A stretch of 64,000 nt of DNA from Flavobacterium sp. J27 (GTDB lineage: Bacteria; Bacteroidota; Bacteroidia; Flavobacteriales; Flavobacteriaceae), in the NCBI RefSeq assembly GCF_004303025.1, contig NZ_PJQW01000012.1, positions 76,426 through 140,425 on the forward strand, read 5' to 3'. The notes under the pieces are model-generated. The model ran no database searches. It worked only from the letters and a program-made list of their open reading frames with translations, and was not told the DNA's origin. How positions within the stretch are numbered: the first letter of the stretch is position 1; each line of letters begins with the position of its first letter. Below are positions 1 to 64,000 of the stretch, piece by piece. The position numbers and the translations under genes are program-made.

Positions 1-705
1 ATTATGACTAATTCATCAGTAGAAAGAATTGATACTTCTGGAAATGGCGTAAAAGCATTTGTAAAAACAGCAAAAGGAGAAGAAGTACTAGAAGCAGATA
101 TTTTACTTTCTGCCGTAGGTATTAAAACGAATATAGAAAATATTGGTTTAGAAGAAGTGGGTATTGCTACTGATAGAGATAAAATTTTAGTAAATGATTT
201 TTACCAAACGAATGTTCCAGGTTACTATGCTATTGGAGATGTAACTCCGGGACAAGCATTAGCTCATGTTGCTTCAGCTGAAGGAATTTTATGTGTTGAA
301 AAAATTGCGGGTATGCATGTGGAAGCTTTAGATTACGGAAATATTCCAGGATGTACATATGCTACTCCAGAAATTGCATCAGTAGGTTTAACCGAAAAAG
401 CAGCAAAAGAAAAAGGATACGAAATTAAAGTGGGTAAATTCCCATTTTCTGCTTCAGGAAAAGCAAAAGCTGCTGGTACGCCTGATGGTTTTGTAAAAGT
501 TATTTTTGATGTCAAATATGGAGAATGGTTAGGTTGCCACATGATTGGTGCTGGCGTAACAGATATGATTGCAGAAGCTGTGGTTGCAAGAAAATTAGAA
601 ACTACAGGTCATGAAATCTTAAAAGCGGTTCACCCACACCCAACCATGAGTGAAGCCGTGATGGAAGCTGTAGCTGACGCTTATGGTGAGGTAATTCACT
701 TGTAA
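1..705 (+). CDS. lpdA: Dihydrolipoyl dehydrogenase, C-terminal half (5' truncated by window edge)
   Basis: E3 flavoenzyme of the 2-oxoacid dehydrogenase and glycine cleavage complexes, reoxidising dihydrolipoamide with NAD+. The frame is already open at base 1, so about half of a roughly 465-residue family protein (234 residues) is visible. Seen are the end of the NAD-binding domain (LLSAVGIKTN), the FAD-contact motif YAIGDVT, and a complete dimerisation domain from about PGCTYATPEIASVG onward. The domain ends with HPHPTMSE, which carries the active-site His-Glu pair. The redox CxxxxC disulfide lies upstream and outside the window. A strong hairpin terminator follows at once, so this is the last gene of its transcript. 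Family assignment is secure. Which complex it serves cannot be told here. Confidence 0.96.
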   Translation: MMTNSSVERIDTSGNGVKAFVKTAKGEEVLEADILLSAVGIKTNIENIGLEEVGIATDRDKILVNDFYQTNVPGYYAIGDVTPGQALAHVASAEGILCVEKIAGMHVEALDYGNIPGCTYATPEIASVGLTEKAAKEKGYEIKVGKFPFSASGKAKAAGTPDGFVKVIFDVKYGEWLGCHMIGAGVTDMIAEAVVARKLETTGHEILKAVHPHPTMSEAVMEAVADAYGEVIHL

Positions 706-723
706 AAAATAGTACTTAAAATA

Positions 724-753
724 AAAAGTCCGATTAGAAATCGGACTTTTTTT
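724..753. terminator. Bidirectional rho-independent terminator
   Basis: A perfect 12-bp stem, AAAAGTCCGATT paired with AATCGGACTTTT, closes a 3-nt loop and is followed by a T run. The minus-strand reading also has a T-rich tail. It separates lpdA from the convergent sugar transporter gene and can serve both. Confidence 0.9.
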
Positions 754-815
754 GTGCGTTATTAATAAAAAAGAACTTGAAATTTATACTCTTTTAGAAA
801 GTGAAATTCTATATA

Positions 816-2258
816 TTAGTGTCCTCCACTAATTTTTTTATCAAAATTAATTCCCTGTTCTTTTAAAATATCTTTTACTCTCCAAGCATAGAATGCCAAA
901 TAAGCAAAACAAAGGACACCCACAATATAACTTGAGTGTATTGTGGTTATATCGGCAACATAACCTTGAAGTAAACTAATTAAACCACCACCCATAATCA
1001 TCATAATTAAGAAACTACTCCCTTGACTAGTATTTTTACCTAATCCACTCACTGCCAAAGTAAAAATACAAGGCCATAATGTACTACAAAATAATCCTAC
1101 ACTTGTAAAGGCATACACACTTACCATTCCTGTAGTAGACATCCCTATCAATAATGCTAAAATACCTAATCCAGAAAAAATTAATAACATTCTAGCTGGA
1201 TTACCTTTACTAGCCATATCAGCAAGAATAAGAACTAAAATAATTAAAGCATAGATATAAAAAGGTGATAAATCATGTTTTGCAATAGCATTTACTAATA
1301 AAAACACACCAAAAGCTACATAAGGAGCTATAAATCTTAAAATCTTCTGAAGGTTCATTTTATCAGTAAAAGCTTCAACAGCACCTGTCCATCTTCCAAT
1401 CATCAAACTTGCCCAATACAGAGAAATATATGGTGCTATTTCATTGGTTAAAAAACCTAAATCTTTTTCCATGTAAGCTGGTAAATTACTCGCTGTAGAA
1501 ACTTCAACTCCAACATACACAAAAATGGCAATCATACCTAAAATCAACTGTGGATATTTTAATGCTCCACTTCTATCCTTTTTAACGGAAATATCATCAG
1601 ATTCTACTACAATTTCTGGCTTATCTGGTAAGGAAGAAAACTTTAAAAAAATAGCTACTAATAAAAAAGCAGCACCTAAGACTAAATATGGTATTTTAAC
1701 ACTTTCAATACTCATATCGGCTTCGCCTCCTTTAATTGCAGAACCAAAAATTGCAAAACTTACAATTAAAGGACCAATTGTGGTACCAAAATTGTTAATT
1801 CCACCAGCAAGAGTTAATCTTTGCGAACCCGTTGTAATTGGTCCTAATGCAATTGCTAAAGGATTCGCTACGGTTTGTTGCAAAGAGAATCCTAAAGCAA
1901 CAATAAAAAGCCCAGATAACATTAAAGGAAATGAACCTAGATTAGCAGCTGGATAAAATAATAATGTTCCAAAAGCAGAAATAACCAAACCTAAAGCCAA
2001 TGAATTTTTATATCCCATTCTATTAATTAAATCTCCTTTTGTTAAATAAGATATTAATAAATATATTAGTGAACCAACAGTATAAGCAATATAAAATGCT
2101 ACAGATACTAATTGACTTTGAGCTTGAGATAAATCAAAAGCTTTTTTAAATACAGGAATTAGAATATCATTACTTGCTGCAACAAATCCCCAAAAGAAGA
2201 ATACTGAAGCTAAAGGGATAAATTGTGCCCAATTTGTTTTTGTTTGGTTTGTACTCAT
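816..2258 (-). CDS. Sugar MFS transporter (FHS/FucP-like family)
   Basis: A 480-residue inner-membrane major facilitator with about 12 hydrophobic segments. The N-terminus has the pattern typical of the fucose-galactose-glucose:H+ symporter family: FFFWGFVAASNDILIPVFK, then a Q-rich stretch ahead of the second helix. The length fits the family. It probably imports a monosaccharide by proton symport; the sugar cannot be told from sequence. No catabolic gene lies beside it. The upstream intergenic region carries a perfect 12-bp palindrome of LacI-operator type, suggesting sugar-responsive control by a regulator encoded elsewhere. The start at MSTNQTKTN precedes a hydrophilic segment and the first helix, so it looks right. 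Confidence 0.9.
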   Translation of the reverse strand: MSTNQTKTNWAQFIPLASVFFFWGFVAASNDILIPVFKKAFDLSQAQSQLVSVAFYIAYTVGSLIYLLISYLTKGDLINRMGYKNSLALGLVISAFGTLLFYPAANLGSFPLMLSGLFIVALGFSLQQTVANPLAIALGPITTGSQRLTLAGGINNFGTTIGPLIVSFAIFGSAIKGGEADMSIESVKIPYLVLGAAFLLVAIFLKFSSLPDKPEIVVESDDISVKKDRSGALKYPQLILGMIAIFVYVGVEVSTASNLPAYMEKDLGFLTNEIAPYISLYWASLMIGRWTGAVEAFTDKMNLQKILRFIAPYVAFGVFLLVNAIAKHDLSPFYIYALIILVLILADMASKGNPARMLLIFSGLGILALLIGMSTTGMVSVYAFTSVGLFCSTLWPCIFTLAVSGLGKNTSQGSSFLIMMIMGGGLISLLQGYVADITTIHSSYIVGVLCFAYLAFYAWRVKDILKEQGINFDKKISGGH

Positions 2259-2403
2259 AATTTAATGTTGGTTAGTTCATAATACACTTTTTTTATCATA
2301 TATAAGTTTAAGCTTGTTTAATTATTATAATGATAAAATTATAGTGAAATTTTTCATAAATATACATTTATAAGATTTCTCTCAATGCATTTATAAGGAT
2401 TAG

Positions 2404-2480
2404 TTATTAACGAAAACGTTTTCTTAAAGTAATTTTTATGATTTTGATAAAAATTTATAACGTTTTCGATTGTTAATAAC
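2404..2480. promoter_or_regulatory. Putative LacI-family operator region between divergent genes
   Basis: Positions 2412-2423 read GAAAACGTTTTC, a perfect palindrome with the central CG typical of LacI/GalR operators. A related half, AACGTTTTCG, lies at 2459-2468. The flanks are also mirrored: GTTATTAACGAAAACG at 2403-2418 against CGTTTTCGATTGTTAATAAC at 2461-2480, with a 3-base interruption. The 352-base gap between the MFS gene and the lipoprotein gene holds nothing else that I recognise, apart from a possible -7 element TATTTTTG at 2566-2573 for the lipoprotein. The regulator is not in the window, so the operator role is inferred. Confidence 0.5.
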
Positions 2481-2610
2481 TTTAAATCTCAAAATCAACA
2501 TGCTTTAAAAAAATAAAGAATTTAAAAATTCGTTAAATATGTAGCCCAAAATAAAATATTAAACTTATTTTTGTTGCTTAACTATTAGTATCTATATTAT
2601 TCACTTTTTA

Positions 2611-3123
2611 ATGAAAAAAATATTTTTTTTACTTGTTTTGCTAATTTCATTTTCATCATGTGATGATGGAGACATTACTTTAGAATCTTTCAATTTTGAA
2701 GGACAAAATATTCAAAAGTGCTCTGATAATTTTTTAATTTTTAAAACAAAAAGTGACGAGTTATTATTAATTAGTTTACCTGAAACGGTTTATAATAGTC
2801 TTTTCGAAGCAACACCTACTAATGGAACTCCAAGAGTCATTAACATTACTGGATCTAATCAAATTATATATAGAAAATACACAGGTACAGTATCTAATCT
2901 TACTGTTTGCTCTACTGTTCCTGTTTCTTCACCTACTGTAACTAAAGAATGGTTAGCCACTGGAGGAACTATTGCTGTTGAAACTAATGAAGTAGTCGTT
3001 AATAGTGAAGTTACAGCACATACTCATAATATTACTCTTCACAATGTTAACTTTGCAAGTTCAGATAATTCTTTCAGTTTTGTAAGCTATATTTTTGGTG
3101 ATTACCAAATTAATGTTAACTAA
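2611..3123 (+). CDS. Hypothetical lipoprotein
   Basis: 170 residues, function not recognised. The N-terminus is a lipoprotein signal: MKK, a hydrophobic core, then ISFSSC with the lipidated Cys at about residue 17 followed by Asp-Asp. The mature part is rich in Thr, Ser, Val and Asn and looks like beta structure, with two further Cys that could form a disulfide. It stands alone, diverging from the sugar transporter. Its 3' end overlaps the convergent Smr-domain gene by 8 bases with no terminator between them, so antisense contact of the two mRNAs is possible. Confidence 0.75.
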   Translation: MKKIFFLLVLLISFSSCDDGDITLESFNFEGQNIQKCSDNFLIFKTKSDELLLISLPETVYNSLFEATPTNGTPRVINITGSNQIIYRKYTGTVSNLTVCSTVPVSSPTVTKEWLATGGTIAVETNEVVVNSEVTAHTHNITLHNVNFASSDNSFSFVSYIFGDYQINVN

Positions 3124-3676
3124 AAGCGTTTTGCTTTATGTAAACTTCGGTAGCACCAAAACCATATTTTTGAAAACTAGCTTCCTGAAAAGTAATCTGC
3201 TCATAACGTCTTAACAGAAATTCTAATTCAGATTTAAGTACGCCTTCTCCTACTCCATGAATAAATACTAATTTCTGCATTCTATTTTTAATTGCAAAAT
3301 CGAGTTGCCCTTTTGCCGTATCAATTTGAATATTCAATATATCAAAGTTAGACATTCCTTTTGCAGAAGGAACTAATTTCTCTATATGTAAATCTACTTC
3401 CAATACAAAATCATCTTTCTTAGACTTCTTCTCTTTGCTAAAAGAACGCTTTTCTGGCTCTTCTTTCTCTGATAAGACTTGAGCAATACTTTTAGAAGAA
3501 AACAAATTAGTTAGTGATTCTTTATTAATTTTCACTAATTCTTCCGCTTTAAACTGCAGTATAAAATCATCACTTGTGGTAATCGTAATTCCTTCTGTAT
3601 TAATTTTGGTAACTACACCTTCAATAGCTTCATCCAGTACAGCCACTTTATCACCTATTTCTAAATTAGTTTTCAT
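3116..3676 (-). CDS. Smr-domain protein (Smr/MutS family, DUF2027-like)
   Basis: 186 residues from the chosen start, ATG at 3676 (MKTNLEIGDKV). Upstream Met codons would only add a poorly conserved tail read out of the preceding gene. The N-terminal third is a KOW/beta-barrel-like segment (GDKVAVLDEAIEGVVTKI). A charged Lys/Glu linker follows, then a C-terminal Smr domain beginning with the DLH motif (VDLHIEKL). It contains the HGxGxG signature (FIHGVGEGVLKSEL) and the closing GFGATEVYI. Smr domains are nucleic-acid binding and sometimes nucleases. No MutS domains are present, so this is a stand-alone Smr protein. It overlaps the small membrane-protein gene upstream by 11 bases, suggesting translational coupling. 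Confidence 0.85.
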   Translation of the reverse strand: MKTNLEIGDKVAVLDEAIEGVVTKINTEGITITTSDDFILQFKAEELVKINKESLTNLFSSKSIAQVLSEKEEPEKRSFSKEKKSKKDDFVLEVDLHIEKLVPSAKGMSNFDILNIQIDTAKGQLDFAIKNRMQKLVFIHGVGEGVLKSELEFLLRRYEQITFQEASFQKYGFGATEVYIKQNAFS

Positions 3677-3863
3677 CATGTTCATGTTCATTATTTTCAG
3701 TATCATTTTTACTAGGTATCTTCTTCATAATTCGATATAAACCAACCATAAAAATAACCATTGCACCAAACATGATGTAAGGATTTGGATTAGGTTTAGA
3801 TTGTTCATAAATGGCATAAATACCGAAAGCAAAAAGTAAAATAGTATAAATAAAATTCTTCAT
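3666..3863 (-). CDS. Small conserved two-helix membrane protein
   Basis: 65 residues with two hydrophobic helices (about 4-20 and 29-45) joined by a short Pro/Asn-rich turn, and an acidic, His-rich tail (ENNEHEHDEN). No known domain is recognised. It is the first gene of a two-gene unit with the Smr protein, whose start codon lies inside its last codons. The compact arrangement and sensible membrane topology argue that it is real. Similar small proteins beside Smr genes are, from memory, common in flavobacteria. Confidence 0.7.
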   Translation of the reverse strand: MKNFIYTILLFAFGIYAIYEQSKPNPNPYIMFGAMVIFMVGLYRIMKKIPSKNDTENNEHEHDEN

Positions 3864-3955
3864 CTCAATTCTTTTTTCAAATATAGAAAACTAAAACTGA
3901 CAAGATATTTTTTTTACAGCATAATTTTTGTAAACTTGTAAAAAAGTTTCAGATT

Positions 3956-4231
3956 ATGGAAGAATATATGCTACCTTGTCTCAGTAAAACCTTATTCGGA
4001 GTAGAATGCTTAGGTTGTGGTACACAACGAGCAATGTTACTTTTATTACAAGGTGATTTTGTAGGAGCTTTCAAAATGTACCCTGCCATTTATACTACGT
4101 TACTTTTTTTTATTCTTTTATTTCTTCATTTAATTGATAAATCAAGAAATTACAGTAAAATTGTTATAGCTACTGCTATTATAAATGCTGTAATTATGGT
4201 TATAGCCTATTATTTTAAGCATTTTCACTAA
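3956..4231 (+). CDS. DUF2752 domain-containing membrane protein
   Basis: 91 residues. The N-terminus carries the DUF2752 signature, MLPCLSKTLFGVECLGCGTQRA, with the paired Cys (CxGCG) and TQRA that mark the family. Two hydrophobic segments follow (about 44-58 and 68-85). The biochemical function of the family is unknown. It sits 27 bases upstream of a CCC-motif membrane protein, and the two probably form one transcript. The Cys cluster might bind metal or form a disulfide, but nothing in the sequence proves either. Confidence 0.85.
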   Translation: MEEYMLPCLSKTLFGVECLGCGTQRAMLLLLQGDFVGAFKMYPAIYTTLLFFILLFLHLIDKSRNYSKIVIATAIINAVIMVIAYYFKHFH

Positions 4232-4258
4232 CAAACCAAATAAATAAATAAATAAATT

Positions 4259-4588
4259 ATGGAAAATCAAAAACTACCCAATGCAACGGCTGTATTAGTA
4301 TTAGGAATTTTTTCAATTATAACTTGTTGCTGCTACGGTGTTATAGGATTAGTATTAGGAATTATAGGACTTCTAATATCTAAAAAAGATATAATAATGT
4401 ACAGAGAGAATTCTTCTGCATTTACAAACTATAACAATCTTAACATCGGTAGGATATTATGTATTATTGGAATTGTTTTAAACGTACTTACAATTTTATA
4501 CTTTGTTTGGTTTATAGCAACATTTGGTTTAGATTCAATGCAAGACCAAGAGCTACTTCAACAAAGAATTAGAGAATATTTCAAATAA
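4259..4588 (+). CDS. CCC-motif membrane protein
   Basis: 109 residues. It has a short polar N-terminus (MENQKLPNAT), then a helix containing three consecutive Cys (IITCCCYGVIG) and Gly-rich packing, a cytoplasmic-looking loop, and another helix (IGRILCIIGIVLNVL). This matches the small Bacteroidota family named for its CCC motif; its function is unknown. It follows the DUF2752 gene and is closed by a good terminator at 4608-4636. The tetranucleotide run (AAAT repeats) just before its ATG replaces any ribosome binding site, as is usual in this phylum. Confidence 0.8.
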   Translation: MENQKLPNATAVLVLGIFSIITCCCYGVIGLVLGIIGLLISKKDIIMYRENSSAFTNYNNLNIGRILCIIGIVLNVLTILYFVWFIATFGLDSMQDQELLQQRIREYFK

Positions 4589-4607
4589 TATCATGACTAA
4601 CCTATAT

Positions 4608-4636
4608 GAATCCAGCTAAAAGCTGGATTTTTTTTT
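4608..4636 (+). terminator. Rho-independent terminator
   Basis: AATCCAGCT pairs with AGCTGGATT across a short A-rich loop, followed by a run of nine T. It ends the DUF2752/CCC-motif unit. Confidence 0.88.
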
Positions 4637-4778
4637 GCAGAATTACAACTGATAATCAATTTATTAAATATTTTTTTACAAAAATTTTCTTTTTTGGCAC
4701 GCAAATTGGTTATACCTAATTAAGCAACAAGTTTTTAAAATAAACGATGTTGAAAGTTTAACCTTAAATTGATGTGTT

Positions 4779-5471
4779 ATGAAAAAAATTACTCAAGCAT
4801 TAGTTATCGCAGTTTTAACATTAAGTTTACACACTGCAAAGGCATCTGATAAAAAGGTTTTTGATGATGCGATTGATAGAACTTATCCTCCTGTAGATTA
4901 CAGATATGCAGATCCGATAGTTTTCATGGAAAGAGGAATTGAATTTTATGTATTTCCAAATGGCGAATTTGATTTTAATACGGTTCAAACCACTGCGCCA
5001 AATAGAAGATCAAATACTGTCAATAGAACATACGGTGCTCCTGGTGTTAGAGGAAATGGTAGAGGTTATTACGGACCAACTTCGGTAGGTGTAAAAATTG
5101 AACACGATTATATGGGAAGAGTAAGAAGAATTGGAAATGTGTTCATTAACTATGATGCCACTGGAAGAGTTAAGAGAGTAGGTTCTGTTTATATGAATTA
5201 CAATAGTTTTGCTCTAACTCAAGTAGGTGGTTTACGCATCATTTATGACCGAAGAGGTAGAATAGTAAATATTATTGGAGCGGTTAATACTTATAGTGGT
5301 CATTATACCTACACCACAAATAATAATCATTATCAAGCTGACAATCATTATGATTACAATTCGGATTATGGTTACAATGATAACAACGATGAAGATTATT
5401 ACTATTACCGTCAAGATGGAACTAAAGCAAAAATGTCTACAGAAGATATTAAAGGAATAAATAAAAAATAA
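4779..5471 (+). CDS. Secreted protein with YD-like repeats and Tyr/Asn-rich tail
   Basis: 230 residues with a clear signal peptide (MKKITQALVIAVLTLSLHTAKA). The centre has three degenerate repeats of about 20 residues built on the pattern Tyr-Asp-x-x-Gly-Arg followed by Val/Ile-rich strands (YMGRVRRIGNV, YDATGRVKRVGSV, YDRRGRIVNIIGAV). They resemble single RHS/YD repeats. The last 60 residues are Tyr-, Asn-, Asp- and His-rich and low in complexity, with a basic end. The overlapping Ile-rich frames on both strands are composition artefacts. The function is unknown; a periplasmic or surface beta-rich protein is my inference. Confidence 0.75.
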   Translation: MKKITQALVIAVLTLSLHTAKASDKKVFDDAIDRTYPPVDYRYADPIVFMERGIEFYVFPNGEFDFNTVQTTAPNRRSNTVNRTYGAPGVRGNGRGYYGPTSVGVKIEHDYMGRVRRIGNVFINYDATGRVKRVGSVYMNYNSFALTQVGGLRIIYDRRGRIVNIIGAVNTYSGHYTYTTNNNHYQADNHYDYNSDYGYNDNNDEDYYYYRQDGTKAKMSTEDIKGINKK

Positions 5472-5520
5472 GTTATTATAACAATTTCATAATAGTTTTG
5501 GTTGGTTTAGTTTGTTTGTT

Positions 5521-5558
5521 AAAAATCCTGTAAAGCAGCAATGTGGAGCAGGATTTTT
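5521..5558. terminator. Bidirectional terminator
   Basis: AAAAATCCTG at 5521-5530 pairs with CAGGATTTTT at 5549-5558 across an 18-base loop, with T runs on both strands. It lies between the convergent YD-repeat protein gene and the flippase gene. Confidence 0.75.
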
Positions 5559-5562
5559 CTTT

Positions 5563-7023
5563 TTAAAATAGGATTTTAAATATTTTCTTTATCATCTTAT
5601 TAATATCAGAGGATAAGGAAAAATAATAGGTTATTCCTAAATAAAATAACGTAATTAAACCTGATTTAATTAAAATATTAAGTAAAGGATGAAAGTTAAA
5701 ATCCCAAAAATAAAAAAGCAAAAAAGTAAAAAGTAAAATACCAAACGATTTTAATGTATTTACAGAAAAAGGAAACAATTTCATTTTTAACACAACAAAC
5801 AATAACTTAGACAAACTGTACAATGTTATAGATAATAATGTTGCAAAAGCAGTCCCTTTTAAACCATAAATAGGAATAAAAATCATATTTAAGCTAACTG
5901 TTACTAAAATAAGTAATACACCTAAAAAAAGAACTGTTTTGTAATATTTTGAATTAAAAATAATGGCATTGTTATTTCCTAAAATCAAATCAAAATATTT
6001 AGATAGACCAATGGTAAAGACAACAAAAATACCTTCAGCGTATTCTTTTGGCAGTAACCGATATAGTTCATTAATATTACATAGTATCCCAATAAAAATT
6101 AATCCACCAATAATTTGAAGTGTTATAGATGTCTTCTTATACAATACATTAAGGTCTTCCCATTTTTCTTCGCTCATTAATTTTGCAGTTATTGGATAGG
6201 TTATTTGATGCATTGCTCTACTTGGTACTGCTATTACAGTAGCAATAAAAATGGCTACCGAATAATAAGCTATATTTTCAATTTTCACATAATTATTTAG
6301 CATAAATTTATCTATCTCTAAAAATAAATTGGCAATCCCTCCTGTTAAAATAATAAATAAACTATACGTTATAATTGCTCTAGTATTTACTGGTAATGCC
6401 AAAGAAAAAGAAGGAAATCGTAGCTTAAAAGCATACCATTTCATTAAAATCATAGCCAATAAATAAATTCCCATCAAAGTATAAATAAATTGAACGGGAG
6501 TTAACCAATTGAAATAAACAGCAAAAAGACTACTACTAACTAATATTCGCAACAAAACTTCTTTAATAAAGTTCCCAAAAACAGATTGTAAATGCACCTT
6601 TACCCAAGCGTAAAAAATTTCAAAATACCCCATTGCTAAACCAATTATTGGTATTTGCCAAACATAATTATAGACAATCGGATTTTCTTTAGATAAAATG
6701 GACGCAATTTGATGGTAACCAAAATAAGCTACTAAGGATAAAGGAATGACTAATAATAGTGGAAGAAATAAAATAAAATTTAAAAACCTAGCTTTTTCTA
6801 CATCAGATTTATATTCATTAAAATATTTCACTAAAGTATTATGCACTCCAAAAGCCATTAAAGGCATTAAAATATTAGCTGAAGATAAAATGTAACCCAC
6901 TAATCCATAATAAGTATCGCCCAAAAATTGCACATACATATACAAAGTATTGACAGCCCCTATTGTAAACCCAATATAAGTAATTATAGTATTTTTAATA
7001 GATTGATTGATTACGATTCCCAT
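5563..7023 (-). CDS. Polysaccharide flippase, Wzx/MATE-like
   Basis: 486 residues with about 12-14 hydrophobic helices. The first helix pair (MGIVINQSIKNTIITYIGF then GLVGYILSSANILMPL) is typical of oligosaccharide flippases of the MOP superfamily, which move lipid-linked sugar units across the inner membrane. Central features such as FLEIDKFMLNNY and the Asn-rich loop GNNNAIIFNSKYYK fit the polysaccharide biosynthesis protein family. It sits 15 bases after a family 4 glycosyltransferase and near a YfhO protein, which supports a role in surface glycan or glycolipid assembly. The substrate is unknown. Confidence 0.9.
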   Translation of the reverse strand: MGIVINQSIKNTIITYIGFTIGAVNTLYMYVQFLGDTYYGLVGYILSSANILMPLMAFGVHNTLVKYFNEYKSDVEKARFLNFILFLPLLLVIPLSLVAYFGYHQIASILSKENPIVYNYVWQIPIIGLAMGYFEIFYAWVKVHLQSVFGNFIKEVLLRILVSSSLFAVYFNWLTPVQFIYTLMGIYLLAMILMKWYAFKLRFPSFSLALPVNTRAIITYSLFIILTGGIANLFLEIDKFMLNNYVKIENIAYYSVAIFIATVIAVPSRAMHQITYPITAKLMSEEKWEDLNVLYKKTSITLQIIGGLIFIGILCNINELYRLLPKEYAEGIFVVFTIGLSKYFDLILGNNNAIIFNSKYYKTVLFLGVLLILVTVSLNMIFIPIYGLKGTAFATLLSITLYSLSKLLFVVLKMKLFPFSVNTLKSFGILLFTFLLFYFWDFNFHPLLNILIKSGLITLFYLGITYYFSLSSDINKMIKKIFKILF

Positions 7024-7036
7024 AATAAAATTAGAA

Positions 7037-7057
7037 ATTTAGAATTTAGAATTTAGA
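7037..7057. repeat. Heptanucleotide tandem repeat, ATTTAGA x3
   Basis: Three exact head-to-tail copies of ATTTAGA overlap the last codons and the stop of the glycosyltransferase gene, so its final residues (SKF) are read from the repeat. Two other 7-bp arrays with unrelated sequence occupy the same position, a minus-strand gene end, elsewhere in the window. Confidence 0.8.
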
Positions 7058-8325
7058 ACTTTGGAAAGTTTTTCTGTCAAACTCTTTCTACTATATTGTT
7101 GGAGACCTACAGGGAATGTTTTTAAATTATGATCTAAATACAAATTATAATAACTTAAAATTTGATTCTTTAAAGCTTCTTTTTCTCGATAATTAAAAAA
7201 AGTGCCTGTATTGGTGGCTTTTAATATCTTTTCAAAATCGGTTTCTGTGGGACCAATTGCTAAGATAGGCCTTTCAGATACCATATATTCAAACAACTTT
7301 CCAGGAATAATACATTTGGTTTCTGTTGAATCTATTTCAATTAACAATAATACTTGTGAGCAACGTTGTTCTTGTAAAGCTTCTTCATGTGATACATATC
7401 CTCTATTATTTATAAATTTTGTCAAATGATACTTTGATATACTTTCTAAAACTTCATAACTAACTGCTCCTATTAATTTAAGCTCAAAATTTGAAGCAAA
7501 ATCTTGATTATCAACAATTAATTCAGATAAACTTTGCCATAAAATTTCCGGATTTCTTTCTGAAAGAAATGAACCAATATGTGCCAAACTAAACTTAGAA
7601 TCTAATGGTTTTTTATTTATCCTTTCTACATCATATCCATTGGTAATCACTTCAATAGGACGATGTGTTATTGTTTCAAATTCCTTTTTAGTAGTTTCTG
7701 ATGTAACGATAATACAATCACATCCTTGTAGTACTTTTTGTTCTAATATTTGATGTTTTCTAGCAGCCCAAGCACTTAATTTCAATTCTTTGTGATAACC
7801 TATTGTGGTCCAAGGGTCTCTAAAATCAGCTATCCAATTGATACTTATTTCTTTTTTTAATTGTAAACCAATGAGATGCAAACTATGTGGTGGACCAGTA
7901 GTTATAAGTGTCTCTATTTGATGCTCTAAAAGGTAATTTTTTAAAAATTGTACCGAAGGTTTTACCCAAAAAACTCTCGCATCTGGAATAAATAAATTTC
8001 CTCTAATCCAAAGTAGAACCTTTTCAATTACAGACTGTTTTTTTTGATTTGGAATAATTCCTGAACTTATCTTTTTTGCTTTCTTTTTAGAAAAAAGGGA
8101 AGCCACTCTATACGGTTCAAAAATCCTTCTTTTTACAATAATTGCTTTTTCTGAAACGTCTTCTACTAACTTTTCGTCAAGTAGTGGATAAGTAGGATTC
8201 TCAGGGATATAAACGTGAGGTTCGATACCAAAATCGGGTAAATACTTAACAAATTTAAGCCAACGTTGCACTCCTGGACCACCCGCTGGTGGCCAATAAT
8301 AAGAAACAATTAGTATTTTTTTTAT
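7039..8325 (-). CDS. Glycosyltransferase, family 4-like, with non-canonical start
   Basis: A cytoplasmic GT-B transferase likely adding a sugar to a lipid-linked or surface glycan. The C-terminal half has the nucleotide-sugar binding region (SFLSERNPEILWQSL; KLFEYMVSERPILAIGPTETDF with the usual E-E spacing). The first standard start is GTG at 8271 (410 residues), but the frame is open upstream and encodes the family N-terminus KKILIVSYYWPPAGGPGV with the Gly-rich loop. No ATG, GTG or TTG lies between the stop of the upstream gene (TAA at 8332-8330) and that GTG. The codon at the expected position, 8325-8323, is ATA. I place the start there (428 residues); 8271 is the conservative choice. The 3' end runs into a 7-bp repeat. 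Confidence 0.85.
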   Translation of the reverse strand: MKKILIVSYYWPPAGGPGVQRWLKFVKYLPDFGIEPHVYIPENPTYPLLDEKLVEDVSEKAIIVKRRIFEPYRVASLFSKKKAKKISSGIIPNQKKQSVIEKVLLWIRGNLFIPDARVFWVKPSVQFLKNYLLEHQIETLITTGPPHSLHLIGLQLKKEISINWIADFRDPWTTIGYHKELKLSAWAARKHQILEQKVLQGCDCIIVTSETTKKEFETITHRPIEVITNGYDVERINKKPLDSKFSLAHIGSFLSERNPEILWQSLSELIVDNQDFASNFELKLIGAVSYEVLESISKYHLTKFINNRGYVSHEEALQEQRCSQVLLLIEIDSTETKCIIPGKLFEYMVSERPILAIGPTETDFEKILKATNTGTFFNYREKEALKNQILSYYNLYLDHNLKTFPVGLQQYSRKSLTEKLSKVLNSKF

Positions 8326-8329
8326 GGGT

Positions 8330-10744
8330 TTAATGTTGTGTTTTTTTATTTTCTAAATACACTCCAAAAATAATAACCAAAAGCATACCTATAAAGGACG
8401 TTAATGCTATTATACTGCCAGTCTTTACTACTTCAGGTTCAAACTTAAATTCAATAGTATGTTTTCCAGCAGGAATTAGTAATCCCCTCAATACATAATC
8501 CACATTATATATTTGAGTTTCTTTTCCATCAATGGTTGCTTTCCACCCGTTTTTATAATACATCTCAGAAAATACTCCAAAACCATTTTTCGAATTATTG
8601 GATGTATATTTTAAATAATTAGGCTGATATATATTTAGCTTTATATTGGCTAATGAATCTTTAGAAAAAACCCCTTTAAAATCAAGAACAGAAGTATTTA
8701 CAACCACAACATTTTTGGTATCTAAACTATCTAATGCTTTCATTTCTTCATCGGCTGATTTTACATTCTTTACTTGTTCTATAAACCAAGCATTTCCATT
8801 TGCAGCAGGATTAACAAAAGCGAATGGTTTTCCATCTTCACCATTCTGGATAATGTATTTTACATTCAACATATTTAAAATGTTTACATTATTCTTAGCA
8901 ATTTGATAATCAAACAATTGCTGCATTCTTCTTGGCTTAGCTGCATGATAACCTCCTATTGATTTATGAAAATAAGAACTTCTAGCACTACTCATTTGCC
9001 CAGCAACTTCAAAAACTCTAAAATGTGTTGTATCTTGTAAAATTTGGGAATCCGCTTCTGAAAGATTAAAAGGCTCGTCTACTTCTCTTGCTGATTTAAA
9101 ATCTTTACTATCCACATAATTCTTATCAATAGTAACTAAATCGGTACAAAGTATTAAACCAATTAAAATTACAGCAGTTATTTCTTTTAAAGATTTTTTA
9201 TTATATAAGAATAAAATTACAAAAGTAACAATAACATATCCAATAGAACGAAAGATATCTTTGGAAAATAATGTCATTCTATCTTCTCGTAAGGCATTCA
9301 TAAATTCTGGTCCATAATTTTGAGCATAATATCCATCATTACCTCCTGCGAAATCAAAATTACCTTTGAACATAAATAAAATGGCTAAAAGTCCAAAAAC
9401 AATTGCTCCCGTTTTCCATAAATAACTCCACTGTGTTTTTTTGTCTTCAATTTTAAAAAAATGATACAATCCTAAAACAGCTAAAGCAGGAACACATAAT
9501 TCTAATAAAACTTGTATCGATGAAACTGCTCTAAACTTATTATACATTGGTATGAAATCGATAAAGAAATCAGTTAAAAAAGCAAAATTTTTACCCCAAG
9601 ATAATAGCAAGGAAACAATAGCTCCTGTTAATAAAGCATATTTTATTTTTTTATTATCTACTACAAATAATGCCAAAACAAAAAAGAAGAAAACTACGAT
9701 TCCTATATATGCTGGAGCTGCTACTATGGGTTGATCTCCCCAATAGGTTGGCATTTGCTTTACAATTTCAACGGCTTCATAAGGTGGCACTCCTTGTTGT
9801 GTTATAAAGCGATACATTTCAGAATCTACACCTAAATCTTCATGATTTGACCCTCCGAATAGTCTTGGTGCGATTAGATTTAAACTTTCTGCTTTACCAT
9901 AACTATATTCTGTGATGTAGTCATAGCTCATCGCATTAGTGTCTTCTTTTGGTTTTCCATTTTCATCGAAAGTCAATTCACTTTTATGACGAGTAGAAAA
10001 AGCCGCATATTCAGAAGTAGCTAATAAATTGGTAGCATTAGTACCTACTGCTAATAATCCAGCAATTGCAAACACACCTAATGTCTTACCCAAATCAACA
10101 AATGCCTTTTCTTTCACAAATTGGTACAAATAAAAAGCACTTATAATCACTAATAAAATAAGTAAATAATAGGTCATTTGAAAGTGATTGGCTTGAATTT
10201 CCAAAGCAGCCGCTAGCATCGTTAAAATTCCTCCAATTATATATCGTTTCTGGAAAACCAAAAGAACGCCTGCTAAAACAAAAGGCATATAAGCGATAGC
10301 ATGTGCTTTTGCATTATGACCAACGCCTAAAATGATTATTAAATAGGTTGAAAAACCAAATGCTAAAGCTCCAAAAAATGCTTTTAACGGATCTATTTTT
10401 AAAACCATTAAAAGAATATAGAACCCAAGAAAATATAAAAATAAATAATCTGCAGGTCTAGGAAGAAATCGTAAAACAGTATCAATTTTTTTGATATAGT
10501 TATGCGGATAATTAGCTCCTAACTGATAGGTTGGCATTCCCCCAAAAGCACTATTGGTCCAATAAGGTTCTTCTTTATTTTCCTTTCTAAAGTCATTTTG
10601 TTCTTTTGCCATTCCTGTATATTGTGCAATATCGGACTGGAAAATTTTTTTTCCTTCTAAGACTGGATAAAAATAAATTAAAGCAACTAATACAAAGCCT
10701 AAAATGGCAAAAAGATGTGGAAATAAAGGTTGTATTTTTTTCAT
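8330..10744 (-). CDS. YfhO family membrane protein
   Basis: 804 residues from ATG at 10744 (MKKIQPLFPH). A further upstream Met would add a 19-residue hydrophobic tail that I judge spurious. About 12-14 transmembrane helices lie in the first two thirds. They are interrupted by large outside loops (for instance SAFGGMPTYQLGANYPH, characteristic of YfhO) and followed by a soluble C-terminal beta domain ending in a final helix. In Bacillus, YfhO is tied to glycosylation of lipoteichoic acid; in Bacteroidota the role is unproven, though glycosyltransferase-like topology (GT-C) is plausible. It is followed by the glycosyltransferase and flippase genes on the same strand. Confidence 0.9.
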   Translation of the reverse strand: MKKIQPLFPHLFAILGFVLVALIYFYPVLEGKKIFQSDIAQYTGMAKEQNDFRKENKEEPYWTNSAFGGMPTYQLGANYPHNYIKKIDTVLRFLPRPADYLFLYFLGFYILLMVLKIDPLKAFFGALAFGFSTYLIIILGVGHNAKAHAIAYMPFVLAGVLLVFQKRYIIGGILTMLAAALEIQANHFQMTYYLLILLVIISAFYLYQFVKEKAFVDLGKTLGVFAIAGLLAVGTNATNLLATSEYAAFSTRHKSELTFDENGKPKEDTNAMSYDYITEYSYGKAESLNLIAPRLFGGSNHEDLGVDSEMYRFITQQGVPPYEAVEIVKQMPTYWGDQPIVAAPAYIGIVVFFFFVLALFVVDNKKIKYALLTGAIVSLLLSWGKNFAFLTDFFIDFIPMYNKFRAVSSIQVLLELCVPALAVLGLYHFFKIEDKKTQWSYLWKTGAIVFGLLAILFMFKGNFDFAGGNDGYYAQNYGPEFMNALREDRMTLFSKDIFRSIGYVIVTFVILFLYNKKSLKEITAVILIGLILCTDLVTIDKNYVDSKDFKSAREVDEPFNLSEADSQILQDTTHFRVFEVAGQMSSARSSYFHKSIGGYHAAKPRRMQQLFDYQIAKNNVNILNMLNVKYIIQNGEDGKPFAFVNPAANGNAWFIEQVKNVKSADEEMKALDSLDTKNVVVVNTSVLDFKGVFSKDSLANIKLNIYQPNYLKYTSNNSKNGFGVFSEMYYKNGWKATIDGKETQIYNVDYVLRGLLIPAGKHTIEFKFEPEVVKTGSIIALTSFIGMLLVIIFGVYLENKKTQH

Positions 10745-10837
10745 TGGTAAATAAAAGTCAAAAATAAAAACGCTAAGGTAAATAAAAAAAGGATATTGCA
10801 ATAATATCCTTTAACTTCTCTATTAATAATTTGTTAT

Positions 10838-11116
10838 TTAATCTATTTCTTCAAAATCGACATATTCACCAACAATTTTCTTTTCATTTGGCATTTTCTT
10901 AGGCTCATCATTTTGAGCATTAGACGATTGATTTGTATAGTTAGATTGTTGCCCAAATTGCTGATTCATTTGATCTTGCATTTTTTGTTGCAATTTGTTC
11001 ACAGCAGTACGCATCAGTATAGGCGCAAAAATGCGGAACAAAAATTTAAATAGGTACCAAAATAAAACTATATAGGCAAGCGTTTTTATAAATCCAGTAA
11101 AAGATGCTGTTTCCAT
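10838..11116 (-). CDS. DUF4834 family membrane-anchored protein
   Basis: 92 residues. One N-terminal hydrophobic helix (about 10-34, TLAYIVLFWYLFKFLFRIFAPIL) is followed by a Gln/Asn-rich amphipathic segment (KLQQKMQDQMNQQFG) and an acidic tail with GEYVDFEEID. This helix-Q-rich-GEYVDYEEI arrangement is the DUF4834 pattern found across Bacteroidota; its function is unknown. It lies upstream of the YfhO gene on the same strand, 93 bases away, and may share its transcript. Confidence 0.85.
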   Translation of the reverse strand: METASFTGFIKTLAYIVLFWYLFKFLFRIFAPILMRTAVNKLQQKMQDQMNQQFGQQSNYTNQSSNAQNDEPKKMPNEKKIVGEYVDFEEID

Positions 11117-11222
11117 TTTAATTCAATTTAAAATTCAAATTTACGTTTATTAGTAGATAAAAGCACAGTAATGTTTCTTAAAATTATTATAAAATACTAT
11201 TTTTGACCTAAATATTAGCAAC

Positions 11223-12191
11223 ATGAAATACTCTAAACGCTTATTCTTATTCTTTTTCTTTGTTTACCAAGCTCATTACGCACAATTTACAGATGAAATT
11301 AATTCCAATCGACCTGGAAAATCAATGATGGCCTTTGCCGTTGGAAAATCTATCATTCAAGTAGAAACAGGCTTAAATTTTCAAAATGAAGATCATGCTG
11401 CTTTAAAATACGATGCTAATGGTTTTATTGCAGAGTTAGATTTTAGATGGGGTTTATTTTTTGAAGAATTAGAGTTTATTGCAGAATTACAATATCAAAA
11501 TGATAAATACAACTCTGCTTTTGAAAGTAAAAACCGTTCCGCTCTAAAAAAGACATTAATTGGAGCTAAATATTTAATTTATGATCCATTTAAAAATTAT
11601 GAAGAAAAACCCAATCTATATAGTTGGAAAGCCAATCATAAATTCAAATGGAGACAATTCATTCCTGCTGTAGCTGGTTATGCTGGTGTAAACCTAAATT
11701 TTTCAGATAATCCATTTAACTATGCTCCTTCCTATGTAAAAGAAACCACCGTAAGCCCTAAAGTGATGCTTATTGCGCAAAATCATTTTGGAACAAGATG
11801 GGTATTTGTAACCAATCTTATGTATGATAAAATTGCTTCCGATTTTGCTTCTATTAATTATGTGATTACCTTAACTAGAGGTTTTAACGAAAAATGGTCT
11901 GGTTTTATTGAAAACCAAGGATACAATGGCGATTATTACTCTGATGGTGTTTTTAGATTAGGAGCTGCCTATTTAATCAATAACAGAATGCAAGTGGATG
12001 CTTCTATTGGTAAAAACATTAAAGATAGTCCATCATTATTTACTGCTGGTGTAGGTTTTTCTTGGCGTTTTGATGCTAATTATGAAGAAGTAAAAATAGA
12101 GAAAGACAAAGGCAGTAAAATGGATCAAAAAATGAAGAAAAAAGCAGAAAAAGAAAAGAAAAAACGTAAAGACGAGGTTGAAATAGAATAA
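11223..12191 (+). CDS. Outer-membrane transporter-like beta-barrel protein
   Basis: 322 residues with a signal peptide cleaved near HYA-QFTDEINSNRPGKS. The body alternates polar and aromatic residues in strand-like segments (ELDFRWGLFFEELEFIAEL, AGVNLNFSDNPFNY) and ends in a final strand, VGFSWRF. The opening INSNRPGKS followed by VGKSIIQVETGLNF resembles the outer-membrane transporter family that includes the MetA/phenol-degradation pathway proteins. An unusual highly charged Lys/Glu tail (about 30 residues) extends past the last strand. It is separated by one base from the acetyltransferase gene, so the two are one operon. The transported substrate is unknown. Confidence 0.75.
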   Translation: MKYSKRLFLFFFFVYQAHYAQFTDEINSNRPGKSMMAFAVGKSIIQVETGLNFQNEDHAALKYDANGFIAELDFRWGLFFEELEFIAELQYQNDKYNSAFESKNRSALKKTLIGAKYLIYDPFKNYEEKPNLYSWKANHKFKWRQFIPAVAGYAGVNLNFSDNPFNYAPSYVKETTVSPKVMLIAQNHFGTRWVFVTNLMYDKIASDFASINYVITLTRGFNEKWSGFIENQGYNGDYYSDGVFRLGAAYLINNRMQVDASIGKNIKDSPSLFTAGVGFSWRFDANYEEVKIEKDKGSKMDQKMKKKAEKEKKKRKDEVEIE

Positions 12192-12192
12192 G

Positions 12193-13311
12193 ATGATAAC
12201 AATTAAAAAAGCGGAAACTAAAAAAGAACTTAAAGACTATATTTTATTTTCATTTGAGTTATTTAAAGACAATCCTAATTGGGTCCCTCCTATTATTTCA
12301 GAAGAATTAGAAACTTTTGATAAAACGAAAAATCCAGTGTTCCAAAATGCTGAAGCCCATTTTTATTTAGCTTACAAAGAAGGTAAAATTGTAGGTAAAA
12401 TTGCTGCTATTATTAATTGGGATGAAGTAAATATTTTAGAAAAAAGTAAAGTTCGTTTTGGATGGTTTGATGCTATTGATGATATAGAAGTAACCAAAGC
12501 ATTACTAGAAAAAGTATACGAATTAGGCAGGCAACATAATTTAGAAATGGTTGAAGGACCTATTGGTTTTTCAAATTTAGACAAAGTGGGGGTCTTAGTA
12601 GAAGGCTTTGAAGAAATGGGAAACATGGTTACATGGTATAGCATGCCTTATTATAAAGATCATTTCGAGAAACTGGGCTTGGTAAAAGAGAAAGAGTATG
12701 TTGAAAGCAGTTTTTCATTTACCAATATAGACCCTTCTGGATTTGTTAAAATTAGTAATTTAGTAAAAAAACGTTATCAACTAAGAGCAGTAAACTTTAC
12801 CAAAACGAAAGACATCATGCCTTATGTAGATGAAATGTTTGAGTTATTTAATGAAACATATTCAAAACTACAATCATTCGTAGCGATTAACCAAATTCAG
12901 AAAGAATATTTTAAGAAAAAATATATTGGTTTTATCAATCCAGAATATATTAAATTTATTTTAGATAAAGAGGATAAAATGGTAGCTTTTGCTATTGTAA
13001 TGCCTGGTTTTAGTGAGGCACTTAAAAAAGCTAATGGCCGCTTGTTTCCATTTGGTTTTTATCATTTGCTTCAAGCTAGAAAAAATTCTAAAGAAGCAGT
13101 ATTCTATTTAATCGGTGTTACTCCTGAATATCAAAGTAAAGGTATTACAGGCATTATTTTTGAAGAATATTATAAAGTTTTTATGGCTAAAGGAATTAAC
13201 ACCTGTGTTAGAACTCCAGAATTAGAAGAGAATAATGCGATTCATAATTTATGGAAACATTTTGATACAACGATTAAAAAAAGAAGACGAACCTACAGTA
13301 AAAAATTATAA
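12193..13311 (+). CDS. GNAT-like N-acetyltransferase
   Basis: 372 residues, cytoplasmic. The N-terminal half contains a GNAT-like core: AHFYLAYKEGKIVGKIAAIIN (strands 2-4), then RFGWFDAIDD and a helix. The C-terminal half has a second acyltransferase-like segment, FYLIGVTPEYQSKGITGIIFEEYYK, where the Gln-Ser-Lys-Gly-Ile part resembles an acetyl-CoA pyrophosphate loop (Q/RxxGxG/A). The tail is very basic (KKRRRTYSKKL). The substrate is unknown. It directly follows the barrel gene and is closed by a strong terminator. Family level is fairly safe; the reaction is inferred. Confidence 0.78.
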   Translation: MITIKKAETKKELKDYILFSFELFKDNPNWVPPIISEELETFDKTKNPVFQNAEAHFYLAYKEGKIVGKIAAIINWDEVNILEKSKVRFGWFDAIDDIEVTKALLEKVYELGRQHNLEMVEGPIGFSNLDKVGVLVEGFEEMGNMVTWYSMPYYKDHFEKLGLVKEKEYVESSFSFTNIDPSGFVKISNLVKKRYQLRAVNFTKTKDIMPYVDEMFELFNETYSKLQSFVAINQIQKEYFKKKYIGFINPEYIKFILDKEDKMVAFAIVMPGFSEALKKANGRLFPFGFYHLLQARKNSKEAVFYLIGVTPEYQSKGITGIIFEEYYKVFMAKGINTCVRTPELEENNAIHNLWKHFDTTIKKRRRTYSKKL

Positions 13312-13312
13312 T

Positions 13313-13346
13313 AAAAAAGAGTTGCATTTTATGCAACTCTTTTTTA
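13313..13346. terminator. Bidirectional terminator
   Basis: AAAAAAGAGTTGCAT pairs with ATGCAACTCTTTTTT around a 4-base loop, a near-perfect 15-bp stem with T runs on both strands. It separates the convergent acetyltransferase and rhodanese genes. Confidence 0.92.
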
Positions 13347-13367
13347 TTTAGAAAAAATGATTTTTAT

Positions 13368-13679
13368 TTATTCTGTATCAACTGGTCCTTCCCACTCTGT
13401 AATACCACCTACTAAATTATAGGCATTTGCAAAACCCAATTCTTTCATAATATTACAAGCATTCGCACTTCTTGAACCTGCTGCACAATACACATAATAG
13501 TTTTTAGCTTTATCTAATTCTTCTAAAGCATAAATAAACCCTTGTCCTTTGAAAATATCAATGTTTATTGCATTTGGAATTTTACCTCTGTTAAATTCAT
13601 CTTCAGTTCTAACATCTAAAATAATTCCTTTTTCATCCGTTAAGAACTGGCTCCACCATTGTTGTTGCTCTAAATTCAT
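13368..13679 (-). CDS. Rhodanese-like domain protein
   Basis: 103 residues, a single rhodanese domain without a signal peptide. LDVRTEDEFNRGKIPNAINID is the CH2A-like start. The active-site loop is YCAAGSRSA with the candidate nucleophile Cys65, and the end LVGGITEWEG is typical. It probably transfers sulfane sulfur in the cytoplasm. It lies 24 bases downstream of a thioredoxin-like gene and in the same direction, forming a thiol/sulfur-handling group with the two thioredoxin-fold genes upstream. Confidence 0.92.
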   Translation of the reverse strand: MNLEQQQWWSQFLTDEKGIILDVRTEDEFNRGKIPNAINIDIFKGQGFIYALEELDKAKNYYVYCAAGSRSANACNIMKELGFANAYNLVGGITEWEGPVDTE

Positions 13680-13703
13680 ATACTTTAATTTGTTCCAAAA
13701 ATA

Positions 13704-14318
13704 CTACGCTTTTATAGAACATCCAATAGCTTTAGTAACTTTTACAGAAACTTCTTTATTTTTCAATAAAGCATCAACCGCATTTTCTACATACTTAACC
13801 TTAACTGCACTTTCATCGGAATGATTGTCATCTATAGCGCCTATATATTTTACAATATTTCCTGTTTTAGTTTTTTGTAAAACGTATACATGAGGTGTTT
13901 TAGTGGCTCCATATTGTGGATAAATTTTTTGTCCTTCATCAAATAAATAAGGAAAGGTAAACCCTTTTTCTTTAGCTCTAACTTTCATTAGTTCAAAACT
14001 ATCTTTTTCTTGAACTTCTGGATTGTTAGGGTTTATAGCAATAACTGGATAGCCCAATTTTTTATATTTCTTATCCAATGCAATGATTCGATCTTCATAC
14101 GCTACAGCATAAGGGCAATGATTACAAGTAAATATAACAATATATCCTTTTACATCTTTATAATCACTTAAAGACACCATTTTATCATCCACATTTTTTA
14201 ATTTAAAATCCGTGGCCTTATCTCCTATTTCATAACCAGAAGTTTTCGCATTATTAAAAGTAAATGCACTTACAAGAGCAAAAACAACTACACTAAAAAC
14301 AATTTTTAAAGTTTTCAT
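13704..14318 (-). CDS. Thioredoxin family protein (AhpC/TSA-like), exported
   Basis: 204 residues with an N-terminal signal or anchor (KTLKIVFSVVVFALVSAFTF). The thioredoxin fold carries FTCNHCPYAVAYEDR with a CxxC at Cys65 and Cys68, followed by the cis-Pro region GATKTPHVYVLQ. The CNHCPY form is characteristic of a peroxiredoxin-like thioredoxin family often linked to redoxin domains. A role in periplasmic thiol reduction or peroxide handling is plausible. It lies 9 bases from the TlpA-like gene upstream, and the rhodanese gene follows. Confidence 0.88.
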   Translation of the reverse strand: MKTLKIVFSVVVFALVSAFTFNNAKTSGYEIGDKATDFKLKNVDDKMVSLSDYKDVKGYIVIFTCNHCPYAVAYEDRIIALDKKYKKLGYPVIAINPNNPEVQEKDSFELMKVRAKEKGFTFPYLFDEGQKIYPQYGATKTPHVYVLQKTKTGNIVKYIGAIDDNHSDESAVKVKYVENAVDALLKNKEVSVKVTKAIGCSIKA

Positions 14319-14327
14319 CTGTTTATT

Positions 14328-14846
14328 CTATTTATTTATTATTAATTGTAATTCTTTTTCTAATTCTTCATAAGTAAAAGATTGCTCATAAAAATGAGAG
14401 AGCTTATTTTTGTAAATTATAGTGGCAGGAATAGCACCACTCCAATCTTTATTTACTTTTTCAATCCATGAATTGGCATCAGGGTCATCTAAATGAATTA
14501 CCTCAGACATTAATTTCTTTTTTTTTATGAATGGAATTAAACTAGACTCCACTTTTTTTGGAAAATCCAAACTAACTAAAATTACTTTTACCTTATCTTT
14601 TTCATATTCCTTTCCTAATTTTTCAAAATAAGGTAATTCTTTTATACATGGCGCACACCATGTTGCCCAAAAGTTAATCACATAAGTAGTACCATCATTT
14701 TGTTTCAAAAAATGCTCAAATCCTTCAAAACTATACGAAGCTATTGTAATACTATCTTGTTCATAAATCTTTAAAGGCTCATTATTAGTTTGTCCAAATA
14801 CATGTAAACAACAAATACAACTTACTAGATAAAATATTTTTTTCAT
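14328..14846 (-). CDS. TlpA-like disulfide reductase
   Basis: 172 residues with a signal peptide ending near VFG-QTNNE, so the protein is periplasmic. The thioredoxin motif NFWATWCAPCIKELPYFEKL carries WCAPC (Cys64 and Cys67), the TlpA/ResA hallmark, and SGAIPATIIYKNK carries the cis-Pro. It probably keeps exported proteins or cytochrome c Cys residues reduced. It is the first gene of a three-gene thiol group, TlpA-like, thioredoxin-like and rhodanese, on the minus strand. Its upstream region is shared with the divergent marR gene and its operators. Confidence 0.92.
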   Translation of the reverse strand: MKKIFYLVSCICCLHVFGQTNNEPLKIYEQDSITIASYSFEGFEHFLKQNDGTTYVINFWATWCAPCIKELPYFEKLGKEYEKDKVKVILVSLDFPKKVESSLIPFIKKKKLMSEVIHLDDPDANSWIEKVNKDWSGAIPATIIYKNKLSHFYEQSFTYEELEKELQLIINK

Positions 14847-14909
14847 AACTAGTTAAAAATAATGATAATACTAGTAGCTCAAATAAATTTAATAAAAATT
14901 TAACAAACA

Positions 14910-14970
14910 CTTGTATATACAAATAAAAATATGTTTTACATTTGTACATACAAATTTTGTAAATACAAAT
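14910..14970. promoter_or_regulatory. Three palindromic operators upstream of and overlapping the marR start
   Basis: The motif TTGTA-NN-TACAA occurs three times: 14911-14922 (TTGTATATACAA), 14940-14955 (ATTTGTACATACAAAT, perfect on both sides) and 14956-14969 (TTTGTAAATACAAA). The last copy touches the ATG at 14969. Centres are 31 and 15 bases apart. A -7 element TACATTTG at 14937-14944 overlaps the second copy. This is the expected layout for autorepression by the adjacent MarR protein, possibly also acting on the divergent thioredoxin group. Confidence 0.7.
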
Positions 14971-15424
14971 GAAAATAGAAGACGTAATTAAGAGTACCGT
15001 TACATTAAGTATTACTAAAAAAGTAGTTCTTAATTTAGCCTTTACAAAAAACTATATTGGAGATAAATTTAATGAAATTTTGAAACCATTTGAAATTTCT
15101 GGAGAACAATATAATGTACTACGTATATTAAGAGGTCAAAAAGGAAAACCTATTAATATGCAAGATATTCAGGAGCGTATGGTTACCAAAAACAGTAACA
15201 CGACCAGATTAATTGATAAGTTGTTATTAAAAGATATGGTAGAACGCAATATTTGCCCTGAAAATAGAAGAAAAATAGAAGTTTTAATCACCCAGACGGG
15301 GTTAAATATACTATCTGAACTAGATCCTTTAGTTGAAGCACATGAAAATAGTCTTGCTGAAAAACTTTCAAATTCCGAACTCGAACAATTAAATAATTTA
15401 TTAGAAAAAATCAGAGAAAATTAA
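14969..15424 (+). CDS. MarR family transcriptional regulator
   Basis: 151 residues, a DNA-binding homodimer. The winged helix lies at about residues 45-100: EQYNVLRILRGQKGKPINMQD, then the recognition helix with VTKNSNTTRLIDKLL, and a wing with RRKIEVLITQTG. Dimerisation helices flank it. It is preceded by three palindromes with which it probably autoregulates. One base separates its stop from the nitroreductase gene, and the YceI gene follows. A MarR-nitroreductase-YceI unit is, from memory, a familiar flavobacterial arrangement thought to answer quinone- or aromatic-type stress. The inducer is unknown. Confidence 0.92.
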   Translation: MKIEDVIKSTVTLSITKKVVLNLAFTKNYIGDKFNEILKPFEISGEQYNVLRILRGQKGKPINMQDIQERMVTKNSNTTRLIDKLLLKDMVERNICPENRRKIEVLITQTGLNILSELDPLVEAHENSLAEKLSNSELEQLNNLLEKIREN

Positions 15425-15425
15425 T

Positions 15426-16058
15426 ATGAATACATTTATCGAAAATCAAAAATGGAGATATGCAACAAAGAAATTTGATGCTACAAAAAAAATTACAGCC
15501 GAAGATTTAACCACTTTAAAAGAAGCTATCCAATTGAGCACTTCTTCCTATGGATTACAACCATACCAAGTTTTTATTATTGAAAACCCAGAATTAAGAG
15601 CAAAATTACAACCCGTTTCTTGGGGACAATCTCAAATTGTAGAAGCCTCTCATTTAATTGTATTTGCCAACTTTACAGATGTTACTGAAAATCACATTGA
15701 CAGCTATGTAGCAAACATGGTTCAAACGAGAGGATTAACTATTGAAGACATAAAACCTTATGCCGATTTTATGAAATCAAAATTAGTTAACTTACCTGCA
15801 GAAGCAAAGACTGTATGGACCTCTAAACAAACTTATTTAGCTTTAGGTAATCTTTTAAATGCAGCTGCAGAACTTAAAATTGATGTTACACCAATGGAAG
15901 GTTTTGAACCAGAAAAGTATAATGAAATTTTAGGTTTTAATGCATTAGGACTAAATGCCTCTCTAGTAGCAACTTTAGGTTACAGACACGAAGAAGACGC
16001 AACACAACATTATGCAAAAGTTCGTAAACCAAACGAAGAATTATTTATTACGCTATAA
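15426..16058 (+). CDS. NAD(P)H-dependent nitroreductase family oxidoreductase
   Basis: 210 residues, an FMN enzyme of the nitroreductase superfamily (NfsB-like). Visible are the N-terminal FMN-binding pattern RYATKKFDATKKITAEDL, the conserved STSSYGLQPYQVFII segment, EASHLIVFA, and the C-terminal PMEGFEPEKYNEILG with LVATLGYRHEED before the end. Length and motifs are full. It probably reduces quinones or nitroaromatics with two electrons. It is the second gene of the MarR operon. The substrate cannot be read from sequence. Confidence 0.92.
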   Translation: MNTFIENQKWRYATKKFDATKKITAEDLTTLKEAIQLSTSSYGLQPYQVFIIENPELRAKLQPVSWGQSQIVEASHLIVFANFTDVTENHIDSYVANMVQTRGLTIEDIKPYADFMKSKLVNLPAEAKTVWTSKQTYLALGNLLNAAAELKIDVTPMEGFEPEKYNEILGFNALGLNASLVATLGYRHEEDATQHYAKVRKPNEELFITL

Positions 16059-16081
16059 TTATTTAAAAAAATTAAAAAACA

Positions 16082-16648
16082 ATGAAAAATTTAAAAACAA
16101 TTGCAGTAGCATTACTTACTTTAATAACATTCACTGTAAATGCTCAAACTACCAAGAAAGTAAATGTAGAAAAAAGTAAAATTGAATGGGTTGGTAAAAA
16201 AGTAACAGGTCAACACAATGGTACAATTAACTTAAAAGAAGGTGCCTTAGTATTTAAAGGTAAAAAATTAGCTGGAGGAACTTTTACTGTAGATATGACT
16301 TCTATAAATACAACTGATTTAGATGGTGGTATGAAAGGTAAATTAGATGGACATTTAAAATCTGAGGATTTCTTTGGAGTGGAAAAATATCCTACAGCTA
16401 AATTAGTTTTCAAAACAATTGCAGACAAAGGAAATAATCTTTACACTGTAACAGCTGATCTAGAAATTAAAGGTAAAACAAACCCAATTACTTTTGATAT
16501 GACTGTTAACAAAGATACAGCAATTTCAAAATTAGTAGTAGATAGAACAAAATACGATATCAAACATGGTTCAGGGTCATTCTTTGATAATTTAGGAGAT
16601 AAAACAATCTATGATGATTTCGAATTAAATGTTACTTTAAGTTTCTAA
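16082..16648 (+). CDS. YceI family periplasmic protein
   Basis: 188 residues with a signal peptide (cleavage near VNA-QTTKK). The YceI lipocalin-like barrel is complete: SKIEWVGKKVTGQHNGTI, GGTFTVDMTSINTTD, LKSEDFFGVEKYPTAKLVFK, and the closing FDNLGDKTIYDDFELNVTL. Family members bind long isoprenoid or amide lipids in a hydrophobic pocket, and bacterial forms are periplasmic. It is the third gene after marR and the nitroreductase, closed by a terminator. A quinone-related role for the whole operon is a reasonable guess, not proven. Confidence 0.93.
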   Translation: MKNLKTIAVALLTLITFTVNAQTTKKVNVEKSKIEWVGKKVTGQHNGTINLKEGALVFKGKKLAGGTFTVDMTSINTTDLDGGMKGKLDGHLKSEDFFGVEKYPTAKLVFKTIADKGNNLYTVTADLEIKGKTNPITFDMTVNKDTAISKLVVDRTKYDIKHGSGSFFDNLGDKTIYDDFELNVTLSF

Positions 16649-16671
16649 TACAACTTAAAAAAAATACTATG

Positions 16672-16703
16672 AAAAAAAGAGACCCATTTCGGGTCTTTTT
16701 TTT
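16672..16703 (+). terminator. Rho-independent terminator of the marR operon
   Basis: AGACCC at 16680-16685 pairs with GGGTCT at 16691-16696, extended by A/T pairs, with a T run of eight. It could also function on the opposite strand. Confidence 0.88.
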
Positions 16704-16754
16704 GACCTTATAGAAACACTTTCTTTTTGTAAATTTAACTGCTAAATTGAAGTG

Positions 16755-17621
16755 ATGAACAAAATAGAATTACCAAATTATTTTACCAGAAACCATCGAG
16801 TTCCTGAAGTTTACGTACATTCGTTTTCAAGTGACGCTTATTCAGATAAATCTAAAGTTCAATTGAATGCAAATTTAATTAGTTTTTTAACGGAAGGTTC
16901 GAAAGAATTGTATTACGAAAATGATTCACAAATAGTGACAAATAAAGATTTTGTAATCGCAAAATCAGGAAATTGTTTAATGTCTGAAAACTTATCTGAA
17001 GATAAAAAATATACCAGTTTATTGTTTTTCTTTTCTAATAACTTCGTAACTCATTTCAAAGAAAAATACCAAATTGAAAACAGAGTAAAACAGAACAATT
17101 CTGAAATGGAAAGCAAATTTAAAATCATCTCATATGATACTTTTATTTCTAATTTTGTCTACTCATTACAGCAATTAATTCAATCTGAAATAACTCTAAC
17201 AGAAGATTTTCTCATCCTAAAACTAGAAGAAATTCTTCTTTATTTAGTTCAAAAAAATGGTGAAGAGACTATAACTTTTTTGGATCATCACACCTTACAA
17301 AAGCATCACGTTAGATTAAAAAATATTGTTGAAAAAAATATCTTTTCTAAATTAACTTTAGAAGAACTAGCTTTTTTATCGCACATGAGTTTGTCTACAT
17401 TTAAAAGAGAATTTTATAAAATTTACACTACATCTCCTAGTAAATGGATACAAGAAAAAAGACTCGAAAAATCAGCACAAATGCTTCTCAATGATAGAGA
17501 AAGACCTATAGATGTTTATGCTTCAATCGGTTATGAAAGCCTCTCTAGCTTTACGCAATCTTTCAAGCACAAATACGGCATAACACCAAAACAATATCAA
17601 TTAAAAAAAATGAACCAATAG
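16755..17621 (+). CDS. AraC family transcriptional regulator
   Basis: 288 residues from ATG at 16755, chosen over a GTG one codon earlier. The N-terminal half is a sensor-like domain with beta strands (QLNANLISFLTEGSKELYY). The C-terminal 100 residues form the double helix-turn-helix: LTLEELAFLSHMSLSTFKRE as the first, IGYESLSSFTQSFKHKYG as the second, ending GITPKQYQLKK. The effector is unknown. It stands directly upstream of the YbhB-like gene, about 80 bases away, which could be its target. No palindrome that I trust was found before it. Confidence 0.93.
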   Translation: MNKIELPNYFTRNHRVPEVYVHSFSSDAYSDKSKVQLNANLISFLTEGSKELYYENDSQIVTNKDFVIAKSGNCLMSENLSEDKKYTSLLFFFSNNFVTHFKEKYQIENRVKQNNSEMESKFKIISYDTFISNFVYSLQQLIQSEITLTEDFLILKLEEILLYLVQKNGEETITFLDHHTLQKHHVRLKNIVEKNIFSKLTLEELAFLSHMSLSTFKREFYKIYTTSPSKWIQEKRLEKSAQMLLNDRERPIDVYASIGYESLSSFTQSFKHKYGITPKQYQLKKMNQ

Positions 17622-17703
17622 CAACATTTTTTGAACTTTTCTCTTTACTTTTTTTCATCAAATTGAGATAATTTTGACTTAAATAATTAAAATTTAAAAT
17701 AAT

Positions 17704-18243
17704 ATGAAAAAATTAATTTTAGCACTATTCCTTTTCGTTAGTTCTCTAACTCAAGCACAAACATTTACATTAAAAAGCAACGATATTGGTGGGCAATCTA
17801 CTAAGAAGCAAGAGTTTAACGGGTTTGGTTGTTCTGGAGATAACGTTTCACCACAATTATTTTGGGAAAATGCTCCTAAAGGAACAAAAAGTTACGCTAT
17901 TACTATGTATGACCCAGATGCTCCAACGGGTAGTGGCTTTTGGCATTGGGTAGTTTTTGACATTCCTACAAATACTAAAGAATTGGTTTCCAATGCAGGT
18001 AATCCAAGTTTAAATTTAGTTCCAAAAGGTACTATACAAAGTAAAACCAGTTATGGTGCCAATGGTTATGGTGGTCCGTGTCCACCTGAAGGTCATGGAA
18101 TTCATACATACATTATTACCATTCATGCTTTAAAAATAGACAAATTAGGTTTGGATCAAAATACGAATCCAGAAATTGTTGGTTATTACCTTTGGCAGAA
18201 TACGATTGAAAAAGCCTCAATTGTAATGTATTATAGCAGGTAA
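17704..18243 (+). CDS. YbhB/YbcL family Raf kinase inhibitor-like protein
   Basis: 179 residues with a signal peptide (LFVSSLTQA-QTF). The PEBP fold is complete: FGCSGDNVSPQLFWENAPKG, MYDPDAPTGSGFWHWVVFDIP (the DPDAP motif), NGYGGPCPPEGHGIHTYIIT, and the C-terminal helix. The family binds phosphatidylethanolamine-like anions in eukaryotes; bacterial roles are unclear. It is probably periplasmic. It is the last gene before the trp leader region, and a weak hairpin (TCTATT with AATAGA) follows it, so read-through into the trp operon is not excluded. Confidence 0.92.
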   Translation: MKKLILALFLFVSSLTQAQTFTLKSNDIGGQSTKKQEFNGFGCSGDNVSPQLFWENAPKGTKSYAITMYDPDAPTGSGFWHWVVFDIPTNTKELVSNAGNPSLNLVPKGTIQSKTSYGANGYGGPCPPEGHGIHTYIITIHALKIDKLGLDQNTNPEIVGYYLWQNTIEKASIVMYYSR

Positions 18244-18332
18244 TCTATTTTCTTAATAGAATAAATAAAACACTAATTATCAGTAAATTATAACTAATTT
18301 AATACAAAAAAATATATTTTGTTTTAAAATAA

Positions 18333-18365
18333 TTTGGATTTAAAAAAAATATTTTAATACATTTG
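18333..18365 (+). promoter_or_regulatory. Probable trp operon promoter (-33/-7)
   Basis: TTTG at 18333-18336 and TACATTTG at 18358-18365 are separated by 21 bases and match the Bacteroidota vegetative promoter (TTTG and TAnnTTTG). Transcription would begin near 18372, about 11 bases before the leader-peptide ATG. Confidence 0.65.
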
Positions 18366-18382
18366 TTGCATTACAAATAATT

Positions 18383-18439
18383 ATGATTTCAATTACAAAT
18401 AATACTTGGTGGTGGAAAAACTTACGTCAATCGTCGTGA
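18383..18439 (+). CDS. trpL: Tryptophan operon leader peptide (three consecutive Trp codons)
   Basis: An 18-codon frame, MISITNNTWWWKNLRQSS, stands alone in the gap before trpE. Three successive TGG codons (18407-18415) in an 18-residue peptide, placed just after a promoter and before a terminator and trpE, are the hallmark of a Trp-sensing leader. The stop TGA (18437-18439) lies inside the 7-base antiterminator strand at 18433-18439. No Shine-Dalgarno sequence precedes the ATG, as usual in this phylum. The peptide itself probably has no function beyond ribosome positioning. It is too short for standard gene calling but the context makes it convincing. Confidence 0.88.
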   Translation: MISITNNTWWWKNLRQSS

Positions 18440-18478
18440 GCAAATCCTCCTATAGTATCATTTCAACAAATACATAGT

Positions 18479-18510
18479 AAAGGCTTGTCAATCACGACAA
18501 GCCTTTTTTT
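18479..18510 (+). terminator. Attenuator terminator before trpE
   Basis: AAAGGCTTGTC pairs perfectly with GACAAGCCTTT (11 bp) around the loop AATCAC, followed by seven T, one A and six more T. It stands 33 bases before the trpE start and inside the operon leader, so it can only be a conditional terminator. Confidence 0.92.
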
Positions 18511-18542
18511 ATTTTTTAAACATCTATAATCAAAATACAACA

Positions 18543-19943
18543 ATGAAGAAGTACAAGTTAAATACAAATTACAAACAAATTTTAGCAGACACCATGACGC
18601 CTGTGAGTGTTTATCTAAAAATTAGAGATAAATTTCCTAATAGTATTTTGCTAGAAAGTAGTGATTATCATGGTAATGATAATAGTTTTTCATATATCTG
18701 TTTTAATCCAATTGCGACATTTAAAGTTGAAAATCAGAAAATTGAGATGGATTTTCCAGATGCTACTTGTGAAAGTATAAATATAAATTCTTCCATCAAT
18801 GTGGTCAAACAAATTGAAATTTTTTCGAAACGCTTTTCCGCAGATGAAAATAAATTCAAATTCATCACTCAAGGCCTTTTTGGATATATTTCATATGATG
18901 CAATCCAACATTTTGAAACTATAAAAATCGCTGAAAAATCATCTGAAAACAAAATACCTGAAATTTTATATGCCGTTTATCAAAACATTATAGCAATTAA
19001 TCATTTTAAAAACGAGGCGTATATTTTTTGTCATAGTTATGATCATCAGAATAATATAGATGAAATAGAACAATTATTACAAGCCAAAAATTTCACATCC
19101 TATTCTTTTAGTAAATCTGGAGAAGTAATGTCTAATTTAACCGATTTAGATTTTAGTAATAATGTTGCTCTAGCTAAAAAACATTGCAAACGCGGAGATG
19201 TTTTTCAATTAGTCTTATCAAGAAGATTTACACAAAAATTCAAAGGAGACGAATTTAATGTTTACAGAGCGCTTCGCAGTATTAACCCTTCTCCTTACCT
19301 CTTCTATTTTGATTATGGCAATTTTAAAATATTTGGTTCATCTCCTGAAGCACAATTAATTATTAAGAATAATCATGCAGAAATTCATCCTATTGCGGGA
19401 ACTTTTAAGAGAACAGGAGATGATGAAAAAGATGCTGAGATCGCGAAAAAATTAACAGAAGATAGTAAAGAAAATAGTGAACATGTAATGCTGGTTGATC
19501 TAGCCAGAAATGATTTAAGTATTAGTTGTAAAGATGTTACCGTAGAAAAATATAAAGAAATACAGTTTTTTTCTCATGTTATTCATTTGGTTTCCAAAGT
19601 ATCTGGGAACTTAAAAGAGAATCATTCTTTTACCGAATTAGTTGCTAAAACATTTCCTGCAGGAACTCTTAGCGGAGCGCCAAAATATAAAGCCATGGAA
19701 TTAATAGAATCTATAGAACAAACAAATCGAAGTTTCTATGGTGGAGCTATCGGTTTTATGGATTTTGAAGGCAACTTCAATCATGCCATAATGATACGAA
19801 GTTTCCTAAGTAAAAATCACACTTTACATTTTCAAGCCGGTGCTGGTATCGTTTCAGACTCATCAGAAGAAAATGAAACGCAAGAAGTATACAATAAACT
19901 AAGTGCTTTGGAAAACGCATTGAGTTTAGCTGAAACAATTTAA
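18543..19943 (+). CDS. trpE: Anthranilate synthase component I
   Basis: 466 residues. It converts chorismate and ammonia (from TrpG) to anthranilate, the first step of tryptophan synthesis. The N-terminal domain has the feedback-binding LLESS motif at residues 36-40, so Trp inhibition is likely. The chorismate-binding domain shows FQLVLSRRF, GSSPEAQL, HPIAGTFKRTGDD, VDLARNDL and FPAGTLSGAPKYKAMELI. It is the first structural gene of the trp operon and is controlled by the attenuator upstream. The chorismate-binding family also includes PabB, but gene order settles the assignment. Confidence 0.97.
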   Translation: MKKYKLNTNYKQILADTMTPVSVYLKIRDKFPNSILLESSDYHGNDNSFSYICFNPIATFKVENQKIEMDFPDATCESININSSINVVKQIEIFSKRFSADENKFKFITQGLFGYISYDAIQHFETIKIAEKSSENKIPEILYAVYQNIIAINHFKNEAYIFCHSYDHQNNIDEIEQLLQAKNFTSYSFSKSGEVMSNLTDLDFSNNVALAKKHCKRGDVFQLVLSRRFTQKFKGDEFNVYRALRSINPSPYLFYFDYGNFKIFGSSPEAQLIIKNNHAEIHPIAGTFKRTGDDEKDAEIAKKLTEDSKENSEHVMLVDLARNDLSISCKDVTVEKYKEIQFFSHVIHLVSKVSGNLKENHSFTELVAKTFPAGTLSGAPKYKAMELIESIEQTNRSFYGGAIGFMDFEGNFNHAIMIRSFLSKNHTLHFQAGAGIVSDSSEENETQEVYNKLSALENALSLAETI

Positions 19944-20051
19944 ATATAGCAACGAAAGTACCAAGTATTAGTTGCAAAAAATGAAAAAGAAAAAAATAAC
20001 TCGTCAGGTTTAAATCTCATATAAGTTGAATTTGACATTGAAACAAAAAAC

Positions 20052-20615
20052 ATGAAAATAGCAGTCATCGATAATTACGATAGTTTCACTTATAATTTAG
20101 TGCATTACCTAGAAGATTTAAATGCAACTGTAACCGTTTACAGAAATGATGAATTTGAATTAGAAGAACTAGAATCGTTTGATAAAATCTTACTATCTCC
20201 TGGTCCAGGTGTACCTGATGAAGCGGGTTTGTTAAAAGCAGTAATTAAAAAATATGCTCCTACAAAAAGTATCTTTGGTGTTTGTTTAGGACTTCAAGCT
20301 ATAGGTGAAGTTTTCGGAGGAAAATTAATCAATTTAGATAAAGTATATCATGGCATAGCAACTGAGGTAACTCAAACAGAACCAGATTATATTTTTAATG
20401 GTTTGCCTAAAGAAATTCAAGTAGGTCGATACCATTCTTGGGTAGTTGCCCAAGAAGAATTACCAAATGAATTAATTGTGACCTCTATAGACAAAAACGG
20501 ACAAATAATGTCTATGAAACATGCTACCTATGATGTAAGAGGAGTACAATACCATCCAGAAAGTGTTTTAACACCAAATGGGAAAAAAATTCTTGAAAAT
20601 TGGCTTACAAATTAG
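20052..20615 (+). CDS. trpG: Anthranilate synthase component II (glutamine amidotransferase)
   Basis: 187 residues, a class I glutamine amidotransferase that feeds ammonia to TrpE. SPGPGVPDEAG is the oxyanion loop. GVCLGLQAIGE carries the nucleophile Cys78, and YHPES gives the catalytic His168 and Glu170. It is not fused to TrpE or TrpD. The 108-base gap to trpE has no terminator. In many bacteria the same subunit also serves PabB; I see no separate pabA here. Confidence 0.96.
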   Translation: MKIAVIDNYDSFTYNLVHYLEDLNATVTVYRNDEFELEELESFDKILLSPGPGVPDEAGLLKAVIKKYAPTKSIFGVCLGLQAIGEVFGGKLINLDKVYHGIATEVTQTEPDYIFNGLPKEIQVGRYHSWVVAQEELPNELIVTSIDKNGQIMSMKHATYDVRGVQYHPESVLTPNGKKILENWLTN

Positions 20616-20664
20616 AATAAAAAACTAATTATAAATCATTTTCAAATTCAAAAAATCAATACTT

Positions 20665-21660
20665 ATGAGTAAAGCAATATTAAATAGATTAATCAATCAC
20701 GAAATATTATCAAAAACAGAAGCTAAAGAAGTTTTAGTAGCTATCTCTTCTGGACATTACAACCAAAGTCAAATAGCCGCATTTTTAACTGTATACATGA
20801 TGCGTAGTATTACCGTTGATGAGCTCTCTGGTTTTAGAGAAGCACTCTTAGAATTATGTATTCCTGTCGACTTTTCAGAATACAATACAGTCGATTTATG
20901 TGGTACTGGTGGTGATGGTAAAGACACCTTCAACATCTCAACCTTAGCCTCTTTTATTGTAGCTGGTGCTGGAATAAAAGTAGCCAAACACGGTAATTAT
21001 GGTGTTTCATCCATTTCTGGTTCCAGTAATGTTATGGAAAAAATGGGAATAAAATTTAGCAATGATATTGATTTTTTAACAAAATCTATTGAGAAAACAA
21101 ATATCGCCATTTTACATGCCCCTTTATTTCATCCTGCCATGAAAAATGTAGGTCCTATTCGTAAAGAATTAGGCGTAAAAACATTTTTTAATATGCTAGG
21201 ACCAATGGTCAATCCTTCATTCCCAAAAAATCAAATGGTAGGAGTATTTAGCTTAGAACTAGCGCGTATGTATGCCTATTTATACCAAAATACCACAACA
21301 AATTATAGTATTCTTCATGGATTAAGTGGTTTTGATGAAATTTCTTTAACCGATGAAGTAAAAATAATAACTAACACAACTGAAAATATTTTAAAGCCTA
21401 ACGAACTTCTTTTCCCTCAAATTACTTTAGAGAAAATTAAAGGTGGGAATTCAATTGATGAAGCAGCCAAAATATTTTACAATGTTATTTCTGGAAAAGG
21501 TTCAAAAGAACAAAATGATGTCGTGTGTGTAAATGCCGCAATTGCAATTAAAACGGTAGAAAATTCAAACTACGAAGAAGCATTAGGAAAAGCTCAAGAA
21601 AGCTTAGCCAGCGGAAAAGCATTCGAAAAATTAAATCAATTAATACAACTCAGCAACTAA
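20665..21660 (+). CDS. trpD: Anthranilate phosphoribosyltransferase
   Basis: 331 residues. It joins anthranilate to phosphoribosyl pyrophosphate. The PRPP-binding loop LCGTGGDGKDTFNIST (GTGGD at 80-84) is intact, followed by VAKHGNYGVSS, a glycine-rich anthranilate loop with GSSNVMEKMG, and RKELGVKTFFNMLGP. The length is normal. It is the third structural gene, 49 bases after trpG. KHGNYGVSS replaces the more widespread KHGNRAASS form; I believe this is usual for flavobacteria. Confidence 0.97.
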   Translation: MSKAILNRLINHEILSKTEAKEVLVAISSGHYNQSQIAAFLTVYMMRSITVDELSGFREALLELCIPVDFSEYNTVDLCGTGGDGKDTFNISTLASFIVAGAGIKVAKHGNYGVSSISGSSNVMEKMGIKFSNDIDFLTKSIEKTNIAILHAPLFHPAMKNVGPIRKELGVKTFFNMLGPMVNPSFPKNQMVGVFSLELARMYAYLYQNTTTNYSILHGLSGFDEISLTDEVKIITNTTENILKPNELLFPQITLEKIKGGNSIDEAAKIFYNVISGKGSKEQNDVVCVNAAIAIKTVENSNYEEALGKAQESLASGKAFEKLNQLIQLSN

Positions 21661-21691
21661 CTACTAAAAACCCTCCTTAATTACTAACAAC

Positions 21692-22480
21692 ATGAATATT
21701 TTAGATCAAATAATACACGATAAAAAAAAGGAAGTTTCTCTTAAGAAAAATATCATCCCAATTTCTCAACTTGAAACTTCTATTTTATTTAATAGTCGTA
21801 CCATTTCTTTAGCAAAATTATTACAAAACAGCCGCTCTGGAATTATTGCAGAACACAAGCGAAGATCACCTTCTAAACCAGTAATAAACAATGCACATTC
21901 TGTAGAAGATGTAGTCATTGGATATCAAAATGCTGGCGTTTGTGGTATTTCTGTTTTAACAGATGGAAAATATTTTGGTGGTTCTTTAGATGATTTATTG
22001 CTCACAAAAGCATCAGTTAATGTACCTTTGCTCCGAAAAGAGTTTATAGTGGATGAATATCAAATAATAGAAGCAAAAGCAAATGGAGCTGATGCTATAT
22101 TATTAATTGCAGCGGTCCTAACAAGAGAAGAAATAAAAAACCTATCTCAGTTTGCGCAAAGTTTAGCTTTAGAAGTTCTCTTAGAGGTTCACAACAAAGA
22201 AGAAATTGAAAAATCAATTATGCCAAGTTTAAACATGATTGGTGTAAACAATAGAAATCTAAAAACTTTTGAAGTAAGTTTGGACTATAGCAAAGAATTA
22301 GTAAATTACATCCCCGACAATTTTGTAAAAGTTTCTGAAAGCGGAATTTATACCGTTGAAGAAGTAAAGGAGTTACAAAAACACGGTTATCAAGGTTTTT
22401 TAATGGGTGAACATTTCATGAAAACCGATGACCCTGGTAGAGAAGCAAAAGATTTTATTAATAAATTAATAGTATGTTAG
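21692..22480 (+). CDS. trpC: Indole-3-glycerol phosphate synthase
   Basis: 262 residues, a TIM barrel catalysing ring closure of the carboxyphenylamino-deoxyribulose phosphate. Motifs: IIAEHKRRSPSKP with the catalytic Lys, VLTDGKYFGGS, LLRKEFIVDEYQI, EVLLEVHNKEE, GVNNRNLKTFEV, and SESGIYTVEEV at the phosphate site. It stands alone, not fused to TrpF. Its last 7 bases overlap trpF, so translation of the two is probably coupled. Confidence 0.97.
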   Translation: MNILDQIIHDKKKEVSLKKNIIPISQLETSILFNSRTISLAKLLQNSRSGIIAEHKRRSPSKPVINNAHSVEDVVIGYQNAGVCGISVLTDGKYFGGSLDDLLLTKASVNVPLLRKEFIVDEYQIIEAKANGADAILLIAAVLTREEIKNLSQFAQSLALEVLLEVHNKEEIEKSIMPSLNMIGVNNRNLKTFEVSLDYSKELVNYIPDNFVKVSESGIYTVEEVKELQKHGYQGFLMGEHFMKTDDPGREAKDFINKLIVC

Positions 22481-23115
22481 ACGTTAAACTAAAGATATGT
22501 GGTATGAAATATCCTGAAAATATTGAGGATATTTGCACTTTAAACCCAGATTATTTAGGTTTTATTTTTTGGGAAAAATCATTACGTAAATTTACAGATG
22601 AAGAAATTATTGATATCCCAAAAAACATAAAAAAAATAGCCGTATTTGTAAATGAAGAATTGGGCTCTATTAAAAGTATAATAAAGCAATTTGGATTCGA
22701 TGCTGTACAGCTTCATGGTAGCGAATCACCAGAATTATGCAAAGAAATAAAGAACTTAGGTGTAGAAGTCGTAAAATCGTTTTCTATAGATGAAACTTTT
22801 GATTTCAACCTACTCTCAGATTATGATGATAGTGTTGATTTATTTCTTTTTGATACCAAAGGAAAACTTCCTGGAGGAAATGGAATTTCTTTCGATTGGA
22901 ATCTATTATTAAATTACAATTTAACAAAACCTTTTTTTCTAAGCGGTGGCATTGGACTAACTAGTGTAGATGCCATTAAATCTTTTTTAAATACAAGTAC
23001 TGCTAAATATTGTTATGGAATTGATGTTAATAGCCGATTTGAAAAAAAAGTAGGTTTTAAAAATTACTCCAAATTAAGGAGGCTAAAACGACTATTATAT
23101 GAAGACAAAATATAA
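22474..23115 (+). CDS. trpF: Phosphoribosylanthranilate isomerase
   Basis: 213 residues, a TIM barrel performing the Amadori rearrangement between TrpD and TrpC. LKICGMKYPENI contains the catalytic Cys9, and LFDTKGKLPGGNG gives the general-acid Asp. Further motifs are YLGFIFWEKSLR, AVQLHGSESPE, FFLSGGIGL and YGIDVNSRFE. It overlaps trpC by 7 bases and trpB by 17, so the three genes form the tightest part of the operon. Confidence 0.96.
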   Translation: MLDVKLKICGMKYPENIEDICTLNPDYLGFIFWEKSLRKFTDEEIIDIPKNIKKIAVFVNEELGSIKSIIKQFGFDAVQLHGSESPELCKEIKNLGVEVVKSFSIDETFDFNLLSDYDDSVDLFLFDTKGKLPGGNGISFDWNLLLNYNLTKPFFLSGGIGLTSVDAIKSFLNTSTAKYCYGIDVNSRFEKKVGFKNYSKLRRLKRLLYEDKI

Positions 23116-24286
23116 CGTAGACTCGAAAGGGTTTTACGGAAAATTTGGAGGAGCTTTTATTCCTGAAATGTTGTATCCAAATGTTGAAGAATTAAAAGAG
23201 AATTACTTAAAAATAATGGCTGAACCTTCTTTTCAAGAAGAATTCAATCATTTATTACAACAATATGTAGGCAGACCTACTCCTCTCTATTTTGCAAAAA
23301 GATTGTCAGAAAAATTTAAGACAAAAATATATTTAAAAAGAGAAGATTTATGCCATACTGGAGCTCATAAAGTAAACAATACTATTGGGCAAATTTTAAT
23401 GGCTAAAAAACTAGGAAAAAGAAGAATTATTGCTGAAACTGGTGCTGGTCAACATGGAGTTGCAACAGCTACTGTATGCGCTTTAATGGGGTTAGAGTGT
23501 ATTGTATATATGGGCGAAATAGATATTAAACGCCAAGCCCCTAATGTAGCTCGAATGAAAATGCTAGGAGCAACTGTTCGTTCGGCAACTTCCGGTTCCA
23601 AAACACTAAAAGACGCTACAAACGAAGCAATTCGTGATTGGATAAATAATCCTATCGATACTTTTTATATTATCGGTTCGGTAGTAGGTCCACATCCTTA
23701 TCCAGATATGGTAGCCAAATTTCAAAGTATTATTTCTAAAGAAATTAAGATTCAACTAAGAAATCTAGAAGGTCAGGATAATCCAGATTATGTTATCGCA
23801 TGTGTGGGTGGTGGTAGTAATGCGGCCGGTGCTTTTTATGAGTTTTTAGAAAACGAAGATGTTAAACTAATTGCAGTAGAAGCCGCAGGCCATGGTGTAG
23901 ATTCTGGTGAAAGTGCTGCTACTTCTGTACTAGGTAAAATTGGAATTATTCATGGAAGTAAAACATTATTAATGCAGACAGAAGATGGTCAAATAACCGA
24001 ACCTTATTCTATTTCTGCGGGTTTAGATTATCCAGGTGTTGGTCCTTTGCATGCTCACTTACATGATTCAAACAGAGCAGAATTTATTGCTATAACCGAT
24101 ACCGATGCTATGCAAGCAGGGTTAGCTCTATCAAAAACTGAAGGTATTATACCGGCTATCGAATCCGCTCATGCATTTGCTGTACTAGAAAGAAAACAAT
24201 TTAAACCAACAGATATTGTTGTTATTAATTTATCTGGAAGAGGTGATAAAGACTTAAATACTTACATCGATTACTTTAATTTTTAA
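23099..24286 (+). CDS. trpB: Tryptophan synthase beta chain
   Basis: 395 residues, a PLP enzyme condensing indole and serine to tryptophan. The PLP lysine is in CHTGAHKVNN (Lys91), the catalytic Glu113 is in ETGAGQHGVA, and the phosphate loop is CVGGGSNAAG. The end VINLSGRGDKDLNTY is typical of the TrpB1 class, which partners a TrpA. The start MKTKYNVDSKGFYGKFGG lies within the 3' end of trpF (17-base overlap). Confidence 0.98.
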   Translation: MKTKYNVDSKGFYGKFGGAFIPEMLYPNVEELKENYLKIMAEPSFQEEFNHLLQQYVGRPTPLYFAKRLSEKFKTKIYLKREDLCHTGAHKVNNTIGQILMAKKLGKRRIIAETGAGQHGVATATVCALMGLECIVYMGEIDIKRQAPNVARMKMLGATVRSATSGSKTLKDATNEAIRDWINNPIDTFYIIGSVVGPHPYPDMVAKFQSIISKEIKIQLRNLEGQDNPDYVIACVGGGSNAAGAFYEFLENEDVKLIAVEAAGHGVDSGESAATSVLGKIGIIHGSKTLLMQTEDGQITEPYSISAGLDYPGVGPLHAHLHDSNRAEFIAITDTDAMQAGLALSKTEGIIPAIESAHAFAVLERKQFKPTDIVVINLSGRGDKDLNTYIDYFNF

Positions 24287-24317
24287 TACAAGGTAATAGA
24301 TAGCAATAACTATAAAA

Positions 24318-25082
24318 ATGAATAGAATTAATACAACTTTACTACAAAATAAAAAACTACTTTCCATCTATTTTACAGCAGGATATCCAAAACTTAATGA
24401 TACTATTCCTATCATTCAAGAATTAGAAAAAAACGGAGTGGATATGATAGAAATTGGGTTGCCTTTTTCAGATCCTTTGGCAGACGGACCAACCATTCAG
24501 GAAAGTTCAACCCAAGCTATTACAAACGGTATGACCACTACTCTCCTATTTGAGCAATTAAAAGATATTCGTAAAACAGTTCAAATTCCTTTACTAATCA
24601 TGGGATATTTCAACCCTATTATGCAATTTGGTATGGAAAAATTTTGTCAAAAATGTTCAGAAATTGGAATCGATGGTCTTATCATTCCCGATTTACCTTT
24701 GTATGTTTATGAAAGTGAATACAAAAATCTATTTGATAAATACAAATTAAAAAATATTTTTTTAATTACGCCTCAAACCTCTGAGGAAAGAATTGCTGAA
24801 ATTGATGCTATTTCAAATAGTTTTATATACATGGTTAGCACAGCATCTGTAACAGGAAATCAAAGCGGGTTTGGTAAAGAACAATTAAATTATTTTGAAA
24901 GAATAGCTAAATTAAATTTAAAAAACCCTCAAATTGTTGGCTTTGGAATTAAAGATGGCACCACTTTTTCTCAAGCAACTACGCATCAAAAAGGGGCTAT
25001 AATTGGTAGCGCATTCATTACACATTTAAACACAAATCCTGTTAATAAAATAAAAGATTTTATCGAAAATATATCTATTTAA
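24318..25082 (+). CDS. trpA: Tryptophan synthase alpha chain
   Basis: 254 residues, a TIM barrel cleaving indole-3-glycerol phosphate to indole, which is channelled to TrpB. Catalytic residues are both present: Glu45 in MIEIGLPFSDPLADGPTIQ and Asp56 in the same motif. GLIIPDLP, ITPQTSEERI, VSTASVTG and VGFGIKD are the other conserved strands. It is the last biosynthetic gene of the operon, 31 bases after trpB. The pathway from chorismate to tryptophan is therefore complete within the window. Confidence 0.97.
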   Translation: MNRINTTLLQNKKLLSIYFTAGYPKLNDTIPIIQELEKNGVDMIEIGLPFSDPLADGPTIQESSTQAITNGMTTTLLFEQLKDIRKTVQIPLLIMGYFNPIMQFGMEKFCQKCSEIGIDGLIIPDLPLYVYESEYKNLFDKYKLKNIFLITPQTSEERIAEIDAISNSFIYMVSTASVTGNQSGFGKEQLNYFERIAKLNLKNPQIVGFGIKDGTTFSQATTHQKGAIIGSAFITHLNTNPVNKIKDFIENISI

Positions 25083-25124
25083 TATTTATTTTAGTGCATT
25101 ACTAAAATTTAATTACTGCTATTT

Positions 25125-25910
25125 ATGTTTTTTATTTTCGGCCTAAAATCTTTGTTCAGAACTGATAATAACAATAACCAATTTGTTACTACTCGTTTTC
25201 TAATTCTTGGCCCCGTTATTTTGCCTTTAGAATCGTATTTTGTTTATAATAAAAAAATTGTGGCAGGTACACCCAAGATTCCGTTAAATGGAAAAAATGT
25301 TTTGAAAAACTATTTGGCAATTTATTTATCATTATTTGCCATAGCCATGGTTCTATTTAATTTTTTCTTAAATAGGAGTTTATTATTAGAAGGTGATTTT
25401 TTTTCATTTGCACATCGCGTGAGTGATCTAAATTTACCATTAAATTTAATTGAAAAGGTTTTAACACTTGGCATTCTTGGCTTAGTATATTATGTCATTT
25501 TTAAATATGGCAATCTTTCTAAAGAAGATTTAGAAGAACGAAATTTATTTAAAGAAAGTGAGTATTGTAAAACACGTCTTCCTGGCAAAAATTTAATTCC
25601 TCTTTTATATAAATATTATGGACTTGAGGAACAAAAAGCAATTAAAAATCAATTAATTGCTCTCTTCTACAATGTTCAAATAAAAAAAACTGAAGAAGAA
25701 ATTGAATTATTTAAAACATATGATATTAAAGCTAAAATGAAATATTACAACCAAAAGTTAGACGCTTTACTATCAAGTCAAGCGTATTTAAATTTGGATA
25801 GAACTGTAATTGCCCATTTATTCATGATAACTGCTGTAACTTACCATCTTGAAGATTCACCTAAAAACAAAATGTATTATGAACAACTAAAACAAAATCT
25901 TTTGTCATAA
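25125..25910 (+). CDS. Hypothetical membrane protein downstream of trpA
   Basis: 261 residues, not recognised. The N-terminal segment (FIFGLKSLFRTDNNNNQFVTTRF) is followed by two clear transmembrane helices (about 68-85 and 112-128) and a cytoplasmic, Lys/Glu-rich helical domain (KNLIPLLYKYYGLEEQKAIKNQ). Only 42 bases separate it from trpA and no terminator lies between, so it is probably transcribed with the trp operon. That does not show a role in tryptophan metabolism. A weak AT-rich hairpin follows it. The frame is long and has flavobacterial codon use. Confidence 0.65.
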   Translation: MFFIFGLKSLFRTDNNNNQFVTTRFLILGPVILPLESYFVYNKKIVAGTPKIPLNGKNVLKNYLAIYLSLFAIAMVLFNFFLNRSLLLEGDFFSFAHRVSDLNLPLNLIEKVLTLGILGLVYYVIFKYGNLSKEDLEERNLFKESEYCKTRLPGKNLIPLLYKYYGLEEQKAIKNQLIALFYNVQIKKTEEEIELFKTYDIKAKMKYYNQKLDALLSSQAYLNLDRTVIAHLFMITAVTYHLEDSPKNKMYYEQLKQNLLS

Positions 25911-25939
25911 TAATAAACCCTAATTAATATACCATTACA

Positions 25940-25972
25940 AATTAACATTATCTACATAGTGTTAATTTTTTG
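25940..25972 (+). terminator. Possible weak terminator at the end of the trp transcript
   Basis: AATTAACA pairs with TGTTAATT around a 12-base loop and is followed by a T run. The stem is entirely AT-rich apart from one pair. An overlapping inverted repeat (GTGTTAA with TTAACAC, 25959-25979) may instead be part of the regulatory region of the next gene. Confidence 0.4.
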
Positions 25973-25983
25973 TTAACACAAAA

Positions 25984-26021
25984 TTAAACAAACGTTTAAT
26001 TTAAACAATTGTTTAATTTTG
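25984..26021. promoter_or_regulatory. Tandem TetR-type operators and -7 element
   Basis: TTAAACAATTGTTTAA at 26001-26016 is a perfect 16-bp palindrome. TTAAACAAACGTTTAA at 25984-25999 is a near-perfect copy directly beside it. The -7 element TAATTTTG at 26014-26021 overlaps the second palindrome. This is a textbook arrangement for autorepression by the TetR protein encoded 25 bases downstream. Confidence 0.75.
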
Positions 26022-26045
26022 TATCGGATTTAAAACTTAAAAAAA

Positions 26046-26663
26046 ATGACAGATTATAATCCAAAACAAATTGAGATTATCACTATAACTGAAAAGTTAT
26101 TTGCTGAGAAAGGATTTGATGGCACTTCAATCAGAGAAATAGCTAAAGCAGCAGAGATAAACGTAGCCATGGTTTCTTATTACTTTGGTTCCAAAGAAAA
26201 ATTATTAGAGGCTATTATCTTATATCGTCTTTCCTCTTTTCGTTTAATACTAGAAAATCTACAAGCAGAAAATATTACTCCAAAAGAAAAAGTAAAGAAG
26301 TTTGTAGCCATTTACATTAAGCGTATTTACGAAAACAGAGACATCTATCAAATACTTCACTATGAGATAGTAAATCAGAATAGAACAAGCAATTTTCCTG
26401 CTTTTTCAGAAATAAAAAAGAATAATCTAAAACTTTTAGAAGAAATTATACAAGAAGGGCAAGCTGAAGGTATTTTTAAACCCAACTGTAAATCGGTTTT
26501 AATTCCACCTATCGCTATCGGTTCTTTTTTTCAAATTTATAATAATAAAAAATTTTATCAAGAATTAATTGGTTTAGAGGATGAAGTTTCTTTTGAAAAA
26601 TACATCTTAAATGAATTTACCAATGATATATCGAACGTAATTTTAGGAATGTTAATTCAATAA
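26046..26663 (+). CDS. TetR/AcrR family transcriptional repressor of an efflux operon
   Basis: 205 residues. The N-terminal helix-turn-helix is clear: KLFAEKGFDGTSIREIAKAAEINVAMVSYYFGSKEKLLEAI (about residues 14-56). The C-terminal ligand domain is variable, as expected. Two adjacent palindromes upstream are likely its operators. Two bases separate it from the TolC gene, and the four genes TetR-TolC-HlyD-EmrB form one autoregulated operon. The ligand is probably a substrate of the pump, unknown here. Confidence 0.93.
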   Translation: MTDYNPKQIEIITITEKLFAEKGFDGTSIREIAKAAEINVAMVSYYFGSKEKLLEAIILYRLSSFRLILENLQAENITPKEKVKKFVAIYIKRIYENRDIYQILHYEIVNQNRTSNFPAFSEIKKNNLKLLEEIIQEGQAEGIFKPNCKSVLIPPIAIGSFFQIYNNKKFYQELIGLEDEVSFEKYILNEFTNDISNVILGMLIQ

Positions 26664-26665
26664 AT

Positions 26666-27964
26666 ATGAATAATAAAAATGTACTAGTACTCTGTTTTGT
26701 GCTTTTAATTAGCCCCATTCTACAAGCACAAAATTCAAAATCCTTAACCTTAGAAGAGGCCATTAGCATTGGTGTTTCTCAAAGTAATCAAGCCATTTTG
26801 GCTGATACCAAATTAAAAACTTCGGAATGGGAATTGAAAACAGTAAAGAACAATCAATTGCCAAATCTATCTGTTTCAGGGCAATATTTTAGATTAACTC
26901 AGGCAAAAATTAAAGGCAATTTAGCTCCTGAATCGGGTGGTGGATTAGACATCAATCAATTGATGATTGGCCAAGCAACAGCAACCATACCCGTTTTTAA
27001 TGGTTTTAAAATTCAAAATGGTATTCAAGCAGCTAAAAGTTTAAATAAAGCTGAAATTAGTCATGCACAGCATACTAAAGAACAAGTTGCTTTAGTGGTT
27101 ACCCAACTTTATTTTGGTTTATACAAAACAAATCAAATGATTCAGTTAACGGAAGATTTTTTAAAAACAGCTCACCAACGTGTCATTGATTTTCAAGCTA
27201 TGGAAGACAATGGTTTATTGGCACACAATGACTTATTAAAAGCGCAATTGCAAGAATCGAATATAGAATTGTCTTTGGCTACAGCCAAAAAGAATTATTC
27301 AGTTTTAAATTATCAATTAGCTAATCTTCTGCAACTTCCAGAAGGAACTGTTATTGAAATTCCAGATACCTTTACAGAAAGTACAACAGAAATAGTAATG
27401 GAAACTTCCTCTGAAAGAAAAGATTTAGAAGCGATGCAATATCAAGAAGAAGCACTCAAAAGTAATATTAAAATTGCTAAAGGAAATTATTTACCATCTA
27501 TAAATCTAATCGGTGGTTATATTGCTTTAGATGTTAAAAATGCTTTTACAATAACGAATGCAATGAATTTTGGTGCCGGAATTTCTTACGACTTTTCTTC
27601 TTTATTTAAAAATAAAAAAGAAGTTGAAAAAGCAAAAAGTAAATCGTTAGAAGCGACACAACAAATGGCTATACTTTCAGACAAAATAAAAGAGGAAGTC
27701 CAAGAAGCTAATGCTAATTATGAATTAGCCTTAAAACAAAAAGAAGTGTATAAAAAAGCGGAAGAACAAGCAACTGAAAATTACCGTATTGTAAAAGACA
27801 AATATGACAACGGTTTGTCTACCACTAATGATTTATTGGAAGCTGATGTAGACCAAATTCAAGCCAAAATTAATTATGCAATAGCTACTTCTGATATAGA
27901 AGAGAAGTATTACGAATTATTATATCAACAAGGAAAATTAACCCAATCATTCAACTTAAACTAA
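26666..27964 (+). CDS. TolC family outer-membrane efflux protein
   Basis: 432 residues with a signal peptide ending near LQA-QNSKSLTL. It has two outer-membrane efflux protein repeats with long helices: LTLEEAISIGVSQSNQAILA at the start of the mature protein and the conserved NGLLAHNDLLKAQLQ and NGLSTTNDLLEADVDQIQAKIN segments at the equivalent place in each half. It forms the trimeric channel of a tripartite pump with the HlyD and EmrB proteins encoded next. It probably lacks a lipoprotein anchor, since no Cys stands at the cleavage site. Confidence 0.93.
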   Translation: MNNKNVLVLCFVLLISPILQAQNSKSLTLEEAISIGVSQSNQAILADTKLKTSEWELKTVKNNQLPNLSVSGQYFRLTQAKIKGNLAPESGGGLDINQLMIGQATATIPVFNGFKIQNGIQAAKSLNKAEISHAQHTKEQVALVVTQLYFGLYKTNQMIQLTEDFLKTAHQRVIDFQAMEDNGLLAHNDLLKAQLQESNIELSLATAKKNYSVLNYQLANLLQLPEGTVIEIPDTFTESTTEIVMETSSERKDLEAMQYQEEALKSNIKIAKGNYLPSINLIGGYIALDVKNAFTITNAMNFGAGISYDFSSLFKNKKEVEKAKSKSLEATQQMAILSDKIKEEVQEANANYELALKQKEVYKKAEEQATENYRIVKDKYDNGLSTTNDLLEADVDQIQAKINYAIATSDIEEKYYELLYQQGKLTQSFNLN

Positions 27965-27975
27965 GATAAGTAATA

Positions 27976-29055
27976 ATGGAAAAAAAGAAAACAAATAAGA
28001 AATTCACCCTAATATTAATTGTAATTATAGCATTAGGGCTTACCTATGGTGGTTATAAATATTTCCACTCTTTGGCACATGAGACAACAGATGATGCTCA
28101 AATTCAACAAAATATGAACCCAATTATTCCTAGGGTTTCGGGTTACATCAAAAAAGTATATGTAACAGATAATCAATTTGTTAAAAAAGGAGATACGCTT
28201 TTTGTAATTGATCCACAAGATTATGTTGTAAGAGAAAAAGAAGCAGAAGCAGCTTTACTTATTGCTCAAAACAGCCTTGAAGTTTCCAAAGCGGACACTG
28301 GTGGTGCTTTAGCAAATGTCTCAGTTTCTAGTGCGAATTCTAAATCTACAGAAAATGCGATAGAAGCTGCTAAAACTAGATTATGGAGAGCGACAAGCGA
28401 TTTTGAACGTTATGAAAATTTATACAATAATAAATCGATTACAAAACAACAATACGAACAAGCTTTAGCTACTAAACAAGAAGCTGAAAGTAATTTAAAA
28501 GTTGCTCAAGAACAAAAAAATGCTAGCAATTACTTAAAAAATGCCGCAATTTCTCGCTCTAATGTTTCTAATAAACAAGTTGAAGTTGCTTCTGCAAATA
28601 TTATGAAAGCCAAAGCCGTTCATGAAGCAGCTCAATTGAATGTATCTTATTGTTATGTAATTGCTCCTATTGATGGGCAATTATCCTCTGTTAGTATTCA
28701 AAATGGACAATTAGTGCAACCTGGACAGTCTTTATTCTACATTATTAATACGGAAGACGTTTGGGTAGTAGCCAATTTTAAAGAAACACAATTAAATAAA
28801 ATGGCTTTAGGACAAAAAGTGGGTATCAAAGTTGACGCTTTTCCAAATGAAGAATTTGAAGGAACAGTAACTTCTTTTTCTCCTGCAACTGGATCTCGTT
28901 TTTCATTATTACCTCCTGATAATGCAACAGGAAATTTCGTAAAAACGGTACAAAGATTACCTGTAAAAATATCATTAACTAATGCTAATAACAAAGAGAA
29001 AGTAAAATCACTTCGTTCTGGTATGAATGTAGAAGTAGATGTACATCTTAAATAA
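27976..29055 (+). CDS. HlyD/EmrA family membrane fusion protein
   Basis: 359 residues. A cytoplasmic Lys-rich start, one transmembrane helix (about 11-28), then the biotinyl-lipoyl segment (IIPRVSGYIKKVYVTDNQFVKKGD). A long coiled-coil hairpin (about 75-205) rich in Ala, Glu, Lys and Asn follows, then the second lipoyl half (VIAPIDGQLSSVSIQNGQLVQPGQ) and a beta-barrel. This is the EmrA topology; it bridges EmrB and TolC through the periplasm. Second structural gene of the efflux operon. Confidence 0.94.
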   Translation: MEKKKTNKKFTLILIVIIALGLTYGGYKYFHSLAHETTDDAQIQQNMNPIIPRVSGYIKKVYVTDNQFVKKGDTLFVIDPQDYVVREKEAEAALLIAQNSLEVSKADTGGALANVSVSSANSKSTENAIEAAKTRLWRATSDFERYENLYNNKSITKQQYEQALATKQEAESNLKVAQEQKNASNYLKNAAISRSNVSNKQVEVASANIMKAKAVHEAAQLNVSYCYVIAPIDGQLSSVSIQNGQLVQPGQSLFYIINTEDVWVVANFKETQLNKMALGQKVGIKVDAFPNEEFEGTVTSFSPATGSRFSLLPPDNATGNFVKTVQRLPVKISLTNANNKEKVKSLRSGMNVEVDVHLK

Positions 29056-29057
29056 TT

Positions 29058-30653
29058 ATGAGTACAAGCACAACAAATACACACGAAGATAGTCTCGTTG
29101 AATATGGTTTTAATCGCGTAATAATTACCATAACAGCAGTATTATGTGCACTTTTAGAAATTGTAGATACTACTATTGTAAACGTAGCCTTAAATGACAT
29201 GCGTGGAAGTTTAGGAGCTACATTAACAGATGTAGCATGGGTAATTACTGCTTATGCTATTGCCAATGTTATTGTAATTCCAATGACGAGCTGGTTGTCA
29301 CAACAATTTGGTCGTAGAAACTATTTTGCTGCTTCTATTATCATTTTTACCACGGCTTCCTTTTTATGTGGAAATGCAACGGGAATTTGGGAATTAATTG
29401 CCTTTCGTTTTATACAAGGTCTTGGTGGTGGTGCCTTACTAGTAACTTCGCAAACTATCATCACAGAAAGTTATCCGGTTGCTAAAAGAGGAATGGCTCA
29501 GGCTATTTATGGAATGGGAGTAATTGTAGGTCCTACTTTAGGACCACCATTAGGAGGTTATTTAGTAGATACATATTCTTGGCCTTATATTTTCTATATT
29601 AATATTCCTATTGGAATTATAGCTACTTTATTAACTTTAAGTTATGTAAAAAGCCCTAAGTATGGTGAAAAATTAAGTAGCAAACAAGTGGATTGGTATG
29701 GTATACTCACTTTAGCTGGTTTTATAGGCTCGTTACAATATGTTTTAGAACATGGACAGCAAGATGATTGGTTCAATGACACTAGTATAATTACGCTAAG
29801 TTTAATCAGTTTCTTAAGCTTATTCTTCTTTATTTGGCGCGAACTAACCTATGAATACCCAATTGTTAATCTGAAGGTTTTAAAGGATACCAATTTAAAA
29901 GTGGGAACCATTCTTAGTTTTATTATGGGATTTGGTTTATATGGCTCTACCTTTATTATACCAATATATACACAATCCATATTAGGATGGACTGCTACAG
30001 ATGCTGGATTACTTTTAATTCCTAGTTCTTTAATGACTGCTTTTATGATGCCTATTATCGGTCAATTATTACAACGAGGTGTTCCACAAAAATATTTAGT
30101 GGCTTTAGGCTTTCTAATGTTCTTTGTTTTTACTTTTTGGATGTATACTATCATGACACCAGATACAGCTGAGGATTATATGTATTGGCCCTTAATTGTT
30201 AGAGGACTAGGTTTAGGATTGCTCTTTGTACCTATCACTACGTTATCATTGTCCACACTAAAAGGAAAAAGTATTGGTGAAGGTGCAGCATTTACTGGAA
30301 TGCTTCGTCAATTAGGAGGTTCATTTGGTATTGCCATTATAACCACGTTTATTGCTCGTTTTAGTCAGGAACATAGAGTAAATTTAATTTCTAATATAGA
30401 TGTTACTAAAGTTCAGGTACAAGATCGAATTCATCAATTACAAATGGGATTTATGTCGAAAGGTTTTAGTAGTAACGAAGCTTTGGCTAAAGCACATCAA
30501 GTTTTAAATATGAGTGTCATGAAACAAAGTACCGTTTTATCGTATATGGATATCTTCCTATATTTAGGTATTCTATTCTTAATTTGTGTACCCGTTATTC
30601 TTTTAATCAAAAACAATAAAAATAAAGTAGATATTAGTGAAGCCATGCATTAA
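29058..30653 (+). CDS. DHA2 family multidrug MFS transporter, EmrB-like
   Basis: 531 residues, 14 predicted helices. DHA2 hallmarks: LLEIVDTTIVNVALNDMRGSLG in helix 1, WLSQQFGRRNYF (motif A), RFIQGLGGGALLVTSQTI, and motif C in GVIVGPTLGPPLGGYL. It is a drug:H+ antiporter in the inner membrane, working with the TolC and HlyD proteins. It follows hlyD by 2 bases and is the last gene of the operon. The substrate range is unknown; family members export hydrophobic acids and uncouplers. Confidence 0.95.
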   Translation: MSTSTTNTHEDSLVEYGFNRVIITITAVLCALLEIVDTTIVNVALNDMRGSLGATLTDVAWVITAYAIANVIVIPMTSWLSQQFGRRNYFAASIIIFTTASFLCGNATGIWELIAFRFIQGLGGGALLVTSQTIITESYPVAKRGMAQAIYGMGVIVGPTLGPPLGGYLVDTYSWPYIFYINIPIGIIATLLTLSYVKSPKYGEKLSSKQVDWYGILTLAGFIGSLQYVLEHGQQDDWFNDTSIITLSLISFLSLFFFIWRELTYEYPIVNLKVLKDTNLKVGTILSFIMGFGLYGSTFIIPIYTQSILGWTATDAGLLLIPSSLMTAFMMPIIGQLLQRGVPQKYLVALGFLMFFVFTFWMYTIMTPDTAEDYMYWPLIVRGLGLGLLFVPITTLSLSTLKGKSIGEGAAFTGMLRQLGGSFGIAIITTFIARFSQEHRVNLISNIDVTKVQVQDRIHQLQMGFMSKGFSSNEALAKAHQVLNMSVMKQSTVLSYMDIFLYLGILFLICVPVILLIKNNKNKVDISEAMH

Positions 30654-30670
30654 TTGTTTTTATAATCATT

Positions 30671-30700
30671 AAAAAGTCCAAGTGTTTACTTGGACTTTTT
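30671..30700 (+). terminator. Terminator of the efflux operon
   Basis: AAAAAGTCCAAGT pairs perfectly with ACTTGGACTTTTT around GTTT, a 13-bp stem ending in T-rich sequence. Confidence 0.92.
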
Positions 30701-30753
30701 AATTTCTAACGGTTTGTATTTTGTATCTTTGATTGTCTATTCGAATCGCAAGT

Positions 30754-31125
30754 ATGTTTCAATTTAAAAAACACTACTTTATCGCTACTATCCTACTCTT
30801 TTTAATTGAAGTTGGTATTGCACTTTATATACACGATGACTTCATTCGACCTTATTTAGGTGATGTATTAGTTGTTATTCTAATCTATTGTTTTATCCAA
30901 TCTTTTTTTACTTTTTCAGTAAAAGCAACTGCTGTATTTGTATTACTTCTTTCTTTTTCTATCGAATTCCTACAATACATCCATATAGTTGAGAAATTAG
31001 GTCTACAAAAGTATGCAATAGCACGAACGGTTTTGGGAACTTCTTTCTCTTGGATGGATTTACTTTGTTATACTATAGGTGTTATCTTTATATTATTAAT
31101 TGAAAAAAAGAAGATTACCTCGTAA
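30754..31125 (+). CDS. DUF2809 domain-containing membrane protein
   Basis: 123 residues from ATG at 30754, chosen because the upstream TTG extension adds only seven residues and no domain. Four hydrophobic helices; the segment FIRPYLGDVLVVILIYCFIQ is the DUF2809 signature, with a charged RPYxGD between helices 1 and 2. The function of the family is unknown. Its 3' end overlaps that of the convergent yaaA gene by 11 bases. Confidence 0.88.
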   Translation: MFQFKKHYFIATILLFLIEVGIALYIHDDFIRPYLGDVLVVILIYCFIQSFFTFSVKATAVFVLLLSFSIEFLQYIHIVEKLGLQKYAIARTVLGTSFSWMDLLCYTIGVIFILLIEKKKITS

Positions 31126-31873
31126 AAACTAATTTATTTCCTTTACTTAAATTAGCATCAAAAGCATACCCTTCATAATTAAATTTTTTCAAATCTTCAA
31201 TGGTTTCCGCTTTAGTATCAATGATGTAACGTACCATTAAACCTCTCGCCTTTTTAGCAAAAAAACTAATCATTTTTAATTTACCATCTTTGTAATCCTT
31301 AAATTCTGGAGTAATTACAGGCACTTTTAAGGCTTTGGTATCCACAGCACTAAAATACTCGTTACTGGCTAAATTAAGAAATAATTCCCCTTTACTCAAT
31401 TCTTTATTTAGAGCATCAGTAATTGGTTTTTTCCAAAATTCGTAAAGATTTTTCTTGCTTCCAATTGCTAAAGAAGTACCCATTTCTAAACGATACGGTT
31501 GTATTAAATCCAATGGTTTTAAAACTCCATATAGTCCAGAAAGAATACGCAATTTATCTTGTAAAACATCTAATTGATCTACTGGAATAGTATAGGCATC
31601 TAAACCTACATATACATCACCGTTAAAAGCATAAACCGCTGGGCGCGCATTTTCAGTTGTAAAAGGAGTTTGCCAATCTTGATTGCGTTGCCAGTTTAAT
31701 TCAGCTAACTTTTCAGAGATAGACATTAAATCCATCAATTGTTTTGGTTTTTTCTTTTTCAAAGTTTTATGAATGGTTTCCGATTTGGATAAAAAATCAG
31801 ATTGTGTAAATTGATTGGTAGGTAATTTGGTTTCAAAATCTAAGGATTTTGCAGGTGAAATAACAATTTTCAT
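31115..31873 (-). CDS. yaaA: Peroxide stress protein YaaA
   Basis: 252 residues, full length for the YaaA (DUF328) family. Conserved motifs: MKIVISPAKSLDFE at the N-terminus, PAVYAFNGDVYVGLDA, LRILSGLYGVLKPLDLIQPYRLEMG, NLASNEYFSAVD and KKARGLMVRYIID. YaaA limits unincorporated iron and protects DNA during peroxide stress in E. coli; the protein binds DNA. It stands alone, convergent with the DUF2809 gene. Confidence 0.95.
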   Translation of the reverse strand: MKIVISPAKSLDFETKLPTNQFTQSDFLSKSETIHKTLKKKKPKQLMDLMSISEKLAELNWQRNQDWQTPFTTENARPAVYAFNGDVYVGLDAYTIPVDQLDVLQDKLRILSGLYGVLKPLDLIQPYRLEMGTSLAIGSKKNLYEFWKKPITDALNKELSKGELFLNLASNEYFSAVDTKALKVPVITPEFKDYKDGKLKMISFFAKKARGLMVRYIIDTKAETIEDLKKFNYEGYAFDANLSKGNKLVFTR

Positions 31874-32018
31874 AGTACGTTTTTATTGTTTTCCAAATGT
31901 ACGAAAAAGAGTAAGTTTTGGTTTACAATTGCTATCAAAAATAATTATGATTATATTAGTTTTACGGATAAAGTCTTTATTATCTTTGATTTTTAAAGAC
32001 TATAGAATTTAACTATAA

Positions 32019-32759
32019 ATGAAAATATATTCAGCATTACAAAGAGGGACATATCATGAAAATTACTGTGAGGATAGTATTTATAATGGAAAATATGGAA
32101 AAAATAAAATACTTTGTGCTGTGATGGATGGTTGCACTTCTGCAATGGAAAGTTACTTCGCCTCAAGTTTAGTTTCAAAAATACTAAAGAAAATTTGTCA
32201 TGAAAAAGGATATAAAGAATTTGTATCTAATGAAGATAAAAAAGTAAATCTTGAAGAAGAATTTCAATTCATTTTACGCAACATCTTACAAGAATTGAAA
32301 ACTATTAAAAATCATTTGTTATTAGATGAAAAAGAATTACTTACCACGCTTATCTTATTATTGCTAGACAAAGAAACTCAAGATGGTCTTATAATTACAA
32401 TTGGTGATGGATTTGTCGCGCTTGATGGTAAAGAATATGTTTTTGATCAAGATAACAAGCCAGATTATTTAGGGTTTCATGTGAATCAAGATTTTGAAGA
32501 TTTTTATATTAATCAACAACAGATCTTACGGTTTAACAACGCAAAAGATATTAGTATTGCTACAGATGGTATTTTCTCATTCGAACCTTTAAAAAGTGAA
32601 AAAAGGAATCACGACTTCACCATTACCGAATTTTTAAGTAACAATAGAGAACATTCAGAAAAAACAGAGATGTTAGATTTGAAATTAAAATACTTGGAAC
32701 ACCAAATGGGATTAAAACCAACAGATGACTTCGGTATGATACGTATCCTTGTAGAATAA
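32019..32759 (+). CDS. Divergent PP2C-like phosphatase domain protein
   Basis: 246 residues, soluble. The sequence follows the PP2C plan: an acidic pair near the start (ENYCEDS), the metal-site strand ILCAVMDGCTSAMES in place of the usual DGxGG, ITIGDGFVALDG like the family's GDSRxY strand, SIATDGIFSF, and a final DDFGMIRIL like DDxTxV. The key Asp residues are kept but the Gly-Gly turn is changed, so activity is uncertain. No kinase or anti-sigma partner sits beside it. The next gene is unrelated by sequence. Confidence 0.7.
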   Translation: MKIYSALQRGTYHENYCEDSIYNGKYGKNKILCAVMDGCTSAMESYFASSLVSKILKKICHEKGYKEFVSNEDKKVNLEEEFQFILRNILQELKTIKNHLLLDEKELLTTLILLLLDKETQDGLIITIGDGFVALDGKEYVFDQDNKPDYLGFHVNQDFEDFYINQQQILRFNNAKDISIATDGIFSFEPLKSEKRNHDFTITEFLSNNREHSEKTEMLDLKLKYLEHQMGLKPTDDFGMIRILVE

Positions 32760-32815
32760 ATATGAATATACTATTTTTTGGCTTGTTTTTTGTAGTCTTT
32801 TAAAAAAGCATTTTT

Positions 32816-33469
32816 ATGAAAAAAGTAGTTAAAAAAATCTTTCTTTTTTTATCATTTCTTCTTCTTATCGTACTCGCGTTTTATGCTATCTCCTATTACC
32901 AACAAAAAAATCTATATAAAAAATACAATCATACGTTTAATTCTAAAAGAAAGGAACTAGGGTTACAAGAACTGAGTAAAGATTGGATTTCAAAATCCTA
33001 CAATTGGAATCACTGGGAAGAATTAGGATATACTAACTATTATGATTTCTTCTTTAGTAAATATATTGAAATCTTTAAAGCTGAAAATATTCCTATTGGT
33101 ATAACTTATAAAGAAAAAAATATTGATTCAACCCTAATTAAAGAAAAATACATCGACTTGAATTCAAATTTTCTTTTTTGGAAGAATAACATTCTTTCGG
33201 AAACTGATTTTTATGAAAAATACAACGATTCTACAAGTTATGAAATGGTATCAATTCAATATTATTTTGAAGATGACAATCACATACGAGATTATTTTAA
33301 ATGCGATTACTATTTTATTGATACAAATACATTTATATGTGGTACACCAAGATTAATGCAAGAAGCAAAAGAAAGAAAATTAAAAATTCCACATCAAGGA
33401 AATATTACTAAAAAACAAGCCGATAGTATTTTGAAAAAATGGAATTTTCCACAAATAAAAAAGGATTAA
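32816..33469 (+). CDS. Hypothetical membrane-anchored protein
   Basis: 217 residues, not recognised. A single N-terminal transmembrane or uncleaved signal segment (about 5-28, VVKKIFLFLSFLLLIVLAFYAISYY) is followed by a Lys/Tyr/Asp-rich soluble domain with several aromatic pairs (SYNWNHWEELGYTNYYDFFF). It is probably anchored in the inner membrane facing the periplasm. It follows the PP2C-like gene by 56 bases; the pair may be co-transcribed. The stop lies inside a bidirectional terminator stem. Confidence 0.62.
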   Translation: MKKVVKKIFLFLSFLLLIVLAFYAISYYQQKNLYKKYNHTFNSKRKELGLQELSKDWISKSYNWNHWEELGYTNYYDFFFSKYIEIFKAENIPIGITYKEKNIDSTLIKEKYIDLNSNFLFWKNNILSETDFYEKYNDSTSYEMVSIQYYFEDDNHIRDYFKCDYYFIDTNTFICGTPRLMQEAKERKLKIPHQGNITKKQADSILKKWNFPQIKKD

Positions 33470-33489
33470 TAAATTACTAATCCTTTTTT
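33457..33489. terminator. Bidirectional terminator overlapping a stop codon
   Basis: AAAAAAGGATTA at 33457-33468 pairs with TAATCCTTTTTT at 33478-33489 (12 bp) around a 9-base loop. It includes the stop of the hypothetical membrane-anchored gene and precedes the stop of the convergent rluD-like gene. Confidence 0.88.
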
Positions 33490-33492
33490 ATT

Positions 33493-34536
33493 TTACTCTT
33501 CTTCTGTATAACTTTGTGCTTTACTATATACTCTCCATTTTTCAATACAATCTACCATATCTTGTGGAATAGCTGTATTAAAACGTAAAAATTCTTTCGT
33601 AATAGGGTGTTCAAAACCTAAGGTTTTAGCATGTAAAGCTTGTCTTGGTAAAACTTTAAAACAATTATCTACAAATTGCTTGTATTTGGTAAACGTGGTT
33701 CCTTTTAAAATCACATCGCCACCATAACGCTCATCATTAAATAAAGTGTGGCCAATGTGTTTCATATGCACTCTTATTTGGTGTGTTCTTCCTGTTTCTA
33801 ATCGGCACGAAATTAAAGTGACATACCCAAAACGTTCCAAAACTTTAAAGTGCGTTACGGCTGGTTTTCCTCTTTCTCTATCAGGATACACTGCCATTTG
33901 CATTCTATTTGTAATGTGTCGATCGATATTTCCTTCAATAGTACCTTCTTCCTCTTGAATGTCTCCCCAAACTAAGGCAACATATTCTCTTTCCGATGTT
34001 TTAGCCGCAAATTGTTTGGTTAAATAATCCATAGCCAACTCGGTTTTAGCAACCACTAACAAGCCTGAAGTATCTTTATCAATTCGATGTACTAAACCAG
34101 GACGCTCTGAACTATTCATGGGTAAATTATCAAAATGATAGGCCAAAGCATTAACCAATGTTCCCGAATAATTACCATGTCCTGGATGCACCACCATTCC
34201 AGCAGGTTTGTTGATTACAATTAACTGATCGTCTTCATAAACTATATCTAAAGGAATATTTTCTCCTTTTAAAAGATGTTCATATGGTGGATGTTCGAGC
34301 ATCACACGCACCACATCATCAGGTTTAACCTTATAATTGGATTTTACAGGAATATCATTCACAAAAATTGATCCTGAATCGGCTGCCTTTTGAATTTTAC
34401 TTCTGGTTGTGTTTTCTAAAGCATTCATTAAGAATTTATCAATTCGTAAGGCTTGTTGTCCTTTCGAAATAACAAATCGATGATGCTCATGCAAATCATC
34501 TTCTAAATCATCGTTTGAAACGGTATAATCTGCCAT
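33493..34536 (-). CDS. RluA family pseudouridine synthase (RluD-like)
   Basis: 347 residues. N-terminal S4 RNA-binding domain (about 28-80, LRIDKFLMNALENTTRSKIQ). The catalytic domain has LVIHKPAG-like IVINKPAGMVVHPG, the signature HRIDKDTSGLLVVAKT with catalytic Asp153, and GRTHQIRVHMKHIGH. It isomerises uridines in rRNA; the S4 domain and length point to the RluD subgroup that acts on 23S helix 69, but this is inferred. Its start codon directly follows the stop of the PASTA-domain gene, so both are one unit. Confidence 0.93.
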   Translation of the reverse strand: MADYTVSNDDLEDDLHEHHRFVISKGQQALRIDKFLMNALENTTRSKIQKAADSGSIFVNDIPVKSNYKVKPDDVVRVMLEHPPYEHLLKGENIPLDIVYEDDQLIVINKPAGMVVHPGHGNYSGTLVNALAYHFDNLPMNSSERPGLVHRIDKDTSGLLVVAKTELAMDYLTKQFAAKTSEREYVALVWGDIQEEEGTIEGNIDRHITNRMQMAVYPDRERGKPAVTHFKVLERFGYVTLISCRLETGRTHQIRVHMKHIGHTLFNDERYGGDVILKGTTFTKYKQFVDNCFKVLPRQALHAKTLGFEHPITKEFLRFNTAIPQDMVDCIEKWRVYSKAQSYTEEE

Positions 34537-35163
34537 TTATTCTCCGTCATTTTTAAATTCATCAGGAATCTGACTGGCTTCTGATTCTAAAATAATATCC
34601 GAAGCATCAAACACCTCTTTTCCATCTCCTAAAATAAAATCTACTACCGAATTTTTCTTTATCTTATCGCCTACTTTTAAGGTTTTTCCATTATGAGTTA
34701 ACCCTAAAACCACATCCTTAGCCATGTTTTTCTTATACGTAATCTTACCTTCTTTTAATCCTAAAGATTTTAAATTAGCGCTAATCTGACGATACGTTTT
34801 CTCATAAAAATCTGGCAAAGTAATATCTGTAAATCCTCCAGAATTTAATTTTACATAAATTTTTCTCCCATCTTTCACAGTTGTTCCTGCTTTTGGACTT
34901 TGTTCAACAATAGAAAATGGTGGCATTTCTTTTTTAAAATCTACCGTATCTAAAAGCAATAATTCTAAACCTAATTCTTTTAATTTTTCGTCAGCAATAG
35001 CTACTTGCATTTTGGATAAATCTGGTACTGGAATTTCTTCTCCATGATTTGTCTTATAATCTAAAAACTTTAATAATGCAAAAACTAAAATAATAACTAT
35101 ACCTAAGGCTATAGCTAACTGAATAAAAAATGTTTTACTGGTTAAGAATTTTTTAATGCTCAT
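34537..35163 (-). CDS. PASTA domain-containing membrane protein
   Basis: 208 residues from ATG at 35163, chosen over an upstream TTG. One N-terminal transmembrane helix (about 10-30), then two clear PASTA domains: VPDLSKMQVAIADEKLKELGL to IYVKLNSGG, and LPDFYEKTYRQISANLKSLGL to VVDFILGDGKE. PASTA domains bind muropeptides or beta-lactams on kinases and penicillin-binding proteins; here they stand alone, with no kinase domain. It lies between rluD and the divergent ddl gene, and a link to peptidoglycan is plausible. Confidence 0.9.
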   Translation of the reverse strand: MSIKKFLTSKTFFIQLAIALGIVIILVFALLKFLDYKTNHGEEIPVPDLSKMQVAIADEKLKELGLELLLLDTVDFKKEMPPFSIVEQSPKAGTTVKDGRKIYVKLNSGGFTDITLPDFYEKTYRQISANLKSLGLKEGKITYKKNMAKDVVLGLTHNGKTLKVGDKIKKNSVVDFILGDGKEVFDASDIILESEASQIPDEFKNDGE

Positions 35164-35252
35164 AAATTTGAATTTTGACAAAGATATAAAATAGAAAACA
35201 TTTAGAGTTATAAATAAATAATGTAATTTTGTTTACTTATTAACGACAAAGT

Positions 35253-36224
35253 ATGAAAAATGTTGCCATTATCATGGGCGGTTATTCTAGCGAATACCAA
35301 ATCTCTCTAACCAGCGGAAATGTAGTTTATCAAAATTTAAACACGTCAAAATACAAAGGATATCGCGTTCATATTTTAAAAGATAAATGGGTGCATGTTA
35401 GCGATGACAACTCCGAATTTCCAATCGATAAAAGTGATTTTTCAATAACGATTCAGGGTGAAAAAGTTGTTTTTGATGTCGTTTTTAACGCCATTCATGG
35501 TACGCCAGGTGAAGACGGTTTATTACAAGCCTATTTTGAATTATTACATATTCCTCAAACCGCTTGCGACTATTATCAAGCTGCGCTAACATTTAATAAA
35601 AGAGACACTCTTTCTGTATTGAAACCTTATGGTATACTAACTGCAACGTCTCATTATCTTAATTTTGGAGACGAAATTAATGTGGATGAAATTGTAGCGA
35701 AAGTGGGGTTACCTTGCTTTGTAAAACCAAATAAATCGGGTTCTAGTTTTGGTATTACCAAAGTACATCACAAAGCCGATTTTTTAACTGCAATTGAAAC
35801 AGCTTATAAAGAAGACAACGAAATTATTATTGAAAGTTTCCTAAAAGGAACTGAAGTTTCTGTAGGGGTAATTAGTTATAAAGGAGAAACAAAAGTACTA
35901 CCTATTACAGAAATTGTATCTGAAAATGACTTCTTTGATTATGAAGCCAAATATTTAGGAAAATCACAAGAAATAACACCAGCTAGACTGTCTAAAGAAG
36001 TACAGTTAAAAGTAGAATTGGTTTCTAAAAAGGCTTACGAAGTTTTAAAAATGAAAGGCTTTTCTCGTAGTGAGTTTATTATTGTTAATGATGAACCTTA
36101 TATGCTTGAAATGAATACAGTTCCAGGATTAACCAATGAAAGTATTTTACCACAACAAGCTCGTGAAGCGGGAATTTCGTTACCAGAATTATTCGAAAAT
36201 GCTATTGAAGAAGTTTTAAAATAA
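35253..36224 (+). CDS. ddl: D-alanine--D-alanine ligase
   Basis: 323 residues, cytoplasmic ATP-grasp enzyme that makes D-Ala-D-Ala for peptidoglycan. IIMGGYSSEYQISLTSG is the first signature. HGTPGEDGLLQAYFELL is a conserved loop, KPNKSGSSFGITKV is the ATP-grasp lysine loop, and EMNTVPGLTNES binds metal and the second substrate. The length is slightly below the usual but complete. It diverges from the PASTA-domain gene and is followed 10 bases later by a small secreted protein and coaD. Confidence 0.97.
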   Translation: MKNVAIIMGGYSSEYQISLTSGNVVYQNLNTSKYKGYRVHILKDKWVHVSDDNSEFPIDKSDFSITIQGEKVVFDVVFNAIHGTPGEDGLLQAYFELLHIPQTACDYYQAALTFNKRDTLSVLKPYGILTATSHYLNFGDEINVDEIVAKVGLPCFVKPNKSGSSFGITKVHHKADFLTAIETAYKEDNEIIIESFLKGTEVSVGVISYKGETKVLPITEIVSENDFFDYEAKYLGKSQEITPARLSKEVQLKVELVSKKAYEVLKMKGFSRSEFIIVNDEPYMLEMNTVPGLTNESILPQQAREAGISLPELFENAIEEVLK

Positions 36225-36234
36225 TTATAGACTA

Positions 36235-36702
36235 ATGAAACAACTTATTATTGTATTTGCCTTACTTTCTCAAATGAGTTTTGCTCAAGAAAAAGTAATC
36301 CCTAAAGATCAAATGAATTCTATCCGATATGAATACAATTGGAAAGAAGAAGAATTTTTAATTATCAATTATCGTTTTCCGCAAGATTATTGCCCATACG
36401 AAAATTATGAAGAATTAGAAAAAACCTACACTTGGTTAACCAATAAAGTGTATAGCAAAGTAGATATGACTCATAATAGAAATATTTATGTCTATGGGGA
36501 TAAACTAGCGGCAAAACCAATACTGGATTTCACAACACATTATGATGATATAGGTCATTATTTCTTAAAGAATTTCTTTGACAAAAAAGGGAATTGCATT
36601 GGTTTGCTAATTATAAATAGTAAAGGAGCTTATAAATATATCATCGGAGATTATTCTAGTAAAGATATTATCAATATTACGGAAGCATTAAAAATAAAAT
36701 AA
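36235..36702 (+). CDS. Hypothetical secreted protein between ddl and coaD
   Basis: 155 residues with a signal peptide (MKQLIIVFALLSQMSFA-QEKV). Mature sequence rich in Tyr, Asn and Lys; no recognised motif, though the fold could be thioredoxin-like from the pattern of strands (NCIGLLIINSKGAYKYIIGD). The stop overlaps the coaD start by one base (TAATG), showing tight coupling in the ddl-hypothetical-coaD unit. Function unknown. Confidence 0.7.
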   Translation: MKQLIIVFALLSQMSFAQEKVIPKDQMNSIRYEYNWKEEEFLIINYRFPQDYCPYENYEELEKTYTWLTNKVYSKVDMTHNRNIYVYGDKLAAKPILDFTTHYDDIGHYFLKNFFDKKGNCIGLLIINSKGAYKYIIGDYSSKDIINITEALKIK

Positions 36703-37160
36703 TGAAAAGAGCTATTTTCCCAGGATCTTTCGATCCTATTACTAACGGACATTATGATATTATCAAAAGAGGCGTTTCTCTCTTTGATGAAGTTATTGTG
36801 GCTATAGGTGTAAATGCTGAAAAAAAATACATGTTCACACTGGAAGAACGGAAAAAATTTATTGAAGAAACGTTCAAAGACGAACCCAAAGTTAAAGTGA
36901 TTACTTATCAAGGTTTGACCATCGATTTATGTAAAAAAGAGAAAGCCGATTTTATTTTGAGAGGACTTCGCAATCCAGCCGATTTTGAGTTTGAAAAAGC
37001 CATTGCACATACGAATAGAAGTTTGTCTAGAATTGAAACTGTATTTTTATTAACCGCTGCACGTACTTCCTATATTTCATCAAGTATTGTTCGTGATGTT
37101 TTACGAAATGGTGGTGATATTACCCGATTGGTTCCAGAAGCGGTAATGGCAAATAAATAA
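36702..37160 (+). CDS. coaD: Pantetheine-phosphate adenylyltransferase
   Basis: 152 residues, the penultimate enzyme of coenzyme A synthesis. AIFPGSFDPITNGHYDIIKRG carries the nucleotidyltransferase GxxxPxTxGH motif. FILRGLRNPADFEFEKAIAH and the ISSSIVRDV signature are complete. Normal length. It overlaps the preceding gene by one base. A 42-bp tandem repeat begins right after the stop codon. Confidence 0.97.
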   Translation: MKRAIFPGSFDPITNGHYDIIKRGVSLFDEVIVAIGVNAEKKYMFTLEERKKFIEETFKDEPKVKVITYQGLTIDLCKKEKADFILRGLRNPADFEFEKAIAHTNRSLSRIETVFLLTAARTSYISSSIVRDVLRNGGDITRLVPEAVMANK

Positions 37161-37412
37161 TTAATTAGGTTTACTACGAATCAAATTTGGTTCAAGCATA
37201 ACTTAATTAGGCTTACTATGAATTAAGTTTGGTTTAAGCATAACTTAATTTGGTTAAATACGAATCGAGTTTGACTCAAGCATAACTTAATTTGGTTAAA
37301 TACGAATCGAGTTTGGTTTAAGCATAACTTAATTGGGTTTATTACGAATCAAGTTTGGTTTAAGCATAACTTAATTGGGTTTACTACAAATCGAGTTTAG
37401 TGTAAAGCTAAA
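37161..37412. repeat. 42-bp tandem repeat array, five full units and a partial sixth
   Basis: Units begin with TTAATT at 37161, 37203, 37245, 37287, 37329 and 37371, an exact 42-base period. Shared blocks include GAATCNAGTTTGG and AAGCATAAC. Each unit can fold: AATYRAGTT pairs with AACTTAATT, which runs into the next unit, perfectly in unit two and with one or two mismatches elsewhere. Units differ by 2-8 bases, so the array is not brand new. It fills the whole gap between coaD and the SulP gene apart from a possible -7 element TACTTTTG at 37443-37450. Stop codons in the units exclude coding. Confidence 0.9.
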
Positions 37413-37478
37413 AAAGGGTTAGGTTTCTTTCTTTTGAAGTACTACTTTTGCATTTTTATTCTAAAAGCCAAAATTAGT

Positions 37479-39017
37479 ATGCAAAAAGTACTCAATTTAT
37501 TCGATTTTAAACAAAAAGTAGACTATAAAACGGAAATTTTAGCGGGGTTAACGGTTGCTATGACCATGATTCCCGAATCATTATCTTTTGCCTTAGTAGC
37601 CGATTTTCCACCTCGTGTCGGTTTATATGGTGCTTTTATAATGGGAATTATAACCGCTATCTTTGGTGGTCGTCCTGGTTTAGTTTCGGGTGGTGCTGGA
37701 GCAACGGTTATTGTACTCATTGCTTTAATGAAAACTCACGGTTTAGAATATGTTTTTGGTGCAGTTGCTATGGCTGGTGTTATACAAATCATCGTAGGAT
37801 TATTAAAATTAGGAAAATTCATCCGTTTGGTACCGCAACCTGTAATGTATGGCTTTGTAAACGGATTAGCAGTCATTATTTTTACTTCACAATTAAAACA
37901 GTTTAAAATTTTGGTAAACGGACAATATGAATGGTTGAGCGGCTCTCCTTTATTTATTATGATTAGTTTAGTAGCTTTAACCATTGCCATTATCTTACTT
38001 TTTCCAAAAATCACAAAAGCAATTCCTGCTTCATTAGTTGCTATTCTCGTTGTTTTTGGAATTGTTTTACTTTTTAATATCGATACCAAACAAGTGGTGG
38101 ATATTGCTTCTATAAGTGGTAGCTTACCTCCTTTTCATATTCCTCAAATTCCTTTTACATTTGAAACCTTTAAGATTATACTTCCCTATGGTTTAATTAT
38201 GGCAGCAGTAGGTTTAACAGAAGGGCTTTTAACCTTAAATTTAGTAGATGAAATTACAGGTACGAAAGGAAACAGTAATAGAGAATGTCTCGCACAAGGT
38301 ACTGCTAATATTGCTAATGGATTTTTCTTTGGTATGGGTGGTTGTCCTATGATTGCACAAACATTGGTCAACTTATCTTCGGGTTCAAGAGCAAGGTTAT
38401 CTGGAATTATTGCCGCATTAACCATTTTAGTAATTATTTTAGTGGGTGCTCCTGTAATCGAACTAGTACCTATGGCTGCTTTAATTGGAGTAATGATTAT
38501 GGTTGCTATTGGAACATTTGAATGGGCTAGTTTTAAAGCGTTTACCAAAATGCCAAAACCCGATATTTTTGTCATGTTGGTTGTAACCTTAATTACCATA
38601 TTCTTACATAACTTAGCTTTAGCGGTTTTAATCGGAGTGATTATTTCTGCTTTAGTATTTGCTTGGGAAAGTGCCAAACGTATTCGCGCGCGTAAATATG
38701 TAGATGAAGCTGGCGTGAAACATTATGAGTTGTACGGACCTTTATTTTTTGGTTCTACCACAGCTTTCGCAGAAAAATTTGATGTTCAAAATGACCCTAA
38801 CGAAGTAATTATCGATTTTGCCGAAAGTAAAATTACCGACATGAGTGCGATTGATGCGGTGAATAAAATTACGGAACGTTATGCAGCTCTAGGTAAAAAA
38901 GTACATTTGAAACATTTAAGTGCCGATTGTGTAGAATTACTTAAAAATGCAGCCGCGATAATTGATGTTAATATCCTAGAAGACCCAACTTATAAAGTGG
39001 TTCCAGGGAAAAAATAA
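37479..39017 (+). CDS. SulP family inorganic anion transporter with STAS domain
   Basis: 512 residues from ATG at 37479; a longer reading would add 15 residues lying over the promoter region. About 10-12 membrane helices (EILAGLTVAMTMIPESLSFALVADFPPRVGLYGAF is the sulfate transporter signature), GMGGCPMIAQTLVNLSSGSRARLSG in the middle, and a C-terminal STAS domain (about 420-510, LYGPLFFGSTTAFAEKF; VIIDFAESKITDMSAIDAV). Substrate may be sulfate or bicarbonate; sequence does not decide. It is downstream of the 42-bp array. Confidence 0.93.
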   Translation: MQKVLNLFDFKQKVDYKTEILAGLTVAMTMIPESLSFALVADFPPRVGLYGAFIMGIITAIFGGRPGLVSGGAGATVIVLIALMKTHGLEYVFGAVAMAGVIQIIVGLLKLGKFIRLVPQPVMYGFVNGLAVIIFTSQLKQFKILVNGQYEWLSGSPLFIMISLVALTIAIILLFPKITKAIPASLVAILVVFGIVLLFNIDTKQVVDIASISGSLPPFHIPQIPFTFETFKIILPYGLIMAAVGLTEGLLTLNLVDEITGTKGNSNRECLAQGTANIANGFFFGMGGCPMIAQTLVNLSSGSRARLSGIIAALTILVIILVGAPVIELVPMAALIGVMIMVAIGTFEWASFKAFTKMPKPDIFVMLVVTLITIFLHNLALAVLIGVIISALVFAWESAKRIRARKYVDEAGVKHYELYGPLFFGSTTAFAEKFDVQNDPNEVIIDFAESKITDMSAIDAVNKITERYAALGKKVHLKHLSADCVELLKNAAAIIDVNILEDPTYKVVPGKK

Positions 39018-39094
39018 ACTCTTGTAATTGAAATTGATAGTTTATAAAAAATAGTGTAGTTTTGAAATACGACTCCAAATAAAAAAGTCATATA

Positions 39095-39532
39095 ATGAAT
39101 AAAGCCATAGACACTACTATTTTAATAAAATCATTACAGGTTATTTCTAATTTTGGTACAAACATTCATTCTATTAATTCATCCAAAGAGTTTTTAGAAA
39201 TTCACAATAGAAATATTGCAATGCTTACTGAATTAGCTTTAGAGAGAAACTCAGAATTTATTAAAAATCAAATTACGCAATACCCTGTTTTAAACTTAAA
39301 CGAATTAGACTTATATATTTCAACTGAAAAAAAAGAAAAAAATTTGTTAAGTTTAGCTGTAGGCGATGTCGTAACCTCACTTTTCAATTTTATTAAAAAC
39401 AAAGGCGTAAGTTTAAGTGAAACTAAAAATAAGTTAAAAACAGTTGCTACAATAAATGAGAAAATGATAAAAGTGGTGGAAGATCCCATTTTTGAAGAAG
39501 TATACATTCAAACGGAGCAGTTTGGAAAATAA
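39095..39532 (+). CDS. Hypothetical helical protein
   Basis: 145 residues, soluble and mostly helical, no recognised domain. No signal peptide or membrane segment. It stands 77 bases after the SulP gene. Codon use matches neighbours and the frame has a normal ATG. One stretch (FNFIKNKGVSLSETKNKLKTVATINEKMIKVVEDP) is the most conserved-looking part to me, but I cannot name it. Confidence 0.6.
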   Translation: MNKAIDTTILIKSLQVISNFGTNIHSINSSKEFLEIHNRNIAMLTELALERNSEFIKNQITQYPVLNLNELDLYISTEKKEKNLLSLAVGDVVTSLFNFIKNKGVSLSETKNKLKTVATINEKMIKVVEDPIFEEVYIQTEQFGK

Positions 39533-39593
39533 ATGTAGAATATCGCCTATTTAAAATATTTTCAACATCACCTTTTATTATTAAAATAGATTC

Positions 39594-40130
39594 ATGCAAT
39601 TATCCAAAACAAAAAATATTTTAGCTATTGTAGGCAGTGCCAGTACTAACTCTTCCAATTTAAAACTTGTTGAAAAAATAGCCACTCTTACGAATGAAAC
39701 TATACAGTTTACCATTTTTAATGAACTGAAACAACTGCCTCATTTTGATCCCGAATTATCTGTTACTAACACACCAGAAACTATCTTGTCTTTTCGAAGT
39801 TTGATTGAAACTGCCGATGCGATTATTATATGTACTCCAGAATATATATTTAGTATTCCAAGTGGTTTAAAAAACGCTATCGAATGGTGTATTTCAACTA
39901 CAATCTTTACCAATAAACCTTTAGGTTTAATTACAGCTTCTGCTCATGGTGAAAAAGCGCATCAAGAATTACAATTAATTATGGAAACGGCAATGGCTCA
40001 ATTCACAGCAGAAACTACATTGTTAATTTCTGGTGTGAAAGGCAAATTTGATGAAGAAAACAACATCCATGACACTGAATTATTAGCCCAATTAGAACAA
40101 TTTATAACTGCTTTACAAAAAAGTATGTAA
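39594..40130 (+). CDS. NADPH-dependent FMN reductase family protein
   Basis: 178 residues, flavodoxin fold. The N-terminal phosphate-binding loop is AIVGSASTNSSNLKLVEKI, followed by the conserved LPHFDPEL loop. ICTPEYIFSIPSGLKNAIEWC is the family signature around the flavin. It probably reduces quinones, azo dyes or free FMN with NAD(P)H. It heads a possible three-gene run with a small membrane protein and a Crp/Fnr regulator. Confidence 0.9.
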   Translation: MQLSKTKNILAIVGSASTNSSNLKLVEKIATLTNETIQFTIFNELKQLPHFDPELSVTNTPETILSFRSLIETADAIIICTPEYIFSIPSGLKNAIEWCISTTIFTNKPLGLITASAHGEKAHQELQLIMETAMAQFTAETTLLISGVKGKFDEENNIHDTELLAQLEQFITALQKSM

Positions 40131-40167
40131 AAGGTTATATTTGGTATCTATAACTAAATATATTTTG

Positions 40168-40593
40168 ATGAATATAAAAAAGCAAATCCCATTCTTATTT
40201 ATTCTGATTTGGATTTTTTCATTGTTAGTTACGCTATATACGCTTTTGAGCTCTGTTTTTATAGCTAGTTTCTTCAGCTTTTTTCATTTTTCCAATACAT
40301 CTTGGGAAATTATTTTTTCAAATCTAATTACCTGTGTTCTCGTATTAATTTATACGAAAGAATTACTCTTTGGATATCAACCAAATTCTAAAAAACAGAA
40401 TAAATTAAGTCTTTTGTTTTATGGTTTTTTAATCGTAGCCCTAATATTATTACAATATCACACTCTTTTCTCTTTAATGACAAATTTTGATATGAGCCGC
40501 TTTTGGACTATTTCCATTAGTATTATTGTAATTACAACTACCTATTTAGGACTACTCTTTAATAGAATTTTGAAGATATCTTCTTTTGTATAA
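40168..40593 (+). CDS. Hypothetical four-helix membrane protein
   Basis: 141 residues from ATG at 40168 (MNIKKQIPFLFILIWIF); an upstream TTG would add nine residues. Four hydrophobic helices with short loops and a small cytoplasmic charged segment (YQPNSKKQNK). No recognised family. It lies between the flavin reductase and the Crp/Fnr regulator, all on the plus strand. Confidence 0.6.
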   Translation: MNIKKQIPFLFILIWIFSLLVTLYTLLSSVFIASFFSFFHFSNTSWEIIFSNLITCVLVLIYTKELLFGYQPNSKKQNKLSLLFYGFLIVALILLQYHTLFSLMTNFDMSRFWTISISIIVITTTYLGLLFNRILKISSFV

Positions 40594-40615
40594 CAACTTA
40601 AATGTAATCTTAAAA

Positions 40616-41179
40616 ATGCAAGACTTAAAACAATATATTCTATCTAAAATTGATATCTCTTCAGAAGATTTAGAAAAGATACTAAAAGCTTTTACTTATA
40701 AAAAATTTAAAAAAGAACAAACAATTATTAGAAATGGGCAACACGTTACTAAATATTACTTTATAGCCAAAGGCGGAGTTCGATTTGTGATTGATACCCC
40801 TGAAAAAGAAGTTACTGCTTGGTTTATTTTTGAAAATAATTTCTTTAGCGATCTAGAATCTATACGTTTGGGGCAGGTATCAAAATCAAAAATAATTGCT
40901 TTAGATGAAACTGAAATTTATAGTATTGAAACCAAAGCAATGTTACAATTTTATGAAGCATTTCCTGAATGGCAAAAATTTGGAAGGATAATCATGGAAG
41001 ATGCTTTTTTAAATGTTATTGATAGTTTAATTTCTTTTCAAACGATGGATTCGGAAACCCGATATCTAAAAATGATTCAAAAATCTGACATTATTAATCG
41101 TGTCCCTCTTAAACATTTAGCTTCTTATTTAGGTATTACTCCAAACTCGCTCAGTAGAATTAGAAAAAATATTCGTTAA
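40616..41179 (+). CDS. Crp/Fnr family transcriptional regulator
   Basis: 187 residues from ATG at 40616 (MQDLKQYILSK); the earlier ATG at 40586 overlaps the preceding gene. N-terminal cyclic-nucleotide-like domain (about 20-110, FKKEQTIIRNGQHVTKYYFIAKGGVRFV) without Cys clusters of the Fnr type. C-terminal HTH is short: PLKHLASYLGITPNSLSRIRK. Its target is unknown. The outer-membrane barrel gene that follows 83 bases later, and the flavin reductase before it, are candidates by position. Confidence 0.88.
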   Translation: MQDLKQYILSKIDISSEDLEKILKAFTYKKFKKEQTIIRNGQHVTKYYFIAKGGVRFVIDTPEKEVTAWFIFENNFFSDLESIRLGQVSKSKIIALDETEIYSIETKAMLQFYEAFPEWQKFGRIIMEDAFLNVIDSLISFQTMDSETRYLKMIQKSDIINRVPLKHLASYLGITPNSLSRIRKNIR

Positions 41180-41262
41180 TTTTTATTAATTACCAAAAGG
41201 TAATTTTAGCAAGCCGAATAGCTAGCATCTTTGCACTATCAAAGATTTAAAAACAAATTGTT

Positions 41263-42210
41263 ATGATAGGCAAAAATCATATTATCCATTTCTTTTTCTT
41301 CATTTCATTTATTATTTCAAACCAAGGTATTGCTCAAGTTAATGGAGAAGTAAATGTCTTAGATAGAGATATTTTTTACATTCAATATATCCCAAAAACT
41401 GAAATATCAAACGATGTGAACTATCAAAAAATAAGTTCAAAACTAAATTTTCCATTATTTAAAAGTGAGCGTCTTTCTGTATTTAATACTATAGGTCTTG
41501 ATATTCATAATTTTAATTTCACGAATAATACTTTAGTTACAAATCTTGCCGAAATGGATTGGTTTTACAATAGTAACATTAGCTTATTTACTAACTATAC
41601 ATTGTCAAGAACATGGTCGTTAAACAGTTTATTATCTTTATTTTACATTTCTAATTTTGAGAACCAAATCGCTTTAAAAGATATAAAATGGAATGGAAAC
41701 ATTTTTGCAGAGCACACTTTTTACAGAAAAAAAGAAGGTTATTTTCAATTAGGCTTTGGTGTAGGCTATATGACATTAAATGGCACAACACAAATAAATC
41801 CTATTGTACAGTTAAAATCTAGATTAAATGAACAATGGTCTTTTGTGTTGGGCATGCCAAATACCTATTTAAAATGGGATTTTCATCAAAAGCATTCTCT
41901 AAAAATTTTGGGAGACCTCAACGACTTTTATGCAAATTTAAATCAGCCCGTCCTATTATCTAGTAAGAATATTAGACAAAGAGTTGTATTTACAACTGTT
42001 TCGGCAGGATTAGATTATAATTATTGGCTAAAACCTTCTATAGGTATTTCCATGAAAGCAGTTTATCCTATTTTTGGAGATTATGAGATAAGAGATTATA
42101 ACAATAATACTTTGTATGACTATGACGCTTCTTTTGACAAACCATTCTTTTCTATTGGAATAAAATTTAATCCTATTAGAAACTTACAAAACGACCTAAA
42201 ACCATTGTAA
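41263..42210 (+). CDS. DUF6268-like outer-membrane beta-barrel protein
   Basis: 315 residues with a signal peptide (cleaved near GIA-QVNGEVN). The rest alternates aromatic and polar residues in strands (LGFGVGYMTLNGTTQINPIVQL, SAGLDYNYWLKPSIGISMKAV) and ends with FFSIGIKFNPI, a plausible barrel-closing strand, plus a short tail. The pattern fits the DUF6268 barrel family of Bacteroidota; I hold this moderately. It follows the Crp/Fnr regulator. The sequence just before it, CATCTTTG at 41228-41235, resembles a -7 element with one mismatch. Confidence 0.65.
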   Translation: MIGKNHIIHFFFFISFIISNQGIAQVNGEVNVLDRDIFYIQYIPKTEISNDVNYQKISSKLNFPLFKSERLSVFNTIGLDIHNFNFTNNTLVTNLAEMDWFYNSNISLFTNYTLSRTWSLNSLLSLFYISNFENQIALKDIKWNGNIFAEHTFYRKKEGYFQLGFGVGYMTLNGTTQINPIVQLKSRLNEQWSFVLGMPNTYLKWDFHQKHSLKILGDLNDFYANLNQPVLLSSKNIRQRVVFTTVSAGLDYNYWLKPSIGISMKAVYPIFGDYEIRDYNNNTLYDYDASFDKPFFSIGIKFNPIRNLQNDLKPL

Positions 42211-42240
42211 AATAACACACTCAAAGAGTAGCATTTTAAG

Positions 42241-42876
42241 TTATTTCTCAAAAACTATAATCTTTTCTCTTATCTCTACTTTTTTGAATGGTAGTTTCTT
42301 TTGTAACCAATGCAACGTAGCTTCTTGATAGATGAACACATGAGTTAAATCATTTTTGTAATACCAATCTTCAAAAGGGGTTTGATTACGATATACTTCG
42401 GTTTTACAATACAATTTTCCGTGAGGCAATAACATAGAATGGAACAATTCAAACTCTTGTAAAGGGTGATGAAAATGTTCCATCACTTCACAACAGGAAA
42501 TAAAATCATATTGCTGTGTAAGACGTTCTGGAATATTTTCAAAAAAAAGATCATAATTCACCACCGAATAGCTTTTCTCTGTGAGCAGTTTTGCAATAAC
42601 AGGTCCAGTTCCCGAACCAAAATCTAAACCTCTATGGGTTGTTGAAAAATCATTTATAATAGCTTCAACTATCGGACTTACAAATTTTTGGTACCCTAAA
42701 TCATTTACATCGTTTTCATGTTGCTCATAATGTTTCTTTTCCGCTTCTGTGTCAAAATAAGTATGCTTAGGTCTGAAAATACCTTCACACTGACTGCATT
42801 TATAAAACAGATGCTTGGGTTTTGTACAAAAAACCGTAGCAGTTGCATTACATAAAGGACAAGTTTCAGGTTTCAA
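42241..42876 (-). CDS. Class I SAM-dependent methyltransferase with zinc-ribbon N-terminus
   Basis: 211 residues. N-terminal zinc ribbon with Cys6, Cys9, Cys27 and Cys30 (CPLCN and CSQCEG). The Rossmann core shows motif I LDFGSGTGPVIAKLL, an acidic residue at the end of strand 2 (VVNYDLFFE), and FISCCEVMEHFHHPL as motif IV-like. This arrangement is common among small flavobacterial methyltransferases of unknown substrate, some acting on lipids or proteins. The gene stands alone, followed by none on its strand until the barrel gene's convergent end. Confidence 0.88.
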   Translation of the reverse strand: MKPETCPLCNATATVFCTKPKHLFYKCSQCEGIFRPKHTYFDTEAEKKHYEQHENDVNDLGYQKFVSPIVEAIINDFSTTHRGLDFGSGTGPVIAKLLTEKSYSVVNYDLFFENIPERLTQQYDFISCCEVMEHFHHPLQEFELFHSMLLPHGKLYCKTEVYRNQTPFEDWYYKNDLTHVFIYQEATLHWLQKKLPFKKVEIREKIIVFEK

Positions 42877-42919
42877 TTTAAATGTGGTTATATTGATATA
42901 TTACTATTTTGGTTTACTT

Positions 42920-43161
42920 GTTCTCGATACATTTTTGTTCCATTACATTACACAAAAACACTCGAACTGACGTTAAATAGAAAAGTAGAGAAATTAAGCA
43001 TTTTATTTTTAAATGAGTTCTCGATACATTTTTTATTCCATTACATTACACAAAAACACTCGAACTGACGTATACAAAAGTAAAGATTTAAGCATTTATT
43101 TTTAAAAGTTCTCGATACATTTTTGTTTCGTTACACTACACAAAAACACTCGAACTGACGT
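42920..43161. repeat. 91-97-bp tandem repeat with a conserved 53-55-bp core, three core copies
   Basis: The core begins GTTCTCGATACATTTTT and ends CACTCGAACTGACGT. It lies at 42920-42973, 43017-43071 and 43108-43161. The 40-base linkers are also similar (TTTAAGCATTTATTTTTAAA), so whole units of 97 and 91 bases are duplicated. In the core, the outer GTTCTCGA and TCGAAC plus inner TTTTTGT and ACAAAAA can form an imperfect hairpin. The 338-base gap between the methyltransferase and helicase genes holds only this array and a 7-bp repeat. It resembles the extragenic palindromes scattered in Flavobacterium genomes. Confidence 0.88.
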
Positions 43162-43183
43162 ATATCAAAGTATAATAACACAC

Positions 43184-43216
43184 TTCCTCTTTCCTCTTTC
43201 CTCTTTCCTCTTTCCT
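43184..43216. repeat. Heptanucleotide tandem repeat, TTCCTCT x4.7
   Basis: Four full exact copies and five bases of a fifth, directly abutting the stop codon of the helicase gene on the minus strand (where it reads AGAGGAA). It contains no stop codon in any of its frames in the gene sense, so loss of the stop would extend the protein. Confidence 0.9.
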
Positions 43217-44555
43217 ACTCTCTTTTCACCACCGATCGTGCTACTTCAATCTTATACTTCTTACCTTTTATTTTTTGGTCTTTTATTTTGAACAAAATCG
43301 GTTTTACTTTATTAGAACGAAGGGCAACAAATGAAACAAAGTCTTTCACCTCAATTAAACCAATATCCTCTTTATTTAAAGCTCCTTTTTGAGATAAAAA
43401 ACCAACAATATCTACTTTATTTAATTTATTCTTCTTACCTCCACTTATATATAAAGTCTGAAAAAGAGGTGCTTCTGGTAACTTTTTCGCTTTGGAGACA
43501 TCCAAAACAAAACCTTCATAATCAAAATAGTCTACTTTTTTCTCGGCTTCAGTAACCAAAACATAAGCTGCTCCTGAAGCTAACATACGAGCGGTTCGTC
43601 CATTTCTGTGAATAAAATCTTCTTCTTTTACTGGCAAATGATAATGGATAACATGCTTCATTTCTGGAATATCTAAACCGCGTGCTCCCAAATCGGTAGT
43701 TATTAAATACGAAACACTTTTATTTCGAAACTGAATTAAAGCCCTTTCACGTTCATCTTGATTTAAACCTCCATGATAAAAAGTTGCTATAATTCCTTTT
43801 TTTGTCAACCAATCATACACCCTTTCGACTGCTTCTCTGTGGTTGCAAAAAATAATTGCTGCTTCCGATTGTAAGGAGCAAATTAATTGCAAGAGTGTTT
43901 CTACTTTATCTTTAGAAGGCGATACAACGATACGAGTAACTAAATTCTCATTTGTTTTTTCTTCTTCCGTAAAATCGAGTACGGTTGGATAATTTACTCC
44001 TGTAAACTTAGGTATTTCAACTGCAGCAGTGGCAGACACTAAAATACGCTTGTTAATTTTAGGCAATCGTTTGATAATATAAGACATTTCTTCATGAAAT
44101 CCTAACTGTAACGATTTATCAAATTCATCTAAAACAAACGTTTGTATGTTTTTTGTATCAAAACTTTCTCTATCTAGATGATCGGCAATTCTTCCAGGTG
44201 TACCAATAAGTAATGCAGGCGGACTACTTAAATTCTTCAATTCTGTTTCAAACGAATGTCCGCCATAACAAACATTAGCTTTGAAAGACGTATTCATTTT
44301 TTTCCAAACCTGTTCAATTTGCAACCCTAATTCACGAGAAGGAACTAAAATTAAAGTTTGTACTCCTTTTTTATCAACTTCTAACATTTGATATATTGGT
44401 AATAAAAAAGCTAGTGTTTTTCCAGAGCCTGTTGGAGAAAGTAATAAAACATTAGGATCATTCAAGATAGCCGTTTGAGCCGATTCTTGCATGTTATTTA
44501 ACTCTTGAATTCCTAAATTCAAAAGTAGCATATTAGATAAAGAATTGTGATTCAT
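43215..44555 (-). CDS. DEAD-box RNA helicase, DbpA-like
   Basis: 446 residues. Helicase motifs in order: SPTGSGKT (I), PSRELG (Ia), TPGR (Ib), LDEFD (II, with Phe for the usual Ala), SAT (III), FCNHRE (IV), TDLGARGLD (V) and HRNGRTAR (VI). The C-terminal 75 residues (KKNKLNKVDIVGFLSQKGAL; IGLIEVKDFVSFVAL) fit the DbpA RNA-binding domain, which in E. coli recognises 23S hairpin 92 for large-subunit assembly. The stop codon is immediately followed by a 7-bp tandem repeat. The function in ribosome assembly is inferred from the domain. Confidence 0.92.
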   Translation of the reverse strand: MNHNSLSNMLLLNLGIQELNNMQESAQTAILNDPNVLLLSPTGSGKTLAFLLPIYQMLEVDKKGVQTLILVPSRELGLQIEQVWKKMNTSFKANVCYGGHSFETELKNLSSPPALLIGTPGRIADHLDRESFDTKNIQTFVLDEFDKSLQLGFHEEMSYIIKRLPKINKRILVSATAAVEIPKFTGVNYPTVLDFTEEEKTNENLVTRIVVSPSKDKVETLLQLICSLQSEAAIIFCNHREAVERVYDWLTKKGIIATFYHGGLNQDERERALIQFRNKSVSYLITTDLGARGLDIPEMKHVIHYHLPVKEEDFIHRNGRTARMLASGAAYVLVTEAEKKVDYFDYEGFVLDVSKAKKLPEAPLFQTLYISGGKKNKLNKVDIVGFLSQKGALNKEDIGLIEVKDFVSFVALRSNKVKPILFKIKDQKIKGKKYKIEVARSVVKRE

Positions 44556-44655
44556 TTGGCAAAGATAGTTTTAGAATTTTGAATTACGAATTTTGATGGG
44601 TATTTAATAGCTGTTTCTTTTTTTATTACATTTGAGAAAACCAAAATAAACCTAC

Positions 44656-46362
44656 ATGAAAAAACTATCACTACTCTTACTATTCTCTTCTTTTGTATTT
44701 TCTCAAGACCTAAAAACGCCTTTTGAAAAAGGAAATGGAAATCAATCTACTACTTACGAAGACTGTATTGCTTATTATACACAATTAGCCAATCAGTTTC
44801 AAACCGTTCAAATGGATGAAATGGGATTAACCGATGCAGGAGAACCATTGCACATAATCACTTTTTCTGAAAATAAAAACTTCGATTACAGTCAGAACAA
44901 AGGCGTTATCTTAATTAACAACGGAATTCATCCAGGAGAACCAGACGGAATTGATGCCACCATGATGCTATTTCGTGATTTGGCTACAGCCAAAATAAAA
45001 GTTCCAAAAAACACGATAATTGTAGCGATTCCCATTTATAATATTGGGGGAAGTTTAAATAGAAATTCCCATTCGAGAGCTAATCAAAACGGTCCAGAAG
45101 AATACGGTTTTAGAGGAAATGCAAGAAATTTTGATTTGAATAGAGACTTTATCAAATCAGATTCTAGAAACTCTAGAAGCTTTCAGCAAATTTTTCATGA
45201 AATAAATCCAGATATGTTTATAGACAATCATGTTTCTAATGGTGCTGATTATCAATACACTTTCACTTGTATTGCTACGCAGCACCAACGATTAGGTGGA
45301 AAACTGGGCGAATTTTATAAAAATGAAATGCATCCAGTAATTATGAAAGATTTAAAAAAGAAAAAAATTGAAAGCACACCTTATGTTAATATTCACGGCG
45401 ACACACCAGATGGTGGTTTTTCTCAGTTTATGGATTCGCCTCGATATGCAACGGGTTATACTACTTTATTTAATACTTTAGGCTCTGTTCCAGAGACACA
45501 CATGTTAAAACCATTTAAAGACCGTGTTAATGTTACCTATCAATATATGTTAAGTACCATTACTTATGTAGATAAAAATTATCTAAAAATTAAAAAATTA
45601 AAAAATGAAAATGTAAAGAGTTATGCTGTAGGTATGAAATATCCTTTACAATGGGAATTAGATTCGTCCAAAGTAAGTAAAATGGAATTTAAAGGATATA
45701 AAGGAGATTACAAAACCAGTGAAGTAACAGGTAAAAACAGGTTATATTATGATCAAAAACAACCATTTACTAAAAAAATTAATTTCTACAGTGACTATAA
45801 AGCCACAAAAGAAACGATAATACCTTCTTATTATATTGTTCCAAAATCGGAATGGCCCGTTATTGAATTGCTAAAATTGAATGAAATTGAAATGAAACCT
45901 ATTGGAAATGATACTATAATAACTGTTGAAAGTTATAAAATAGAGAATTATGAAACTACCAAACGTCCTTATGAAGGACATTATGGTCATTACAATACGG
46001 TTGCAACCAAAAGTATGCAAGACATTTCTTTTAAAAAAGGAGATTTTTTAATAAAAACACAACAAAACGGGGTGAAATACTTATTAGAAACATTAGAACC
46101 AGAAGCGGTAGATTCTTACTTTAATTGGAACTTTTTTGATGCTATTTTACAACAAAAAGAATATTTTTCGGCATATGTTTTTGAAGATTTAGCCAAAGAT
46201 TTATTAGATAAAAGTGCTAAATTAAAAGCTGAGTTTGATGCTAAAAAAATGACCGACAAGGATTTTGAAGCTAGTGCTGAAGCGCAATTAGATTGGATAT
46301 ATAGAAATTCTGTTTATTATGAAAAAGCGCATTTACAATATCCTATTTATAGAATAAAATAA
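44656..46362 (+). CDS. M14 family zinc metallopeptidase, secreted
   Basis: 568 residues with a short signal peptide (LLLLFSSFVFS-QDLK). Zinc ligands of the carboxypeptidase fold: His92 and Glu95 in GIHPGEPDGID, and probably His192 in FIDNHVSNGAD. A Glu in SVPETHML is the likely general base position. Residues beyond about 310 form a separate beta-rich region. It probably trims peptides in the periplasm or outside. The gene stands alone and is convergent with the PA2169-family gene. Confidence 0.9.
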   Translation: MKKLSLLLLFSSFVFSQDLKTPFEKGNGNQSTTYEDCIAYYTQLANQFQTVQMDEMGLTDAGEPLHIITFSENKNFDYSQNKGVILINNGIHPGEPDGIDATMMLFRDLATAKIKVPKNTIIVAIPIYNIGGSLNRNSHSRANQNGPEEYGFRGNARNFDLNRDFIKSDSRNSRSFQQIFHEINPDMFIDNHVSNGADYQYTFTCIATQHQRLGGKLGEFYKNEMHPVIMKDLKKKKIESTPYVNIHGDTPDGGFSQFMDSPRYATGYTTLFNTLGSVPETHMLKPFKDRVNVTYQYMLSTITYVDKNYLKIKKLKNENVKSYAVGMKYPLQWELDSSKVSKMEFKGYKGDYKTSEVTGKNRLYYDQKQPFTKKINFYSDYKATKETIIPSYYIVPKSEWPVIELLKLNEIEMKPIGNDTIITVESYKIENYETTKRPYEGHYGHYNTVATKSMQDISFKKGDFLIKTQQNGVKYLLETLEPEAVDSYFNWNFFDAILQQKEYFSAYVFEDLAKDLLDKSAKLKAEFDAKKMTDKDFEASAEAQLDWIYRNSVYYEKAHLQYPIYRIK

Positions 46363-46365
46363 AAA

Positions 46366-46492
46366 GAAGTCGCCTAAAAATGCAATAATTAGACTGTATG
46401 AAAATCATTTTGATTAATAGCATATTCTGTACGTTAAATAAGAACAGAATAATTATGCCTTCATACAGTCTCTTAACATTCTAGGCGACTTC
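46366..46492. repeat. Nested inverted repeat of 127 bases in a convergent junction
   Basis: Three concentric stems: GAAGTCGCCTA (46366-46376) with TAGGCGACTTC (46482-46492); AGACTGTATGAA (46391-46402) with TTCATACAGTCT (46460-46471); ATTCTGT (46424-46430) with ACAGAAT (46444-46450). All are perfect. On the minus strand the outer stem is followed by TTTTTATTTT, so it can terminate the PA2169-family gene. The 81-base inner part with 12-bp terminal repeats looks like a small non-autonomous element inside a terminator loop, but no target duplication is clear. Confidence 0.8.
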
Positions 46493-46519
46493 AATAATCA
46501 GGGTTTAAAAACAAAAAAA

Positions 46520-46966
46520 TTATACGGTTATATTTTTGTATGCTTTAATTCTAGCTACAGCTTTTTCGATAGACATTAACTGAGCAGAAATAATTCCATA
46601 TAATGTAGGTGTAAGACTGTCATTTTTTAATGCTTCTCTAAATTTTTCTAAAGCCGCATTTTCTCCTGTTACACAAGCTTCAATAATAGCATCGTTATCA
46701 TGACCAGTAATCATAGCTTTGAAATCAATCCATGCTCTGTGAATAACACCTAACGGACCATCTGTTGCATCAGTTGATTTTCCTAATCTGTTTATTTCAT
46801 CTTGTAATTGTACTACCATAAGAGAACGATCTCTAGCAATACCTAAAAACTCTGTTTTGAGTTTTCCGTGTTCACAATTTTCGGCAGCGTTTGTATAACC
46901 TACTCTACCGTCTTCAAGAATTGAAATTAGTTCATTTAAAATTTCGATATTTTTTTTAGTTTCCAT
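46520..46966 (-). CDS. PA2169 family four-helix-bundle protein (DUF2383)
   Basis: 148 residues from ATG at 46966 (METKKNIEILNELISILEDGRVGYTNAAEN); upstream Met codons would add an atypical Cys-rich tail. The sequence is an all-helical ferritin-like bundle with the family's EDGRVGYTNAAENC opening and a central ELGDEINRLG-like LQDEINRLG. Similar proteins are induced in stress or stationary phase; the molecular role is unknown. No signal peptide. A nested hairpin downstream probably ends its transcript. Confidence 0.9.
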   Translation of the reverse strand: METKKNIEILNELISILEDGRVGYTNAAENCEHGKLKTEFLGIARDRSLMVVQLQDEINRLGKSTDATDGPLGVIHRAWIDFKAMITGHDNDAIIEACVTGENAALEKFREALKNDSLTPTLYGIISAQLMSIEKAVARIKAYKNITV

Positions 46967-47096
46967 GTGCAATTGTTTTTTATTGTTAACACAAAGTTCT
47001 AAAAAACAACAGTACAATGTCTTACATGATTTTAGACAAAGTTTACAGAATATACAGATAAGAAAATTATACGTCTAAAAAAAAGGTTTTTTGCAA

Positions 47097-47687
47097 TTAA
47101 GGTTTTTCAAATAAGAGTTTTATATTTTCATACGAATTTTCGAGTAAACTAGGGATATCTTTTGGATGTACCCAAACCACCTTTTCTATGCCTTCCTCTA
47201 TTTGTCCTTGTGGCGTGCCTTTAAAATTAGATTTCATTTCAAACCAATACGTTTGCTTTAATTTATACCTCCCATTTCTTTTGAAAACATGATAGGTCTT
47301 TTGCAGTTTTTTTATAATTTTTAAACCAGAAACGCCTGTCTCTTCCTCTACTTCTCTCATGGCAGTTTCCTCCATGCTTTCATTTTTTTCAGTACCTCCT
47401 TTAGGTAAATCCCATTTCCCATTTCTGAAAATAAACAAGACACAGCCTTCATGATTATAAACTAAACCGCCACCCGCTTTTACAACAGGTATTTTAGCTT
47501 TTAAAGTTTTCATAATCAATTTTTCGTCTGGATGATATAAAATCGCATTTTCAACTTTGTTTTGAAATAATTTTATAATCAACTTTTTAATATCAATACT
47601 TTCTAAGAGAAAAATTTTAAAATTTGTCTCTTTTTGTACTTCATTTGTTAAAAAAAGTGCTTTATCGTTTACAAAAACTTTATACAT
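47097..47687 (-). CDS. NUDIX hydrolase
   Basis: 196 residues from ATG at 47687 (MYKVFVND). The C-terminal NUDIX domain has the complete box GGTEKNESMEETAMREVEEETGV (G-5x-E-7x-REVxEETG). The N-terminal 60 residues are a helical extension found in flavobacterial homologues. It hydrolyses some nucleoside diphosphate derivative; substrate unknown. Its start codon is only 7 bases from that of the divergent pyrE gene, so each promoter must lie within the other gene's coding region or the messages are leaderless. Confidence 0.92.
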   Translation of the reverse strand: MYKVFVNDKALFLTNEVQKETNFKIFLLESIDIKKLIIKLFQNKVENAILYHPDEKLIMKTLKAKIPVVKAGGGLVYNHEGCVLFIFRNGKWDLPKGGTEKNESMEETAMREVEEETGVSGLKIIKKLQKTYHVFKRNGRYKLKQTYWFEMKSNFKGTPQGQIEEGIEKVVWVHPKDIPSLLENSYENIKLLFEKP

Positions 47688-47694
47688 TTGCAAT

Positions 47695-48342
47695 ATGATT
47701 TTTAATACCAACACAGCCGAAAAAACTGCCGAATTGCTTTTACAAATAAACGCAATTAAATTAAATTCTAAAAATCCTTTTACATGGGCTTCTGGATGGC
47801 AATCGCCTATTTATTGTGACAATAGAATAATCCTCTCATTTCCAGCTATTAGGAATTTTATCAGAGATGAATTTGCAAAAAATATTGAAGAGAAATTTGG
47901 CAAACCAGATGTTATTGCAGGTGTAGCAACAGGTGCAATAGGTGTAGGTATTCTTGTTGCAGAAGCTTTAGGATTACCTTTTGTATATGTTCGACCAGAA
48001 CCAAAAAAGCACGGCAGACAAAACCAAGTGGAAGGATTTTTAGAAAAAGGGCAAAATGTAGTCGTAGTAGAAGATCTTATAAGTACAGGAGGTAGTAGTT
48101 TACAAGCTGTAGAAGCTCTTAGAAATGAAGGTGCAAATATAAAAGGAATGGCTGCTATTTTTACGTATGGATTTGATCTTTCAGTAGCACGTTTTAAAGA
48201 AGCCAATGTTACTCTTTTCACTTTAAGCAATTATGAAAATTTGATTCACGAAGCGGTAAACCGACAATATATAGATCAAGAAGAGATAGCAACATTGCAG
48301 GAATGGAGAAAAAGTCCGGCTACCTGGAATACTAATATTTAA
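47695..48342 (+). CDS. pyrE: Orotate phosphoribosyltransferase
   Basis: 215 residues, making orotidine monophosphate from orotate and PRPP. FTWASGWQSPIYCDNR is the substrate-binding start, followed by the conserved loop with RPEPKKHGRQNQVEG. The PRPP signature VVVVEDLISTGGSS is intact. The -7 element TACATTTG at 47683-47690 sits only 4 bases before the ATG, which would make the message leaderless or nearly so. The divergent NUDIX gene starts 8 bases upstream. Confidence 0.97.
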   Translation: MIFNTNTAEKTAELLLQINAIKLNSKNPFTWASGWQSPIYCDNRIILSFPAIRNFIRDEFAKNIEEKFGKPDVIAGVATGAIGVGILVAEALGLPFVYVRPEPKKHGRQNQVEGFLEKGQNVVVVEDLISTGGSSLQAVEALRNEGANIKGMAAIFTYGFDLSVARFKEANVTLFTLSNYENLIHEAVNRQYIDQEEIATLQEWRKSPATWNTNI

Positions 48343-48359
48343 AAATAAAATACCAAATA

Positions 48360-48752
48360 ATGAACTTAGAAAGTACAAAAGTAGTAGTTGAGAAATCAGA
48401 TGAATATATCTTTAATGCTTTAACTGATGTAAAGAATTTTGAAAAATTAATGCCAGAAAACATTGCAAAATTTGAAGTAATTGATGAGAATTGTTTTGAA
48501 TTTGGTTTAAAAGGGATGCCAGAAATTAAATTAGTAAAAAAAGAAGCAAATCCAAATTCAAAAATTGTTTTAGGTGCTGCGTCTAGTAAATTACCTTTCA
48601 CATTAACAGGAAATATCAATCCAGTTGCAGAAAATAAAACAGAAGTTCAATTATTCTTTGAAGGCGATTTCAATCCTATGATGGCTATGATGGTTAAAGG
48701 TCCTATTAGTAAATTTATTGAAACTTTAGCACAAAATATGCACAAATTGTAA
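48360..48752 (+). CDS. SRPBCC family protein
   Basis: 130 residues, a START/Bet v1-like fold. It opens with the pattern VVVEKSDEYIFNALTDVKNFEKLMPENIAKFEV, typical of SRPBCC proteins (polyketide cyclase-like), and ends with the long C-terminal helix PISKFIETLAQNMHKL. The pocket is hydrophobic; the ligand is unknown. It lies 17 bases after pyrE in the same direction and is closed by a good terminator, so it is part of the pyrE unit. Confidence 0.85.
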   Translation: MNLESTKVVVEKSDEYIFNALTDVKNFEKLMPENIAKFEVIDENCFEFGLKGMPEIKLVKKEANPNSKIVLGAASSKLPFTLTGNINPVAENKTEVQLFFEGDFNPMMAMMVKGPISKFIETLAQNMHKL

Positions 48753-48778
48753 TTGGTTACAATCCAAATAACATTCTT

Positions 48779-48808
48779 TAAACTCCTGTCTCAAGCAGGA
48801 GTTTTTTT
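48779..48808 (+). terminator. Terminator of the pyrE unit
   Basis: AAACTCCTG pairs with CAGGAGTTT around a 7-base loop and is followed by a T run. Confidence 0.88.
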
Positions 48809-48835
48809 ATTTAAATTTGAGAAAATATAAAAATA

Positions 48836-49570
48836 ATGTTAGAGAAAATAAGTGTCCTATTTCTTTTATTTGCAGTTGTAGCAGAAATCATAGGGACAAT
48901 TGGCGGTTTCGGGTCTTCCGTTTTTTTTGTTCCTTTAGCTAGTTTCTTTTTCGACTTTCAAACTGTACTTGGGTTAACGGCTGTCTTTCATTTGTCGAGT
49001 AATCTGAGTAAAATAGCTTTATTTAGAAAAGGTTTAGATAAAAAACTGCTATTATATATTGGATTGCCTTCTGTTATTTTTGTGATTATTGGAGGAATTT
49101 TAACTTCCTACCTAGACACGACTATATTAAAAATTATTTTAGCCTTATTTCTAGTTGGTTTTAGTTTGTTATTTCTTATAAAGAAAAAACTAGTGATAAA
49201 ACCAGAACCTAAAGAATCAATTATTGGAGGATGTTTATCGGGCTTTACAGCGGGTTTATTAGGCACAGGAGGTGCAATTAGAGGAATAACGATGGCTGCT
49301 TTTAATTTAGAAAAATCTGTTTTTATTGCTACTTCTGCTACTATCGATTTTGCGATAGATTTTACACGCACAATTGTTTACTTTAAAAATGGATTTATTC
49401 ATCAGCACGATTTAATTTATATCCCTTTTTTATTTGTTATAGGATTAATAGGTACTTATATTGGTAAATATATATTACAATTTATTCCACAAAATAAATT
49501 TAAACAAATTTCATTAGTCCTAATTTTCTTAATAGGAATTGTAATGGGAATACAAACCTTTATAAACTAA
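48836..49570 (+). CDS. TauE/SafE family sulfite exporter-like permease
   Basis: 244 residues with seven or eight membrane helices. The family repeat is visible: EIIGTIGGFGSSVFFVPLASFF in the first half and CLSGFTAGLLGTGGAIRGITM in the second, both with the Gly-rich GxGG turn. Members export sulfite, sulfoacetate or other organic anions. No sulfonate gene is adjacent. It is convergent with tRNA-His, separated by a bidirectional terminator. Confidence 0.9.
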   Translation: MLEKISVLFLLFAVVAEIIGTIGGFGSSVFFVPLASFFFDFQTVLGLTAVFHLSSNLSKIALFRKGLDKKLLLYIGLPSVIFVIIGGILTSYLDTTILKIILALFLVGFSLLFLIKKKLVIKPEPKESIIGGCLSGFTAGLLGTGGAIRGITMAAFNLEKSVFIATSATIDFAIDFTRTIVYFKNGFIHQHDLIYIPFLFVIGLIGTYIGKYILQFIPQNKFKQISLVLIFLIGIVMGIQTFIN

Positions 49571-49599
49571 AAAAAGTGTTGAATAACTTCAACACTTTT
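49571..49599. terminator. Bidirectional terminator
   Basis: GTGTTGAA at 49576-49583 pairs with TTCAACAC at 49588-49595, extended by A/T pairs. It lies between the TauE-type gene and tRNA-His, which point toward each other. Confidence 0.82.
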
Positions 49600-49608
49600 G
49601 CCTTTTAG

Positions 49609-49683
<75 letters not shown>

Positions 49684-49803
49684 ATTTGGTATGCTTTTGA
49701 AAACTAATGTTCTTCTTATTTTGAATTGAGAATAAGTATAGCCTCATTTGCGAGTGCAAATATAGTAGTTTCCTTAAATCTGACAAAAAAAAATTAAACT
49801 TTT

Positions 49804-50520
49804 TTATATCAAATTTCCTAAACTACTGACAGCCAAATATCTTTCTACTGTAAAACCTTCAGCATATTCTACTCCTATGAGCCTTCCTAAGTCTTGTGCC
49901 CTATATTTTATAGAATCTAAAAAGTTTTTTGAGGTAATTGGCGTAACGGGTTCTTTGGAATTAGGGTCATAAAATTGAGTCCCATAAGCTAATACGCTTT
50001 CCATTTTTATATCTATATAACCTGTAATATCAACAGCAAAATCAGGTTCTATATTTTTCCATTGAATATAATGATATACCACCTTTGGTCTCCATGCCTT
50101 TTGATTTATGCCTTCTAATTGAGTTTCTATTTTAACTAAACCCGATAAAAAACAAGCATCACTAACGAGCTTACTTCCTTTTCCATGATCTATATGTCTG
50201 TCATCAATAGCATTACACAAAACAATTTCAGGTTGGTATTTACGAATCATTTTTATGATTTCCAATTGATGGTGTTCATCATTAACAAAAAACCCATCTC
50301 TAAATCCTAAATTTTCTCTAATACTTACTCCTAAAATAGTTGCAGCTGCTTGCGCTTCCGTATCTCTTATTTCAGCAGATCCTCGGGTTCCTAATTCTCC
50401 TCGGGTTAAATCGATAATTCCTACTTTTTTCCCAAGTGAAATTTCTTTTGCAATGGTTCCCGAACATCCTAATTCTACATCATCAGGATGGGCACCAAAA
50501 GCTAAAATATCTAATTTCAT
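49804..50520 (-). CDS. bshB1: Bacillithiol biosynthesis deacetylase BshB1
   Basis: 238 residues from ATG at 50520 (MKLDILAFGAHPDDVELGCSG). Zinc deacetylase of the LmbE family; HPDD and later DDRHIDHGKGSKL supply the metal ligands and base. TRGELGTRGSAEIRDTEA and FRDGFF are shared with BshB1. It removes the acetyl group from N-acetylglucosaminyl-malate in bacillithiol synthesis. The other bsh genes are not in the window. It follows the menaquinone-related pair on the same strand. Confidence 0.95.
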   Translation of the reverse strand: MKLDILAFGAHPDDVELGCSGTIAKEISLGKKVGIIDLTRGELGTRGSAEIRDTEAQAAATILGVSIRENLGFRDGFFVNDEHHQLEIIKMIRKYQPEIVLCNAIDDRHIDHGKGSKLVSDACFLSGLVKIETQLEGINQKAWRPKVVYHYIQWKNIEPDFAVDITGYIDIKMESVLAYGTQFYDPNSKEPVTPITSKNFLDSIKYRAQDLGRLIGVEYAEGFTVERYLAVSSLGNLI

Positions 50521-50563
50521 ATTTCTATTTTTCAATTATATTACAGTGCATTAAAAAACTACA

Positions 50564-50605
50564 CTTTTAACTTTTAACTTTTAACTTTTAACTTTTAACT
50601 TTTAA
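50564..50605. repeat. Heptanucleotide tandem repeat, CTTTTAA x6
   Basis: Six exact head-to-tail copies. On the minus strand (TTAAAAG) the array encodes the last residues of the isochorismate synthase, KLKVKS, and then its stop. It also fills most of the space before bshB1. Every frame through the array reaches a stop within three units. Confidence 0.92.
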
Positions 50606-51631
50606 CTTAATTATTCTTTGCATGATTCCTAATTTATTTTCTGTTTCAAAAAATTCCTTTTCCGGAACACTCTCATTTGTAATTCCGCAACCTACATAAA
50701 AATGAACCAATTCCTCTTCTATTTCAGCACATCTTAAATTTACAAATAATTTTTTTTTATCTTCATTCCATTCTCCTAAAAAACCAGAATAAAACTTTCT
50801 ATCATAATTTTCATTTGCCAAAATAAATGATAAAGCGGATTCTTTTGGTAAACCACAAACTGCAGGAGTTGGATGCAAAACTTGCACGGTTTCCAATGCC
50901 TTTTGATCTGTCATCAATGTTGCATCTATAATCGTTTTAATATGAGCCAAATTACCCGCCTTAGCTGTAAATGGTTGAGAAACTTTTGTTTTAGTTACGC
51001 ATGATTGTATTTTGGAAACAATATAATCGGTCACAAATTGTTGTTCTTGTTTTTCTTTTGCTTCCCAAATAATATCTTCTTTATATAATTGAGTTCCTGC
51101 CAAAGCAACCGTTTGTAGTTTATCACCGTTAATTTGTACCAATTGTTCTGGAGAAGCTCCCATCCACATTCCTATTTTAGGATGAAAGAAAAGATAACGA
51201 AATGCTGAAACATAAGTCTTTAATATTGATAAATATGAAGCTATAAAATCAACTTGTACAGGAATGGATACTTTTCTTGAAACTACTACTTTTGAAAAAT
51301 GGTTTTCTTTTATATTTTGAATTGCTTTTGCAACCAATTCTTCAAAATTCGCTTTCTCATTTAAATTATAAGGTGTGCTTTCAAAAAGAGCTAAATTTGA
51401 TTCATATTCTTGAATTTCACTTCTACAAACTGTACTTTTTTCTTTAGGAATAATAAATTTCTGATTTGAGTCAAATGCAACAAACACAAATCCGTCTTGC
51501 CCATGAAATGGGTACAAAGTATCTTCTGTCTGAAAATAAGCATTTAAAACATTACTATTAGGATTAGCAAAAAGGACAAAAGGTTTTTTATTCTGATAAT
51601 TACTTTTTGCTTGAGCTATAATTTCTTGCAT
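50588..51631 (-). CDS. menF: Isochorismate synthase (chorismate-binding protein)
   Basis: 347 residues. Chorismate-binding motifs: FSKVVVSRKVSI, MGASPEQLVQINGDKLQTVALAGTQ, HPTPAVCGLPKESAL and FYSGFLGEW, with the Leu-Ala-Gly-Thr form of isochorismate synthases. It opens the classical menaquinone route. The start overlaps the stop of the thioesterase gene by one base (TAATG). The C-terminus is read out of a 7-bp tandem repeat. It could also be called entC-like, but no siderophore genes are near, and the thioesterase neighbour favours menaquinone. Confidence 0.9.
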   Translation of the reverse strand: MQEIIAQAKSNYQNKKPFVLFANPNSNVLNAYFQTEDTLYPFHGQDGFVFVAFDSNQKFIIPKEKSTVCRSEIQEYESNLALFESTPYNLNEKANFEELVAKAIQNIKENHFSKVVVSRKVSIPVQVDFIASYLSILKTYVSAFRYLFFHPKIGMWMGASPEQLVQINGDKLQTVALAGTQLYKEDIIWEAKEKQEQQFVTDYIVSKIQSCVTKTKVSQPFTAKAGNLAHIKTIIDATLMTDQKALETVQVLHPTPAVCGLPKESALSFILANENYDRKFYSGFLGEWNEDKKKLFVNLRCAEIEEELVHFYVGCGITNESVPEKEFFETENKLGIMQRIIKLKVKS

Positions 51632-52056
51632 TACATTTTTCTTCTTGGTAATACCATATTGGTCAGTTTACAAAGAGAAATTAAGGCCTCATTTTCATCT
51701 ACAATTCTTATTTCCCATAAATGAATGCTTCTTCCTTTATGAATAATTTTTGCTGTTGCATATACCATGCCTTCTCTTTTACTTTTTAAATGGTTCGCGC
51801 TAATTTCAATACCTCTAACCTCAAACTTTTCAGGATCAATAAACATAATGGAAGCTGCACTTCCTACGCTCTCTGCGAGAGCTACAGATGCTCCTCCATG
51901 CAATAATCCCATAGGTTGATGTACTCTTGGATTAACAGGCATTTTAGCTGTTAAAAAATCTTCTCCAGCATCTATATATTCTATTTCTAAAGTTTGCATC
52001 AGAGTGTTTTGAGATAAATTAGCACAAACTTTTAGTATTTCTTCTTTATTAAACAT
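51631..52056 (-). CDS. PaaI family hotdog thioesterase, probable DHNA-CoA thioesterase
   Basis: 141 residues, hotdog fold. HQPMGLLHGGASVALAESVGSAAS is the PaaI/MenI signature with the catalytic Glu on the helix, and ANHLKSKREGMVYATAKIIHKGRS is typical. In menaquinone synthesis such an enzyme releases dihydroxynaphthoate from CoA. Coupling by a one-base overlap to isochorismate synthase supports that role; substrate is inferred. Confidence 0.9.
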   Translation of the reverse strand: MFNKEEILKVCANLSQNTLMQTLEIEYIDAGEDFLTAKMPVNPRVHQPMGLLHGGASVALAESVGSAASIMFIDPEKFEVRGIEISANHLKSKREGMVYATAKIIHKGRSIHLWEIRIVDENEALISLCKLTNMVLPRRKM

Positions 52057-52185
52057 TGTTATTTATTTTCCACAAAAATACAAATTAATCCTATTTTAGA
52101 TAGTATAAGAAAATAAGAATAATTTCGTTATTGTTTTAAAAATAGTACATTTACAAATCAAAAAATGGCTAATACTTTCTATTCA

Positions 52186-53742
52186 ATGAAAAACTATTAT
52201 TATATATTCTTACTATTATTGATTACCTTATTTTCTTGTAGAAATGATTTTGACTTTGAACCAAGTGTTGGAAATCTTTCTTTTTCTAAAGATACCGTTT
52301 ACTTAGATACTGTCTTTACCAATATAGGTTCAAGTACTTACACTTTAAAAGTATACAACAATAGTGATAAAAATATTGCCATTCCAAAAATACAATTGGC
52401 TAACGGTTTAAATTCCAATTATCGTTTAATGGTAGATGGAATGCCAGGCAAAATATTTGAAAATGTAGAATTATTAGCGAATGATAGTTTATACGTTTTT
52501 ATTGAAGTAACTGCTGATGTGGCAGATGCCAATCCTACCGATTTTTTATATACTGACCAAATTCATTTTGGTACAGATTCAAATTATCAAAAAGTGGAAC
52601 TAGTCACATTAATTCAAGATGCTTATTTTATATATCCAGAACGCGTACAAAATCCAGACAATACCTACACATATGAAAACATTAGCTTGGGTATGGATGA
52701 AAATGGAAATCCGATTACAATTAAAGCTAGTATTCTTTCAGAAACAGATCCTATTAATGGTAATGAATTGCTTTGGAATAACTTAAAACCTTATGTTATT
52801 TATGGTTATGCAGTGGTACCTAATAATAAAACATTAGAAATAGCTGCAGGTGCAAGAATCCATTTCCATGCTGAATCGGGATTGATTATTGCTGACCAAG
52901 CTTCATTGAAGGCAAATGGTAGTTTATCTACTACTGAAACTCTAGAAAATGAAATTATTTTTGAAGGAGATCGCTTAGAACCCAATTTTTCAGAAGTACC
53001 AGGTCAATGGGGCACCATATGGTTTACTCTAGGAAGTACGGATAACATTTTAACAAATACAACCATAAAAAATGCAACCGTTGGTTTACTAATTTCTGGA
53101 AATGATGGAAGTACAAATCCTTCCTTAACCTTAAATAATGTTCAGGTTTACAATTGTAGTAATGTAGGTATTTTAGCTCGAACAGGTTTTATAAATGGAA
53201 AAAACATTGTTTCCAATAATTGTGGGGAAGCTGGTTTAGCCTGCACATTTGGTGGAAATTATGATTTTAAACAATGTACTTTTGCAAATTATTGGCCTAC
53301 ACCTGGACAAAATTCAGTATATATTGACGATTATGATGGAGCTCCAGAATATACTCTAAATGCCATTTTTGAAAATTGCATCGTTTATGGCTCTTCAAAT
53401 TATGCTTTAACTTTTGAAAAACAAGGGGCTGACTCCAATTTTAATTATCAATTTAATAATTGCTTGATTCGTTTTAATGATTTTAATAATCAATTTACAA
53501 ATGACCCACTGTATCAATTTAATGGCTCAAAATATTCAGATTGCTTGATTGCTACAACTACTTCAACAAATAACCCTAATTTTAAAAACCCAATAAAAAA
53601 TGACTTTAGGATTGAAGAAAATGGAACGGGTATCAATCAAGGAGTTAATTTAACGCCAAATTTCGATGATATTTTGGGTAATCCTAGACCCACTCCTACA
53701 AACTTAAACCCAGATATAGGAGCATATCAATTTACAAATTAA
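52186..53742 (+). CDS. Lipoprotein with right-handed beta-helix fold
   Basis: 518 residues from ATG at 52186; an upstream ATG at 52165 would spoil the signal peptide. Lipoprotein signal with LITLFSC (Cys at about residue 18). An N-terminal Ig-like domain (LDTVFTNIGSSTYTLKVYNNSDKNIAI) is followed by a parallel beta-helix (about 225-440: GLIIADQASLKANGSL, TNTTIKNATVGLLISGN, LNNVQVYNCSNVGILA). The end PDIGAYQF is a motif seen at the close of many surface beta-helix proteins. It is likely on the cell surface; ligand unknown. Confidence 0.8.
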   Translation: MKNYYYIFLLLLITLFSCRNDFDFEPSVGNLSFSKDTVYLDTVFTNIGSSTYTLKVYNNSDKNIAIPKIQLANGLNSNYRLMVDGMPGKIFENVELLANDSLYVFIEVTADVADANPTDFLYTDQIHFGTDSNYQKVELVTLIQDAYFIYPERVQNPDNTYTYENISLGMDENGNPITIKASILSETDPINGNELLWNNLKPYVIYGYAVVPNNKTLEIAAGARIHFHAESGLIIADQASLKANGSLSTTETLENEIIFEGDRLEPNFSEVPGQWGTIWFTLGSTDNILTNTTIKNATVGLLISGNDGSTNPSLTLNNVQVYNCSNVGILARTGFINGKNIVSNNCGEAGLACTFGGNYDFKQCTFANYWPTPGQNSVYIDDYDGAPEYTLNAIFENCIVYGSSNYALTFEKQGADSNFNYQFNNCLIRFNDFNNQFTNDPLYQFNGSKYSDCLIATTTSTNNPNFKNPIKNDFRIEENGTGINQGVNLTPNFDDILGNPRPTPTNLNPDIGAYQFTN

Positions 53743-53858
53743 TTGTATTATTGTAAATTTTTTAAACATTTACTATGTTTTTACACATTTTTTTAAACAT
53801 ATCTTAGTTGTGAATAATTTTTAGTATATTTGGTTAAACAACCTAAATAACTATCATT

Positions 53859-54494
53859 ATGAAAACAACTTTACCCTTATTACTCGTTTTTATAAGTTTA
53901 ATATCTTGTAAAGATATTACACCTAAATCGGAAGGTGAATACAATTTAGAAATTCCTGAAGTAGTGGTTCAAAACGATCTTCCTCCTGATTCTGCAACAG
54001 TTAGTAAAGCTTGGGAAAAACACATGACTCCATCAAAAACTCATGAAATTATGACAAGAGATAATGGTCAATGGGAAGAAAAAATTACCATGTGGGCACA
54101 TAGAAAGAGCGAACCTACCACACATACATTAGCTGTTGAAAATAAAATGATTTTAGGAGGTAGATATCAACAATCTACACACAAGGGTGATATCATGGGA
54201 ATGCCTTTTGAAGGTGTCAGCACTCTTGCTTACGACAATACAGCACAAGAGTATATTTCTACTTGGATTGACAATATGGGAACAGGCATTCTTGTTATGA
54301 AAGGTCAGTTTAATAGTGATACAAAATCTATTAATATGGAGGGAATTACTGTAGATCCATTAACGAGAAAAGAGAAAAAAATAAAAGAAATTTTTACTTA
54401 TGTAGATGATAATACTCAAAAAATGGAAATGTTTGATACCGATTACGATGGCAAAGAGTTTAAAAGTATGGAAGCTATTTTAAAAAGAAAGTAA
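53859..54494 (+). CDS. DUF1579 family lipoprotein
   Basis: 211 residues with lipoprotein signal (FISLISCKD, Cys at about residue 17). The mature part matches DUF1579: KAWEKHMTPSKTHEIM, ENKMILGGRYQQSTHKG, MGMPFEGVSTLAYDN, STWIDNMGTGILVMKG. This family forms a lipocalin-like barrel of unknown role. Upstream TATATTTG at 53825-53832 is a possible -7 element. It stands alone. Confidence 0.88.
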   Translation: MKTTLPLLLVFISLISCKDITPKSEGEYNLEIPEVVVQNDLPPDSATVSKAWEKHMTPSKTHEIMTRDNGQWEEKITMWAHRKSEPTTHTLAVENKMILGGRYQQSTHKGDIMGMPFEGVSTLAYDNTAQEYISTWIDNMGTGILVMKGQFNSDTKSINMEGITVDPLTRKEKKIKEIFTYVDDNTQKMEMFDTDYDGKEFKSMEAILKRK

Positions 54495-54629
54495 TATATA
54501 AAATATAAAAAACAATCCCTTTTTAATATTAATAAATTATTAACAAGTATGTTAATAAATTAATAATACGTTAATTTTAGATTTGAAATTAGTATTTAGA
54601 TTTGCTAAGTAACTAACAAACAACAAACA

Positions 54630-56213
54630 ATGAAAAAAATTAACGTATTATTTGCAATTTTTATTGCGTCATTTTCTTTTTCTCAAGCACCTAGTGGCTA
54701 TTATTCTACCGCAACTGGAACTGGATATACACTAAAAACCCAATTATATAATATTATAAAAAATCATACCGATAGAGGGTATAGTGGTCTTTGGACAACA
54801 TATAATACATCGGATAGAGATCATCAAAATGAAAATGACAACACCATTTTCGATTTATACTCTGAAATTCAAAACGGTAAAGATCCTTACAATTATAACT
54901 ATGGTACAAATCAGTGTGGCACATACTCTGGTGAAGGAAATTGTTACAATAGAGAGCATATGATTCCACAGTCTGTATTTAATTCATCCTCACCAATGGT
55001 TTCTGATGCCCATTTTATTACACCTACTGATGGTTATGTAAATGGTATTCGCTCAAATTACCCACATGGTAAAGTGGCTACTGCAAGCAGAACAACAAGA
55101 AATGGGAGTAAATTAGGTTCTAGTGCTATTTCTGGTTATAGCGGAACTGTTTTTGAACCAGTAGACGCTTTTAAAGGCGATATTGCAAGAATGTATTTTT
55201 ATTTTGCAACAAGGTATCAAAATACTGTTGCCAATTATAATTATGATATGTTCAACAAAACTAGTAATCAAGTTTTTACAACTCCTTTTTTAAATATGCT
55301 TTTAGCATGGCATGCACAAGACCCTGTGAGTGCAAGAGAAATAGAACGAAATAATGCTATTTATGCTAGACAAGGAAATAGAAATCCTTTTATAGACAAC
55401 CCAAATTATGTAAACACTATTTGGGGAGGTTCTTCAAGTGGTGGTGGGTCTACTGGTGGTGGATCAACAACAACTAAAAGTGATTTGTATTTTTCTGAAT
55501 ATATTGAAGGATCTTCTAATAATAAAGCCTTAGAAATTAAAAATGAAACGGGAAATTCAAAAAGTTTATCTGGTTATGTTATTAAAAAACAAACAAACGG
55601 TGCGGGCTCATGGAGTTCTGGTCTTTCTTTATCGGGTTCATTAGCAAACAATGGAAAATTTGTTATTGTAAACAGCTTAATTTCATCTACTTGTTTCAAC
55701 AAATCTAGTGCAAACATTTCAACTACGGCAACAGAATTAACTTTCAATGGTAATGATGCTGTAGGTTTATTTAAAAATGGAGTGTTGATTGATATCATCG
55801 GTACTTTTAATGGTGGTTCATCCAATTTTGCTGCTGATGTTACACTGAGGAGAAAATCGACTGCCACAGCTCCAAAAACAAGCTATAGCAGTTCCGATTG
55901 GGATAATTATGCTACCAATACATGTAATGGATTGGGAAATAGAATTTCGCAACAAGAAAGTGAAAAAGAAAAAGAAAACACATTTGAAATAAAAGCTTAT
56001 CCAAATCCTAATAGAGGAGCCTTTACTATCGATTTTAGTACCAATGAATCCTTATTCTTAATTGAAATTTATTCTCCTTTAGGTCAAAAAATAATTGAAA
56101 AAACAGTTGAAAAACAAAATCAAATACAAATAGAAAACCTACAAAAGGGAATGTATTATGTAACTATTTCTAATACAAATACAAATAAAATGATGCGTAT
56201 TATTGTTGAATAA
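54630..56213 (+). CDS. T9SS-secreted endonuclease I family nuclease with lamin-tail domain
   Basis: 527 residues. Signal peptide 1-19 (SFS-QAPSGYY); endonuclease I domain about 20-255 with EGNCYNREHMIPQSVF, where His110 of the His-Me finger is present, and DGYVNGIRSNYPHG; a Gly/Ser/Thr linker; a lamin-tail domain about 283-430 (LYFSEYIEGSSNNKALEI); and a C-terminal T9SS type A sorting domain of about 80 residues (KAYPNPNRGAFTIDF ... GMYYVTISN). It is thus exported and probably released to degrade environmental DNA or RNA. It ends with a strong terminator. Confidence 0.92.
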   Translation: MKKINVLFAIFIASFSFSQAPSGYYSTATGTGYTLKTQLYNIIKNHTDRGYSGLWTTYNTSDRDHQNENDNTIFDLYSEIQNGKDPYNYNYGTNQCGTYSGEGNCYNREHMIPQSVFNSSSPMVSDAHFITPTDGYVNGIRSNYPHGKVATASRTTRNGSKLGSSAISGYSGTVFEPVDAFKGDIARMYFYFATRYQNTVANYNYDMFNKTSNQVFTTPFLNMLLAWHAQDPVSAREIERNNAIYARQGNRNPFIDNPNYVNTIWGGSSSGGGSTGGGSTTTKSDLYFSEYIEGSSNNKALEIKNETGNSKSLSGYVIKKQTNGAGSWSSGLSLSGSLANNGKFVIVNSLISSTCFNKSSANISTTATELTFNGNDAVGLFKNGVLIDIIGTFNGGSSNFAADVTLRRKSTATAPKTSYSSSDWDNYATNTCNGLGNRISQQESEKEKENTFEIKAYPNPNRGAFTIDFSTNESLFLIEIYSPLGQKIIEKTVEKQNQIQIENLQKGMYYVTISNTNTNKMMRIIVE

Positions 56214-56232
56214 TCACATCGCTTAAAACGAT

Positions 56233-56267
56233 AAAAACCTATCATTTATTAATGATAGGTTTTTTTG
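56233..56267 (+). terminator. Terminator of the endonuclease gene
   Basis: AAAAACCTATCATT pairs with AATGATAGGTTTTT around a short loop; T run of seven. Confidence 0.92.
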
Positions 56268-56290
56268 TTATTAAGTTGGTAAAATTATAC

Positions 56291-56321
56291 TTTGAACTTC
56301 AACTTTTTTAAAATAAATTTG
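56291..56321 (+). promoter_or_regulatory. purL promoter
   Basis: TTTG at 56291-56294 and TAAATTTG at 56314-56321 are separated by 19 bases, an excellent match to the Bacteroidota vegetative promoter. It predicts a leader of about 65 bases. Confidence 0.7.
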
Positions 56322-56392
56322 CAACATCAACAACAACATCTGTGGTAAACTGAATTAATTTAGAATACCATAGAATAAAACAATACAACACA

Positions 56393-59300
56393 ATGATTCA
56401 TTTCTTCGGAAACGAAAGTGCAACTGTTTTTGCTGTACAAACGCAAAACGAACTTTCGGCAGAAAACATTTCAAAACTTAATTGGCTTTTTGGGAATACA
56501 AATAAAATAGAGAAATCCGTACTTGCGGATTTTTTTGTTGGACCAAGAGCAACTATGATTACACCTTGGAGTACTAATGCTGTTGAAATTACTCAAAATA
56601 TGGGTATCAATGGTATTCTTCGAATTGAAGAATTTCAAAAAGTGACAGCAGATTTTTCAGATTTTGACCCCATGTTATCACAAAAATACGAAGGGTTAAA
56701 TCAAACTATTTATACCATCAATATACAACCAGAGCCTATTCTAGAAATTGATGATATAGCACAATACAATCAAACGGAAGGTTTGGCTTTAAATGAAGAA
56801 GAAATCGAATATCTCAATAACTTATCCTTGAAAATTGGTAGAAAATTAACCGACTCGGAAGTATTTGCCTTTTCTCAAGCAAATTCGGAGCATTGTCGTC
56901 ATAAAATTTTTAATGGAACCTTTATTATTGATGGATTAGAAAAAGAAACTTCTTTATTCAAATTAATCAAAAAAACTTCTGCTGAAAACCCGAATGATAT
57001 TGTTTCAGCCTATAAAGATAATGTCGCCTTTATTAAAGGACCAAAAACGGAACAATTTGCTCCTAAATCGGCAGACAAACCCGATTTTTATGAGAAAAAA
57101 GAGTTTGAATCGGTACTTTCTTTAAAAGCCGAAACCCATAATTTCCCTACTACTGTAGAACCTTTCAATGGTGCAGCTACAGGTTCGGGAGGAGAAATTC
57201 GTGACCGATTGGCAGGTGGGCAAGGTTCTATTCCTTTAGCAGGAACAGCTGTTTATATGACATCTTATTCTCGTTTAACCAATAACAGAAGTTATGAAAA
57301 CGGTATGGCTGAGAGAAAATGGTTGTATCAAACTCCTATGGATATTTTGATTAAAGCTTCTAATGGAGCTTCTGACTTTGGTAATAAATTTGGTCAACCA
57401 TTAATCACAGGTTCAATATTAACCTTTGAACATGAAGAAGAAGCGCGCAAATTAGGCTATGATAAAGTCATTATGCAAGCAGGTGGAATTGGGTACGGAA
57501 AATTAGATCAAGCCATCAAAAAGAAACCACAAACAGGAGATAAAATTGTCATTTTAGGAGGTGAAAATTATAGAATTGGAATGGGTGGCGCAGCTGTTTC
57601 TTCAGCAGATACTGGTGCTTTTAGCTCTGGCATCGAATTAAATGCTATTCAACGTTCTAATCCAGAAATGCAAAAAAGAGCAGCTAACGCTATTCGTGGT
57701 TTAGTAGAAAGTGATACTAATCCTATTGTTTCCATTCATGATCATGGTGCGGGCGGTCACTTAAACTGCTTATCAGAATTAGTAGAAGAAACGGGTGGTT
57801 TAATTGATTTAGATCAATTGCCTGTTGGTGATCCTACCCTTTCGGCTAAAGAAATTATTGGTAATGAATCTCAAGAAAGAATGGGGCTAGTTATTGGTAA
57901 AGAAAACATAGAAACTTTGGAACGTATTGCAGAAAGAGAGCGTGCTCCAATGTATCAAGTAGGTGATGTAACGGGTGATCATCGTTTTACTTTTGAAAGC
58001 AAAACTACAGGTGCCAAACCAATGGATTATGCTTTAGAGGATTTCTTTGGAAGTTCACCAAAAACCATCATGACCGATTCTACTGTAAAAAGAAACTATA
58101 CTGAAATCGATTATTCGCAAGATAACATACCAGCTTACCTTGAAGAAATCTTAAAGTTAGAAGCAGTTGCGTGTAAAGACTGGTTAACCAATAAAGTAGA
58201 TCGTTGTGTGGGTGGAAAAGTAGCCAAACAACAATGTGCTGGACCTTTACAATTACCGTTAAACAATGTAGGTGTAATGGCCTTAGATTATAAAGGAAAA
58301 GAAGGAATTGCTACTTCAATTGGTCACGCTCCTATTGCTGCCCTAATTAATCCAAAAGCAGGAAGTAGAAATGCCATTGCTGAAGCCCTATCTAACATTG
58401 TTTTTGCCCCTTTAAAAGATAATTTACAAAGTGTGTCTTTATCTGCTAATTGGATGTGGCCTTGTAAAAATGAAGGAGAAGATGCTCGTTTATATGAAGC
58501 TGTGGAAGCGTGTTCACAATTTGCAATTGAATTAGGAATTAATATCCCAACGGGTAAAGATTCGCTTTCAATGAAACAGAAATATCCAAACGATGAAGTT
58601 ATTGCTCCTGGTACCGTTATTATTTCGGCAATAGGGAATTGTAACGACATTACTAAAGTAGTAGAACCTGTTTTTCAAAAAGACAAAGGTTCAGTATATT
58701 ATATTAATTTATCACAAGATTCTTTTAAATTAGGTGGTAGTTCATTTGCTCAAACACAAAATAAAATCGGTTCTGAAACACCTACCATTGTAGATAGTAA
58801 CTTCTTCAAAAAAGCATTTAATGCTATTCAAGAAGCTATTAAAGCGAATACCATTGTTGCTGGTCATGATATTGGAAGTGGTGGTTTAATTACTACTTTA
58901 TTAGAAATGTGTTTTGCTGATCTTAATTTAGGAGCCAACTTAAATTTGAGTTCGCTAAGCGAAACCGATCTAGTAAAAGTACTGTTCTCAGAAAATATTG
59001 GAATTGTTTTACAAGCTAATGAAGATATGGCGTTTGAAAAAGCAATGGAAGGTATTGAAATTTTTAAATTAGGAAAGGTAACAAACACACCAAATTTAAT
59101 TATTAACGAATTCAATTTCAATATTAATCAATATAGAGAAATATGGTTTGAAACCTCTTTCCTACTCGATCAAAAACAAACTAAAAACGGAAAATCGTTA
59201 GAACGTTTTGAAAATTTTGCAAACCAACCTTTACAGTATACTTTCCCAAATCACTTTACTGGTTTAGCTCCTGTCGTTTCTGGAGAAACAAGGCCAAAAG

Positions 59301-60040
59301 CAGCCGTTATTCGTGAAAAAGGTAGTAATTCGGAGCGTGAAATGGCTAATGCGATGTATTTAGCAGGTTTTGATGTAAAAGATGTACACATGACCGATTT
59401 AATTTCGGGACGTGAAACGTTAGAAGACATTCAATTTATTGGTGCTGTAGGGGGATTTTCAAATTCTGACGTTTTAGGAAGTGCTAAAGGTTGGGCCGGA
59501 GCCTTTTTATACAATGAAAAAGCCAATACCGCTTTAAAGAATTTCTTTAAACGTGAAGACACTTTATCGGTGGGTATTTGTAATGGTTGCCAATTAATGA
59601 TGGAATTAGAGTTAATTCATCCAGAGCACGAAGTACATGGTAAAATGTTGCATAATGAATCTCATAAACACGAAAGTGGTTTTACTTCCGTAACCATACA
59701 AGAAAACAATTCGATCATGTTAAAAACCTTAGCAGGAAGTACCTTAGGTGTTTGGATTTCACATGGAGAAGGGAAATTCAATTTACCCTATAGTGAAGAA
59801 CAATACAATATTGTGGCCAAATATGGTTATGAAGGCTATCCAGCTAATCCAAATGGTTCCGATTACAATGCAGCGATGTTGTGTGACAATACAGGAAGAC
59901 ATTTAGTCATGATGCCACACATTGAGCGTTCAACCTTCCCTTGGAACTGGGCACATTATCCAAAAGACAGAAACGATCAAGTTTCTCCATGGATAGAAGC
60001 TTTTGTAAATGCAAGAGAATGGATTGAAAGAAGAAAATAA
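56393..60040 (+). CDS. purL: Phosphoribosylformylglycinamidine synthase, large single-chain type
   Basis: 1215 residues, fourth step of purine synthesis. It contains the N-terminal PurS-like domain, a FGAR-binding domain with SEHCRHKIF and KAETHNFPTTVEPFNGAATGSGGEIRD, two AIRS-type repeats, and a C-terminal glutamine amidotransferase with the nucleophile Cys1063 in GICNGCQ and HGEGKF. This is the fused PurSQL form known from Proteobacteria and Bacteroidota. Not adjacent to other pur genes. A palindromic hairpin follows. Confidence 0.98.
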   Translation: MIHFFGNESATVFAVQTQNELSAENISKLNWLFGNTNKIEKSVLADFFVGPRATMITPWSTNAVEITQNMGINGILRIEEFQKVTADFSDFDPMLSQKYEGLNQTIYTINIQPEPILEIDDIAQYNQTEGLALNEEEIEYLNNLSLKIGRKLTDSEVFAFSQANSEHCRHKIFNGTFIIDGLEKETSLFKLIKKTSAENPNDIVSAYKDNVAFIKGPKTEQFAPKSADKPDFYEKKEFESVLSLKAETHNFPTTVEPFNGAATGSGGEIRDRLAGGQGSIPLAGTAVYMTSYSRLTNNRSYENGMAERKWLYQTPMDILIKASNGASDFGNKFGQPLITGSILTFEHEEEARKLGYDKVIMQAGGIGYGKLDQAIKKKPQTGDKIVILGGENYRIGMGGAAVSSADTGAFSSGIELNAIQRSNPEMQKRAANAIRGLVESDTNPIVSIHDHGAGGHLNCLSELVEETGGLIDLDQLPVGDPTLSAKEIIGNESQERMGLVIGKENIETLERIAERERAPMYQVGDVTGDHRFTFESKTTGAKPMDYALEDFFGSSPKTIMTDSTVKRNYTEIDYSQDNIPAYLEEILKLEAVACKDWLTNKVDRCVGGKVAKQQCAGPLQLPLNNVGVMALDYKGKEGIATSIGHAPIAALINPKAGSRNAIAEALSNIVFAPLKDNLQSVSLSANWMWPCKNEGEDARLYEAVEACSQFAIELGINIPTGKDSLSMKQKYPNDEVIAPGTVIISAIGNCNDITKVVEPVFQKDKGSVYYINLSQDSFKLGGSSFAQTQNKIGSETPTIVDSNFFKKAFNAIQEAIKANTIVAGHDIGSGGLITTLLEMCFADLNLGANLNLSSLSETDLVKVLFSENIGIVLQANEDMAFEKAMEGIEIFKLGKVTNTPNLIINEFNFNINQYREIWFETSFLLDQKQTKNGKSLERFENFANQPLQYTFPNHFTGLAPVVSGETRPKAAVIREKGSNSEREMANAMYLAGFDVKDVHMTDLISGRETLEDIQFIGAVGGFSNSDVLGSAKGWAGAFLYNEKANTALKNFFKREDTLSVGICNGCQLMMELELIHPEHEVHGKMLHNESHKHESGFTSVTIQENNSIMLKTLAGSTLGVWISHGEGKFNLPYSEEQYNIVAKYGYEGYPANPNGSDYNAAMLCDNTGRHLVMMPHIERSTFPWNWAHYPKDRNDQVSPWIEAFVNAREWIERRK

Positions 60041-60063
60041 GAGTTTTAAAATAAAAATACAAA

Positions 60064-60098
60064 CAGCCTCAATGTTAACATTGAGGCTGATTTCTTTT
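60064..60098 (+). terminator. Hairpin after purL
   Basis: CAGCCTCAATGTT and AACATTGAGGCTG form a perfect 26-base palindrome (60064-60089) followed by ATTTCTTTT. The T tract is short but the stem is strong. Confidence 0.8.
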
Positions 60099-60160
60099 AC
60101 AAACAACCTTGATAACTGTATTCTAAATTCCTACATTTGGTAAAACAAAAAAATCATAAA

Positions 60161-60619
60161 ATGAAAATAATAATTTTAGCCTTTCTTTGCCTTGGTCTTA
60201 CTATTTCATGTCAGAACAAAAAGGAGAACCAACTTACAAATGCAGATAAAATAATTGGTACTTGGAAATTATTAACTGGAACAACCATAACTCAAACTGA
60301 TACATCGATAGTTGATTATACCAAGGACCAAAAGTTAATTAAAATTATTACTCCTACTCATTTTTCATTTTTAAGGCATGATTTAAATAATGGAAAAGAC
60401 TCTTCGGCAATTTTTGTAGCTGGTGGCGGAAAAGCAAAAATTACAAATGATACTTATATAGAATATCTTCAATTTTGCAATTTTAGAGATTGGGAAAATG
60501 GTACTTTTGAATTTGAGTACACTATAAAAAATGATACTCTAACCATTAAAGGTGTTGAAAAAATAGAAAAATTAGGTGTTAATCATCTCACTATCGAATC
60601 TTATATTAGAGAACAATGA
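60161..60619 (+). CDS. Lipocalin-like lipoprotein
   Basis: 152 residues from ATG at 60161 (MKIIILAFLCLGLTISCQN), giving a proper lipoprotein signal with Cys at about residue 17; an ATG eight codons upstream would extend it with charged residues. IIGTWKLLTGTTI is the start of a lipocalin-like strand, and the rest alternates as in small barrels. Function unknown. Confidence 0.7.
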   Translation: MKIIILAFLCLGLTISCQNKKENQLTNADKIIGTWKLLTGTTITQTDTSIVDYTKDQKLIKIITPTHFSFLRHDLNNGKDSSAIFVAGGGKAKITNDTYIEYLQFCNFRDWENGTFEFEYTIKNDTLTIKGVEKIEKLGVNHLTIESYIREQ

Positions 60620-60756
60620 TGCGTTAAATTTGTCATAATTTTACAAATATTCAAACGGTAGTCTGTAACATTTCAGTTGAAAACATGTCCTATGTTTAAT
60701 CAATCAAAATTAAAGCAAAAAAAACAAAGCGCTTTAAAAACTAAAATTTACATTCT

Positions 60757-63024
60757 ATGAAAACAAAAAATCTAATTATTTTACTACTTATGAGTATTAC
60801 CACACAAGCCCAACAGTTTGTTGGAGATTGGAAAGGAACACTAGATGTGCAAGGAATGAAACTAGAAGTTATTTTTCATATTGCACAAAAAGATAACAAT
60901 TTCACCACAACTATGGATGTACCTATGCAAGGTGCATCTGGAGTGCCAATTGATAAAACAGAAGTTAACAACAATCAAATTACCTTAAAAGCGGCAGCTT
61001 TAGGTATCCAATTTAATGGTGAACTAAAAAATAAAGAAATTATAGGTGAATTTCACCAAGCAGGTATGAATTTACCATTAACGCTAACTTCTTTTGAAAG
61101 TAAATTACCTGGTAACACTGCTTTACCTTCGTCTAAGGAAGAATTAGCACAATTAAAATCATACGACAAAGGCAACTATAAGTATTCCGTATCTGATTAT
61201 TTTGCGAGACCAAAAGCATCGGGTTTCCAATTGTCACCAAACGGTAAATACATGTCGTATCGTGAAAAAGACGAGAATAACAAACGTCATGTCTACGTAA
61301 AAGAATTGGCTACCGGAAAAGTTCAAAGAGCCATTGAAGAAAAAGAGGAATTGGTTCGAGGTTATGGTTGGATCAATGACGAACGCCTATTTTTTGCAAT
61401 GGACAAAGGTGGTGATGAAAATTATCATGTGTATGCTGTAAATTTGGATGGTAGTAACTTAAAAGACCTTACTCCTTTTGATGGTGTTCAAGCAAGTATT
61501 CAAAATATCTTAAAAGAACAAAAAGATTACATTATCGTTTCGATGAACAAAAACAACAAACAAGTTTTTGAGCCTTTTAAATTAAATATTGTTACTGGAG
61601 CTTTAGAACAATTGTATAAAAATGAGGATATAGCCAACCCTATTCAAGGCTATGAATTTGATAAAGATGGAAATCTTAGAGGTTACAGTAAATTAGTGAA
61701 TGGCGTACAAAATCAATTGTTTTACAAAGACAATAAAACAGGAGAATTCAAATTACACACTACTACAAACTGGGATGATACGTTTGGAATTATCAGTTTT
61801 AATTATGCTTCAAAAAACAAAGATGAAGCGTATGTCCTTACCAATTTAGATAGCGACAAGACTCGAATTGTTTTATACGATTTGGCTACCAAAAAAATAA
61901 TTAAAGAAGTTTTTTCCAACCCAACATTTGATGTGAGCGGTTTAAACTTATCTCGTAAAAGAAACTACGAAATTGATAATTTTTCGTATGAAGGAGAAAA
62001 AAACGAGATTATCCCTGTAAGTAAATTATACAAAGAAATTTATGGCTTAATGGAAAAAGAATTTCCTAATAAAGAAGCCTATATTGTAGATAAAGATGAT
62101 AATGAAACACAATTTTTAGTTATTGTTCAAAGTGATAAATTATATGGTACGTATTATCAATACGATGCAAAAACTAAAAAATTCAAACTTTTATACGATT
62201 TAATGCCACAGCTTAAAGAAGCAGATATGGCAGAAATGAGACCTATCAAATTTACTAGTCGAGATGGAAAAACGATTTATGGATACATTACATTACCCAA
62301 AGAAGCTTTACAAGGTAAAAAAGTACCATTAATTGTAAATCCTCATGGTGGTCCGCAAGGAGTAAGAGATTCTTGGGGTTTTAATCCAGAAACCCAATTA
62401 TTTGCGAGTCGTGGTTATGCTACTTTACAAGTAAACTTCAGAATTTCTGGTGGTTATGGAAAAGACTTTTTACGTGCAGGTTTCAAGCAAATTGGTAGAC
62501 AATTAATGGATGATGTAGAAGATGGCGTGGCTTATGCAATTAAACAAGGTTGGGTAGACAAAGATAAAATTGCCATTTATGGTGGTAGTCACGGTGGTTA
62601 TGCTACCTTAATGGGATTAGTAAAAACACCCGATTTATATGCTTGCGGTGTAAACTATGTTGGAGTTTCTAACATTTTCACTTTCTTCGATTCGTTTCCA
62701 GAATATTGGAAACCTTATAAAGAAATCGTAAAAGAAATTTGGTATGACTTAGAAGATCCAAAAGAAGCGGCAATTGCTAAAGAAGTATCTCCTGTTTTCC
62801 AAATTAACAAAATTAAAAAGCCATTATTTGTGATTCAGGGAGCAAATGATCCTCGTGTCAATATTTCAGAATCAGATCAAATTGTAACAGGTTTAAGAGC
62901 CAAAGGTTTTGAAGTACCTTATATGGTAAAATACGATGAAGGTCACGGATTTCATAAGGAAGAAAATTCGATTGATATGTATGAAGCTACTTTAGGATTT
63001 TTAGCTAAAAATTTGAAAAAGTAA
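60757..63024 (+). CDS. S9 family prolyl oligopeptidase-like peptidase with extra N-terminal domain
   Basis: 755 residues, signal peptide to about TQA-QQF. Residues about 20-115 form a small beta domain (VGDWKGTLDVQGMKLEVIFH) more often seen before alpha/beta hydrolases. Then a WD-like propeller (about 135-480) and the catalytic hydrolase: Ser611 in GGSHGGYA, Asp698 in GANDPR, His730 in EGHGFH. It probably cleaves peptides in the periplasm, perhaps after Pro or Ala. Active-site residues are all present. Confidence 0.93.
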   Translation: MKTKNLIILLLMSITTQAQQFVGDWKGTLDVQGMKLEVIFHIAQKDNNFTTTMDVPMQGASGVPIDKTEVNNNQITLKAAALGIQFNGELKNKEIIGEFHQAGMNLPLTLTSFESKLPGNTALPSSKEELAQLKSYDKGNYKYSVSDYFARPKASGFQLSPNGKYMSYREKDENNKRHVYVKELATGKVQRAIEEKEELVRGYGWINDERLFFAMDKGGDENYHVYAVNLDGSNLKDLTPFDGVQASIQNILKEQKDYIIVSMNKNNKQVFEPFKLNIVTGALEQLYKNEDIANPIQGYEFDKDGNLRGYSKLVNGVQNQLFYKDNKTGEFKLHTTTNWDDTFGIISFNYASKNKDEAYVLTNLDSDKTRIVLYDLATKKIIKEVFSNPTFDVSGLNLSRKRNYEIDNFSYEGEKNEIIPVSKLYKEIYGLMEKEFPNKEAYIVDKDDNETQFLVIVQSDKLYGTYYQYDAKTKKFKLLYDLMPQLKEADMAEMRPIKFTSRDGKTIYGYITLPKEALQGKKVPLIVNPHGGPQGVRDSWGFNPETQLFASRGYATLQVNFRISGGYGKDFLRAGFKQIGRQLMDDVEDGVAYAIKQGWVDKDKIAIYGGSHGGYATLMGLVKTPDLYACGVNYVGVSNIFTFFDSFPEYWKPYKEIVKEIWYDLEDPKEAAIAKEVSPVFQINKIKKPLFVIQGANDPRVNISESDQIVTGLRAKGFEVPYMVKYDEGHGFHKEENSIDMYEATLGFLAKNLKK

Positions 63025-63112
63025 GCAATAAATAACTTGATACAACATGAGGCAATTTCCAAAATGAAATTGCCTCTACTTTTAAAATTAATTTATCTTT
63101 ATAAATAAAAAA

Positions 63113-63655
63113 ATGGAGCAAAAAATAGAAATCCCATTAAGTAAGAAGAAAATGCTTTTATCTCTAACTGGTAGCATTTTATTTGTATTCTTAGGAATAT
63201 GGTTTATACTTCAACCGGAACAATTGAGTCATGGTCCTTTAAGAAGTCCTATTTTAGTTACAATTGTAGGCGTAGTAAGCATTTTATTTTTTGGAGCTAT
63301 TGCGATTGTTATACTCAAAAAAATGAAAGGAAATCCTATTGGTTTAACCCTTTCCTCAGAAGGTATAATCGATAATTCGAGTGGTGTTTCAAGTGGTCTA
63401 ATTCTCTGGAACGATGTGGTTGATATTAGCACTACCACAGTAGTGAACCAAAAGTTTGTATTAATTCTCACAAAAAATCCAGACATCTATATTAATAGGC
63501 AAACGCAAATTTTAAAGAAAAAAACCATGCAAATGAACTATAAATCCTATGGTTCCCCGATTTGTATTTCTGCGAATGCTTTACAAATCAATTTTGAAGA
63601 TTTACATCAAATGGTTTTGGATTATTTTTCTCAATACAAAACGGTTGCTTCATGA
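63113..63655 (+). CDS. STM3941 family membrane protein
   Basis: 180 residues. Two N-terminal membrane helices (about 14-32 and 45-67) with the family opening IEIPLSKKKMLLSLTGSILFVFLGIWF, then a PH-like domain (GLTLSSEGIIDNSSGVSSGLILWNDVVDIS). Function unknown. Its stop overlaps the next start (ATGA), so translation is coupled. Confidence 0.88.
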   Translation: MEQKIEIPLSKKKMLLSLTGSILFVFLGIWFILQPEQLSHGPLRSPILVTIVGVVSILFFGAIAIVILKKMKGNPIGLTLSSEGIIDNSSGVSSGLILWNDVVDISTTTVVNQKFVLILTKNPDIYINRQTQILKKKTMQMNYKSYGSPICISANALQINFEDLHQMVLDYFSQYKTVAS

Positions 63656-64000
63656 ATGTAGTCAGAAGACAATTAACCTTATTTTTAACCGAACAAAATC
63701 AAATTATTGAAGAAATAAGAGCTACTTATAATCCAAAGCAATTTGAATTAATTAAAGCACATGTTACCCTTTGCAGAGAAGATGAAATAGAAAATAATCT
63801 GGAAGAAGTAATTCAAAATTGCCATAATTTACATTGGCACAAACCTATATCGATTCATTTTAACCCACCCGAACGCTTTTCAGAAGGTAAAGGGGTTTTT
63901 ATTTCTGGAAATGAAACCAATACAGATTTTGAAACCTTACGAAAAAATATTTTACAAAAAAATAGCCTAAAAAAACATGTTCCTCATATTACGCTCATTC
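63652..64000 (+). CDS. 2'-5' RNA ligase-like (2H phosphoesterase), 3' truncated by window edge
   Basis: 116 residues visible, from ATG at 63652, overlapping the previous stop by four bases. The two HxT motifs of the 2H phosphoesterase superfamily are present: HVTL at 37-40 and HITL at 112-115, about 75 residues apart. Family members open cyclic phosphates or ligate 2'-5' in vitro; the cellular role is usually unknown. It is cut by the window end and was found by reading past the last complete gene. Confidence 0.85.
   Translation, partial: MNVVRRQLTLFLTEQNQIIEEIRATYNPKQFELIKAHVTLCREDEIENNLEEVIQNCHNLHWHKPISIHFNPPERFSEGKGVFISGNETNTDFETLRKNILQKNSLKKHVPHITLI

Follow-up and report, generated by a model that had tools for sequence, protein, structure and literature searches.

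In Escherichia coli, the trpL attenuator brings together a leader peptide with Trp codons, the 1:2, 2:3 and 3:4 pairings of the leader RNA, and a terminator before trpE. In Bacteroidetes, the Bacteroid-trp RNA (Rfam family RF01692) appears in the table of new motifs of Weinberg et al. (2010; PMC2864571) with the entries "RNA? y, cis-reg? y, switch? n". Bacteroid-trp RNA was described upstream of the F. psychrophilum trp operon and discussed there as a trp leader (PMC6414381), and leader-peptide attenuation has been proposed for amino-acid operons, with mention of 5' elements of pheA and hisG (PMC6414381; PMC9723704).

Here we analysed a trpE leader in a 64,000-nt stretch of Flavobacterium DNA, hereafter the window. 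At gathering scores, the sole Rfam matches within this 64-kb window are one tRNA and RF01692, the latter at 18363-18489 with 73.7 bits (gathering cut-off 49), covering the whole model (1-131) and ending 53 nt before trpE. The match lies upstream of tryptophan genes in a Bacteroidetes genome whose nearest titled relatives are Flavobacterium. In view of this match, the 2010 table and the F. psychrophilum description, the element is already known, as a catalogued family that has been reported in Flavobacterium. A second RF01692 match in the same genome (contig C35; 23.9 bits, E 5.6) fell below the cut-off and was taken as chance. With a probability of approximately 0.93, we regard the leader in the window as a member of Bacteroid-trp that controls the trp operon by classical ribosome-mediated transcription attenuation.

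Parts of the leader and the operon downstream

The original prediction, made from the sequence of the window, had placed a short frame with three adjacent TGG codons and an 11-bp terminator with a T tract upstream of trpE, the gene beginning 33 bases after 18510. Direct reading bears out each of these parts, as listed here with the remaining features (all on the + strand).

18334-18365, +: Bacteroidetes sigma-A type promoter by pattern match, with TTG (18334-18336), a 21-nt spacer and TACATTTG (18358-18365)
18383-18439, +: leader peptide ORF MISITNNTWWWKNLRQSS, stop TGA at 18437-18439, read directly
18398-18462, +: 1:2 (anti-antiterminator) structure burying the Trp codons and region 2, from folding, covariation and the RF01692 structure line over the same stretch
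18407-18415, +: three Trp codons (the sensor), part of region 1, read directly
18433-18447, +: region 2, the 5' strand of the antiterminator, made up of GUCGUGA, which lies over the stop codon, and GCAAAUCC; from folding and the cognate pairing test
18479-18506, +: intrinsic terminator stem-loop (3:4), from direct reading, terminator scan and covariation
18543-19943, +: trpE, heading the cluster and encoding anthranilate synthase component I; best model TIGR00564 with 427 bits, below the curated cut-off of 517.7
20052-20615, +: trpG, reaching the curated cut-off
20665-21660, +: trpD, reaching the curated cut-off
21692-22480, +: trpC, reaching the curated cut-off
22474-23115, +: trpF, named by its best matches, which are below their cut-offs
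23099-24286, +: trpB, reaching the curated cut-off
24318-25082, +: trpA, reaching the curated cut-off

The leader is thus followed by a complete trpEGDCFBA operon ending at 25082. The leader ORF starts with the ATG at 18383, and the three Trp residues are codons 9-11 of 18, the first of them 72 nt before the start of the terminator. The terminator stem consists of 11 pairs, five of which are G-C, and is directly followed by TTTTATTTTTT, within a T tract at 18504-18517. Its loop and 3' arm carry UCACGAC, which is complementary to the GUCGUGA of region 2. Terminator-like sites numbered two, compared to 0.2 expected in shuffles, the second being the opposite strand of the same stem.

The promoter before the frame, called good in the original prediction, has the Bacteroidetes form. 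The sigma-70 consensus, by which the best nearby site is weak (9/12), was set aside in favour of the Bacteroidetes one. In raw pattern counts over the window and its 80 nearest relatives, 80 of 81 loci have TAnnTTTG no more than 75 nt before the leader ATG, 65 of these 80 at a distance of 16-20 nt, and 73 of 81 also have TTG or TG at a -33-like distance. Since TAnnTTTG has been placed at -12 to -5 (PMC9723704), transcription is predicted to start around 18370, which would make the 5' UTR about 13 nt long. The leader ATG has an A at -3, where this base favours initiation in F. johnsoniae (PMC6847099); the A is found in only 45 of the 81 leaders and is thus not a conserved feature.

Conservation of the leader at other trpE loci

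To define the nearest relatives, we took the best 80 of 575 confirmed trpE candidates, 75 of them titled Flavobacterium and the other five Flavobacteriaceae, Flavobacteriales or [Flexibacter]. A leader was scored as an ATG-started ORF of 6-40 codons with WW or WWW, at most 400 nt upstream of trpE. An ATG-started WWW leader is found at 80 of the 80 loci, and TGG TGG TGG in 81 of 81 when the window is included, while 8000 mononucleotide shuffles of the upstream stretches (up to 400 nt) gave a WW ORF eight times and WWW never. Start, frame and Trp codons of the leader are thus conserved over the 81 loci, and its translation is predicted from sequence. A terminator follows the leader at all 80 loci by a looser scan and a pattern scan; under a stricter scan the best hairpin lay elsewhere for three loci (L012, L042, L066), and one (L065) had none. 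The expectation that relatives keep both the Trp run and the terminator is therefore borne out.

The class sample comprised 68 loci from phylum-drawn genomes of the window's class with a strong TrpE match. A WW leader was found at 65 of these and a WWW leader at 58 (47 and 41 of the 50 outside the genus), compared to WW in 34 of 6800 mononucleotide shuffles. Two of the three loci without a WW leader have WLW leaders, and the third belongs to genome G238 (L184). In G238 (L088, L184), we observed an Rfam trp leader match approximately 1.25 kb upstream of trpE, not directly before it, which suggests that another gene heads the trp operon there. The RF01692 model (E 0.001, strict filters) finds 30 of the 68 class genomes, 28 of them over the cut-off, as opposed to the 65 of 68 found by the leader scan. 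This indicates, as far as sequence comparison goes, that the trp leader design extends well beyond the reach of the model, and that the catalogued family understates its spread.

Beyond the class, we looked at 25 loci from other classes, mostly best TrpE matches and hand-chosen, thus not a fair sample. With GTG and TTG starts allowed, 19 of these 25 have a WW leader, and three of the remaining six have spaced Trp codons. A terminator was found behind the leader at 61 of the 65 class loci with a WW leader. The scan found none at nine WW-leader loci, four in the class (L167, L168, L183, L187) and five of the 19 beyond it (L192, L196, L201, L205, L210). Where found, the terminator starts 59-92 nt past the first Trp codon in all but three loci, despite widely differing sequences; the exceptions are L164 (103 nt), L189 (55 nt) and L208 (50 nt, counted in this case from a second ORF).

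The peptide, too, is well conserved in its core, NNTWWWxNLRQ, over the 80 nearest relatives. Such conservation would be expected if the leader peptide, or the terminated leader RNA of about 140 nt, also acted in trans beside attenuation in cis, as has a precedent in peTrpL of Sinorhizobium meliloti (PMC7298713). We consider an additional role of this kind unlikely: outside Flavobacteriaceae the leaders have little of the peptide in common except for the Trp run, and RNA pairing can account for the C-terminal residues. In six of the 80 relatives (L023, L027, L030, L043, L047, L077), the stop was observed to have shifted to a TAG two codons earlier. In those six, TCGTGA directly after the early TAG is kept outside the reading frame, so that GUCGUGA is retained. 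Since TCGTGA is kept beyond the moved stop, GUCGUGA appears to be conserved as RNA rather than as peptide, with the reservation that the six cases may represent one evolutionary event.

Alternative pairings of the leader RNA

The leader RNA folds better than all of 200 dinucleotide shuffles (z -5.8), and when the full leader is folded, the 1:2 structure buries the Trp codons and leaves the terminator free-standing. To mimic a stalled ribosome, we hid the RNA as far as 12 nt beyond the first base of a Trp codon and cut the transcript before the terminator 3' arm. Under this condition region 2 pairs with the terminator 5' arm, and with the ribosome at the stop codon no such pairing is seen. Once the transcript extends through the terminator 3' arm, the fold of lowest energy is the terminator, even with the ribosome stalled at Trp codon 1 or 2, the two positions tested in this way. 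The antiterminator must therefore act during transcription, a timing that we assume. Mean sequestration of the terminator arm, computed from the partition function of the cut transcript, was as follows for the stalled ribosome, the ribosome at the stop codon, no ribosome and a shuffled spacer, in this order.

80 nearest loci: 0.83, 0.14, 0.56, 0.56
43 loci of other class genera: 0.70, 0.19, 0.44, 0.55
14 loci beyond the class: 0.60, 0.16, 0.51, 0.43
Window: 0.71, 0.21, 0.25, 0.65

For the window alone, the stalled value of 0.71 compares with a mean of 0.65 for shuffled region 2, and 16 of 40 shuffles did as well, which is not significant. Without a ribosome, the arm was sequestered above 0.5 at 49 of the 80 nearest loci, 17 of the 43 other class loci and 8 of the 14 beyond the class; such frequent sequestration makes the 1:2 step less clean than in the textbook scheme.

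In the mechanism that we infer, including the ribosome positions and footprint, the co-transcriptional timing and the response to tryptophan, polymerase would start around 18370 and a ribosome would engage the leader ORF independently of any Shine-Dalgarno site. With plenty of charged tRNA-Trp, this ribosome would reach the stop codon at 18437 and cover region 2 (18433-18447), so that the terminator at 18479-18506 would form and transcription would stop. If charged tRNA-Trp is scarce, the ribosome would stall on TGG TGG TGG (18407-18415) and open the 1:2 structure, and the freed region 2 would pair with the nascent terminator 5' arm and loop (18482-18498), letting polymerase read into trpE. 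If the leader is not translated, the 1:2 structure would be expected to form, favouring termination.

We examined covariation in 33 Flavobacteriaceae sequences at less than 93% identity, drawn from 93. Double changes were seen at 3 pairs of the terminator (99.2% of cells paired) and at 9 pairs of the 1:2 structure (82.2%), each count reached by 0 of 500 shuffles. In covariation score and in the share of paired cells, too, both structures beat all 500 shuffles; in the number of pair types they did not. For the antiterminator, held in a fixed register, 92.1% of cells were paired in the same 33 sequences and its covariation was reached by 155 of 500 shuffles; the antiterminator is nearly invariant, and thus uninformative for covariation within Flavobacteriaceae. 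In one relative (L005), the antiterminator seems by eye to be paired in a shifted register.

In light of these null results, from the thermodynamics of the window and the covariation of the 33 sequences, we compared the pairing energy of each leader's region with its own and with foreign partners, double-centred, over 77 loci. Eighteen loci without a WW leader or terminator were dropped, leaving 59 leaders. Region 2 preferred its own terminator arm plus loop by -3.38 kcal/mol, and region 1 its own region 2 by -3.22 kcal/mol, values reached in 0 of 5000 permutations each; the control pairing of region 1 with the terminator arm showed no preference in these 59 leaders (+0.16). With one leader per distinct terminator arm (37 leaders), the preferences were -3.92 (region 2 with terminator) and -3.65 (region 1 with region 2), again 0 of 5000 each, and this held under GC-matched permutation and for four choices of the region 2 start (0 of 5000). 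A control pairing the stretch upstream of the ATG with region 2 had a weak preference (-0.93, a value as low being reached in 140 of 5000 permutations without GC matching and 486 of 5000 with it), and the other two controls of the 37-leader test had none (+0.09 and -0.02). GC-matched permutations keep on average about a quarter of the effect, partly because some of them leave a leader with its own partner. The permutations ignore relatedness, and swapping between relatives should weaken the contrast between cognate and foreign partners rather than create it. Co-evolution across 37 distinct terminators thus supports the antiterminator (2:3) at the level of sequence, and the pattern is what a 1:2, 2:3, 3:4 attenuator maintained through sequence change should look like.

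These data also bear on whether the hairpin might be a constitutive terminator, belonging to the upstream gene or acting as a fixed damper, with an incidental Trp run. In favour of such an element, terminators between genes are common, the antiterminator of the window taken alone does not outdo shuffles, and the terminator is preferred when the full length is folded. Against it stand a hairpin downstream of its own promoter-like site, a Trp run kept at every one of the nearest and nearly all of the class loci, and a terminator arm that co-evolves with region 2, and we find this explanation very unlikely. T-boxes, riboswitches and Trp-binding proteins such as TRAP control trp operons in other phyla. 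We give hardly any credence to control by a sensor of this kind with a side role for the small ORF: the Rfam matches at gathering scores in the window include no T-box or riboswitch, nor do the 10 matches obtained in 18000-18900 with E up to 10, and the conserved feature is an in-frame Trp run. The identity put forward in the original prediction, a ribosome-mediated attenuator, is the one that we retain: Trp run and terminator are conserved in relatives, and sequence comparison shows co-evolution of the 1:2, 2:3 and 3:4 pairings, in the case of 1:2 and 2:3 over this wide sample.

Related leaders in the genome and comparison with known systems

We found similar leaders before other amino-acid genes of the same genome. 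At hisG (contig C12, L214:1185-1298), a promoter TTG...TATATTTG, a His-rich leader MFLNQLHHHHFFHAQARQ and a 12-bp terminator lie 52 nt before the gene at 1351. At pheA (contig C8, L215:1336-1470), a Phe/Tyr-rich leader MLQTTTFYFNNSFYYFWREIRDCYAIH and, behind it, a 9-bp terminator lie 18 nt before an ATG at 1489, taken as the start of pheA. On contig C6 (L216, 191-305 of the reverse complement), an Ile/Val-rich leader MNCNTVIIVIIIIRLPQRVR and a terminator precede a 300-aa gene, aminotransferase-like by eye, and then ilvD. No Rfam match at gathering scores was obtained at these three loci, and two homoserine dehydrogenase loci of the same genome had no terminator-like site in the stretch examined. 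Over the class, HisG was matched in 29 of 60 genomes and 28 loci were examined with a rule of HHH or at least four H: a His-rich leader was present at 18 of the 28, with a terminator behind 16 of these 18, compared to 36 of 1450 shuffles by the same rule, a shuffle set that includes some loci in the wrong orientation.

The look-alike leaders before the hisG, pheA and ilv genes mean that attenuation is not exceptional in this genome. Taken together with the WW leaders in the class sample, they make attenuation in a lineage without Shine-Dalgarno initiation look like the rule here, not an anomaly. The notability that the original prediction saw in finding such a leader in a flavobacterium therefore falls away, also in light of the catalogued family. 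In our opinion, amino-acid operons across Bacteroidota, trp and his among them, probably have ribosome-mediated attenuation as their ancestral and default control. The leaders would have diverged beyond sequence recognition while keeping the 1:2, 2:3, 3:4 logic and a roughly constant spacing from Trp codon to terminator, and RNA family models would see mainly the flavobacterial tip. If so, ribosome and polymerase would have to be in close coordination at these leaders across a whole phylum in which initiation does not rely on Shine-Dalgarno sites.

The element is thus ordinary for its group, and its value lies in how cleanly it would let ribosome-polymerase coordination be tested in a phylum that initiates without Shine-Dalgarno sites: a ribosome loading at a start codon about 13 nt from the predicted 5' end would have to control a terminator 72 nt past the first Trp codon. 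No title surveying trp leaders over Bacteroidota was found among the matches listed in the open-licence literature. What our analysis adds is the apparent co-evolution of the antiterminator across the 37 terminators, the probable conservation of GUCGUGA as RNA, a design that seems to extend beyond detection by the family model, and the presence in this genome of similar his, phe and ilv leaders that match no family model.

In comparison with RF01692, the leader ATG, the Trp codons, the stem that buries them and the terminator 5' arm all align with the model, whose structure line holds only the 1:2 part and leaves the antiterminator and the terminator hairpin unpaired. The leader of F. psychrophilum resembles the one in the window in being a Bacteroid-trp RNA before the trp operon of a congener (PMC6414381), and the relevant passages on this and on other 5' cis-regulatory RNAs name the elements without setting out pairings (PMC6414381; PMC9723704). 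None of the 10 Rfam matches (E up to 10) around the leader in the window is an enteric trp-leader family. By analogy, the leader in the window would share the outline of its action with E. coli trpL, from which it differs in its three adjacent Trp codons, the lack of a Shine-Dalgarno site, a predicted 5' UTR of only about 13 nt and a promoter of the Bacteroidetes type.
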